This document shows, in pieces, positions 1-32,935 of a DNA stretch of 32,935 bases; position 1 is the stretch's first letter, and every line of letters starts with the position of its first letter. The DNA comes from a virus. The position numbers and the translations under genes are program-made. The notes beneath the pieces were generated by a model. The model was not told the DNA's origin, searched no databases, and saw only the letters and a program-made list of their open reading frames with translations. Location of the stretch: the IMG/VR virus record IMGVR_UViG_3300021335_000054, positions 1-32,935 of that record. One strand, 5' to 3'.

Positions 1-1164
1 AACAGGCTATGTTTGGGCGGCACAATAGCCCAGCCTGACGGTATATGGGCAAGCAAGTCTGCTGATTACTTTAACTTTGATGTTGGCGATGCAGAAGATG
101 ATGACGCGCTTGACCTGACTGCTTCTATTGGTGAGATCAACACTATACGCCATCTGGTGTCTAATCGTGACTTGCAGATCTTTACCAGCACATCAGAAAT
201 GTATGTGCCGTCATTTACTGAAAAGCCGATTACACCAACTAATGCACAGGTGCGCAGACAAACATCTTACGGTGCAAACTTTGTACGCCCTGACTCGTTT
301 GACGGTGCTACGATCTATGTGCAGAAGACTGGCTCTGTTGTCAGGGAGTATATCTATTCTGACTCAGAAGCAGCGTATGTATCTACTGGCATCTCTGTAC
401 TGTCACCGCATTTGATTACTGGTCCGGTGCAAATGTCTATTCTGCGTGGCGCAATTAACCGTCCAGAGTCTTATGCGTTTGTTCTAAACAATGATGGTAC
501 ACTTGCTGTGTTTACATCTAACAGGGCAGAGCAACGCGCTGGGTGGACACAGTGGACTACAACAGGCAAGTTCCACTCTGTATGCACAGTAGATGATCGT
601 GTGTTCTGCATTGGCACCTATGACACAGGCGCTGGCACATCTAAGCATGTTCTAATGGAGTTTGATTCTTCACTGAACATGGACTTCTCTAATGACTTTA
701 CCGGCTCTGCCGGTGTGTTCGATGTCTCTAGTCACTTTGCAAATGGCGCAAAGGTTAAGGTTGTTAGCGGCAATGATTACTTGGGTGAGTTTACAGTAGC
801 TAGTGGCAATGTAGATGTGTCTGCTGTGCAAGAAATAACAGCAGCAGAGATTGGCTTTGGCTTTAATGTCGAGGCTGAGACTCTGCCCATCGATGCACAG
901 ATTGGTGGTGGCCCACTTACAGGTGAGCCTCGCTCTGTAAACAGGGTTGTGGTTGATTTGCTAAATACTTTGTCTGTATCAGTGAATGAGAAGAGGCTTG
1001 TCATTCGCACTGTCACTGATGACTTTAGTCAGGCGCGTGTGCCTGTTACTGGCAAGAAAGAGTTTCGTTTGCTTGGATATAGTAAAGATCCAACAGTTAA
1101 GATTACACAAACTGCGCCAGTGTCACTGCAAGTGAATGGCATTGTTGCGGAGGTATCGTTCTAA
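1..1164 (+). CDS. Tail tubular protein B, C-terminal part (T7 gp12-like), 5' end missing
   Basis: The reading frame is open from base 1 and codes for 387 residues. It begins with NRLCLGGT followed by an IWASKSADYFNF stretch, the conserved centre of T7 gp12-type tail nozzle proteins, where a GYP...TFF segment normally precedes NRL..GG. That GYP segment is found at the other end of the window, so this is the second part of the gene that starts at 31851. The protein would form the tubular tail below the gp11-like adaptor, through which DNA leaves the head. A TTG at base 13 could be mistaken for a start, but the homology runs upstream of it. The stop shares one base with the next start (TAATG at 1162-1166), typical of this operon. 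Confidence 0.88.
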   Translation, partial: NRLCLGGTIAQPDGIWASKSADYFNFDVGDAEDDDALDLTASIGEINTIRHLVSNRDLQIFTSTSEMYVPSFTEKPITPTNAQVRRQTSYGANFVRPDSFDGATIYVQKTGSVVREYIYSDSEAAYVSTGISVLSPHLITGPVQMSILRGAINRPESYAFVLNNDGTLAVFTSNRAEQRAGWTQWTTTGKFHSVCTVDDRVFCIGTYDTGAGTSKHVLMEFDSSLNMDFSNDFTGSAGVFDVSSHFANGAKVKVVSGNDYLGEFTVASGNVDVSAVQEITAAEIGFGFNVEAETLPIDAQIGGGPLTGEPRSVNRVVVDLLNTLSVSVNEKRLVIRTVTDDFSQARVPVTGKKEFRLLGYSKDPTVKITQTAPVSLQVNGIVAEVSF

Positions 1165-1625
1165 TGGCCTTACCATTTATGGCAATACAAACTATAGGAA
1201 CTACTCTTAGTATTTTTTCGTCTATTCAATCTGGAAGGGCTAAAAGGTCTGAGGCTGAGTTTAATAGAAAGCAACTTGATTTTAAGGCCAAGATGCAAAA
1301 GGTTGAGGCTGCGGAAAAAGCCAATCTTCGCTTGCGTGACTTTGATTCTGCCCAAGCATCGAACCGTGCCTTTGCTGCATTTATTGGCAGAGATCCCGGC
1401 GATAGATCTATGAAGGCATTCATGGACAGACAGAAGGAGATTGCTTATCAAGATGCAGAGGCTCTTGAGTCTGGTGCTTTGATTGAAGCCTCACAGACTA
1501 GGCGTATGGCTGCTATGGAGGGTGAGCGAGGACGCAATGCTATTGTTGAGTCCTACTTTAATGCTGGCAGCGCAATCACTACTGGCCTGTATCGGTATCA
1601 TGTTTACAAAACGGATGAGACATAA
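1164..1625 (+). CDS. Internal virion protein, gp14-like (small ejection protein)
   Basis: This 153-residue protein directly follows tail tubular protein B and precedes two very large virion proteins, the slot held by T7 gene 14. Residues 1-20 are hydrophobic (MALPFMAIQTIGTTLSIFSS), followed by a long charged helical region rich in Ala, Glu, Arg and Lys and a short weakly hydrophobic C-terminus. T7 gp14 is about the same size, has a similar N-terminal hydrophobic segment, and is ejected to form the outer-membrane part of the DNA channel. The role here is inferred from position, size and architecture rather than from a diagnostic motif. Start and stop overlap neighbours by one base on each side. 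Confidence 0.65.
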   Translation: MALPFMAIQTIGTTLSIFSSIQSGRAKRSEAEFNRKQLDFKAKMQKVEAAEKANLRLRDFDSAQASNRAFAAFIGRDPGDRSMKAFMDRQKEIAYQDAEALESGALIEASQTRRMAAMEGERGRNAIVESYFNAGSAITTGLYRYHVYKTDET

Positions 1626-4381
1626 TGGCTGTAATTAAACAAAGGCGTCAGTTTCTTCCGCAAAGCATTGGTGTAGTACGCGCTAACACTGGCGCTGCTG
1701 AGGTTGCTCGTAGTGTTGGCGGTCTTGCTAACGCAATGATCGAAACATCATTTGATGAACTAAAAAAACAAGCTCGTGATCGTGGGCAAGAGTTGGCAGA
1801 AACCGCTGATCTTCGTGCTATTGATCCTAAGACTGGCAGGATTGAAGCGCTTACTGTCCCTGTTGATCTCGGACGCGCTGCTGCTGACTCGTATGAAGAA
1901 CTTATTGAAAGGCGATATGTAAGCCAGACTGAACAAGACTTTAAAACAAAAGCTGCTGAACTTGCTGTTGAGTTTGAGTTTGATCCTGATGGGGTTGCTA
2001 AATTTGACAGCCAGTTTAGTGAGTTTATTGAAGAAACAGCAGCTAATGCTTCGCCAAAATTTGCTACAGCTTTTAAGAACTTTGGTGCAGCCCTTCTGTC
2101 TTCTAATAAACTTAGCCTACAGCAAAACAGAAATAGAATTGAAAGACGCTCTTTAGCATCAGACGCGGCTGTATATATTGACCAACAAGTTTCAGATTAT
2201 ACAGACATGATCTCACTGCCTACTTATGCACCGGGATCTCCGGCAGCAGAAGATGCTGAGATACTACGCGACATTGCTATAATGGAGTTTGAAAAGGCTC
2301 AAAAGCTGTTCCCAGATCTAATTACACCGGCTCAAGTAGAAACAGCTAGAGATAACTTTGATCGCGCATCTGACATTGCTGTTGGCAATCGAATTATTAA
2401 CAAGATCGAACTGTCCAGCGACATGGACTATGCAACCGTTAATAACGTGCTGCGTGTTGTTACATCTGGCGGTGCAGACCTTCAAAGTTTGCCAGAGAAA
2501 CTTCAGACAGATGTATCTGAAATTCTTATGTCGCCAACATTTAATGATAATCGTGACACAATCGTACAGGATTTAAGACAGTTTGGCGCTTTGAAGTCTA
2601 ATGAAGCTACTATCGCTCGTGCGCAGAAAAGTGATGCAGATGCAGCGGAGGCAGAAGCTCAACAAAATGCTAAGATTGAAAACAGATTTGATCTTATGCC
2701 AAAGCGTAAGGACGCTGTTACTAAGATTACTGATGCCCTTGGTAATGATGACTTTGTTACTGCTGGTAAAATTTTCAATGAATACTCACAAGGTGCGATT
2801 GCGTCAATAAAGGGTGTAGAAGATGAAGGTGCAATAAACGCAGTAAATGGCAATATTGCCTATGTGCGTGACTTTATGCTGGATCAGATTAGAAACAAAG
2901 CCAACAGAACGGCAGCAGATTCTAATGAACTAGTCGTATTTTCAAACTATGTTATGAGCAATGGCAAGGATGCTAATAAGCCAGAAGGCGACATGCTTGT
3001 GCTAGCAGATAACTTTATTGAGTTGTCTCGCGGTTTTAATGTGCAAGAAAAGCTAAATGGAATTGCAGCAGATGCAAAGTCTCGTGCATCTAATGAAGCA
3101 ATAACAAGAGAGCAACAAGCTAATTTAGATCATGTTGATGCCATGAGTAACAGTATGGCAGATAATAAAAGTGTAAAAACAAAAAAATTAGCAGATGATC
3201 TTGTACGCCCACCGGGGACATCTACTGATTGGTATTTTCAAGAAGGCTTTGAAACTCGCGCAGAGTGGGGAACAAAGTTAATGGTGCAATTTAATGGAGC
3301 GTTGCCAAATTACGTTATCAGTGGTGTTAAGGGTGCTATTAATGGCAGCTTTGATACTCAGACGGATAAACTTGTTCAATTTGCCCAGTATTATGCTCAG
3401 TTTAGTCAGAAACCCAGTGCTTTTGGCCCACCTATAAATCTTTGGAGAGACCATTTAAGTGTAAGTGAAATTGGTTTGATTGAGGGTGCGCTTACTATTG
3501 CTGGGTTTGAAGGCATTGGTGATTTTCCAACTACTCTTGCTACCTTACGCGCATCATGGCCTGATGATAATGCAGATAATCAAAAGAAATTTAATGATAA
3601 AATGCGTAGCTTGTTTGGTGATAGTGCAACATTAAACGATTTAACATCAGAATACTCTGTCACGGAAACCTTTGGTTTTACTAGGGATATACCAAACCCA
3701 AACATTGCTAATGAAATTGAGCCACTTGTTAAGTGGGCCATACTGTCAAACAATGACGGAGATGGCGTTACAAATATGGTGAAGCGTTACATCGATCAAC
3801 ATTATGCTGAAACAAGTGGCATTATTATTGATCCTGTTTTTGGCTCTATAAATAGATCTAAGTTTGCGTTTTCAAAAACCTTTCATGAAAAAACACCACA
3901 AGCTATTGCCGCGTTAAATAGTCTTATTCAGAGAAAGGTTCAGTTGAGCGGTGCAGAAGATGATCCGCGTAATGATTATTATTTTGGAATGAGCATTGAT
4001 GATGATCGTTTACGCGAAAGTATGATTGTTGGTGGGCGTCCATTTCCTGAGGGTTACAAGTCACCTGAGGAGCGTCGTTTTGACGAGATGGAAGCTATTA
4101 TGGCTGGAGAAATGGAGCCATCTGAGTCAGTTCCTCTTGGTGAAGGTATGGGTATAAGAGCCTACCTAGTTCCACAGCCTTTGGCTCCTGTCGGTGGGGA
4201 AGAGAGTGTTGATACTGTGTATCAAATGTACAAAGTTAATGAACGCACTGGTCAGATGACCCCTGCTTTTGTTTACAAAAAAGATAAAGACGGCAATGCC
4301 TTTGCAGAAATGGTAACTATACGCATGTCAGAGGTTTATGCTGAGATGGGTATGGCACAGACAGGATATGTTTATCCATGA
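1625..4381 (+). CDS. Internal virion protein, gp15-like (918 aa)
   Basis: A 918-residue, mostly helical protein lying between the gp14-like and gp16-like genes, matching the place of T7 gene 15 (747 aa). The composition is rich in Ala, Asp, Glu, Asn and Lys, with no membrane segment and no catalytic motif that I can see. In T7, gp15 is part of the inner core and forms the periplasmic tube of the ejection machine. By analogy this protein is packed in the head and ejected ahead of the DNA. It is longer than the T7 protein. It starts by TAATG coupling with the gene before and ends by ATGA overlap with the gene after. The assignment rests mainly on synteny and size. Confidence 0.65.
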   Translation: MAVIKQRRQFLPQSIGVVRANTGAAEVARSVGGLANAMIETSFDELKKQARDRGQELAETADLRAIDPKTGRIEALTVPVDLGRAAADSYEELIERRYVSQTEQDFKTKAAELAVEFEFDPDGVAKFDSQFSEFIEETAANASPKFATAFKNFGAALLSSNKLSLQQNRNRIERRSLASDAAVYIDQQVSDYTDMISLPTYAPGSPAAEDAEILRDIAIMEFEKAQKLFPDLITPAQVETARDNFDRASDIAVGNRIINKIELSSDMDYATVNNVLRVVTSGGADLQSLPEKLQTDVSEILMSPTFNDNRDTIVQDLRQFGALKSNEATIARAQKSDADAAEAEAQQNAKIENRFDLMPKRKDAVTKITDALGNDDFVTAGKIFNEYSQGAIASIKGVEDEGAINAVNGNIAYVRDFMLDQIRNKANRTAADSNELVVFSNYVMSNGKDANKPEGDMLVLADNFIELSRGFNVQEKLNGIAADAKSRASNEAITREQQANLDHVDAMSNSMADNKSVKTKKLADDLVRPPGTSTDWYFQEGFETRAEWGTKLMVQFNGALPNYVISGVKGAINGSFDTQTDKLVQFAQYYAQFSQKPSAFGPPINLWRDHLSVSEIGLIEGALTIAGFEGIGDFPTTLATLRASWPDDNADNQKKFNDKMRSLFGDSATLNDLTSEYSVTETFGFTRDIPNPNIANEIEPLVKWAILSNNDGDGVTNMVKRYIDQHYAETSGIIIDPVFGSINRSKFAFSKTFHEKTPQAIAALNSLIQRKVQLSGAEDDPRNDYYFGMSIDDDRLRESMIVGGRPFPEGYKSPEERRFDEMEAIMAGEMEPSESVPLGEGMGIRAYLVPQPLAPVGGEESVDTVYQMYKVNERTGQMTPAFVYKKDKDGNAFAEMVTIRMSEVYAEMGMAQTGYVYP

Positions 4382-7300
4382 AGATTGTTTTAGATCCGTT
4401 TGCCCATAATGATGTCTTGTACTCTGGTGTGCAGACGCAACTTGCTGCGGATGATCCAACATTTTTTGATGTGGTTGAAGCATCTGTAGGCTATACCTAC
4501 GATCCAATTATTGAAGCTATTAGCAACAGGATTAAATATGACGGCCTAGAGGACATCAACTACCGTCCCTTAGATAACATTGATGGCTACGAGGCATACC
4601 GTGATGATCTTATGGATGCTAAGAACGCCGAGCATATGGTTGATCTTAAACGCGCTATTGATGAAAACCTTGCAAGGCGCGACGTACTGGCTAAAGCAAC
4701 TTTTGGTCAGCACTTTTTTGCTGGCCTTGCTGATCCTGTCAATCTTGTTGCACTTCCTTTTGGTGGGCCTACCGTGGGTATGGCTCGTTCTTTTTTAAGG
4801 ACAGGTGGATCTGTTGCTGGATTAACTGCATTACAAGAAGCTGGTCGAGCAACTTTTGATCCTGTTGGTACAAAAACAGAAGTTGCGATTAATGTCGGCT
4901 CTGCTTTTGTTATTGGCGGTTTACTTGGCAGTGCAATATCTATTCCTGCATCTCGTCGCGCTGCTGCATTTGAGGCAACACAAAAGTCTTTAGGTGAACA
5001 TGCGGCTGTTCTTCGTGCGCAACCTGATGTGAACAAGAACCTTCCATCACCGACTACTGAGCGTCCCTTGTCTCAGGTAGAAAACTATGAACTTGATGCC
5101 GTTACTGGCACCGCTCCACGAGTTATTCAACAGTTACAAGAAACAGCAGACGAGGCTGTAAGGCTCGTAGATGAGCGTAGAGCGGCATTTGATCGTGCGA
5201 CTACCCCAGACGACATGACAAGGACTAAGGCCGCTCTGGACGAAGCAGAGGAGTCTGCGAGCAACGTTCAAGCAGAACTCAATGCGCGTAAGAATGAGTA
5301 TAATATGTTCCAGCGCGAAGCAGATCTGCGTAAGGCTGACCAAGCTGCTATTGATTCTATGGACAATCCTTATGGGCTGCCAAAGAATTTGTGGACTGAC
5401 AGCATATTTTATAAGTTTGTAAGCACACCTATGAAGCGAGTGCTGCAAGACACTGGGATTACTGATAACGCCAAAAAGATTATTCTTGGCATTGCTGGTG
5501 ATAGCGGCATTTTGCTTAACATGCACCGTGGTGGATTGCGTCTTGGCCCATCTGTTTATCAGAAGGCGGCTATGCGTGATGGCGAGTGGGTGCAAGTCTA
5601 TGATGGGCTGCGGAATATCTATGGTGCTGAGTTTGGCAAAGGCAAGCAAACATTTCTTGATTACGATGCCAGCAACAATTTGATTGGTAAGGCTGCTGAA
5701 AAGGTATTTCAAAAGTCTAAAGACCAACCTCAAAACATGTCGTTCCAGCAATATATTACAGAGGTTAATAAAAAACGTATGCGCGGTGAAGCGGCATCAA
5801 CAGATGGCGAGTCTCGTGCAATGAAGTTGCTTGATGATTTTTATGAAAACTGGGAAAAGCGTCTTAATCAGACCGGCCTTATTGGCAACAGAGCGTTTTA
5901 TAAAAACAAGTCTATTTTGCTTGAAGGTGACATTGCTAAACGACAGGCAGTCGTTGACAATCTAAGAGTAAAGTTAAATAGAACTGCGGCTGACGAAGAT
6001 CGTCTTGCGCACAATCAACGTATGCTTGGTCGTCTTAAGGATCAAAAGGAAGACATTGATCTACAGATTAAGGCGATGAAAGACTTTCCTGCTACTGGTA
6101 ACTTTGCAGAGAAGTTTCACCCACGCTACTGGCTTAAGGGCGAGGTTGAATCTCGCAGGGCAGATCTGCACAGGATTTTGACTGAGTGGTATCAGAAGAA
6201 TCCTTATGTGTATGTTCTTAATGAGAAGACTGGCAAGTATCAAAGGGTGCGTACAGATCCTGATACAGCCGGTAAACGAGCAGATGAAACAATAGATAAA
6301 ATCCTGGGCCTAGATGATGTTACCGCAGAGGGTAACGCTTTCTATGGTTATGGACGCTCAAAGCACTTCCGTCATCGTGACGTTGATATTCCTAATGAGC
6401 TTGTGCTGGACTTTATAGAAACTAATCCTGTTGCTGTTATGAAAGCATACACAGCAAAAGTTGCGCCTATGTATGAGATGCAAGCTAAGTTTGGTAAGGG
6501 CATTGATGATCTGCTTGATGAAGTAGAGGATGATCTGCTTGCTGCTGGTGTTGGGCGGCTGCGCATCAACAGAACTTTGCGTGATATTCGGCATCTTAAT
6601 GATCGTGTGCAGGGTCAAGTTATTCGCAACCCTGATGCCTTGAACTACAAGGCTGCTATCGTCCTCAAAGATCTGGCTATGCTGAACTATCTTGGTTCTG
6701 CTGGTTTTGCCACACTCCCTGACTTTGCCAAGATCATGATGGAACATGAGATGGGTACAGTTTGGAAAAGCTTGTTTGGTGTAATGTCTGACAATCGCAT
6801 CCGCATGAGTGCAGAAGAAGGACGCATTGCTGGTGAGATTATCGACATTCTAAAGGGCGATGCTCACCTAAGATTTAGCGAGAATATGATTAACAATCCT
6901 TTGAATGAAGGATTGATGTCAAATGTGCGATCAACATTCTTTATGCTTAATGGTGTTGCGCCTATGACCGCAATGTTCAAGAAGCTGGATGCTATTGCTC
7001 GTGGACATACTCTTATTGATTACTCAATTAAGTTGACTCGTGGTGAGGCTACTGAGCAAGAGATTGCTTATCTTGCGCGTTACAACATTGGCAAACAGGA
7101 AGCTGCTGAGATTGCTAATGCGCCGTGGGATAAGACTGATGGTGGCTTGTATCTGCCTAACACTCGTGAGTGGACGACAGGACGCCAGACTCAGGCCAAT
7201 TATGTAGATCTTGGCTATGACACTATCATCTACCGGTACGGTGATGAGTTTAACGTAAAGCAGATTATCTCTGATCCTGATGAGTACGCCGCTGCGCGTA

Positions 7301-8451
7301 AGCGTTTTGGCTGGAAAGATGATGAAGCCGGTATTCCTCTTGGGCAGCATGAGTATGTGCATAATGAAAAGGGTATTGTTTATCTGAACTTCGACAAGAT
7401 ATCCGAGATGTTCACTGCCCTAAAGGATCCGACCAAACGCTCTGAGTTTGAGGCTCTGATAAAGACCAAAAAGGCAGAAATCAAAAAGATGCCTGATGGC
7501 CCAGCCAAAGACAGACGCGCTGAGTTCATTATGCACGCTGAGTTTAGGCTCAAGCACGCAGATTCGTTCAAGACAGAAAAAGATCTGCAAGACTATGTTC
7601 TTCTGCACGAGATGTTTCACGGCAAGTTTGTCCGTCGCAAAGGCGAGAAGAGAATTGATTACGAGAAGCGTATTAACAACCACGCTCTCAAGCGTCTCAA
7701 CAAAGAAAAGCCGATCAAAGAACGCAAGACATCACAAGGCGCAGTTGAGAACTTCCGCACAGCTATGAACAGCGGTATTGGCAACACAGTCCTTATGGGT
7801 ACGCCAGCAGACAAGCCGATTGCTGTTGATGGCGTGTTCTATGTGCCAATGCACATTGCTCGTCAGGTGGGTATGAAAGAAGACCCAAAGTTCAAAGGTT
7901 ATGCGCGTATTGAAAACGGTATCTTGTCTATGCCGTTCCAGTTTCTGTCTTATAGCCTTGCTGCTGCTAACAAGATTACGGCTTCTCTTGCCCAAGGTCA
8001 GGTAAAGAACCGTGCTATTGCAATTAGCGCAGCTATGGGCCTTGGGTATATGGGTATGGAATTAAAGTACAAAGACTGGCAAATGGATCGTATGGACTTG
8101 GGCACAAAGATTGCCAGATCTTTTGATGCTTCTGGTGTTGCTGCTTTGTATTCAGATCTGTTTTATACATCGATGGGTATTAGTATGGCTCTTGGTGGAC
8201 CTGATATTGGGGCTGGCCTTATCAAGCCTAAGTTCCAGCAAGAGAAGAATGCCCTTGACGCAATTACTGGTGTAGCTGGTGCTGGTCCATCTTATGCTGT
8301 AGATGTTGGGCGTGGTGTTGCTAAATTTATACAAGGCGATTATGGAGAAGGTGCCGCAGAAATATTGCGTAAACTTCCCGGCGCACAGTTGTTTTTCTTA
8401 AAGGACACAACCAACGAAACAGCTAGAGCCTTCGCGGGTGGACGTTATTAA
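4378..8451 (+). CDS. Very large internal virion (ejection) protein, gp16-like, with HExxH zincin motif
   Basis: At 1357 residues this is the largest protein of the window, close to T7 gp16 (1318 aa) in size and position. I see no lytic transglycosylase signature at the N-terminus, where T7 gp16 carries one. Residues of roughly 115-200 are rich in Gly, Ala and hydrophobic residues, with a GLADPVNL motif and a probable membrane-active segment (VAINVGSAFVIGGLLGSAIS). Around residue 1077 is LLHEMFHGKF, an HExxH zinc-protease signature (H1077, E1078, H1081; bases 7606-7620), followed by YEKRINNHAL, in which E1096 is a candidate third ligand. The middle (about 245-330 and 500-590) is charged and looks coiled-coil. 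The likely role is DNA ejection through the cell envelope, with a built-in metalloprotease-like domain. It starts by ATGA overlap with the previous gene. Confidence 0.75.
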   Translation: MKIVLDPFAHNDVLYSGVQTQLAADDPTFFDVVEASVGYTYDPIIEAISNRIKYDGLEDINYRPLDNIDGYEAYRDDLMDAKNAEHMVDLKRAIDENLARRDVLAKATFGQHFFAGLADPVNLVALPFGGPTVGMARSFLRTGGSVAGLTALQEAGRATFDPVGTKTEVAINVGSAFVIGGLLGSAISIPASRRAAAFEATQKSLGEHAAVLRAQPDVNKNLPSPTTERPLSQVENYELDAVTGTAPRVIQQLQETADEAVRLVDERRAAFDRATTPDDMTRTKAALDEAEESASNVQAELNARKNEYNMFQREADLRKADQAAIDSMDNPYGLPKNLWTDSIFYKFVSTPMKRVLQDTGITDNAKKIILGIAGDSGILLNMHRGGLRLGPSVYQKAAMRDGEWVQVYDGLRNIYGAEFGKGKQTFLDYDASNNLIGKAAEKVFQKSKDQPQNMSFQQYITEVNKKRMRGEAASTDGESRAMKLLDDFYENWEKRLNQTGLIGNRAFYKNKSILLEGDIAKRQAVVDNLRVKLNRTAADEDRLAHNQRMLGRLKDQKEDIDLQIKAMKDFPATGNFAEKFHPRYWLKGEVESRRADLHRILTEWYQKNPYVYVLNEKTGKYQRVRTDPDTAGKRADETIDKILGLDDVTAEGNAFYGYGRSKHFRHRDVDIPNELVLDFIETNPVAVMKAYTAKVAPMYEMQAKFGKGIDDLLDEVEDDLLAAGVGRLRINRTLRDIRHLNDRVQGQVIRNPDALNYKAAIVLKDLAMLNYLGSAGFATLPDFAKIMMEHEMGTVWKSLFGVMSDNRIRMSAEEGRIAGEIIDILKGDAHLRFSENMINNPLNEGLMSNVRSTFFMLNGVAPMTAMFKKLDAIARGHTLIDYSIKLTRGEATEQEIAYLARYNIGKQEAAEIANAPWDKTDGGLYLPNTREWTTGRQTQANYVDLGYDTIIYRYGDEFNVKQIISDPDEYAAARKRFGWKDDEAGIPLGQHEYVHNEKGIVYLNFDKISEMFTALKDPTKRSEFEALIKTKKAEIKKMPDGPAKDRRAEFIMHAEFRLKHADSFKTEKDLQDYVLLHEMFHGKFVRRKGEKRIDYEKRINNHALKRLNKEKPIKERKTSQGAVENFRTAMNSGIGNTVLMGTPADKPIAVDGVFYVPMHIARQVGMKEDPKFKGYARIENGILSMPFQFLSYSLAAANKITASLAQGQVKNRAIAISAAMGLGYMGMELKYKDWQMDRMDLGTKIARSFDASGVAALYSDLFYTSMGISMALGGPDIGAGLIKPKFQQEKNALDAITGVAGAGPSYAVDVGRGVAKFIQGDYGEGAAEILRKLPGAQLFFLKDTTNETARAFAGGRY

Positions 8452-8473
8452 CTAGAAAGAGTAGGATTGCGGT

Positions 8474-11269
8474 ATGACAATCAACCTTGCAGACAATACA
8501 CCTCGCGTATCGTACGCAGTAGCACAGGGGGCAACACAGACCTCCTTCACCGTATCGTTCGAGTTTTTCGATGCTGCGGATCTAAACGTGTATGTTGATG
8601 GCACACTTAAAACAATTACTACTCATTACACAGTATCAGGGGGCGATGGATCAACTGGCACGGTAACAATGAGTGTTACTGGGGCTACTGGTGGTAGCAC
8701 GGTTGTTATCACACGAGACATCGATCTTAAAAGAACTACTGACTTCCCTGCATCTGGGTCATTTCAGATTGGCTCACTAAACACTGAGCTTGATAAGCTG
8801 GTTGCTATTGCTGCTGACCTTGATGACAAGGCATCACGCGCACTACAGCTTACTGACTTTGACACAGCGGTATCTTTGGTGTTGCCTGATGTAAACACAC
8901 GCAAGGGCAAGACACTGGCATTCAACGCCTCTACTGGCGCTGTTGAAGCTGGGCCTAGTACATCTGATGTGCAAACTGTATCTGCTACAGCAGCAGACAT
9001 TGCAACGCTTGCAGATATTGAAGACGGCACTGACGCCACAGATGCAATTCAAACTGTTGCTGGTATAGCGTCCAACGTAACAACGGTGGCTGGTGTATCG
9101 TCTAATGTAACAACCGTCGCTGGTCAAACGACCAACATGCAGAACATTACTGACAACCTTAGTGCTGTTCAGAACGCTGCAACAAACGCCACTACGGCAA
9201 CAACAAAGGCCAGTGAGGCTGCAACAAGCGCCACAAATGCGGCATCATCAGCCACTTCGGCTGCATCATCGGCCACAACAGCAACGACAAAAGCCTCAGA
9301 AGCATCGACATCGGCTACAAATGCGGCAAGTTCTGCGTCTACTGCCTCTGGCCACAAGGACACTGCGACTACAAAAGCATCAGAAGCGGCATCATCGGCT
9401 ACAGCAGCGGCAGCAAGCGCTTCTACAGCTTCAACTCAGGCATCTAATGCGTCCACAAGTGCATCGACAGCCTCGACCCAAGCGACAAATAGTGCGACCT
9501 CTGCAACTGCTAGTGCGACCAGCGCAACAGCCAGCGCAACAAGTGCCACTGCTTCTGCATCGTCTGCCACGGCTGCTGCTGCAAGTCAGACGGCTGCGGC
9601 GGCTAGTGCTGCATCTGCGGCGTCTGCTTTCGACAACTTTGACGACACCTACCTTGGCAGCAAAACCAGCAACCCGACAGTCGATAATGACGGTGATGCC
9701 CTAGTGGCCGGTGCGCTGTACTTCAACAGCACATCTAACGAGATGCGGGTGTATGACGGAGCAAACTGGATTGCCGCTACATCTGCTGGCAATGTCAGCC
9801 TGATCCTGTACGAGTACACAGCCACATCCAACCAGACCACCTTCTCTGGCTCTGACGACAACAGCGCCACGCTGTCCTACACGGTGGACAATCTGCAAGT
9901 TGTTATGAACGGCGTCATCCTCGACCCTAGCGATTACACAGCCACCAATGGCACATCTGTTGTGCTGGCTGCTGGTGCTGCTACGAATGACCTTGTGAAC
10001 ATCTATGCGTTCAAGTCATTCACTACCGCAGACATGGTGTCTAAGACCAACGGCGGCACATTTGCTGGTGCGGTGACATTTGGTGGAGGTGCTGATTTTG
10101 GCGATAATGTTAAGGCTCGTTTTGGCACCGGCAATGATCTGGAGATTTACCACGATGGAAGCAATAGCTTTATTGCGGGAAAGACAGGCGAAAACAAAAC
10201 AGTCGTCGTCAAGCCAGGTGGTACGGGCAGTGTCTTAATAACAAATAGTGCTGGCGATAACATCATCACACAGCAAGCTGATGCAGCGCATTTGCATTAC
10301 GATGGCGTAACTAAAATTGCCACCACCAGCACAGGCGTCGATGTTGCTGGGAAGATTGAAGCCGACAATGCGTCAAACCCCGCACTTTCTGGCGTAACCA
10401 ATCGCAACACAATACTTCAGCTTCAGAACACGGATACCGGTTATGTTGCTGGCAACGCCACTGCCATAGACTTTGGCACATCATTGACGAGTGCAACCGC
10501 GTCAATCATTGGGAGAAACCGCAACGCCGGTAGTGGCTATGGCGGTGATCTGATATTAGCAACATCACCCACGTCTGGTGATTCACTGACGGAACGTATG
10601 CGCATCGACAGCAGCGGCAGCGTAAACATCGGCGGCACCGGCGGACAAGCCAAGTTTGAGGTAAATAACGCAGTTTCGACAACGGGTTCTCTGACTGACA
10701 CGACAATCAACCTTGCCACCACTGGTGTGACAGGACGTAAGGCAAACATCGGGTTTGGTCTTGCTGGTGGTGTTGCGAACACTAATGCGGCAACCATTGG
10801 CTTTGATGTGACCAACGGTTCGGGTGCGTTGCAAGGCGACCTGTTCTTTTCAACAAGAGGGTCAACTTCGGATAGCGTTTCTACAGAACGTATGCGCATC
10901 TTGTCTGGCGGTGGCATCACCTTCAACGGCGATACGGCAGCGGCAAATGCGCTGGATGATTATGAGGAAGGCGGTTGGGTTCCTAGTGCAACAAGCGGCA
11001 TCACGATTAATAATGTAAGACAGGCAACTTACACAAAGGTTGGCAGAAGCGTAAGTGCCGGTTTTTGGATTAATGCAGATATTACATCAACGGATTTTGT
11101 TATCGCAGGACTTCCATACACAATATTTGGTAGGTTTGGCGGCTCCTTATCAAACCAAAACCTAAAAGAAACTCTAGCTGTCACATCTATAACAACATCT
11201 ATTTATGCCTACGGTGCGACCACAGGAACAGATGACGAAATTTTATTTTTCTTGACCTACGATACATAA
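8474..11269 (+). CDS. Tail fibre protein, T7 gp17-type N-terminus
   Basis: This 931-residue protein opens with about 125 residues typical of the T7 tail-fibre N-terminal domain that attaches fibres to the tail (YAVAQGATQTSFTVSFEFF, then VYVDG, then ITRDIDLKRTTDFPASGSFQ). Residues of about 231-384 are an almost pure Ala/Ser/Thr stretch with degenerate repeats (ATTKASEA, SATSAT), likely a trimeric stalk. Residues of about 441-516 look like a second copy of the N-terminal fold (NQTTFSG...VVMNGVILDPSDYTATNGTSVV). Two TERMRI-x-S-x-G motifs lie near residues 706 and 803. No C-terminal S74 chaperone domain is visible; the protein ends in FFLTYDT. Its role is host receptor binding. The start has AGGA seven bases upstream. 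Confidence 0.88.
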   Translation: MTINLADNTPRVSYAVAQGATQTSFTVSFEFFDAADLNVYVDGTLKTITTHYTVSGGDGSTGTVTMSVTGATGGSTVVITRDIDLKRTTDFPASGSFQIGSLNTELDKLVAIAADLDDKASRALQLTDFDTAVSLVLPDVNTRKGKTLAFNASTGAVEAGPSTSDVQTVSATAADIATLADIEDGTDATDAIQTVAGIASNVTTVAGVSSNVTTVAGQTTNMQNITDNLSAVQNAATNATTATTKASEAATSATNAASSATSAASSATTATTKASEASTSATNAASSASTASGHKDTATTKASEAASSATAAAASASTASTQASNASTSASTASTQATNSATSATASATSATASATSATASASSATAAAASQTAAAASAASAASAFDNFDDTYLGSKTSNPTVDNDGDALVAGALYFNSTSNEMRVYDGANWIAATSAGNVSLILYEYTATSNQTTFSGSDDNSATLSYTVDNLQVVMNGVILDPSDYTATNGTSVVLAAGAATNDLVNIYAFKSFTTADMVSKTNGGTFAGAVTFGGGADFGDNVKARFGTGNDLEIYHDGSNSFIAGKTGENKTVVVKPGGTGSVLITNSAGDNIITQQADAAHLHYDGVTKIATTSTGVDVAGKIEADNASNPALSGVTNRNTILQLQNTDTGYVAGNATAIDFGTSLTSATASIIGRNRNAGSGYGGDLILATSPTSGDSLTERMRIDSSGSVNIGGTGGQAKFEVNNAVSTTGSLTDTTINLATTGVTGRKANIGFGLAGGVANTNAATIGFDVTNGSGALQGDLFFSTRGSTSDSVSTERMRILSGGGITFNGDTAAANALDDYEEGGWVPSATSGITINNVRQATYTKVGRSVSAGFWINADITSTDFVIAGLPYTIFGRFGGSLSNQNLKETLAVTSITTSIYAYGATTGTDDEILFFLTYDT

Positions 11270-11317
11270 CCCCACCAGAGGTGCGGGTCGGACAGTCCAT
11301 AGCCAAAGGAGATAAAA

Positions 11318-11596
11318 ATGGCACTTACAGAAGAAACACTAGAAGACAAGATTGAAGTGGTCGGTGACTACAAGGCTGTGCAAGTCAGGACGGCAACCGT
11401 CATCAAGCGTGACGGCGTGGAGATTAGCCGCAGCTTTCATCGTCATGCGCTGCAATGCAGCACCAAGTCAGGCGACACTTGGGCTGACACAGATATCTCT
11501 GGCGAAAGCACTGAGGTGCAGGGCATCTGTAATGCCGTGTGGACTGACGCTGTAAAGACTGCATACCAGACAGCTATGGATGCACAGGAGGTCTAG
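11318..11596 (+). CDS. Small conserved-type protein of the tail fibre region (92 aa)
   Basis: A 92-residue soluble, acidic protein without recognisable domain (motifs VGDYKAVQVRTATVIKRDG and AVWTDAVKTAYQTAMDA). It lies between the main tail fibre and the second fibre-like gene. A strong ribosome binding site (AAAGGAGAT, six bases before the ATG) supports the start. Small proteins of this style often sit beside tail fibres in marine podoviruses; a part in fibre assembly or a structural role is plausible but not shown by the sequence. Its last codons carry the AGGAGG ribosome binding site of the next gene. Confidence 0.7.
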   Translation: MALTEETLEDKIEVVGDYKAVQVRTATVIKRDGVEISRSFHRHALQCSTKSGDTWADTDISGESTEVQGICNAVWTDAVKTAYQTAMDAQEV

Positions 11597-12712
11597 ATGA
11601 GCAGAGCAAGAGATTTTGCAAACCTCGCCGGTTCGGCTGATGCCGGTGGCCTGACAGGCAAGAACATTCTTATCAACGGTGGTCAGACCGTGGCGCAGCG
11701 TGGCACTTCTACGTCGATGGCGCATGATGGCACAACAGATGCTTTTGGGGTTGATAGATTTAGAATATCTATGGGTGGAACTCACGAGCAACTTGACGGC
11801 ACTTTTGCTCAAGTTACTGACCACCCTTTGAGTGTAAGTGGAAAGTCATCAAAATGGACAACCGGCACAGCAGAAAGTTCCTACGATTCAGATGAATATT
11901 TTTATTTTGCACAGCTAATTGAAGCGCAAAATGTACAGCATCTTCAGTACGGGGGTTCTAATGCTCAATCAGTAACGCTGTCCTTTTACGTCAAATCATC
12001 TGTGACAGGAACATTTGCTTGTAACCTATACAAGCCTGACAACACTCTTAGAATTATCAACAAAACATATGCTATTTCTTCTGCAAACACTTGGGAGAAA
12101 AAGACCATAACATTTCCTGCCGATACTGGTGGTGGAGGAATTAATAATGATAATGGTCAGGGGCTGTATGCAGTTTGGCATTTAGCAGCAGGTTCTGGTT
12201 CAGTCGGCGGTGGCTCTAATGGTGCTTGGAAAACTTATGGTGGGTTAACTGATTGGGCAGATGGACAGGCAACAAATGCTGTTGCAACAACTGCGGGTGC
12301 AACATGGCAAGTAACAGATTGCCAGCTTGAGGTTGGCGAACAGGCCACGCCGTTTGAGCATCGGTCGTTTGCGGATGAAATGATTCGCTGTCAAAGATAT
12401 TATCAAGAAATAGCAAGTGGAAGCACATACTTTGCTGGTAACGGTCTTGGCACAAGTAACATTATTGTAGGTATCCCGCTTGCCACTTCTATGAGAGCAA
12501 CGCCATCTATTAAGCAAAACGGATATACTTTCCACAGGTCAGGCAATGTGAACAGTGCAGGTGCTAATCCTTCCGTAAGTAACTTTGCGTATGACATAGG
12601 TCGAAATGCAGTAGGGGTGCGTATTTCTGGGTGGGCTTCAAACAATACTGATGAAGTTGCCTACAATGTTACGCCAGCAACTGAAGTGCTTACCTTTGAA
12701 GCGGAGTTGTAA
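11597..12712 (+). CDS. Second tail fibre/appendage-like protein (371 aa)
   Basis: The N-terminus (SRARDFANLAG followed by LTGKNILINGG) is a form I associate with tail fibre or receptor-binding proteins of marine phages. Next comes a beta-rich, Gly/Ser/Thr/Asn-rich body with a jelly-roll-like carbohydrate-binding appearance (TLSFYVKSS, WEKKTITFPADTGGG, WQVTDCQLEVGEQATPFEHRS). The LEVG-x-x-ATPFEHR motif is common at the end of such modules. Residues of about 255-371 may be a separate tip domain (EMIRCQRYYQE and onward). It probably binds a surface glycan or extends the tail fibre. The start directly follows the previous stop and is preceded by AGGAGG. Confidence 0.75.
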   Translation: MSRARDFANLAGSADAGGLTGKNILINGGQTVAQRGTSTSMAHDGTTDAFGVDRFRISMGGTHEQLDGTFAQVTDHPLSVSGKSSKWTTGTAESSYDSDEYFYFAQLIEAQNVQHLQYGGSNAQSVTLSFYVKSSVTGTFACNLYKPDNTLRIINKTYAISSANTWEKKTITFPADTGGGGINNDNGQGLYAVWHLAAGSGSVGGGSNGAWKTYGGLTDWADGQATNAVATTAGATWQVTDCQLEVGEQATPFEHRSFADEMIRCQRYYQEIASGSTYFAGNGLGTSNIIVGIPLATSMRATPSIKQNGYTFHRSGNVNSAGANPSVSNFAYDIGRNAVGVRISGWASNNTDEVAYNVTPATEVLTFEAEL

Positions 12713-12714
12713 AC

Positions 12715-12900
12715 ATGAATGGAATGAACATTACGTCAGCGCAATATATGGCTCACCCGATTACTAATGAAAATGATGGTATAGAAGCCACCATTGATGG
12801 TCAGGCATACTATATCCCACTGGCTGTAGGTAACACGCACTACGACGAAATCATGCGACAGGTCGAGGCCGGTGACTTGACCATTGCGGATGCTGACTGA
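12715..12900 (+). CDS. Small protein of the tail fibre region (61 aa)
   Basis: A 61-residue acidic protein two bases downstream of the fibre-like gene. The core reads ATIDGQAYYIPLAVGNTHYDEIM followed by RQVEAGDLTIADAD. The Y-x-x-IMRQVEAG-x-LTI pattern is one I recognise as recurrent in short proteins encoded next to phage tail fibres, but no function is established. The ATG at 12715 has little Shine-Dalgarno support and a second ATG lies at 12724, so the exact start is uncertain. The stop overlaps the next start by one base (TGATG). Confidence 0.65.
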   Translation: MNGMNITSAQYMAHPITNENDGIEATIDGQAYYIPLAVGNTHYDEIMRQVEAGDLTIADAD

Positions 12901-13070
12901 TGAGCAAGCCCACCGTCACATCTGTTCAGTCTCAGATCGACACGCATGAGGCTGTGTGCGCTGAACGCTGGAAAGAAACCATCCTGCGTATTAAGCGCAT
13001 CGAACACATTATGATTGGTACTGCTGGAACCACCATTGTTTTGCTCATAGGGCTAATTGTTAATGGATGA
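12900..13070 (+). CDS. XhlA-like small membrane protein (56 aa)
   Basis: ATG at 12900 overlaps the previous stop (TGATG), giving 56 residues. The first 34 residues are hydrophilic with a heptad-like charged helix (ERWKETILRIKRIEH), followed by a single C-terminal hydrophobic segment (residues 37-55, IMIGTAGTTIVLLIGLIVN). This layout (a short amphipathic helix with RIE, then a C-terminal membrane anchor) matches XhlA-type haemolysin/holin-associated proteins. It lies at the head of the lysis block, which fits a role with the holins. It is short, so the call rests on layout, coupling and context. Confidence 0.6.
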   Translation: MSKPTVTSVQSQIDTHEAVCAERWKETILRIKRIEHIMIGTAGTTIVLLIGLIVNG

Positions 13071-13255
13071 TTCATGTCTTTTTATTGTTTGTGTTTGTTG
13101 GCTTCGGTGAAGATCAACGCCTCAAGAGCAATGACATGTATTTTCGCTCTGTTGATGACTGCGTGTACTTTGCACAACGACTGCACAAACAAGGACAGAA
13201 GATCACCGCTTACTGTTTGCCAGTCATGGTAGATAAGGACACAAAGGTGTACTGA
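13067..13255 (+). CDS. Small exported or membrane-anchored protein (62 aa)
   Basis: The start overlaps the preceding stop (ATGA). Residues 2-13 are strongly hydrophobic (IHVFLLFVFVGF) and would act as a signal sequence or N-terminal anchor, though without a preceding positive charge. The remaining approximately 48 residues are polar with two cysteines (DDCVYFAQRLHKQ and ITAYCLPV) that could form a disulfide in the periplasm. There is no lipobox, so it is not an obvious outer-membrane spanin. Its position among lysis genes suggests an envelope role. The function is unknown. Confidence 0.6.
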   Translation: MIHVFLLFVFVGFGEDQRLKSNDMYFRSVDDCVYFAQRLHKQGQKITAYCLPVMVDKDTKVY

Positions 13256-13923
13256 TGTTAGCAGAACTTGCAGCAGCCAACGCCGCCTTTGCAGTCATTA
13301 AAACTACCATCCAGAATGGGCGTGAACTAGCTTCTGCTGGCAAGGCTCTTGGCACCTTTGTCTCTTGCAAAGAAGATCTTATGCGAGAGGGCAATAAGAA
13401 ACGTGCCAGAGGTGTGGGTGGTAATGATCTCGAAGAGTTTATGGCTCTTGAGCAGATCCGTGAGAAAGAAAGGCAACTCAAAGAACTGATGATACTATCT
13501 GGTCGCCCTGGTCTGTGGCGTGACTATGAGCGGTTCTGTGAAGAAGCCAAAGATGGTAGGGCCAAAGCTAGGCAAGCTGCTGTCAAACGCCGGAAGAAAA
13601 ACATTGAGACTGCTGGCAACGTAGGTGTTGGCCTCGTTATTGTGTTTGGCATAGTTGGCATATTGTTGTTTGCTTTCTGGATGCGGGGTGCTTTTGCACA
13701 GGCTGCTAACGATCTGACTGTGTGCCGACTTACCAAGTGCATGAAGATCGATAAGAAAACTACAGCATGCGTGTATCGTGGCGCACATAATACCCAAGAG
13801 ACTATGATGTTTGCGCCTAGAGAGTTTCGCCCAAAGGAATATCTCTGCCAGTGGGACATCGATCAGCCACCGCCACCTAATATCTATGACACCCTCAAAG
13901 CAATCAAGGATAGCCAGAAATGA
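13255..13923 (+). CDS. Single-pass membrane protein with Cys-rich outer domain (222 aa)
   Basis: Residues 1-115 form a charged, helical, probably cytoplasmic part with a coiled-coil-like stretch (EEFMALEQIREKERQLKELM) and a very basic end just before the membrane (KRRKKN). Residues of about 122-143 are one transmembrane helix (VGLVIVFGIVGILLFAFW). Residues 150-222 contain four cysteines (C157, C162, C172, C198) around CVYRGAHNTQE and PKEYLC, likely disulfide-bonded outside the cytoplasm. The positive-inside rule supports N-in, C-out. I associate this arrangement with lysis-region proteins of marine podoviruses, but know of no proven function. TGATG coupling with the previous gene; ATGA overlap with the next. 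Confidence 0.7.
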   Translation: MLAELAAANAAFAVIKTTIQNGRELASAGKALGTFVSCKEDLMREGNKKRARGVGGNDLEEFMALEQIREKERQLKELMILSGRPGLWRDYERFCEEAKDGRAKARQAAVKRRKKNIETAGNVGVGLVIVFGIVGILLFAFWMRGAFAQAANDLTVCRLTKCMKIDKKTTACVYRGAHNTQETMMFAPREFRPKEYLCQWDIDQPPPPNIYDTLKAIKDSQK

Positions 13924-14117
13924 GTGCTGAACAGGTTTTGCAGTGGAAGATACTGCCGCGCTTTATGATGTTTGTAATGACTATTATGTACATTCGTGTG
14001 ATTGAATGGGGAATGTCGTTGGATGATATTACTACACAGCAGTCCGCAATGGTGAGTGTGGTCAGTGGCGCAATGACTGGCGCTTTTGCTGTTTGGCTTG
14101 GAAGTGAGAAGCGATAA
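13920..14117 (+). CDS. Holin candidate with two transmembrane segments (65 aa)
   Basis: This is a 65-residue protein with two hydrophobic helices (about residues 11-31, ILPRFMMFVMTIMYIRVIEW, and 43-61, AMVSVVSGAMTGAFAVWLG) joined by a short polar loop (MSLDDITTQQS) and ending in a charged tail. Both ends probably lie in the cytoplasm, as in class II holins. The LQWKILPR start and TTQQSA-x-VSV loop resemble small holins of marine phages. It lies two genes before the lysozyme. It would permeabilise the inner membrane to release the lysozyme. The start overlaps the preceding stop (ATGA). Confidence 0.75.
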   Translation: MSAEQVLQWKILPRFMMFVMTIMYIRVIEWGMSLDDITTQQSAMVSVVSGAMTGAFAVWLGSEKR

Positions 14118-14146
14118 TGTGGGACATGCACAACAGGACAAAGTAA

Positions 14147-14524
14147 ATGATACAGGCTTTACTGCCCATTGTAGGTGAACTGGCTGGTGGCTGGCTGAAA
14201 GGCAAGGCTGCTGAGAAGGCTGCTAAGAGTCAAGTAAAGGTGGCTCGTGCTGAGGCTGAGGCTGAGGTAATGAAGGTTGCTGCCACGCATGAAGCTGGCT
14301 GGGAAAAGATTATGGCCGAAGCCAGCAAGGATAGCTGGAAGGATGAGGCTTGGACTATTCTGTTTATAGCTATCATTGCCATGTGTTTTATACCGCCATT
14401 GCAGCCCTATGTTGAGCGTGGGTTCGATGCTTTGAGTCGCACACCAAGCTGGTTCCAGTGGGCCATGTATGCCTCAATAGCAGCGTCATTTGGTTTGCGC
14501 GGACTAAAAGGATTGAAGAAATGA
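14147..14524 (+). CDS. Holin of the 3TM (GTA holin) type (125 aa)
   Basis: The N-terminal 60 residues include a hydrophobic start (LLPIVGELAGGWLKG) and a basic/acidic helix (AKSQVKVARAEAEAEVMK). SWKDEAWTILFIAIIAMCFI (residues 63-82) begins the second membrane segment, and WFQWAMYASIAASFGLRG (102-119) is the third. The WKDE-x-W motif before the helix and the C-terminal GLRGLKGLKK are characteristic of the family first named from gene-transfer-agent holins. The gene lies directly upstream of, and overlaps by four bases, the lysozyme gene. AGGA lies upstream of the ATG. Together with the previous gene it gives two holin-type proteins, possibly holin and antiholin. Confidence 0.75.
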   Translation: MIQALLPIVGELAGGWLKGKAAEKAAKSQVKVARAEAEAEVMKVAATHEAGWEKIMAEASKDSWKDEAWTILFIAIIAMCFIPPLQPYVERGFDALSRTPSWFQWAMYASIAASFGLRGLKGLKK

Positions 14525-14973
14525 ACATCGATAAGCTAATGGAAGAGTTGAAGATTGATGAGGGTTGTAAGTATGAAATTTATAACGATCATCTTGGATA
14601 CGCTACATTTGGTGTGGGCCATTTAGTGCGTGAAGATGACCCAGAACACGGCCAGCCTCTCGGCACCCCGATTGATGAGGATCGGGTGCGAGAGGCTTTC
14701 GAGCAGGATCTTGATAGTGTGCGGCGTGACTGCTTGCGTTTGTATGACAGCTTCACGGAGTTACCAGATGACTGTCAGTTAATAATTGCCAACATGATGT
14801 TTAACCTTGGGTATCCAAGGCTCTCAAAATTCAAGATGATGAAGGCTGCTGTCGAGGCTGGTGAGTGGGACGAGGCTGCCAATCAGATGGAATCTAGCCG
14901 TTGGTATCGACAGGTGCCGAACCGTGCGCAGCGTCTGGTTGATCGGATGCGACTTCTAGCTGTTCCAGCCTAA
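14521..14973 (+). CDS. Endolysin, T4-type lysozyme (glycoside hydrolase family 24)
   Basis: A 150-residue muramidase that cleaves the N-acetylmuramic acid-N-acetylglucosamine bond of peptidoglycan at lysis. The T4 lysozyme catalytic triad is in place: E14 in IDEG, D23 in YND, and T29 in ATFGVGH. The rest follows the family (NMMFNLGYPRLSKFKMM, then WYRQVPNRAQRLVDRM). There is no signal peptide, so it needs the holins to cross the membrane. The ATG at 14521 overlaps the upstream stop (ATGA); longer in-frame starts upstream are less likely. The 3' 80 bases overlap a convergent gene on the other strand. Confidence 0.93.
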   Translation: MNIDKLMEELKIDEGCKYEIYNDHLGYATFGVGHLVREDDPEHGQPLGTPIDEDRVREAFEQDLDSVRRDCLRLYDSFTELPDDCQLIIANMMFNLGYPRLSKFKMMKAAVEAGEWDEAANQMESSRWYRQVPNRAQRLVDRMRLLAVPA

Positions 14974-15103
14974 TCATTTCTAATGCGGCTTGCTGGAATC
15001 TAATACCCATCTGCATCATCTCTTCTGGTGTCATGTCTTTGTGATGCAGCTTGCCTTCTACGCTAATCTTCAAGCCATCGTTTCTCGGTATTACAAGTAT
15101 CAT
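14894..15103 (-). CDS. Small protein of unknown function at the end of the leftward region (69 aa)
   Basis: The protein starts MILVIPRNDGLKISVEGKL and continues with DMTPEEMMQMGIRFQQAALEMI, a helical segment typical of small early phage proteins, ending in a polar tail. I chose the ATG at 15103 because GGAGA lies five to seven bases upstream; the ATG at 15115 has no ribosome binding site. The C-terminal 27 codons overlap the 3' end of the lysozyme gene on the opposite strand, where the tail is low in complexity. A strong hairpin separates it from the upstream SSB-like gene. It has no recognised function. Confidence 0.6.
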   Translation of the reverse strand: MILVIPRNDGLKISVEGKLHHKDMTPEEMMQMGIRFQQAALEMIRLEQLEVASDQPDAAHGSAPVDTNG

Positions 15104-15112
15104 TGTTGTCTC

Positions 15113-15153
15113 CATAAGAAAGACGGCCAGACCGTGAGGTTGGTCTGACCGTC
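15113..15153 (-). terminator. Hairpin terminator between the leftward operon and the last small gene
   Basis: GACGGTCAGACC and GGTCTGGCCGTC (on the minus strand) form a 12-bp stem with a single mismatch and an eight-base loop (bases 15122-15153), followed on the minus strand by TTTCTT. This fits a rho-independent terminator for leftward transcription, although the U-run is interrupted. In the opposite direction the stem is the same but no U-run follows, so it may only weakly stop rightward transcription from the lysis genes. Confidence 0.6.
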
Positions 15154-15193
15154 AGTTTGCTAGGAGTTAAGCCGGAGAACCAAAACCGACTGC

Positions 15194-15586
15194 CTAGAAA
15201 GGTATATCATCATCGACCTCTTGTGAAGCAACTTCTTGCTGTGGTTCTGCTTCTTGTTGTTGCTTCTGTTTCTCGCTGACTTTGAGTGACATGAACTTGC
15301 GTCCATCTTTCTCACCGCGCCAACCAGCAACACGCCAGTCCTGATGCAAGCCGTCGAGTGGGCCTGAGTAATCTGGCGCTTTGTCATTGCCGTTCTTGTC
15401 GTTGCTAAACATAACACCGATCTTTTGGAAGACCTCTAGGCGCTTCTCGCCTGTGTTTGTTTCTGCTGTGACAATGACGATTGGCATGTCTTCACCGAAT
15501 ACATTCAGCTTGCCGTTAAGCAGCAGCTTCTGTTCGGGCCAAGGTTTGCCAGCGATGCCGGAGTTTGTGTTGTCGTATTCAGCCAT
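15194..15586 (-). CDS. Single-stranded DNA-binding-like protein (130 aa)
   Basis: The protein ends in EVDDDIPF, the acidic C-terminal tail typical of single-stranded DNA-binding proteins that recruits partner proteins. The body (NVFGEDMPIVIVTAETNTGE, DYSGPLDGLHQDWRVAGWRG, KFMSLKVSEK) is compatible with an OB fold or a DUF736-like small beta protein. Between body and tail lies a Gln/Glu-rich linker (QKQQQEAEPQQEVASQ). It closes the exonuclease-ERF cluster, which supports a role in protecting single-stranded DNA during recombination-dependent replication. The start MAEYDN at 15586 has GGGAG nine bases upstream. The frame is open further upstream, but that part overlaps the preceding gene and looks random. 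Confidence 0.75.
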   Translation of the reverse strand: MAEYDNTNSGIAGKPWPEQKLLLNGKLNVFGEDMPIVIVTAETNTGEKRLEVFQKIGVMFSNDKNGNDKAPDYSGPLDGLHQDWRVAGWRGEKDGRKFMSLKVSEKQKQQQEAEPQQEVASQEVDDDIPF

Positions 15587-15935
15587 TGGGCTTTGCTCCC
15601 TTGTGTGGGTTGTCGATTTTGTATTGGGTTGGTGCGCGTCCGCGAGTCTTGATAGGCAGTCCTGCTTTGCGCATGTTCTTGATGTAGGTTCTGACCGACT
15701 CTTTGGTGTATCCGAACTTAGCCATTGCATCGTCAATGGTTCTGTATCTGGTCAGCATGAACTTGGCTAGACTTTCTGGATACCAGTCTGTCTTGCGTTG
15801 TCTGCTTTCCGATACTGGTTTGTGAACTACAACTGACGGTACCTGTTTTGGAACTGTCAGCATGTCTTCAAGCATCTTGTCGATACGCGCGAGTCGATAC
15901 TCGATCTTGTCGAGTCGTTTGTTGATTCCTAGCAT
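15579..15935 (-). CDS. Coiled-coil plus helix-turn-helix-like protein (118 aa)
   Basis: Residues of about 3-28 form a clear heptad helix (INKRLDKIEYRLARIDKMLE), suggesting a dimer. A basic linker (ESRQRKTDWYPES) leads to a second helical domain with winged-helix character (RTIDDAMAKFGYTKESVRTY, then IKNMRKAGLPI), which looks like a DNA-binding recognition unit. The ATG at 15935 overlaps the ERF stop codon (TAATG) and has GGAG eight bases upstream; an ATG two codons earlier is too close to that site. The gene lies between ERF and the SSB-like gene and may regulate or assist recombination. The function is not established. Confidence 0.65.
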   Translation of the reverse strand: MLGINKRLDKIEYRLARIDKMLEDMLTVPKQVPSVVVHKPVSESRQRKTDWYPESLAKFMLTRYRTIDDAMAKFGYTKESVRTYIKNMRKAGLPIKTRGRAPTQYKIDNPHKGAKPNG

Positions 15936-16375
15936 TACCATGTCTCCTCTGCTGGTGCGCTGCTCTTCTTGGCAACTTTGGTTACTTTGGGTGATGACAC
16001 GCTGGCTGCATTGCCATCGTCGTCTTCTGACGGCAGACCAAAGGCTGCTTGCAAACCATAACGCTTGGCGTAGGTAATGCCGCTGCCCATCTTCTGCGGG
16101 TCGGTATTGTCTTTGGTAAGCACAGGTGTGCGGCCAGTCATTGAGTCGCCAGACTCGTGCATGATTGTTGTGGTTACAAAGATGTGATGCTCATCGAAAT
16201 CGACAAGTTGGGTGAATGTCAGACCAACCTTGCCAGCTTCTGCGCGGACAGTCTCAATGACTTCCTCTAGGCTGGCATACTTGGACTTGAAGAAGGGATT
16301 GGCTGCACCCTTCTTGGCTGCTGCCCCACTGTCGTGGAACTTGATTAGCGCTGTGGCTAGATTCTTAGTCGTCAT
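15935..16375 (-). CDS. erf: ERF-family single-strand annealing protein
   Basis: This 146-residue protein has the ERF signature: NPFFKSKYASLEEVIETVR near the N-terminus and GSGITYAKRYGLQAAFGL at residues 97-114. ERF proteins anneal complementary single strands after an exonuclease has exposed them, and in P22 they circularise the incoming genome. The C-terminus (residues 118-146) is acidic then basic and shorter than in P22 Erf, which has an extra domain. It directly follows a YqaJ-type exonuclease, the classic two-component recombinase pair. The start is preceded by AAGGAGAACC. Confidence 0.9.
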   Translation of the reverse strand: MTTKNLATALIKFHDSGAAAKKGAANPFFKSKYASLEEVIETVRAEAGKVGLTFTQLVDFDEHHIFVTTTIMHESGDSMTGRTPVLTKDNTDPQKMGSGITYAKRYGLQAAFGLPSEDDDGNAASVSSPKVTKVAKKSSAPAEETW

Positions 16376-17168
16376 AGTGGTTCTCCTTTACTGCGATACG
16401 AAGTGATCCGCGCTTGTCGCGCTTGATGGTGAGGAGATCGCAGTACACCTCTCGCTCTCCATCGCCTACCATTGCCTTGAGATCGGCCTTGGCAGATTCA
16501 AATAACTGTGCATTGCCCTGCTGTTCGATGTAGTCATGGCACCGGCTGATGAACTCATTGTCACCAGACGCATCGCGCTTGACCATATCGTTGACAGGGA
16601 TCTTGTCTGTGTTGAGCGAGGCAACGTGGTTGCCGTACACCTCGTCAGCTTCTGCTGGCGGTGTGTCATCTACAACAAGTTGCCAGAATGTCTTGAGATG
16701 CACACGCATACGCTCGACGTAATCATCAGCGCGAGATACACGCACTGATTCCCAGCGTCTGTTGCCAAACAGGACTGACAGATAACATTCAGTGTAGTTG
16801 CCGACCCACATATAGAACTGGATCTGTGGCATGTACTGCTTGAGTACATTGTCGATAGTGTTGTTGTCGTAGGTATGTTTGCACTCGATTGGTGTGACGC
16901 CCTCGACAAGACCGTCAAGCATCCCCTTGCACGGCACACCGTCTACATCCAGTTTGATCTCATGCTGGCTGGCAGACACTTGCTTGCCTGTCTGCTGCTG
17001 AAACCAGTTGATGTTGAACTGTTCGGTGAATGTGCCAAGCTGCACTGGCAATACATCTGATAGATCGTCAGGCTTTTTGCGTCCTGTCTTCTCTTCCCAG
17101 AGTGATATCCAGTCACCTTGCATGATGCGGCGCATGTCGCTACCGCCGATAAATCCTATTCGGTTCAT
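16365..17168 (-). CDS. YqaJ-family (lambda exonuclease-like) recombination exonuclease
   Basis: A 267-residue PD-(D/E)XK nuclease. The motifs run in the expected order: FIGGSD near the N-terminus, LGTFTE with E49, GMLDG with D85, PIECKHT with E95 and K97 as the E-x-K pair, and QYMPQIQFYMWV with the Q-x-Q motif around residues 115-117. It would digest one strand from double-stranded ends to make single strands for the ERF protein. The frame is open 23 codons further upstream, but MNRIGF at 17168 has an AAGGAGAACC site six bases before it, and a promoter-operator just upstream. It overlaps the ERF gene by 11 bases. Confidence 0.88.
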   Translation of the reverse strand: MNRIGFIGGSDMRRIMQGDWISLWEEKTGRKKPDDLSDVLPVQLGTFTEQFNINWFQQQTGKQVSASQHEIKLDVDGVPCKGMLDGLVEGVTPIECKHTYDNNTIDNVLKQYMPQIQFYMWVGNYTECYLSVLFGNRRWESVRVSRADDYVERMRVHLKTFWQLVVDDTPPAEADEVYGNHVASLNTDKIPVNDMVKRDASGDNEFISRCHDYIEQQGNAQLFESAKADLKAMVGDGEREVYCDLLTIKRDKRGSLRIAVKENHYDD

Positions 17169-17187
17169 TTGGTTCTCCTTTGTATGT

Positions 17188-17216
17188 ATTCTACTGCGAG
17201 TATGCAGTAAGCGCAA
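17188..17216 (-). promoter_or_regulatory. Putative internal promoter with palindromic operator upstream of the exonuclease
   Basis: On the minus strand TTGCGC (17211-17216) and TAGAAT (17188-17193) are 17 bases apart. TAGAAT is a good -10; the -35 is weak. The 16-bp palindrome ACTGCGAGTATGCAGT (17193-17208) fills the space between them and matches the operator at 21245-21260 almost exactly. It lies at the 3' end of the upstream gene, about 20 bases from the exonuclease start. Binding of a repressor here would block the polymerase. Confidence 0.45.
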
Positions 17217-17829
17217 CCTTCTTGGATACAAGTGCATCCATTAGTTTCTGCCTCTTTTCTATGCGCCAATGGATATGCTTGTGGAACTCGGCGTATGCCG
17301 GCCAGAAGGTACACGACTCAGCGACCTTCTGGACGGCATACAGCACGATGTCCGCAGGATACTTTATCAGTTGTGATGTGAGCGACTTGATCCTGATTGT
17401 CTGATCTTCTGCTGTTTCGCCACTGGGCTTCACCACAAGCGTGGCAAGCATAGTTAGCTGCTTACCTATATCTTCTGGCGAGAGGGGTGTCAGTGACGCT
17501 TGTACGGCGTTTAACGCACGATCCAGTGACTGTTCGTCCTCACATTGTATGTCGTAGCGCAACAGTGTGATTTGTATGTCAGCATCACGAGGGAATCGTG
17601 TGCGTTCAACAGGACTAATCGTCAAGCCCGGCAAGGATGCCAGCGAAGTGACCAGATTGCTGTCCACCTTTGCCTGATCTTTTACTTCCAACAGACGAGC
17701 CACTGCTCGTTGCTGCTGATCCCCACTCAACTGCTTGACGACACCACTTTCTATAAGCGAGGTCAGGTCGTTTGAATGTGTTGCCTTTCGAGAGGTGGTG
17801 ATTGCGGAACTTATCTGTTTCAGCGTCAT
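17191..17829 (-). CDS. Unknown protein upstream of the recombination genes (212 aa)
   Basis: A soluble protein of mixed charge. The first 75 residues are polar (IESGVVKQLSGDQQQRAVARL, trimmed here to its central part) and encoded in a stretch also open for the preceding gene. The C-terminal half contains LIKYPADIVLYAVQKVAESC followed by TFWPAYAEFHKHIHWRIEKR. A pattern of this kind, x-P-x-D-(V/I)-x-x-A followed by W-P-x-x-x-E, occurs in phage proteins near replication genes, so a replication accessory or loader role is possible but unproven. There is no Walker motif. GGAG lies 12 bases before the ATG. It sits between a nuclease and the exonuclease gene. Confidence 0.65.
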   Translation of the reverse strand: MTLKQISSAITTSRKATHSNDLTSLIESGVVKQLSGDQQQRAVARLLEVKDQAKVDSNLVTSLASLPGLTISPVERTRFPRDADIQITLLRYDIQCEDEQSLDRALNAVQASLTPLSPEDIGKQLTMLATLVVKPSGETAEDQTIRIKSLTSQLIKYPADIVLYAVQKVAESCTFWPAYAEFHKHIHWRIEKRQKLMDALVSKKVALTAYSQ

Positions 17830-18244
17830 GGTTTATCTTTGCTCCTAACTTGTTATCAATGTCCTGTTTTAGATCAGAACTTGGTTGCCAATCTTCTGTA
17901 AGCCCTGACTTGGCTACTCTCTTTTTCTTTGTGAGCAGCGGGGCAATGTCTCGCTCGAACACATCGCCATCAAAGATTACCAGAGTTTTAGGCTTGCCGG
18001 TTTTGCGTTTGTAAAATGCAACGTCGCGCACAACAGTAAATGGATTGGGGAAGTTTGACTTGTCTCTGTATTTTACTTCCACCACCAACTCAAGTCGTCC
18101 GAGTTTCCAGATGATGTCGCCGGAGTATTCTCCTCCGAGTGCGCCTGAGAGGGGCTGGCGTTTGGCTGTGAAGCCGAGTTCTTGTAGCCAGTTGACGAAC
18201 CACCTTTCGTGGTAGTTTCCCTTGTCGCGATTCTTGTTTGCCAT
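17615..18244 (-). CDS. PD-(D/E)XK nuclease, Holliday-junction resolvase-like (209 aa, long overlapping tail)
   Basis: The first approximately 125 residues form a compact nuclease domain: GNYHERWFVNWLQELGF with E13, EYSGDI with D43, and LVVEVKYRD with E56 and K58. This order matches archaeal-type resolvase and VRR-like endonucleases that cut branched DNA, useful for resolving recombination intermediates before packaging. From residue 139 the frame runs for 215 bases inside the next gene and becomes Ser/Gly-rich (SAATSSGSSVGSKRSGKGG), so the tail may be poorly constrained. The start has AGGAGAACC six bases upstream. The nuclease assignment is good; the substrate is inferred. Confidence 0.75.
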   Translation of the reverse strand: MANKNRDKGNYHERWFVNWLQELGFTAKRQPLSGALGGEYSGDIIWKLGRLELVVEVKYRDKSNFPNPFTVVRDVAFYKRKTGKPKTLVIFDGDVFERDIAPLLTKKKRVAKSGLTEDWQPSSDLKQDIDNKLGAKINHDAETDKFRNHHLSKGNTFKRPDLAYRKWCRQAVEWGSAATSSGSSVGSKRSGKGGQQSGHFAGILAGLDD

Positions 18245-18405
18245 TGGTTCTCCTGATAGCAGTCAAGGCAGATTGTGTACCAAGACGGCGGGTTGATACC
18301 AGCAACAGGGCAGACAAACCAAGGTGTCACCACTCCACATGCTTCGCATGTCTGTGACTTGCCTTGATTAAGATTTTTTTTGATGCGTCTGTTTTTGGCT
18401 GGCAT
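18073..18405 (-). CDS. Small zinc-binding protein with overlapping tail (110 aa)
   Basis: Residues 1-60 contain a basic start (PAKNRRIKKNLNQGK) and cysteines C20, C23, C32, C46 and C49 arranged as CEAC, a spacer, and CLDC, a zinc-finger pattern seen in small phage DNA- or RNA-binding proteins. From residue 54 the frame overlaps the nuclease gene for 172 bases and becomes Ser/Thr/Asn-rich (TTTKGGSSTGYKNSASQPNA), suggesting that this part is only incidentally coding. The start overlaps the previous gene by 38 bases. The ATG is preceded by AACCA but no strong ribosome binding site. Confidence 0.55.
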   Translation of the reverse strand: MPAKNRRIKKNLNQGKSQTCEACGVVTPWFVCPVAGINPPSWYTICLDCYQENQWQTRIATRETTTKGGSSTGYKNSASQPNASPSQAHSEENTPATSSGNSDDLSWWWK

Positions 18406-18571
18406 TGGTTATATAATCAAACACGAGTTTAGCTGTTTCGTATCGTAACTCCTTGCCTTGCTTGGCTCTGTAATATGTTGAGTCGGGCAGCCCCGCTCTG
18501 ATGAAAGCATCTTTAAGCGGGACTCTGTGGCGTTTGGCTCTGTTAGTGAGCGTTGTCATGTAGCTTTTCAT
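18368..18571 (-). CDS. Small helix-turn-helix-like regulator (67 aa)
   Basis: The core (RAKRHRVPLKDAFIRAGLPD followed by STYYRAKQGKELRYETA) reads as a Cro/repressor-type helix-turn-helix with a turn at AGLPDSTYYR. I chose the ATG at 18571, which has AGGAG nine bases upstream. An ATG ten codons earlier (18601) directly follows the stop of the preceding gene and is the main alternative, giving 77 residues. The gene follows another HTH gene, so the two may form a regulatory pair controlling the leftward operon. Confidence 0.6.
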   Translation of the reverse strand: MKSYMTTLTNRAKRHRVPLKDAFIRAGLPDSTYYRAKQGKELRYETAKLVFDYITNASQKQTHQKKS

Positions 18572-18602
18572 GCAGGGATACTCCTGCAATGTCGCAGTCA
18601 TG

Positions 18603-18836
18603 TCAATCTTTGATGCGTATTGGCTTGAGTGTGTAGCCCAGATAGTTAAGAGCGGCTTCGATATCATTGACTCGTGGCGTGTGCGTAGTGCGCCACTTCC
18701 TCAATGTATCTCTGTGAAGGCCAACTCTTTCTGCAAGATCTATCTGGCAGCATCTTTGCTTGTGCATTTCTTTAAACAGAAACTGCACAACAGGGTTGCC
18801 ATTGGTAATGGCTGGTCGATATCTAAACTTCCGCAT
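18603..18836 (-). CDS. XRE/Cro-type helix-turn-helix protein (77 aa)
   Basis: Residues 29-50 form a classic helix-turn-helix (CCQIDLAERVGLHRDTLRKW): a first helix ending in LAERVGL, a turn, and a recognition helix HRDTLRKW. The size is that of lambda-type Cro proteins. The C-terminus (DIEAALNYLGYTLKPIRI) would form the rest of a five-helix domain or a short strand. It could bind the palindromic operators found at 21245 and 17193 and repress the leftward operon. That link is inferred. It overlaps the preceding wHTH gene by 14 bases. Confidence 0.72.
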   Translation of the reverse strand: MRKFRYRPAITNGNPVVQFLFKEMHKQRCCQIDLAERVGLHRDTLRKWRTTHTPRVNDIEAALNYLGYTLKPIRIKD

Positions 18837-19185
18837 CTTCTGTGTAGAACTCCTTTGCCCACATGATTAGTTGCTGGCGACCAGACTCACCTTTGCGTTT
18901 GCGATGGTCAGTAAAGATCAAGCCTTTCTCTTTGAGTTGCTTGTATCTAGCAGTGATTGTGCTGTATCGATGGTTCGGCAGGATGCGCAGCACATCGTCT
19001 GATATGCAGCCATCGGCAGAGAAGCTGGTGATTGCAGCTAATACAATGCGTTCCATCTTGCTGACATCAAGCTGCTCGGCAGCGTCATGGCTGGTGCTTG
19101 GGTCATCACGACGAGCCAGCTTGTATGCTGGTGTCTCTGGAAACTCTGGCTGGTCTAGTCCCAGCTTGTCAAACAGATCGTTCAT
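18823..19185 (-). CDS. Winged-helix DNA-binding-like protein (120 aa)
   Basis: RRDDPSTSHDAAEQLDVSKM is a motif I associate with a family of phage winged-helix proteins (D-P-x-T-S-H-x-A-A). It is followed by a winged-helix-like unit: LAAITSFSADGCISDDVLRI, then STITARYKQLKEKGLI as recognition helix, and a basic strand pair (DHRKRKGESGRQQLIMW). It may be a transcription factor or an accessory protein of replication. The start has AGGAGAACC upstream and lies within the last 17 bases of the preceding gene. Confidence 0.7.
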   Translation of the reverse strand: MNDLFDKLGLDQPEFPETPAYKLARRDDPSTSHDAAEQLDVSKMERIVLAAITSFSADGCISDDVLRILPNHRYSTITARYKQLKEKGLIFTDHRKRKGESGRQQLIMWAKEFYTEDAEV

Positions 19186-19348
19186 TGATTGGTTCTCCTA
19201 GTTTCTGATTGATAAACATGACACACGCGTCGTGTTTGTATTCTAATCGACGCCAGTCTTGTTCAGTGTAGTGGTCACGATCTTTGAGTTGTATCTCAAA
19301 GTGGGTGGCGATTGAGTCCATCAGGTAATGATACAATTCGTATCTCAT
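19169..19348 (-). CDS. Small early protein of unknown function (59 aa)
   Basis: The start MRYELYHYLMDS at 19348 shares a base with the upstream stop (TGATG) and has GGAGAACC in front of it, the leader shared by other genes here. Two earlier in-frame ATGs (19360 and 19372) would overlap the previous gene. The protein is helical and charged with many aromatic residues (HYTEQDWRRLEYKHDA) and has no recognised domain. Its 3' end contains the ribosome binding site of the next gene. Confidence 0.58.
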   Translation of the reverse strand: MRYELYHYLMDSIATHFEIQLKDRDHYTEQDWRRLEYKHDACVMFINQKLGEPINERSV

Positions 19349-19563
19349 CAGGTTCTCCATTTGCGTCTCCATAACTCAGGCCATACCGAGTGTTTGCCTA
19401 TTGCTGGCTTCTTAATAACCGATGGCCTGATGTGTACTTCGTCTCCTTGTGACTTGTTGCCTTGGTATTGTTCTTCTTGGAAATGAATATCGACTGGTCC
19501 AAAGAACATAGTGTCAAAGTCAGGGTCTATGACTGTGTGATACTTCCACTTTGTGTTTGCCAT
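19348..19563 (-). CDS. Small early protein of unknown function (71 aa)
   Basis: A 71-residue protein with an aromatic and acidic N-terminal half (YHTVIDPDFDTMFFGPVDIH) and a basic end (HSVWPELWRRKWRT). There is no recognised domain. GGAG lies eight bases before the ATG. It is embedded in the leftward operon, overlapping the previous gene by 37 bases and the next by one. Its real existence is supported by the start-stop coupling on its 3' side and the good ribosome binding site. Confidence 0.55.
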   Translation of the reverse strand: MANTKWKYHTVIDPDFDTMFFGPVDIHFQEEQYQGNKSQGDEVHIRPSVIKKPAIGKHSVWPELWRRKWRT

Positions 19564-19787
19564 TCGTCTATCTCCAAAGCTGTCTCAAGAGCATCATCAT
19601 CTGATCTTGCGTAGACTTGTTGATACACAATGTAAGACTGCATCACGACTAGATGATCGCTATCACAGTGGGGGCAGAAGCCCCCGCTGTCTTCGCTGTA
19701 GTGTTTGAGATCATGATAGTGTTCGATCTGCGCTTCGCAATCTTGACACTCATAATACTCACGGCTCAAGGTGTGGAATGTAGTCAT
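19527..19787 (-). CDS. Zinc-ribbon protein (86 aa)
   Basis: Cysteines C14 and C17 (YECQDCEAQ) and C38 and C41 (GFCPHCDSD) are spaced as a four-cysteine zinc ribbon, with His/Tyr-rich sequence between. The C-terminal half is helical and acidic (DDDALETALEIDEWQ). Small zinc ribbons of this sort occur often in early phage operons and can bind nucleic acid or host proteins. GGAGGA lies immediately upstream of the ATG at correct spacing. The target is unknown. Confidence 0.65.
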   Translation of the reverse strand: MTTFHTLSREYYECQDCEAQIEHYHDLKHYSEDSGGFCPHCDSDHLVVMQSYIVYQQVYARSDDDALETALEIDEWQTQSGSITQS

Positions 19788-19977
19788 CCAATTCCTCCAT
19801 TGGATTGGCTGCCTCCCATGCTTTGGTCGCGCGATCTATAAATTTCTTGCGATCAAAGCGTGGGTTGGTTGCTGCTAGTTTGTCAGCCATCTCCTGTATT
19901 TTTGACGGCCAAGGCAAGAGTGGTGCCACATTGTCTGCAATGTATTCAAAGTGGCGTTGCTGCATGAGCGACATCAT
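19759..19977 (-). CDS. Small conserved-type early protein (72 aa)
   Basis: The pattern ADNVAPLLPWPSKIQEMADK followed by TNPRFDRKKFIDRATKAWE is one I recognise as recurring in small proteins of marine phages (PWP...A-x-x-L-x-x-TNPRF). It looks helical and soluble. No function is known. AGAGGTG precedes the ATG. It overlaps its neighbours by four and 29 bases. Confidence 0.62.
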   Translation of the reverse strand: MMSLMQQRHFEYIADNVAPLLPWPSKIQEMADKLAATNPRFDRKKFIDRATKAWEAANPMEELDDYIPHLEP

Positions 19978-20183
19978 TTCACCTCTTTGATTGATGGGTT
20001 AATTGGTTCGGCAACGAATCGGTCAAGCGACTCGTGATACTTGTTGCTGATGCTGTTCAGCGAGTGAAGGGCTGTCTCAACATCGTAGCGAAAGGCATCC
20101 TTGCCTGTATCGTTGATGTTGTCTTTGGCCCTGTCGAGGAGGCCGATGGCCCCCTCTATCAATACGATGAATGGTGTTGACAT
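19974..20183 (-). CDS. Small helical early protein (69 aa)
   Basis: A 69-residue protein, mostly helical (LIEGAIGLLDRAKDNINDTG and VETALHSLNSISNKYHESLD). AGGAGAC precedes the ATG. It directly follows the DUF932 gene with an eight-base gap and overlaps the next gene by four bases, so it is translated as part of the same message. No domain is recognised. Confidence 0.6.
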   Translation of the reverse strand: MSTPFIVLIEGAIGLLDRAKDNINDTGKDAFRYDVETALHSLNSISNKYHESLDRFVAEPINPSIKEVK

Positions 20184-20191
20184 GATGTCTC

Positions 20192-21043
20192 CTAGACTCT
20201 GTGCCAGTTGGCTGGCTTCAGTGCTTTGATAAGTAGGTTCTCACGATTGCGTCTAGCAACGTGCGGTGTGTTGGTGTCACCAGTATGCGTAGACCAGTGG
20301 GTGCAAGCGTTGTACAAAGCCCACTTGTTTTGACCGAGTTGAACTTTCTCTTTGTTCCACTGGCGGCAAAGCTGTTGGTAACGAGTCCAATTTATTTTGA
20401 GGCTTGCATCTTGTGTTGGGTAACGACACAGCTTCATCTTGAAGAACAAGAAGGCTGTCTCGTCATCAACGCTGGTTGTCATCCAGCTTTGATACACATC
20501 CTTGTCTTGCATGAATGTCTCAAGGCCAGCAACAATCTTGGTGGTGCTGCCTTTGACATTCACATTGGTGGTGTGCTTGGCCCATGTGTTAGCCACAGTC
20601 ATGGCATTGGTGCAGCCATTCTTGCACCAGAGCCTGTGACCACGACTGGTTTGCTGAAATGCCCAGCTTCCATCGTAGCTGTTGTAAAACAGGATCTCGT
20701 GCTTGATGACATCGCCAACGTCAGGTTCGATGACCAGATCGTTGAACAAGAATCGACCACGCATCTTGGCTCCGTTGTCGAGTGTATCGATAGTCAAGTC
20801 ATAGTCACGGCTGATGCCTGACTCATGCACAGCATCAACCATTGCGCTGACCACAGTCATGTTGGTGATTGGCTTGTACTTTTTTCCGTGAACACCCAGC
20901 ACTTGATTGGTGTCAGTGCGCACGACTGCTCGTGCCATATTTTCTGGCACCTCAACATTGTCAGTGTGGATTGATGATGCGTGTAGGCTGCACATCTCAA
21001 CTGGGAAATGCCACAGGTCTTCTTTGATAATAGTTCCGTCCAT
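20192..21043 (-). CDS. DUF932 family protein (283 aa)
   Basis: The order of motifs fits DUF932 (phage/plasmid-like protein): an N-terminal RAVVRTDTNQVLGVHGKKYK followed by PITN, a middle KMRGRFLF...ILFYNSYDGSWAFQQTSRGH, an RLWCKNGCTNAM motif, and a C-terminal NKWALYNACTHWSTHT. The family is common in phages and plasmids, where it is expressed early; its biochemical role is not settled. It is the second gene of the leftward operon and by far the largest protein of the early half. AAGGAGAACC lies six bases before the ATG. Confidence 0.82.
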   Translation of the reverse strand: MDGTIIKEDLWHFPVEMCSLHASSIHTDNVEVPENMARAVVRTDTNQVLGVHGKKYKPITNMTVVSAMVDAVHESGISRDYDLTIDTLDNGAKMRGRFLFNDLVIEPDVGDVIKHEILFYNSYDGSWAFQQTSRGHRLWCKNGCTNAMTVANTWAKHTTNVNVKGSTTKIVAGLETFMQDKDVYQSWMTTSVDDETAFLFFKMKLCRYPTQDASLKINWTRYQQLCRQWNKEKVQLGQNKWALYNACTHWSTHTGDTNTPHVARRNRENLLIKALKPANWHRV

Positions 21044-21061
21044 TTTGGTTCTCCTTGTTGG

Positions 21062-21232
21062 CTACTCAGCCATTGTGCGGACAATGCCGCCGATGAAGGC
21101 GACACATATGCCGCCGATAAGACATGTGATCTGAAAGAAGAAAGCGCTGTTGTCCATTGGCTCAGCCATTGATGTGCCAAAGATCAGAGCGAACATGCCG
21201 ATTCCGATGAGAAAGTTTGATAGAAGTTTCAT
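21062..21232 (-). CDS. Two-helix small membrane protein, first gene of the leftward operon (56 aa)
   Basis: Reading the minus strand from the ATG at 21232 gives 56 residues with two hydrophobic segments: residues 3-21 (LLSNFLIGIGMFALIFGTS) and 31-51 (FFFQITCLIGGICVAFIGGI), separated by AEPMDN and ending in RTMAE. A very strong ribosome binding site (AAGGAGG) lies seven bases upstream, and a promoter-operator a further few bases upstream, so it would be the first and probably most highly made early protein. A membrane role such as superinfection exclusion or membrane anchoring of replication is possible, but not shown. Confidence 0.65.
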   Translation of the reverse strand: MKLLSNFLIGIGMFALIFGTSMAEPMDNSAFFFQITCLIGGICVAFIGGIVRTMAE

Positions 21233-21244
21233 TTTTTCCTCCTT

Positions 21245-21260
21245 ACTGCATACTTGCAGT
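21245..21260. promoter_or_regulatory. Palindromic operator of the leftward promoter
   Basis: ACTGCA-TACT-TGCAGT is a perfect 6-bp inverted repeat around a 4-base centre. It overlaps the -10 element of the putative leftward promoter. A copy matching 19 of 20 bases over the extended site lies at 17192-17211. Additional GCAGT half-sites follow at 21264-21268 and 21287-21291. It is probably bound by one of the operon's own helix-turn-helix proteins. Confidence 0.6.
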
Positions 21261-21285
21261 ATAGCAGTGATTTTGTTGGTTGCAA
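21258..21285 (-). promoter_or_regulatory. Putative sigma-70-type promoter of the leftward (early) operon
   Basis: On the minus strand TTGCAA (21280-21285) and TATACT (21258-21263) are separated by 16 bases. The -10 matches the consensus at five of six positions and the -35 at four. Transcription would start near 21251, leaving a leader of about 19 bases with the strong AAGGAGG site of the first gene. The position between a terminator (21333-21366) and the first gene is as expected. Confidence 0.5.
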
Positions 21286-21332
21286 CGCAGTTATATGGCC
21301 GTTCTTAGGCGGTGCTGCGGCTGCATACCGGT

Positions 21333-21366
21333 CAAAGAAAAAGCCCCGCAGCCGAAGCTGCGAGGC
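21333..21366 (-). terminator. Rho-independent terminator of the isolated 141-aa gene
   Basis: On the minus strand GCCTCGCAGC-TTCG-GCTGCGGGGC (21343-21366) forms a 10-bp stem with one G-U pair and a very stable UUCG tetraloop, followed directly by TTTTTCTTT. It lies 12 bases after the stop of the 141-aa gene and separates it from the main leftward operon. Confidence 0.88.
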
Positions 21367-21378
21367 TGTGTCAGCCGG

Positions 21379-21804
21379 TTAAGCTGACTTGGAGAAGAAG
21401 GAACCGGCATCTGCGGTGGCTGCTGCGTTCTGCTTGGCAGTTGCAACCTCATCTGGGAACATCTGCTGTTGCGCTTGCTTGAGGTAAGTGAGCATCTCTT
21501 CTGAGACGCTCTGCTGATCGTTGTGCCAGTTCCAGTCCCGCTCCCACTGGAGGAGTTGTGCGGCATCGAAGGCTGGCGCACCCTCGACATCGCCGTGTCT
21601 GTTGGCGTTCATCTCAACGCCCTTGTCGAAGATCTGTGTCTTGATCTCTTCCTTCTTGTTGATCGACCATTCCAGATGATCGATGAACTTCTGAATGTGG
21701 TACTGAACTGATCTGTTTGTTGTGTTGTTTTGTTCAACAGCAGCAAGAGAAAAGATGGTGGTCAGGTTCTTGGCAAGTCCATTTACATTTGATTGCTTTG
21801 ACAT
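21379..21804 (-). CDS. Isolated leftward gene, unknown function (141 aa)
   Basis: A soluble, helical protein (NTTNRSVQYHIQKFIDHLEW and QLLQWERDWNWHNDQQSVSE) with a polar, Ala-rich C-terminus ending in SFFSKSA. No domain is recognised. It stands apart as a single-gene unit: its own terminator lies downstream, a 5'-leader hairpin (21825-21841) and a large structured region lie upstream, and AAGGAGTG is well spaced from the ATG. That layout suggests strong, separately controlled expression, perhaps the first gene made after infection. Confidence 0.72.
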   Translation of the reverse strand: MSKQSNVNGLAKNLTTIFSLAAVEQNNTTNRSVQYHIQKFIDHLEWSINKKEEIKTQIFDKGVEMNANRHGDVEGAPAFDAAQLLQWERDWNWHNDQQSVSEEMLTYLKQAQQQMFPDEVATAKQNAAATADAGSFFSKSA

Positions 21805-21824
21805 TAGTCACTCCTTAGCAAAGA

Positions 21825-21841
21825 GGCGAGACGATCCCGCC
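21825..21841 (-). promoter_or_regulatory. Leader hairpin in front of the 141-aa gene
   Basis: On the minus strand GGCGGGA-TCG-TCTCGCC forms a 7-bp stem with one G-U pair and a three-base loop. It ends a few bases before the AAGGAGTG ribosome binding site of the 21379-21804 gene and could stabilise the message or tune its translation. Confidence 0.4.
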
Positions 21842-21875
21842 TTACGAACAACCCGCAATCACAGTAGCCTCTGCA

Positions 21876-22018
21876 ATCAAGTCAGGCTCGGCCGGCATGC
21901 CAGTTTGATCCAGCCCGCTTGCGCGGCAGCGCACCGGCCCGCTTGCGCGGATGCGCAAATAAAGCGCGGGCCAATAAGCGCGGGCTGGGCAGCAAACTGA
22001 GCATGGGCGAGACTTGAT
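21876..22018. other. Large structured element: 143-nt imperfect inverted repeat folding as a three-way junction
   Basis: Nested arms pair from the outside inward: ATCAAGT 21876-21882 with ACTTGAT 22012-22018; CTCG 21887-21890 with CGAG 22008-22011; CC with GG; CATGC 21896-21900 with GCATG 22001-22005; CAGTTTG 21901-21907 with CAAACTG 21993-21999; CCAGCCCGC 21910-21918 with GCGGGCTGG 21980-21988. Inside are two hairpins: TGCGC-GGCA-GCGCA (21920-21933) and a longer one joining GGCCCGC 21936-21942 with GCGGGCC 21966-21972 and TTGCGC with GCGCAA. The total is about 52 pairs, with small bulges only. The direct repeat GCCCGCTTGCGCGG (21913 and 21937) allows alternative pairing. It is much richer in G+C than its surroundings. 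No protein-coding frame is convincing. It could be an RNA, a replication origin or a packaging site. Confidence 0.65.
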
Positions 22019-22183
22019 ACGCGCGACCAGCGCGGGTGCAAAGAGGCCGCTGTGATGCGTTGGTTGTTCTTGGCGGATCGGGTCGTCTCTTTGGTTAGGT
22101 GTGCTATGTCAATGCTAGCAAATGTGGACTTGGCAAGGTTCTGCCACCAGCTTTTCTCGCAGTCTGATGTTGTTGTGGAGCAT

Positions 22184-22204
22184 GGATATACTTGAGGTAT
22201 ATCC
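22184..22204. repeat. Perfect inverted repeat GGATATAC-N5-GTATATCC
   Basis: Eight-base arms around TTGAG, followed by four further C residues. The left arm contains TATACT across the arm-loop boundary, the same as the -10 of the leftward promoter. Part of the site (TGAGGTATAT, 22193-22202) is repeated at 22354-22363. It is probably a protein-binding site or part of a promoter; no convincing -35 is seen. Confidence 0.5.
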
Positions 22205-22251
22205 CCCCTGTCCTGCGCGTGACGGCAATAGCGGCGCAACGTCCGTCAGTG

Positions 22252-22271
22252 CAGCAGTCAGCAGACTGCTG
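22252..22271. repeat. Palindrome CAGCAGTC-AGCA-GACTGCTG
   Basis: A perfect 8-bp inverted repeat with a 4-base centre. It shares the GCAGTC-N4-GACTGC core with the palindrome at 22325-22340, 72 bases downstream. The half-sites GCAGT and ACTGC are the same as in the leftward operators but in everted order. A probable regulatory binding site. Confidence 0.5.
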
Positions 22272-22324
22272 TGCTGTCGCAACGGCCGCCACTAACTAAT
22301 TGCCACGCGCACAGAACAGGTATA

Positions 22325-22340
22325 GCAGTCCTCAGACTGC
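22325..22340. repeat. Palindrome GCAGTC-CTCA-GACTGC
   Basis: A perfect 6-bp inverted repeat with a 4-base centre, the second copy of the site at 22252-22271. It is preceded by GTATA, so that GTATAGCAGT (22320-22329) is identical to 21259-21268 in the leftward promoter region. Confidence 0.5.
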
Positions 22341-22374
22341 GGAAAGGGCTGAGTGAGGTATATTTGCATTTAGT

Positions 22375-22428
22375 GGGTTGACATGGGGTTGACAGATCGG
22401 CCACTTTGGGGGGGAACACAAGGGGGGG
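22375..22428. other. GGGTTGACA direct repeat and paired G7 runs upstream of the small terminase gene
   Basis: GGGTTGACA occurs at 22375-22383 and 22386-22394, an 11-base period that puts both copies on the same face of the helix. They are followed by GGGGGGG-AACACAA-GGGGGGG (22408-22428), which could form an intramolecular G-quadruplex. TTGACA is a perfect -35 hexamer, but no acceptable -10 lies at the right distance. Its place just before the small terminase gene makes a packaging or regulatory site likely. Confidence 0.45.
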
Positions 22429-22446
22429 CAACAGTCAGGTTTGAGT

Positions 22447-22818
22447 ATGACAGTAGCTAAGACACTAACTGGTAAACAGATGGCTCTAGTTGATACGCTC
22501 GTGTCAGAAGGATGTAGCATCAAAGAGGCAGCTGGTAAGGCTGGATACGCTGAAGGAGAAAGCGGCAGAGTCACAGCCAGCAAGGCTTTGAAGCTGCCTC
22601 ATGTGCAGCAGTATATGATGCAAGCGGTAACTGAGAGTTTAGGTGTTAACGCTACGTTCGCTGCCAGCAAGTTGCTGAGACTAGCATCTGGCGCTAAGTC
22701 AGAGTACGTTCAGCTAGAAGCAAGCAAGGACATACTAGATCGTGCTGGGTTTAAGCCTGTAGATAAATCTATGCACTTGCATGCTGGGGAAATTAAGGTG
22801 AGCATAGACCTGACATAG
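22447..22818 (+). CDS. terS: Terminase small subunit
   Basis: A 123-residue protein with the typical small-terminase N-terminus: LTGKQMALVDTLVSEGCSIK followed by EAAGKAGYAEGES, a helix-turn-helix that binds the packaging site. The middle (VQLEASKDILDRAGFKPVDK) is helical and would drive ring assembly, and the C-terminus is short and beta-like (EIKVSIDL). It selects phage DNA and directs the large subunit. It is the first rightward gene after the control region. The ATG at 22447 has weak AGG upstream; a TTG two codons earlier is possible. Confidence 0.82.
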   Translation: MTVAKTLTGKQMALVDTLVSEGCSIKEAAGKAGYAEGESGRVTASKALKLPHVQQYMMQAVTESLGVNATFAASKLLRLASGAKSEYVQLEASKDILDRAGFKPVDKSMHLHAGEIKVSIDLT

Positions 22819-22896
22819 TAGGGGTGCCCCCAAAAGTGCGGCATTGTCATAGTCACGTAGTCCCACACAGACATTATAGGCAAAAAAGGTTCGATC

Positions 22897-23634
22897 ATGT
22901 GTACAGGCGGAGATCCCGGCGGGGGAACAGAGCAGCAGGCTAGTGCATCGGCACCGCCACCTGAGAGCAGTGCTGCAAGGGCTGCTAGGTTACAGCGTGA
23001 GCGTGCTAAGGCTTCTGAGATTCGCGCCAAGGCTGCGGCTCGGAGTGTAGCTGGCAAGACTGAGGCACAGATTCGGCGTGACACTTCCCCGGCCCCCTCG
23101 TTGACTCGTGGTCAGAGTGCTGCTGCTGCTAGGGCTACTGGCATGGCAAAGAACCGTGCAGCAATTAGTGAGTTGCGTGGCAGGATGGATGAGCAGCCGC
23201 CGGGTGTTTTGGGTGTTGTTGGCAGGGCTAGTTTAGAGCGTCAGGTTAAGGCGTTGGGTCAGGGTGCTATTCCTGTGCAGATTAAGTCTGACTCTGGCAT
23301 TCCGATTACCGTTGGCACTATTGGCACTACTTCAAAGCAATATACTGGTCGCCCTGAGTATGTTGGCATTGCCAAGGAGGCTGTCAAAGCTGGCGGGACA
23401 CTTACTAGCATTGACACTAGCTTGAAGGCTGCTACTGCTAGGCAGATATCGCAGCAGGAGGGTGATGAGCCGAGGCGTAAGCCTGTAGAAGAGAAGGCTG
23501 TTGAAGAGAAGCCTGTTTCTATGACTCCTGTTGGCACTTCTAGTGGTCGCACGACAAAGAGCAGGCGCAGTGTTGGTCGCAGGACTGCTTTTGGCACAAG
23601 AGCTAGTTTGATTAACTTGAGAAACGTTAGATGA
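22897..23634 (+). CDS. MC-x-GG-type protein of unknown function (245 aa)
   Basis: The protein begins MCTGGDPGGG and is rich in Ala, Arg, Ser and Gly. An Ala/Arg helical part (AARAARLQRERAKASEIRAK) is followed by a more ordered centre (IPVQIKSDSGIPITVGTIGT) and a basic C-terminus (RTTKSRRSVGRRTAFGTRAS). Start and end resemble the much smaller protein at 26781-26996 (MCIGGG... and GRRSLITGS), so the two are probably paralogues. Proteins beginning MC-x-GG lie near portal genes in many marine phages and may be minor virion components. No function is proven. Confidence 0.6.
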   Translation: MCTGGDPGGGTEQQASASAPPPESSAARAARLQRERAKASEIRAKAAARSVAGKTEAQIRRDTSPAPSLTRGQSAAAARATGMAKNRAAISELRGRMDEQPPGVLGVVGRASLERQVKALGQGAIPVQIKSDSGIPITVGTIGTTSKQYTGRPEYVGIAKEAVKAGGTLTSIDTSLKAATARQISQQEGDEPRRKPVEEKAVEEKPVSMTPVGTSSGRTTKSRRSVGRRTAFGTRASLINLRNVR

Positions 23635-23972
23635 GCAAGACTCCGGCATGGCAGCGCAAGGAAGGGCAGAATCCTCAAGGTGGTCTCAACGCTGCCGGAC
23701 GCGCATCATACAAGCGGGAAACCGGCGGCACACTCAAAGCCCCAGTAAAGGGCAAGGCGAAGACACCACAGAGCAAGCGGCGTCAGGGCAGCTTCTTGGT
23801 AAGGATGGGCAGCGCCAAGGGTCCGTTGATGAAAGATGGGAAGAAGACACGATTGAAGCTCTCACTAGAGGCATGGGGGCATCGTGGTGACAAGGCTAGT
23901 GCTGTACGCAAGGGTCGTTCTTTGTTAGCCTCTTACCAGCGTTCTAAAGAGAAGGGAAAGTCCAATGCCTAA
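23631..23972 (+). CDS. Small basic protein, DUF6321-like (113 aa)
   Basis: PAWQRKEGQNPQGGLNAAGR, then GSFLVRMGSAKGPLMKDGKK and RLKLSLEAWGHRGDKASAVR are the features of a small basic family found widely in phages (W-x-R-x-E-G-x-N-P-x-G-GLN...RM). I believe this is DUF6321, but the accession is from memory. The protein is strongly basic and probably binds nucleic acid or packs with the genome. The start overlaps the previous stop (ATGA). Confidence 0.7.
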   Translation: MSKTPAWQRKEGQNPQGGLNAAGRASYKRETGGTLKAPVKGKAKTPQSKRRQGSFLVRMGSAKGPLMKDGKKTRLKLSLEAWGHRGDKASAVRKGRSLLASYQRSKEKGKSNA

Positions 23973-24117
23973 TGTAATGGGAAAGAAGTACGCCTACACT
24001 GCTGCGGGAAAGAAGAAAGCCAAGAAGGCTGCTAAGTCTTTGCTGACTGCTGCACAGAAGAAGCTGCCGCAGGACTTGCAGGATAAAATTACCAATAGCA
24101 AGATGCGGAGTGCATAA
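23965..24117 (+). CDS. Short lysine-rich protein (50 aa)
   Basis: ATG at 23965, inside the end of the previous gene, gives 50 residues: MPNVMGKKYAYTAAGKKKAK, then KAAKSLLTAAQKKLPQDLQD and a short end. The MPNV-x-GKKY-x-YT-x-x-G start is a pattern I recognise from short proteins of marine phages. AAGGGAAAG lies upstream, and the stop overlaps the next start (TAATG), supporting translation. The protein is very basic, possibly DNA-binding. Confidence 0.65.
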   Translation: MPNVMGKKYAYTAAGKKKAKKAAKSLLTAAQKKLPQDLQDKITNSKMRSA

Positions 24118-24476
24118 TGTCGATGATTGATGATTTGAAGAATGACAAGGTTGTACGCGCAAGCGATGCTAATCCTATTAAAAGGTTTTTGAAAAAAACT
24201 TTTGGTCAGCAGTATCTGCAAGACATGACAGATGCACAGCTTCAAAAATTGATTGATAAGCCAAACAGTGTGTTTGGAAAACTAAAAGTACAAGGAATGG
24301 TTGGGTCTGAAAGGTCAAGGAGAAAAAGCCTTCTTGATAGCTCGTACAAAGATAAAATTATTCGTGACCAACAAAAGTCTGCAAGTTTTGCAAGTCGTCC
24401 ACCTTTGACAGAGGCGCAGCAAAAGAAACTTAATATGCTTGTAAAGGCATATAAGGATAAGCGGAAGAATGACTAA
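24117..24476 (+). CDS. Basic protein of unknown function (119 aa)
   Basis: A helical, Lys/Arg-rich protein (ANPIKRFLKKTFGQQYLQDM, DAQLQKLIDKPNSVFGKLKV, LTEAQQKKLNMLVKAYKDKR). No domain is recognised. It is coupled by TAATG with the gene before and overlaps the gene after by eight bases. It belongs to the group of small basic proteins between the two terminase genes. Confidence 0.62.
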   Translation: MSMIDDLKNDKVVRASDANPIKRFLKKTFGQQYLQDMTDAQLQKLIDKPNSVFGKLKVQGMVGSERSRRKSLLDSSYKDKIIRDQQKSASFASRPPLTEAQQKKLNMLVKAYKDKRKND

Positions 24477-24732
24477 GTATCAGTTTAGAGACGGCACTCC
24501 GTATGATGGGCCGTATTTTATTATGCAGGACGGTAGGGTTCTGTCTGGTGCAACTTACACACGCGACTCAAAGCGTCTAGTGGAGATGGAAGATGGCGGT
24601 GAACGCAGCCGGGAACTACACGAAGCCAGCGTTGAGGAAGCGCCTGTTCAACCGCGTAAAACGCGAGGGAAAGGGCGGAAACCCCGGTCAGTGGTCAGCA
24701 AGAAAAGCGCAAAGGCTAGCCCTGCTGTATAA
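24469..24732 (+). CDS. Small protein with overprinted basic tail (87 aa)
   Basis: Residues 1-43 (YQFRDGTPYDGPYFIMQDGR, LSGATYTRDSKRL) look like a small folded unit of a kind seen in marine phages, with a Gly/Asp/Tyr pattern. From about residue 43 the frame overlaps the gene at 24593-24760 for 140 bases and becomes basic and Pro/Ser-rich (VQPRKTRGKGRKPRSVVSKK), which may be a by-product of the other frame. The start overlaps the previous gene by eight bases. Confidence 0.55.
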   Translation: MTKYQFRDGTPYDGPYFIMQDGRVLSGATYTRDSKRLVEMEDGGERSRELHEASVEEAPVQPRKTRGKGRKPRSVVSKKSAKASPAV

Positions 24733-24760
24733 AAAGGCTGGCGGTGGGTACACGAATTAA
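24593..24760 (+). CDS. Short basic protein with GQWSARKAQ motif (55 aa)
   Basis: In another frame from the 87-residue gene, ATG at 24593 gives 55 residues: MAVNAAGNYTKPALRKRLFN, then RVKREGKGGNPGQWSARKAQ and RLALLYKKAGGGYTN. The set NYTKP, KGG-x-PGQWSARKAQ and YKKAGGGY is one I recognise as strongly conserved in short proteins of marine phages, so this frame is clearly the constrained one. GGAG lies seven bases before the ATG. Strongly basic; the function is unknown, probably nucleic-acid-binding or packaged. Confidence 0.78.
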   Translation: MAVNAAGNYTKPALRKRLFNRVKREGKGGNPGQWSARKAQRLALLYKKAGGGYTN

Positions 24761-24772
24761 TATTCGAATATT
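24759..24772. repeat. Perfect palindrome AATATTCGAATATT
   Basis: A 14-base perfect AT-rich palindrome directly after the stop of the 55-aa gene, in the 41-base gap before the next gene. It may bind a protein or form a small hairpin in the message. It lacks the G+C stem of a terminator. Confidence 0.4.
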
Positions 24773-24801
24773 CCAACCCTAAGCACAGGAATAATGGAAT
24801 A

Positions 24802-25053
24802 ATGGCACTAGCGGCTTCACAGAAATCCCTAAGAGCATGGACGCGACAGAAATGGCGCACCAAGTCAGGGAAGCCTAGCACTCAGGGCAGCAAGGCTACT
24901 GGTGAGCGGTATCTCCCTGCTGCCGCCATCTCTGCCCTGAGTGACGAAGAGTATCGGCGCACCAGCCGGAAGAAACGCGCTGCCGTAAGGCAAGGCAAGC
25001 AGTTCTCAAAGCAACCAAAGAGCATTGCTAAAAAGACTGCGAGTTACAGATGA
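24802..25053 (+). CDS. Small basic protein, DUF5872-like (83 aa)
   Basis: QKSLRAWTRQKWRTKSGKPS, TGERYLPAAAISALSDEEYR and GKQFSKQPKSIAKKTASYR are the three conserved blocks of a small basic family that occurs widely in marine phages. I believe this is DUF5872, from memory. It is very basic, ending in KK-x-x-x-YR. It may bind DNA. The ATG is within a tandem GGAATAAT repeat (24788-24803). Confidence 0.75.
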   Translation: MALAASQKSLRAWTRQKWRTKSGKPSTQGSKATGERYLPAAAISALSDEEYRRTSRKKRAAVRQGKQFSKQPKSIAKKTASYR

Positions 25054-25244
25054 GTTTCCTGCACACACTTAAACCAGAAGAGCGAGAGATCCTGCGCAGG
25101 GTGGTGAAGAAAGTCCACCTTGTTCACCACCCGAAAGAGTTTGTTACTGACCGCGAGGCCGACAAGGTTATCGCGGCTATTGGTCCAGAGGTGGTTGATC
25201 GGATGATTAAGTTCGGCAAGGATCAGAAGGTTGACCAACTTTAG
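25050..25244 (+). CDS. Small protein preceding the large terminase (64 aa)
   Basis: A helical protein (LHTLKPEEREILRRVVKKVH, FVTDREADKVIAAIGPEVVD, RMIKFGKDQ). The TD-x-EADK-x-I-x-x-I-x-PE pattern is one I know from small proteins encoded just upstream of terminase genes in marine podoviruses. The function is unknown; a packaging accessory role would fit. ATGA overlap with the gene before; it overlaps the terminase start by 14 bases. Confidence 0.7.
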   Translation: MSFLHTLKPEEREILRRVVKKVHLVHHPKEFVTDREADKVIAAIGPEVVDRMIKFGKDQKVDQL

Positions 25245-26751
25245 CTATAAGCCTGACGGCAACACCCTCAAAGCATTTATGAAAGACAACACGTTCTTTC
25301 GTGGCATCAGGGGGCCGGTAGGCTCTGGAAAGTCAGTGGCTTGTTGTGTTGAGGTCTTTCGCCGTGCGCTAGAGCAAAAGCCAAACAAGGATGGTGTTCG
25401 GCGCAGCCGGTGGGCAATCATCCGAAACACCAACCCGCAGCTTAGAACGACTACAATCAAGACTTGGCTTGACTGGTTCCCAGAGGATCAGTGGGGTAAG
25501 TTTATGTGGTCGGTGCCATACACGCACAACATTAGGCAAGCCGATCTGGAACTTGAGGTTATCTTCTTGGCCCTTGATCGCCCCGAAGATGTAAAGAAGC
25601 TGCTGTCATTGGAACTTACTGGCATCTGGATCAACGAGGCCAGAGAGGTGCCGAAGTCTATTATTGATGCGTGTACTATGCGTGTGGGTCGTTTCCCTTC
25701 TATGCGTGAAGGTGGGCCGTCATGGTCAGGTGTGATTGCTGATACCAACGCACCAGAGGAAGACCACTGGTGGCCCATTATGTCTGGCGAGGTGCCTGTT
25801 CCTGACCACATTCCTCACGAGCAAGCGCGTATGCTGGTCAAACCAGACAACTGGAACTTCTATGTGCAGCCGTCTGGTATGCGTGAGAAGATAGATAAGA
25901 ACGGCAATGTTCTGGACTATGAGTCAAACAAAGGCGCTGAGAACGCCAAGAACATGCTTGAGAGTTATTACTCAAACCTCATTCGAGGCAAAACTAAAAG
26001 CTGGATCGATGTGTATGTAATGAACCGTCTTGGCACTATCCAAGAGGGCAAGCCTGTTTATCCAATGTTTAATGGTGAGACACACATTGCTACTGAAGAA
26101 ATACCGATTGCTGCTGGTATTCCGTTGTACATTGGCATCGACTTTGGTTTGACACCGGCTGCTGTGTTTGGGCAGAAGGTGCGCGGTAGGTGGTTAATTC
26201 AAGCTGAGATTGTGGCTATTGATATGGGCATTGTGCGTTTTGCTGAGATGCTGCGCCAAGAGATTGCCACTCGTTTTGGCGATCTTGATGTGCATATCTT
26301 TGGTGATCCGGCTGGTGACTTCCGTGCGCAAACTGATGAAAGCACACCGTTCCAAATCCTGCGTGGTGCTGGCCTACGCGCACAACCAACACACAGCAAC
26401 TCTGTAGATCTGCGTCTTGAGTCAGTATCTAGCAATCTGAACAAGATGGTTGATGGCAAGCCAGCCTTCTTGATTGATCGTCGCTGTCCTACGCTCATCA
26501 AAGGATTTGAGGGTGGCTATAGCTATAAGCGACTGCAAGTATCTGGTGAAAGGTTTGATGACAAGCCTGAGAAAAATATGTATTCGCACATACACGATGC
26601 TCTGCAATACCTGATGCTGGGTGCGGGTGAAGGGCGTCAGCTTATCTCTGGTCAGAAGCCAGCAAGAGCATTTAATGCCAAAAAAGAGTTTGATGTGTTT
26701 GCCAGAAAGCCAAAGCAACAAAAACGCAGTGGCTTGTGGGCAAGGATGTAA
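25231..26751 (+). CDS. terL: Terminase large subunit (packaging ATPase and nuclease)
   Basis: A 506-residue motor protein. Walker A is GPVGSGKS at residues 28-35, and Walker B is GIWINEA at 131-137 with catalytic E136. The C-terminal RNase H-type nuclease has its acidic residues at D304 (YIGIDFG), D359 (HIFGDPAGDF) and D456 (HIHDALQYL). It pumps DNA into the prohead through the portal and cuts concatemers. The start is TTG at 25231, the only in-frame start after the upstream stop that retains the N-terminal residues before Walker A, with AAGGA eight bases upstream. Confidence 0.93.
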   Translation: MTNFSYKPDGNTLKAFMKDNTFFRGIRGPVGSGKSVACCVEVFRRALEQKPNKDGVRRSRWAIIRNTNPQLRTTTIKTWLDWFPEDQWGKFMWSVPYTHNIRQADLELEVIFLALDRPEDVKKLLSLELTGIWINEAREVPKSIIDACTMRVGRFPSMREGGPSWSGVIADTNAPEEDHWWPIMSGEVPVPDHIPHEQARMLVKPDNWNFYVQPSGMREKIDKNGNVLDYESNKGAENAKNMLESYYSNLIRGKTKSWIDVYVMNRLGTIQEGKPVYPMFNGETHIATEEIPIAAGIPLYIGIDFGLTPAAVFGQKVRGRWLIQAEIVAIDMGIVRFAEMLRQEIATRFGDLDVHIFGDPAGDFRAQTDESTPFQILRGAGLRAQPTHSNSVDLRLESVSSNLNKMVDGKPAFLIDRRCPTLIKGFEGGYSYKRLQVSGERFDDKPEKNMYSHIHDALQYLMLGAGEGRQLISGQKPARAFNAKKEFDVFARKPKQQKRSGLWARM

Positions 26752-26780
26752 GATGATACAGGTTAGTAAAGGAGACTGAC

Positions 26781-26996
26781 ATGTGCATTGGTGGCGGCTA
26801 TAGAGGCCCAGCAGTAGATCCAGAAGCAAAAGCTGAACAGGAGCGTAGAAAAGAAGCTGCGCTTTCTGAAAAGCGTGAGCGTAAGCAAGAGGCTCTTGCT
26901 GAATCTGTGGAGGCTACAAGCAGGGGTTCTGGTCGTCGGTCTTTAATTACTGGCTCTGGCGGTGGCATGGGCTATTTCAATGAGTATAACAGATGA
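26781..26996 (+). CDS. MC-x-GG-type small protein before the portal gene (71 aa)
   Basis: It begins MCIGGGYRGP, continues with a highly charged helix (AEQERRKEAALSEKRERKQE), and ends in GSGRRSLITGSGGGMGYFNE. The start and the RRS motif recall the 245-aa protein at 22897. Small proteins of this layout are commonly found beside portal genes in marine podoviruses; a minor head role is likely. AAGGAGA lies upstream; its stop overlaps the portal start (ATGA). Confidence 0.68.
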   Translation: MCIGGGYRGPAVDPEAKAEQERRKEAALSEKRERKQEALAESVEATSRGSGRRSLITGSGGGMGYFNEYNR

Positions 26997-28576
26997 TTGT
27001 AAATACTGACGCCGGACAAGCCACATACAGCAACGATAAACTTGCTGGCATGTACATGAAGAAATACGAAAAGGCAAAGTCTCTACGAGAGAACTTTGTC
27101 GATTTGTTTGAAGAGTGTTACGAGTATGCGCTGCCACAGAGGGAGTCGTTTTACTATGAATCAGTTGGTCAACGTCGAGATGATAAAATCTTTGATGAAA
27201 CAGCCGTTGTCGGTGTTCAAGAGTTTGCATCACGCTTGCAGCAGGGTTTGGTTCCGAACTTTGCACGATGGGCAGACTTTCGTGCGGGATCTGAAGTCCC
27301 GACTGAAACACGCGAAAGCGTCGATAATGAACTTGATGAAGTAACTGAATATGTCTTTGAGGTAATTCAGAACAGCAACTTTGGTCAGGAAGTGCATGAG
27401 TCCTTCCTTGATCTGGCTGTTGGTACTGGTGTGTTGTCTGTATCAGAGGGCGATGCAATCAACCCAATCATGTTTTCTGCTGTGCCATTACCGCATGTAG
27501 TGCTGGACACTGGGCCTGATGATCGCATCGATCATGTGTATCGTGAGCGTCAGGTACGCGCATCTGATGTTCCATTAATGTACAAGCAAGCCAAGATTGG
27601 CAGCAAGCTACAGAACAAGATTAAGATGGCACCTGATGATAAGGTGAAGATCCTTGAGGTTGTAGCTAGAGATTACTCAGTAAAGAACGACGAAGCCTAT
27701 TTATTCTATGCTATTGACTGCACAAACAAGGAAATAGTCAGAGAGGAAAAGTATCGTGGTGTGGGGTCAAATCCTTTTATTTGCTTCCGCTGGTCGAAGT
27801 GCAGCGGGGAAGTCTATGGACGCGGGCCTCTCATCAATGCGCTTAGCGCTATTAAGACTACTAATCTTACGATTGAGCTTATACTTGAGAATGCGCAAAT
27901 GGCTATCTCAGGTATCTACCAAATGGAAGACGACGGAGTAGTAAACCCTGATACGATTAGTCTTGTGCCGGGTACTGTTATTCCAAAAGCTGCTGGCTCT
28001 CGTGGTCTTGAGCCTATTCGTGCAGCCGGTTCATTTGACGTAGCTAATCTTGTTCTATCTGATATGAGGCTGAATATTAAACGAGCCTTGTACAATGACA
28101 TGCTTGGTAATCCTGATCGAACCCCAGCTTCTGCAACAGAAGTTGCAGAGCGTATGGCCGACCTGTCGCGTCGTATTGGTTCTGCTTTTGGGCGACTCCA
28201 AGCAGAGTTGGTACAACCTGTTCTTCAGCGTGTAGTTTACATCTTGAAGAAGCAGGGACGTATTGAACTGCCAACAATTAATGGCAGGGAAGTAAAGGTT
28301 CGCTCTGTATCGCCACTTGCACAGGCACAGGCAAACCAAGACATTACATCTGTGGCGCGTTGGCTTGAGTTGGTTCAAGCAACCTTTGGCCCACAAGTTG
28401 TGCAGATACTTATTGATTCAGAAGAAACAGCAGCATACCTCGGTAAGAAGTTTGGTGTGCCAGATTCATTGATCCGCGACCTTGAGGAACGCAGACAGCT
28501 TGTGGCTTTGGCACAACAGTATGCACAGACTCAACAGGGAGCAATGGGTGGCGCAGAACAAATACCTCAGCCTTGA
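26993..28576 (+). CDS. Portal (head-to-tail connector) protein
   Basis: A 527-residue protein of the T7 gp8-type connector family. Typical blocks are EECYEYALPQRESFY, FDETAVVGVQEFASRLQQGL, a middle VYGRGPLINALSAIKTTN-like wing, and NDMLGNPDRTPASATEVAER in the stem-loop region. It forms the twelve-subunit ring through which DNA enters and leaves and on which the tail assembles. Gene order (terminase, portal, scaffold, capsid, tubular proteins) is that of T7-like phages. ATGA overlap with the preceding gene. Confidence 0.92.
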   Translation: MIVNTDAGQATYSNDKLAGMYMKKYEKAKSLRENFVDLFEECYEYALPQRESFYYESVGQRRDDKIFDETAVVGVQEFASRLQQGLVPNFARWADFRAGSEVPTETRESVDNELDEVTEYVFEVIQNSNFGQEVHESFLDLAVGTGVLSVSEGDAINPIMFSAVPLPHVVLDTGPDDRIDHVYRERQVRASDVPLMYKQAKIGSKLQNKIKMAPDDKVKILEVVARDYSVKNDEAYLFYAIDCTNKEIVREEKYRGVGSNPFICFRWSKCSGEVYGRGPLINALSAIKTTNLTIELILENAQMAISGIYQMEDDGVVNPDTISLVPGTVIPKAAGSRGLEPIRAAGSFDVANLVLSDMRLNIKRALYNDMLGNPDRTPASATEVAERMADLSRRIGSAFGRLQAELVQPVLQRVVYILKKQGRIELPTINGREVKVRSVSPLAQAQANQDITSVARWLELVQATFGPQVVQILIDSEETAAYLGKKFGVPDSLIRDLEERRQLVALAQQYAQTQQGAMGGAEQIPQP

Positions 28577-28811
28577 TGGCTACCAGCGTGGTCGTCCAGA
28601 CGATGAAAAGATAAGCATCAACATAGCTGCCCTGTTCAAAGATGAACTTGGCAAGGATGTGTTGAAGTATCTTAGATCAATCACAATAGAAGCAGTTAAT
28701 GGCGCAGCAGTAACTGATGCGGAGTTGCGCCATATGGAGGGGCAGCGATACATCGTGGGCCTAATAGAGTCGCGCATCCGGCATGGTCAAAAGGTGAAAT
28801 CAAATGAATGA
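28548..28811 (+). CDS. Small conserved-type protein between portal and scaffold (87 aa)
   Basis: The constrained part starts at AQNKYLSLDGYQRGRPDDEK and continues with VLKYLRSITIEAVNGAAVTD and LRHMEGQRYIVGLIESRI, a pattern that recurs at this place in marine podoviruses. I chose the GTG at 28548 because GGGAG lies six bases upstream and the homology-like region begins there; an ATG at 28482 would overlap the portal gene for 95 bases. It is helical and soluble and may act in head assembly. The C-terminus overlaps the scaffold start by eight bases. Confidence 0.68.
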   Translation: MAQNKYLSLDGYQRGRPDDEKISINIAALFKDELGKDVLKYLRSITIEAVNGAAVTDAELRHMEGQRYIVGLIESRIRHGQKVKSNE

Positions 28812-29541
28812 AGTAGAAGCAACAGCAGAAGACTCTGGTATTGTAACCGAGGGTGGCAATCCATTGATGGAGCCAGAAGCGGCACCCGATCCGCTTGCTG
28901 CGCTGCCTGAGAAGTTTAAGTCTATCGATGATCTGGTTGAGTCCTACTCTAATCTTGAGAGCAAGATTGGTGCTAAGGAAGAAACATTCCGCGATCAGTT
29001 TATGAAAGAGATGGAAGAGCAAGCCTATGCAAACAGGCCAGCCGATGTTGGTGACTATGTTCTTCCCGATAGCATTGATGACGAAACGGCAACAGACAAT
29101 GATTTGTTGCAGTGGTGGGCAAAGACTGCGTTTGAGAATGGCTACAGTCAGGATGAGTTTGCTGAAGGCATTGAGATGTATGCACAGGCAATCAATGCTG
29201 ATGTGCCCGACTATGATGCAGAAGTTGCAAAGCTAGGCGACAATGCTAGTGCAAGGACTGAAGCGGCGAGTTTGTTTGCCAATCAGTTCTTTCCAGACGA
29301 AATGCTTGGTGCTGTAGAGCGTATGTGTGAGACAGCAGAAGGCATTATGGTGCTTGAGCATGTCATGGAAGCTATGCGTGAGGGCGGCCCATCAAACGGA
29401 GCGGTTGAAGTTTCACGTGAAACAGAGGCTGATCTGCGCCAGAAGATGCTTGATCCACGCTATCACGATCCTGCGCGTAGAGATCCAACCTTTGTGAAAG
29501 AGGTTGATGATGGCTTCAAGCGTATATTCTCAAATGGCTAA
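28804..29541 (+). CDS. Scaffolding protein
   Basis: A 245-residue very acidic protein in the position of T7 gene 9. The N-terminus is disordered-looking (ATAEDSGIVTEGGNPLMEPE), followed by KFKSIDDLVESYSNLESKIG, a motif typical of scaffold proteins of this type, then helical regions. The C-terminus (EVDDGFKRIFSNG) has the basic-hydrophobic character that contacts the capsid. It directs prohead assembly and leaves before packaging. Confidence 0.82.
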   Translation: MNEVEATAEDSGIVTEGGNPLMEPEAAPDPLAALPEKFKSIDDLVESYSNLESKIGAKEETFRDQFMKEMEEQAYANRPADVGDYVLPDSIDDETATDNDLLQWWAKTAFENGYSQDEFAEGIEMYAQAINADVPDYDAEVAKLGDNASARTEAASLFANQFFPDEMLGAVERMCETAEGIMVLEHVMEAMREGGPSNGAVEVSRETEADLRQKMLDPRYHDPARRDPTFVKEVDDGFKRIFSNG

Positions 29542-30055
29542 TGAAGTCATACGAGTTGGTAGGCTCTCGTTAATCAAAAGCCTACCCGAACATGCAGAGC
29601 GTGTTGCTGACAACATGCGCAAGGCTGATGTAAGGGAATGCTATATACACAACCTTACCCCACTTGAGGCTTTGACTGAGCCATTTGTTATTGATGGGGC
29701 AGTAACCTACACACTTAGGCTTGATGAAACGCCCATTGGTATGTGTGGAAATGTGCCAATAGATGATGTCCACGCTAGAATCTGGCTACTTGGTACTAAC
29801 GGAATCAACTACAACTTCCGTCCGTTCTTACGCGGCTGTCGTGCAACAATTGATTTGTTGCAGGGTAGCTTTGCCAGCGTTGAAAACTATGTGCCAGTAG
29901 ATCATCACGATACGATTATGTGGCTAAGTTGGTGCGGGTTTACCTTCGATGAAACTATGTATGAAATAAACAGTCACACCTTTATGCGATTTGAGCGTTG
30001 CGCTGTAGATAAAAATGATGGTATTGGTGAATTAAGTCGGCCTGTAATGCACTGA
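29510..30055 (+). CDS. gp13-like virion protein with acyltransferase-like fold (181 aa)
   Basis: The sequence from ANEVIRVGRLSLIKSLPEHA through LTPLEALTEPFVIDGAVTYT, IGMCGNVPIDDVHARIWLLG, and a C-terminal SWCGFTFDETMYEINSHTFM resembles T7 gp13/DUF2833 proteins, which look like GNAT acetyltransferases. In T7, gp13 is needed for correct virion assembly. I prefer the ATG at 29510 (AGAGG six bases upstream); the ATG at 29534 (MANEV) is a reasonable alternative. It lies between scaffold and capsid, unlike T7, where gene 13 follows the tail genes. Confidence 0.68.
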   Translation: MASSVYSQMANEVIRVGRLSLIKSLPEHAERVADNMRKADVRECYIHNLTPLEALTEPFVIDGAVTYTLRLDETPIGMCGNVPIDDVHARIWLLGTNGINYNFRPFLRGCRATIDLLQGSFASVENYVPVDHHDTIMWLSWCGFTFDETMYEINSHTFMRFERCAVDKNDGIGELSRPVMH

Positions 30056-30133
30056 GCGACCCGCAAGGACAATCGCGTTGAGGATGCCAAACAGATAACC
30101 GTCAATGTGTAAACAACCTTTGAGGACTGTAAA

Positions 30134-30946
30134 ATGGCGAACACTATTGATGTCGCATTCATTAAGCAGTTTGAGTCTGAGGTACACATGGCTTATCAGC
30201 GTATGGGTTCCAAACTGCGGAACACTGTGCGTATGGCAAACAATGTGACTGGCTCGACTGTTCGATTCCAAAAGATTGGTACTGGCACTGCTTCTACCAA
30301 ATCACGCAACGGCAACGTAACCGCAATGGAACTGGCGCATACGCAAGTAGAAGCCACCATGGCTGACTTCTATGCCGCTGAGTACATTGACAAGCTGGAT
30401 GAACTTAAGATCAACATCAACGAGCGTCAGGCTGTAGCACAATCTGCTGCTGCCGCACTTGGGCGTAAGACTGATGACATCCTGTACACAGCAATGGACG
30501 CTGGCGCTAACTCAACTCAGATCCACGACGCATCATCTGCTCTTGAAAAAGCCGATCTGCTGTCACTGTTTGAGACATTTGGCACAGCAAACATTCCAGA
30601 AGACGGTCAGCGTTATCTGGCAATGCACCCGAAGGGTTATGCTGATCTGTTCAACATTACTGAGTTTGCATCGTCAGACTTTGTTGGTGAGCAGAATCTT
30701 CCGTTTGCTGGTGGCATGACAATGAAAGAGTTTCTTGGCTTCAAGATCTTCTCAACGTCAGCGATCACTGCCGGTAAGAACATGGCGTATCACACTTCAG
30801 CTATTGGTTTGGGCATCAACGCTGATGTCACGACTGAGATCAACTATGTCGCAGAAAAAGTATCACACCTTGCAACCTCGATGATGTCGATGGGTGCAAC
30901 TGTTATCGATGATAACGGTGTGTACGAAGTTCTGGATAACAACTAG
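30134..30946 (+). CDS. Major capsid protein
   Basis: A 270-residue protein directly after the scaffold block, the place of T7 gene 10. It has an N-terminal helix (DVAFIKQFESEVHMAYQRMG), an extended loop (TASTKSRNGNVTAMELAHTQ), a spine-like helix (NERQAVAQSAAAALGRKTDD) and a beta-rich P-domain end (KFFSTS-like region through VTTEINYVAEKVSHL). These fit an HK97-type coat fold, though it is short for one. GAGGA precedes the ATG. The following gene looks like a decoration protein. Confidence 0.85.
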   Translation: MANTIDVAFIKQFESEVHMAYQRMGSKLRNTVRMANNVTGSTVRFQKIGTGTASTKSRNGNVTAMELAHTQVEATMADFYAAEYIDKLDELKININERQAVAQSAAAALGRKTDDILYTAMDAGANSTQIHDASSALEKADLLSLFETFGTANIPEDGQRYLAMHPKGYADLFNITEFASSDFVGEQNLPFAGGMTMKEFLGFKIFSTSAITAGKNMAYHTSAIGLGINADVTTEINYVAEKVSHLATSMMSMGATVIDDNGVYEVLDNN

Positions 30947-30958
30947 GAGGGTTAGGAA

Positions 30959-31222
30959 ATGGCTTTTGCTTCAAGCGGACTAACTCGTGTTGGTGGTGAT
31001 TCAAACGGTAGCTTGTGGATGTACACATCTGCCGATGCGATTGCCACGGTAAATACCGCAGGGTATTTTAACAGTGCAGCAAATATGCTTGATGTTCGGG
31101 ACTTGATTATCGTTCGCGATACCAATGTGCCAACAACAAACTTTTGTACTGTTTTGTCAAACACTGGTTCAGTTGTCGATGTGTCTGATGGCACTGCGGT
31201 AGCTGAGACAGATGGCGACTAA
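30959..31222 (+). CDS. Small capsid-associated (decoration-like) protein (87 aa)
   Basis: An 87-residue, beta-rich, acidic protein (SGLTRVGGDSNGSLWMYTSA, YFNSAANMLDVRDLIIVRDT). Proteins of this size and style regularly follow the capsid gene in marine phages and may sit on the head surface. AGGAGGG at very good spacing suggests strong translation. The role is inferred from position. Confidence 0.7.
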   Translation: MAFASSGLTRVGGDSNGSLWMYTSADAIATVNTAGYFNSAANMLDVRDLIIVRDTNVPTTNFCTVLSNTGSVVDVSDGTAVAETDGD

Positions 31223-31223
31223 A

Positions 31224-31257
31224 AAGGAGAGGGGGGTGAAAGCCCCCCTCACTACTC
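31224..31257 (+). promoter_or_regulatory. Hairpin between ribosome binding site and start of the tail tubular protein A gene
   Basis: AAGGAG (31224-31229) is too far from the ATG at 31258 to be used directly, but GAGGGGGG-TGAAAG-CCCCCCTC (31229-31250) between them forms a perfect 8-bp stem. Folding would bring AAGGAG to within about seven bases of the ATG. No U-run follows, so a terminator is unlikely, although it could slow transcription after the capsid genes. Confidence 0.55.
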
Positions 31258-31851
31258 ATGGCAGTTAGCAGCACCGCAGCAAACTCAGCAGTTGATATCT
31301 GCGCAAGGGCATTGATCCTTATTGGCGCAGAACCAATTACGTCATTTGACGACGGCACCACAGAGGCTCTTGTCTCTGTGAACATGTATGAGGATGTAGC
31401 TAGAGCATCTCTAGTAAACGCACGTTGGCGGTTCTCTACTAATCAGGATGTGCTAAACAGACTGACTGATGCTCCAACTGGCAGATATGATAATGCTTAT
31501 CAGCAGCCAGATGGCACGTTAATGATTCATGCTATTACTGTAAACGACAACCCGATTGAGTATCAGATTTACGGTGATAAAGTTTATGGCAATACATCAA
31601 CAAACGATGTGTTGATTGCAGATTATACATACAGGGCAAACGAACAAGATTGGCCCTCGTATTTTACAATCGCTGTTGAGTATGGACTGGCAACACTGTT
31701 TGCCACATCCATTGCAAGAGATCCAAGTCTCGCGGCTCTAATGCAAGATGCCTCAACAAAGGCGATGGCAAAGGCTCGTAGTTTGGATGCGCAGCAGCAG
31801 ACCACGCGCAAGCTGGTAACGTCGAGGTTTATTACTGACAGGCGAAGTTAA
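31258..31851 (+). CDS. Tail tubular protein A (T7 gp11-like)
   Basis: A 197-residue protein with the typical start SAVDICARALILIGAEPITS, followed by ARASLVNARWRFSTNQ, and a C-terminal helical part (YFTIAVEYGLATLFATSIAR, KAMAKARSLDAQQQTTRKLV). These are the marks of the gp11-type adaptor that joins the portal ring to the tail nozzle. It lies directly before tail tubular protein B, with TAATG coupling. Confidence 0.9.
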   Translation: MAVSSTAANSAVDICARALILIGAEPITSFDDGTTEALVSVNMYEDVARASLVNARWRFSTNQDVLNRLTDAPTGRYDNAYQQPDGTLMIHAITVNDNPIEYQIYGDKVYGNTSTNDVLIADYTYRANEQDWPSYFTIAVEYGLATLFATSIARDPSLAALMQDASTKAMAKARSLDAQQQTTRKLVTSRFITDRRS

Positions 31852-32935
31852 TGCAAAGAGTCCGCGTACCGATAAGTAACTTTCAGTATGGTGAGATCAG
31901 CCCTTCTCTTGTTTCCAGAACTGACACTCCGCTTTACAACAACTCAGCAAAGAAGATTGAAAACTTCTTTCTGCGTAACGAAGGCGGTTTGCTCAAACGC
32001 TTTGGCACCAAGCGCTTATATGAGTTTGACACTACGGTAGACTCCTCCGCTACCCAGCAACTCAGGCTGGTGCCATTCATATTCTCTGATGATGAGCGTT
32101 ACATCATTAGTCTTGAAAGCGCAAAGATCCGCATATTTCAGATCAATCCTACGACTGGCGCTGTTTCTTTGATCCAAACGCTGACTCAAGATGTCAGCAG
32201 TAACGCTATTCCTTTTACTAATGCCAAGCTGCCAGAACTGACATACGCACAAGCTGGCGATGTTATGTTTATTGCACATCAAACATTCATGGTGCGTAAG
32301 CTAGTGCGCACTAGCCTTACAACATTCCAGCTTGAGTTGATGACATTCAATGAAAGTGCAGATGGCTTTAGAATAAATCAGCCATACTATTCTTTTCAGC
32401 CAATAGGTATGACGCTTGATCCATCTGCTTCTAGCGGCAATGGCATCACAGTTACAACAAGTGCCAACTACTTTGACATAACCGGCAGTCAATCTGGTGG
32501 TAACTATCCTGACTCAAAGCATGTTGGGTCAGTTTTGCGGTATCACAACAACGAGATAACAATCACATCTGTTCAGTCTGCAACACAGGCAACAGGCAAT
32601 GTGCAGGATGAGTTGCTTGTGCATCTTGATAGAGATGCTATTGAAACAACAGATGGCAGTACAAGCATACACATAACCTTTGTTAATCATGGCTTGGCTG
32701 TAAATGACTCAATAACAATATCTGCTGCTGGTGCAGTTGGTGGCATATCAGCAAACAACATTAATGGCACTCGTACAGTAACTGAGGTTATTAACGAGAA
32801 TGAGTTTGTTGTTGTTGCTGGCGCTTCTTCTAATGATTCCACAATAGGTGGTGGCTCTCCAAAGATTGTCACACATGCTGCGGCTACAGAGTGGGGTGAG
32901 CAATCATACAGTGAACTGCGAGGGTATCCCGGCGC
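31851..32935 (+). CDS. Tail tubular protein B, N-terminal part (T7 gp12-like), runs off the window
   Basis: The open frame from ATG at 31851 codes for 361 complete residues plus two bases. RVPISNFQYGEISPSLVSRT and NFFLRNEGGLLKRFGTKRLY are hallmarks of the gp12-type tail nozzle N-terminus. It ends at SELRGYPGA, which in this family is followed within a few residues by the NRL-x-x-GG segment found at base 1. The two parts together would make about 750 residues, near the 794 of T7 gp12. Joining the ends directly would shift the frame; about 16 missing bases (3n+1) would restore it. Confidence 0.88.
   Translation, partial: MQRVRVPISNFQYGEISPSLVSRTDTPLYNNSAKKIENFFLRNEGGLLKRFGTKRLYEFDTTVDSSATQQLRLVPFIFSDDERYIISLESAKIRIFQINPTTGAVSLIQTLTQDVSSNAIPFTNAKLPELTYAQAGDVMFIAHQTFMVRKLVRTSLTTFQLELMTFNESADGFRINQPYYSFQPIGMTLDPSASSGNGITVTTSANYFDITGSQSGGNYPDSKHVGSVLRYHNNEITITSVQSATQATGNVQDELLVHLDRDAIETTDGSTSIHITFVNHGLAVNDSITISAAGAVGGISANNINGTRTVTEVINENEFVVVAGASSNDSTIGGGSPKIVTHAAATEWGEQSYSELRGYPG

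Follow-up and report, generated by a model that had tools for sequence, protein, structure and literature searches.

Introduction

Cis-encoded antisense RNAs that fold into hairpins are exemplified by RNA-OUT of IS10/Tn10, a 69-nt RNA whose first 35 nt are perfectly complementary to the translation start of the transposase mRNA (RNA-IN) and block ribosome binding (PMC5006887). RNA-OUT folds into a hairpin with an imperfect stem, the stability of the RNA reportedly being set by the stem domain, according to the title of a 1989 paper cited in the same article. Three further systems offer partial parallels. Template switching has been described as a mechanism that creates and maintains RNA hairpins by placing a reverse-complement copy next to its source, with compensatory changes that do not pass through G.U (PMC8794818). 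Coding palindromes of Nematomorpha mitochondria comprise long inverted repeats (to 284 bp) that overlap coding sequence (PMC6649704). Finally, certain eukaryotic hairpin RNAs arise from inverted duplication of their target gene, such that one arm is antisense to it; a Dicer/Argonaute pathway of this kind is not known in bacteria, and this last parallel is an evolutionary analogy only.

Here we describe a very long hairpin in a group of phages related to a virus of ocean bacteria. The window, i.e., the whole stretch of DNA analysed, is a virus record of 32,935 nucleotides (IMGVR_UViG_3300021335_000054). The hairpin lies next to the DNA-packaging gene; one of its arms is the antisense of the first gene of the neighbouring operon, and the other is a non-coding mirror copy of it. 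Its layout is that of RNA-OUT, in that the proposed antisense is complementary to the translation start of its putative target, but it measures 412 nt in the window and 152–1362 nt among 59 hairpins instead of 69 nt, enters the coding region by tens of nt or runs through the gene, concerns a phage gene beside terS rather than a transposase of an IS10-type element, accompanies gene 1 proteins of unlike families, and is inferred from sequence alone. Compared with template-switch hairpins, it has arms of about 410–625 bp that run through a gene and recurs in place in a phage group; in the nematomorph palindromes both arms code, whereas here one arm codes and the other is a non-coding mirror. Searches of the open-access literature showed, among the top-ranked results, no paper that describes this element (most subscription papers and all bioRxiv preprints lay outside these searches), and one pelagiphage paper contains none of six terms such as hairpin and inverted repeat (PMC10504331). 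The element was found annotated in no record opened.

Anatomy of the Hairpin

The original prediction proposed a 143-nt three-way-junction structure at 21876–22018, with nested arms, two inner hairpins, and a 24-nt duplication. The observation holds: the arms, both inner hairpins, and the duplication (21910–21933/21934–21957, 88% identical) are all present. Comparison with dinucleotide-shuffled sequence, which had been named beforehand as a test, showed that the + strand of 21876–22018 folds at -81.9 kcal/mol against -60.3 +/- 3.6 for 200 shuffles (z -6.0, 0 of 200 as good), while the - strand gives -79.1 (z -5.1). However, these coordinates are too narrow. The stretch 21805–22110 gives -176.9 (z -11.3) on + and -161.9 (z -9.6) on -, and an inverted-repeat search scored equally for both strands places the whole hairpin at 21747–22158 (score 128, shuffle 33), with folding energies of -240.5 on + and -217.4 on - and z(+) -19.9 against 30 shuffles. 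The three-way junction is the variable, non-conserved tip: of six relatives aligned with the window (L-numbers denote loci of relatives), L002, L003, L004, and L009 lack the duplication and have another, simpler apex, whereas L005 and L006 keep it.

The features of the locus are as follows.

21747..22158 (+): whole long hairpin (412 nt), folding strand +
21747..21872 (+): left arm, antisense of gene 1's leader, ribosome-binding site, start codon, and 58 nt from the start codon inward
22042..22158 (+): right arm, non-coding inverted copy (mimic) of the gene 1 start region, carrying an AGG and an ATG (22106–22108)
21876..22018 (+): apical part, a three-way junction with a 24-nt duplication, in some relatives only
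21379..21804 (-): gene 1 (141 aa), first gene of the leftward operon and proposed target
21810..21816 (-): Shine-Dalgarno-like sequence (AAGGAGT) of gene 1, inside the left arm
21342..21367 (-): terminator-like hairpin after gene 1; in full-length relatives the left arm reaches the corresponding place
22212..22322 (+): element 2, a separate conserved structured motif between the hairpin and terS
22378..22429 (+): TTGACA and G-run stretch before terS, also seen in relatives; likely terS promoter or a packaging-related site
22441..22818 (+): terS, terminase small subunit (PHROG 2538, E 3.2e-12), first gene of the rightward operon

The hairpin thus lies between two divergent operons, with gene 1 to the left on the - strand and terS, followed by head genes, to the right on +. 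Gene 1 has no family match above cut-off (only sub-threshold hits in Pfam), and its AlphaFold2 model (mean pLDDT 73.9) is nearly all helix. No match was found for gene 1 in phage records at E 0.01, nor by DNA similarity for 21200–25400. The nearest annotated relative found is Pelagibacter phage EXVC031P Hodr, by the head-tail adaptor (59% identity) and terS (52%, the only phage record with a terS match); that the group is marine is inferred from this isolate. The record of Hodr (L082, OQ414635.1) carries locus tags of another phage name (EXVC032PBaldr). Rfam families gave no match at gathering score in the whole window and, in 21700–22460, only hits at E 5–9, far under the families' cut-offs; ARAGORN found no tRNA or tmRNA. 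A retron or diversity-generating retroelement was likewise not supported, as reverse transcriptase (PF00078) was absent from all six relatives' records searched, a set that may include fragments and did not include the window.

Neighbouring Elements

Element 2 contains invariant AACGTCCG and CGCAACGGCC segments and covarying stems, with two-sided changes at 7 of 27 predicted pairs in 18 of the 19 distinct sequences found (mostly two sequence types). An exact-pattern search recovered 26 stretches in viral contigs, a U.G pair in 16 of 18 suggests the + strand, and no Rfam match was obtained in the window. In L208 (298–421), element 2 combines the left half of one type with the right half of another and is a likely recombinant. 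Just before terS, at 22378–22429, TTGACA is followed by TTTGGGGGGGAACACAAGGGGGGGCAA, which includes two G-runs and is nearly the same in L050. Further left, a 20-nt element occurs as an inverted pair (17192–17211 and 21242–21261, 95%), the right copy of which overlaps a promoter-like site (TTGCAA-16-TATACT, 21285–21258 on -), possibly a shared early promoter or operator. Finally, an Erf-like annealing protein and a RecE-like exonuclease are encoded at 15935–17237 (-), and these could anneal or convert inverted repeats.

Recurrence in Related Phages

Relatives were collected with the terS proteins of the window (set 1) and of Hodr (set 2, 79 new loci), taking the best 80 rows for each. The sets are named after the query and are not clean clades, since L190 of set 2 clusters with set 1. 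Upstream stretches were searched in 72 of 81 set-1 entries (80 loci plus the window; the other nine had under 250 nt upstream) and in 60 of the 80 rows of set 2 (20 with little upstream DNA or from contigs already included were left out). An inverted repeat of score at least 70 stands at this place in 41 of 72 and 36 of 60 loci, whereas 216 and 180 shuffles reached at most 48 and 52, respectively. The remaining 31 and 24 loci, about four in ten, fall under the limit, by divergence or by lack of the element. Outside this place, 431 windows of 1500 nt (about 215 kb from 27 loci and records, including the window, Hodr, and HTVC010P) hold no such repeat, the best scoring 59; a general repeat finder did not list even the main hairpin, and its silence is not used as evidence. 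Hodr has a nearly perfect repeat at L082:10708–10989 (101 Watson-Crick pairs, 1 G.T, 1 A.C, score 108), and HTVC010P has a weaker one over the first 74 nt of its corresponding gene (59 pairs, record ends joined), which at score 57 is below the limit.

For the counts that follow, 14 of the 41 set-1 loci were dropped (L003, L004, L005, L006, L009, L018, L020, L025, L053, L055, L058, and L059 as close copies; L044 and L047 because no proper gene 1 start was found), as were 7 of the 36 set-2 loci (near copies L121, L134, L135, L140, L142, L144, and L170), while L095, L098, and L108 (score 68, under the limit) were added from searches with gene 1, giving 30 + 29 = 59 hairpins. A gene 1, sought from 60 nt left of the arm to the right arm, could be identified in 29 of 30 and 28 of 29. 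Its start codon lies inside the left arm in 27 of 29 and 23 of 28 (50 of 57), in the loop in two (L016 and L026), and left of the arm in five, such that in these five set-2 loci the arm lies upstream of the start codon. In set 1 the arm begins 34–87 nt inside the gene in 21 of 29 and beyond its stop codon in 8 of 29; among the 57 hairpins checked, the arm runs through the gene to beyond its stop in nine (1.1–1.4 kb). In 10 of 10 full-length loci looked at (7 sequence groups, including L140 and L141 of set 2; L010 was left out, as its contig ends there), the arm ends 23–65 nt past the stop codon, in or shortly after a terminator-like hairpin. A third layout is seen in L133, L134, L135, L139, L143, and L150, whose left arm starts 45–48 nt upstream of the start codon, without the ribosome-binding site. 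L101 and L105 differ again, with inverted repeats of some 23–37 nt between the region about 665–700 nt left of gene 1's start and the region right of it, while L104 and L108 have the usual hairpin.

Right arms do not code, their frames being broken by stops and indels. The partner of the start codon is an uninterrupted ATG in 22 of 58, with open frames of 2–31 codons in 21 and 83 codons in one; translation of the right arm was therefore rejected.

Recurrence at one place, over gene 1's start, and the lack of any repeat of score 70 elsewhere in about 215 kb argue against a reading in which the repeat has no function and is merely made and repaired again and again by template switching in a divergent promoter region. 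This reading, which draws support from the substitution data below and from the published mechanism (PMC8794818), is considered very unlikely.

Strand Polarity

On the + strand, G.T juxtapositions exceed A.C by 583 to 90 over all 72 set-1 loci (not independent), with 57:3 in L010 and 59:0 in L050. By cluster of related hairpins, G.T exceeds A.C in 29 of 35, is lower in 4, and ties in 2 (sign test P 1e-5). The + strand is the more stable in 30 of 30 set-1 and 25 of 29 set-2 hairpins (55 of 59); the folding energy of + minus that of - lies below the dinucleotide-shuffle mean (8 to 30 shuffles per hairpin) in 30 of 30 and 23 of 29, by more than 2 SD in 33 of 59, and is above it by 2 SD in none. 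As the hairpins were chosen by a strand-neutral score, this preference is not built in. Simple composition or mutation bias towards G+T was also rejected, because the shuffles keep composition and the G+T share of loops (0.42–0.54) and flanks (0.48–0.66) shows no strong mutational drift in the 14 loci profiled. This further weighs against the no-function reading. L141, a full-length hairpin, is an exception without a G.T excess (14 G.T to 22 A.C). In addition, the excess of G.G and T.T over A.A and C.C (136:21 in seven long hairpins) is more than wobble explains; it would fit the greater tolerance of such mismatches in RNA helices.

The folding molecule is therefore the strand opposite to gene 1's mRNA. 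A 5' leader hairpin of gene 1's own mRNA, which would hide its ribosome-binding site and is suggested by the arm covering that site, is contradicted by this polarity and is regarded as highly improbable. A DNA element, namely a cruciform or fold-back site for replication, recombination, or packaging, its arms homogenised by template switching or by the phage's own RecE/Erf-type recombination, would be consistent with the position adjacent to terS, with the recombination genes of the window, and with the double changes described below. However, double-stranded DNA gives no strand preference, and this reading does not predict arms set by gene 1's start or terminator; it is thus unlikely, although a fold of + single-stranded DNA is not excluded and cannot be told from RNA here.

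The interpretation offered in the original prediction is therefore partly supported. A phage-encoded structured RNA is supported by the strand preference and by pairing kept through compensatory change, whereas a cruciform origin and a packaging signal, the two alternatives it named, are not supported, although neither is excluded. It had not recognised the arms as antisense and mirror copy of gene 1, and the three-way junction it named is a variable part.

A long double-stranded RNA decoy or RNase III substrate, for example to occupy host ribonucleases or to process the late transcript, was also considered, given that full-length hairpins contain 325–483 Watson-Crick pairs and that the + strand fold is favoured. 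A decoy, however, need not copy gene 1 nor stop near its terminator. The longest uninterrupted paired runs are 9–31 bp in 25 loci and are shorter than random placement at the 1% level in 3 and at the 5% level in 7 (the window and close relatives, making up five, together with L013 and L030), and otherwise as expected, indicating neither a perfect duplex nor a general avoidance of long runs. This reading is very unlikely.

Evolution of the Arms

All set-1 pair comparisons together give 415 double Watson-Crick changes, with 196 WC/GU and 2 WC/AC single changes (strongly non-independent, and with 2,565 cells whose partners shifted set aside); set 2 gives 121, 33, and 9, respectively (1,621 set aside). 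Without setting such cells aside, seven close set-1 pairs give 48 WC/GU against 4 WC/AC, two divergent set-1 pairs give 11 against 13, and ten chosen set-2 pairs give 102 against 94. The polarity at the level of substitutions is thus firm only for close set-1 relatives and is weak or absent in set 2; misalignment inflates A.C in the others, but a real lack of polarity is not excluded. Double Watson-Crick changes are transversions at least as often as transitions (38:35 in nine set-1 pairs and 76:46 in ten set-2 pairs), which stepwise RNA compensation via G.U does not predict and which points to copying between arms, as expected of a template-switch hairpin (PMC8794818).

L015 represents a natural swap. 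Its inner hairpin is 90.6% identical to the window's over 170 nt, yet its gene 1 is unrelated (blastp E 0.07; its family against the window's gene 1, hhalign probability 0.1%), and its outer right arm matches its own gene 1. The gene 1 of L141 resembles neither of these two families (hhalign probability 6.9% and 0.3%).

Proposed Mechanism

The explanation we favour, although tentatively and at somewhat less than even odds, is that the locus makes a + strand non-coding RNA that folds into one long imperfect hairpin. From 5' to 3', this RNA would carry the antisense of gene 1's ribosome-binding site and start (in some relatives, of nearly the whole gene 1 mRNA to its terminator), a variable loop, and a mimic of the mRNA that holds the antisense arm in a compact hairpin. 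As in RNA-OUT, the hairpin would invade gene 1's mRNA: the perfect antisense-mRNA duplex is far more stable than the mismatched, wobble-rich stem, so pairing would block ribosome binding and shut gene 1 off, perhaps at the early-to-late switch. Exchange of the right arm for gene 1 mRNA is favoured by 108–483 kcal/mol in 7 of 7 cases modelled, although the sign is expected because the left arm and the mRNA are exact complements. The right arm probably keeps up with the changing gene by templated copying (template switching). In this account, the anatomy, its recurrence, the strand polarity, and the one case in which the right arm goes with an exchanged gene 1 rest on the sequences themselves, the anatomy and the polarity being well supported, whereas transcription, pairing in trans, repression, and timing are inferred. 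A scan confined to sigma-70-like promoters found no excess left of the left arm on + (mean z -0.21, n 30), nor at the apex on either strand. This weighs against the proposal, as do the weak or absent substitution polarity in set 2 and in the two divergent set-1 pairs, the lack of a G.T excess in L141, the transversion-type double changes, the excess of G.G and T.T, the loci under the score limit, and the loci in which the start codon lies in the loop or outside the arm.

The next best reading is self-masking, in which + strand read-through transcription would make antisense RNA over gene 1 and the mirror arm just downstream would fold that antisense onto itself, thus protecting gene 1 from silencing; the hairpin would then be an antidote, not a repressor. 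This would explain why pairing is kept along the whole antisense stretch, even several hundred nt of coding sequence, and why no dedicated promoter is seen. On the other hand, other leftward genes of the window have no such mirror arm within 1500 nt, although read-through would cross them too, and the intramolecular stem is weaker than antisense-mRNA pairing. We consider this reading unlikely.

Implications

A more far-reaching view, possible but less likely than not, is that these hairpins form a distinct class of phage regulator, or "mirror genes": a phage would keep a non-coding mirror copy of its first leftward gene next to it, so that one + strand RNA carries antisense and decoy of the same gene in one hairpin of up to 1.2–1.4 kb, renewed by template switching as the gene evolves or is replaced, throughout a widespread phage group. 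Because the sequence changes while the anatomy stays, homology-based RNA searches would miss such an element. The locus is also a clear case for studying how long hairpins are kept paired while one arm must encode a protein, a question raised in the template-switching literature. If it works as proposed, a phage group that includes the ocean isolate Hodr (and, with a shorter and weaker repeat at the same place, HTVC010P) controls its first leftward gene with antisense hairpins larger than the classical examples known to us, and this becomes testable in an isolate.
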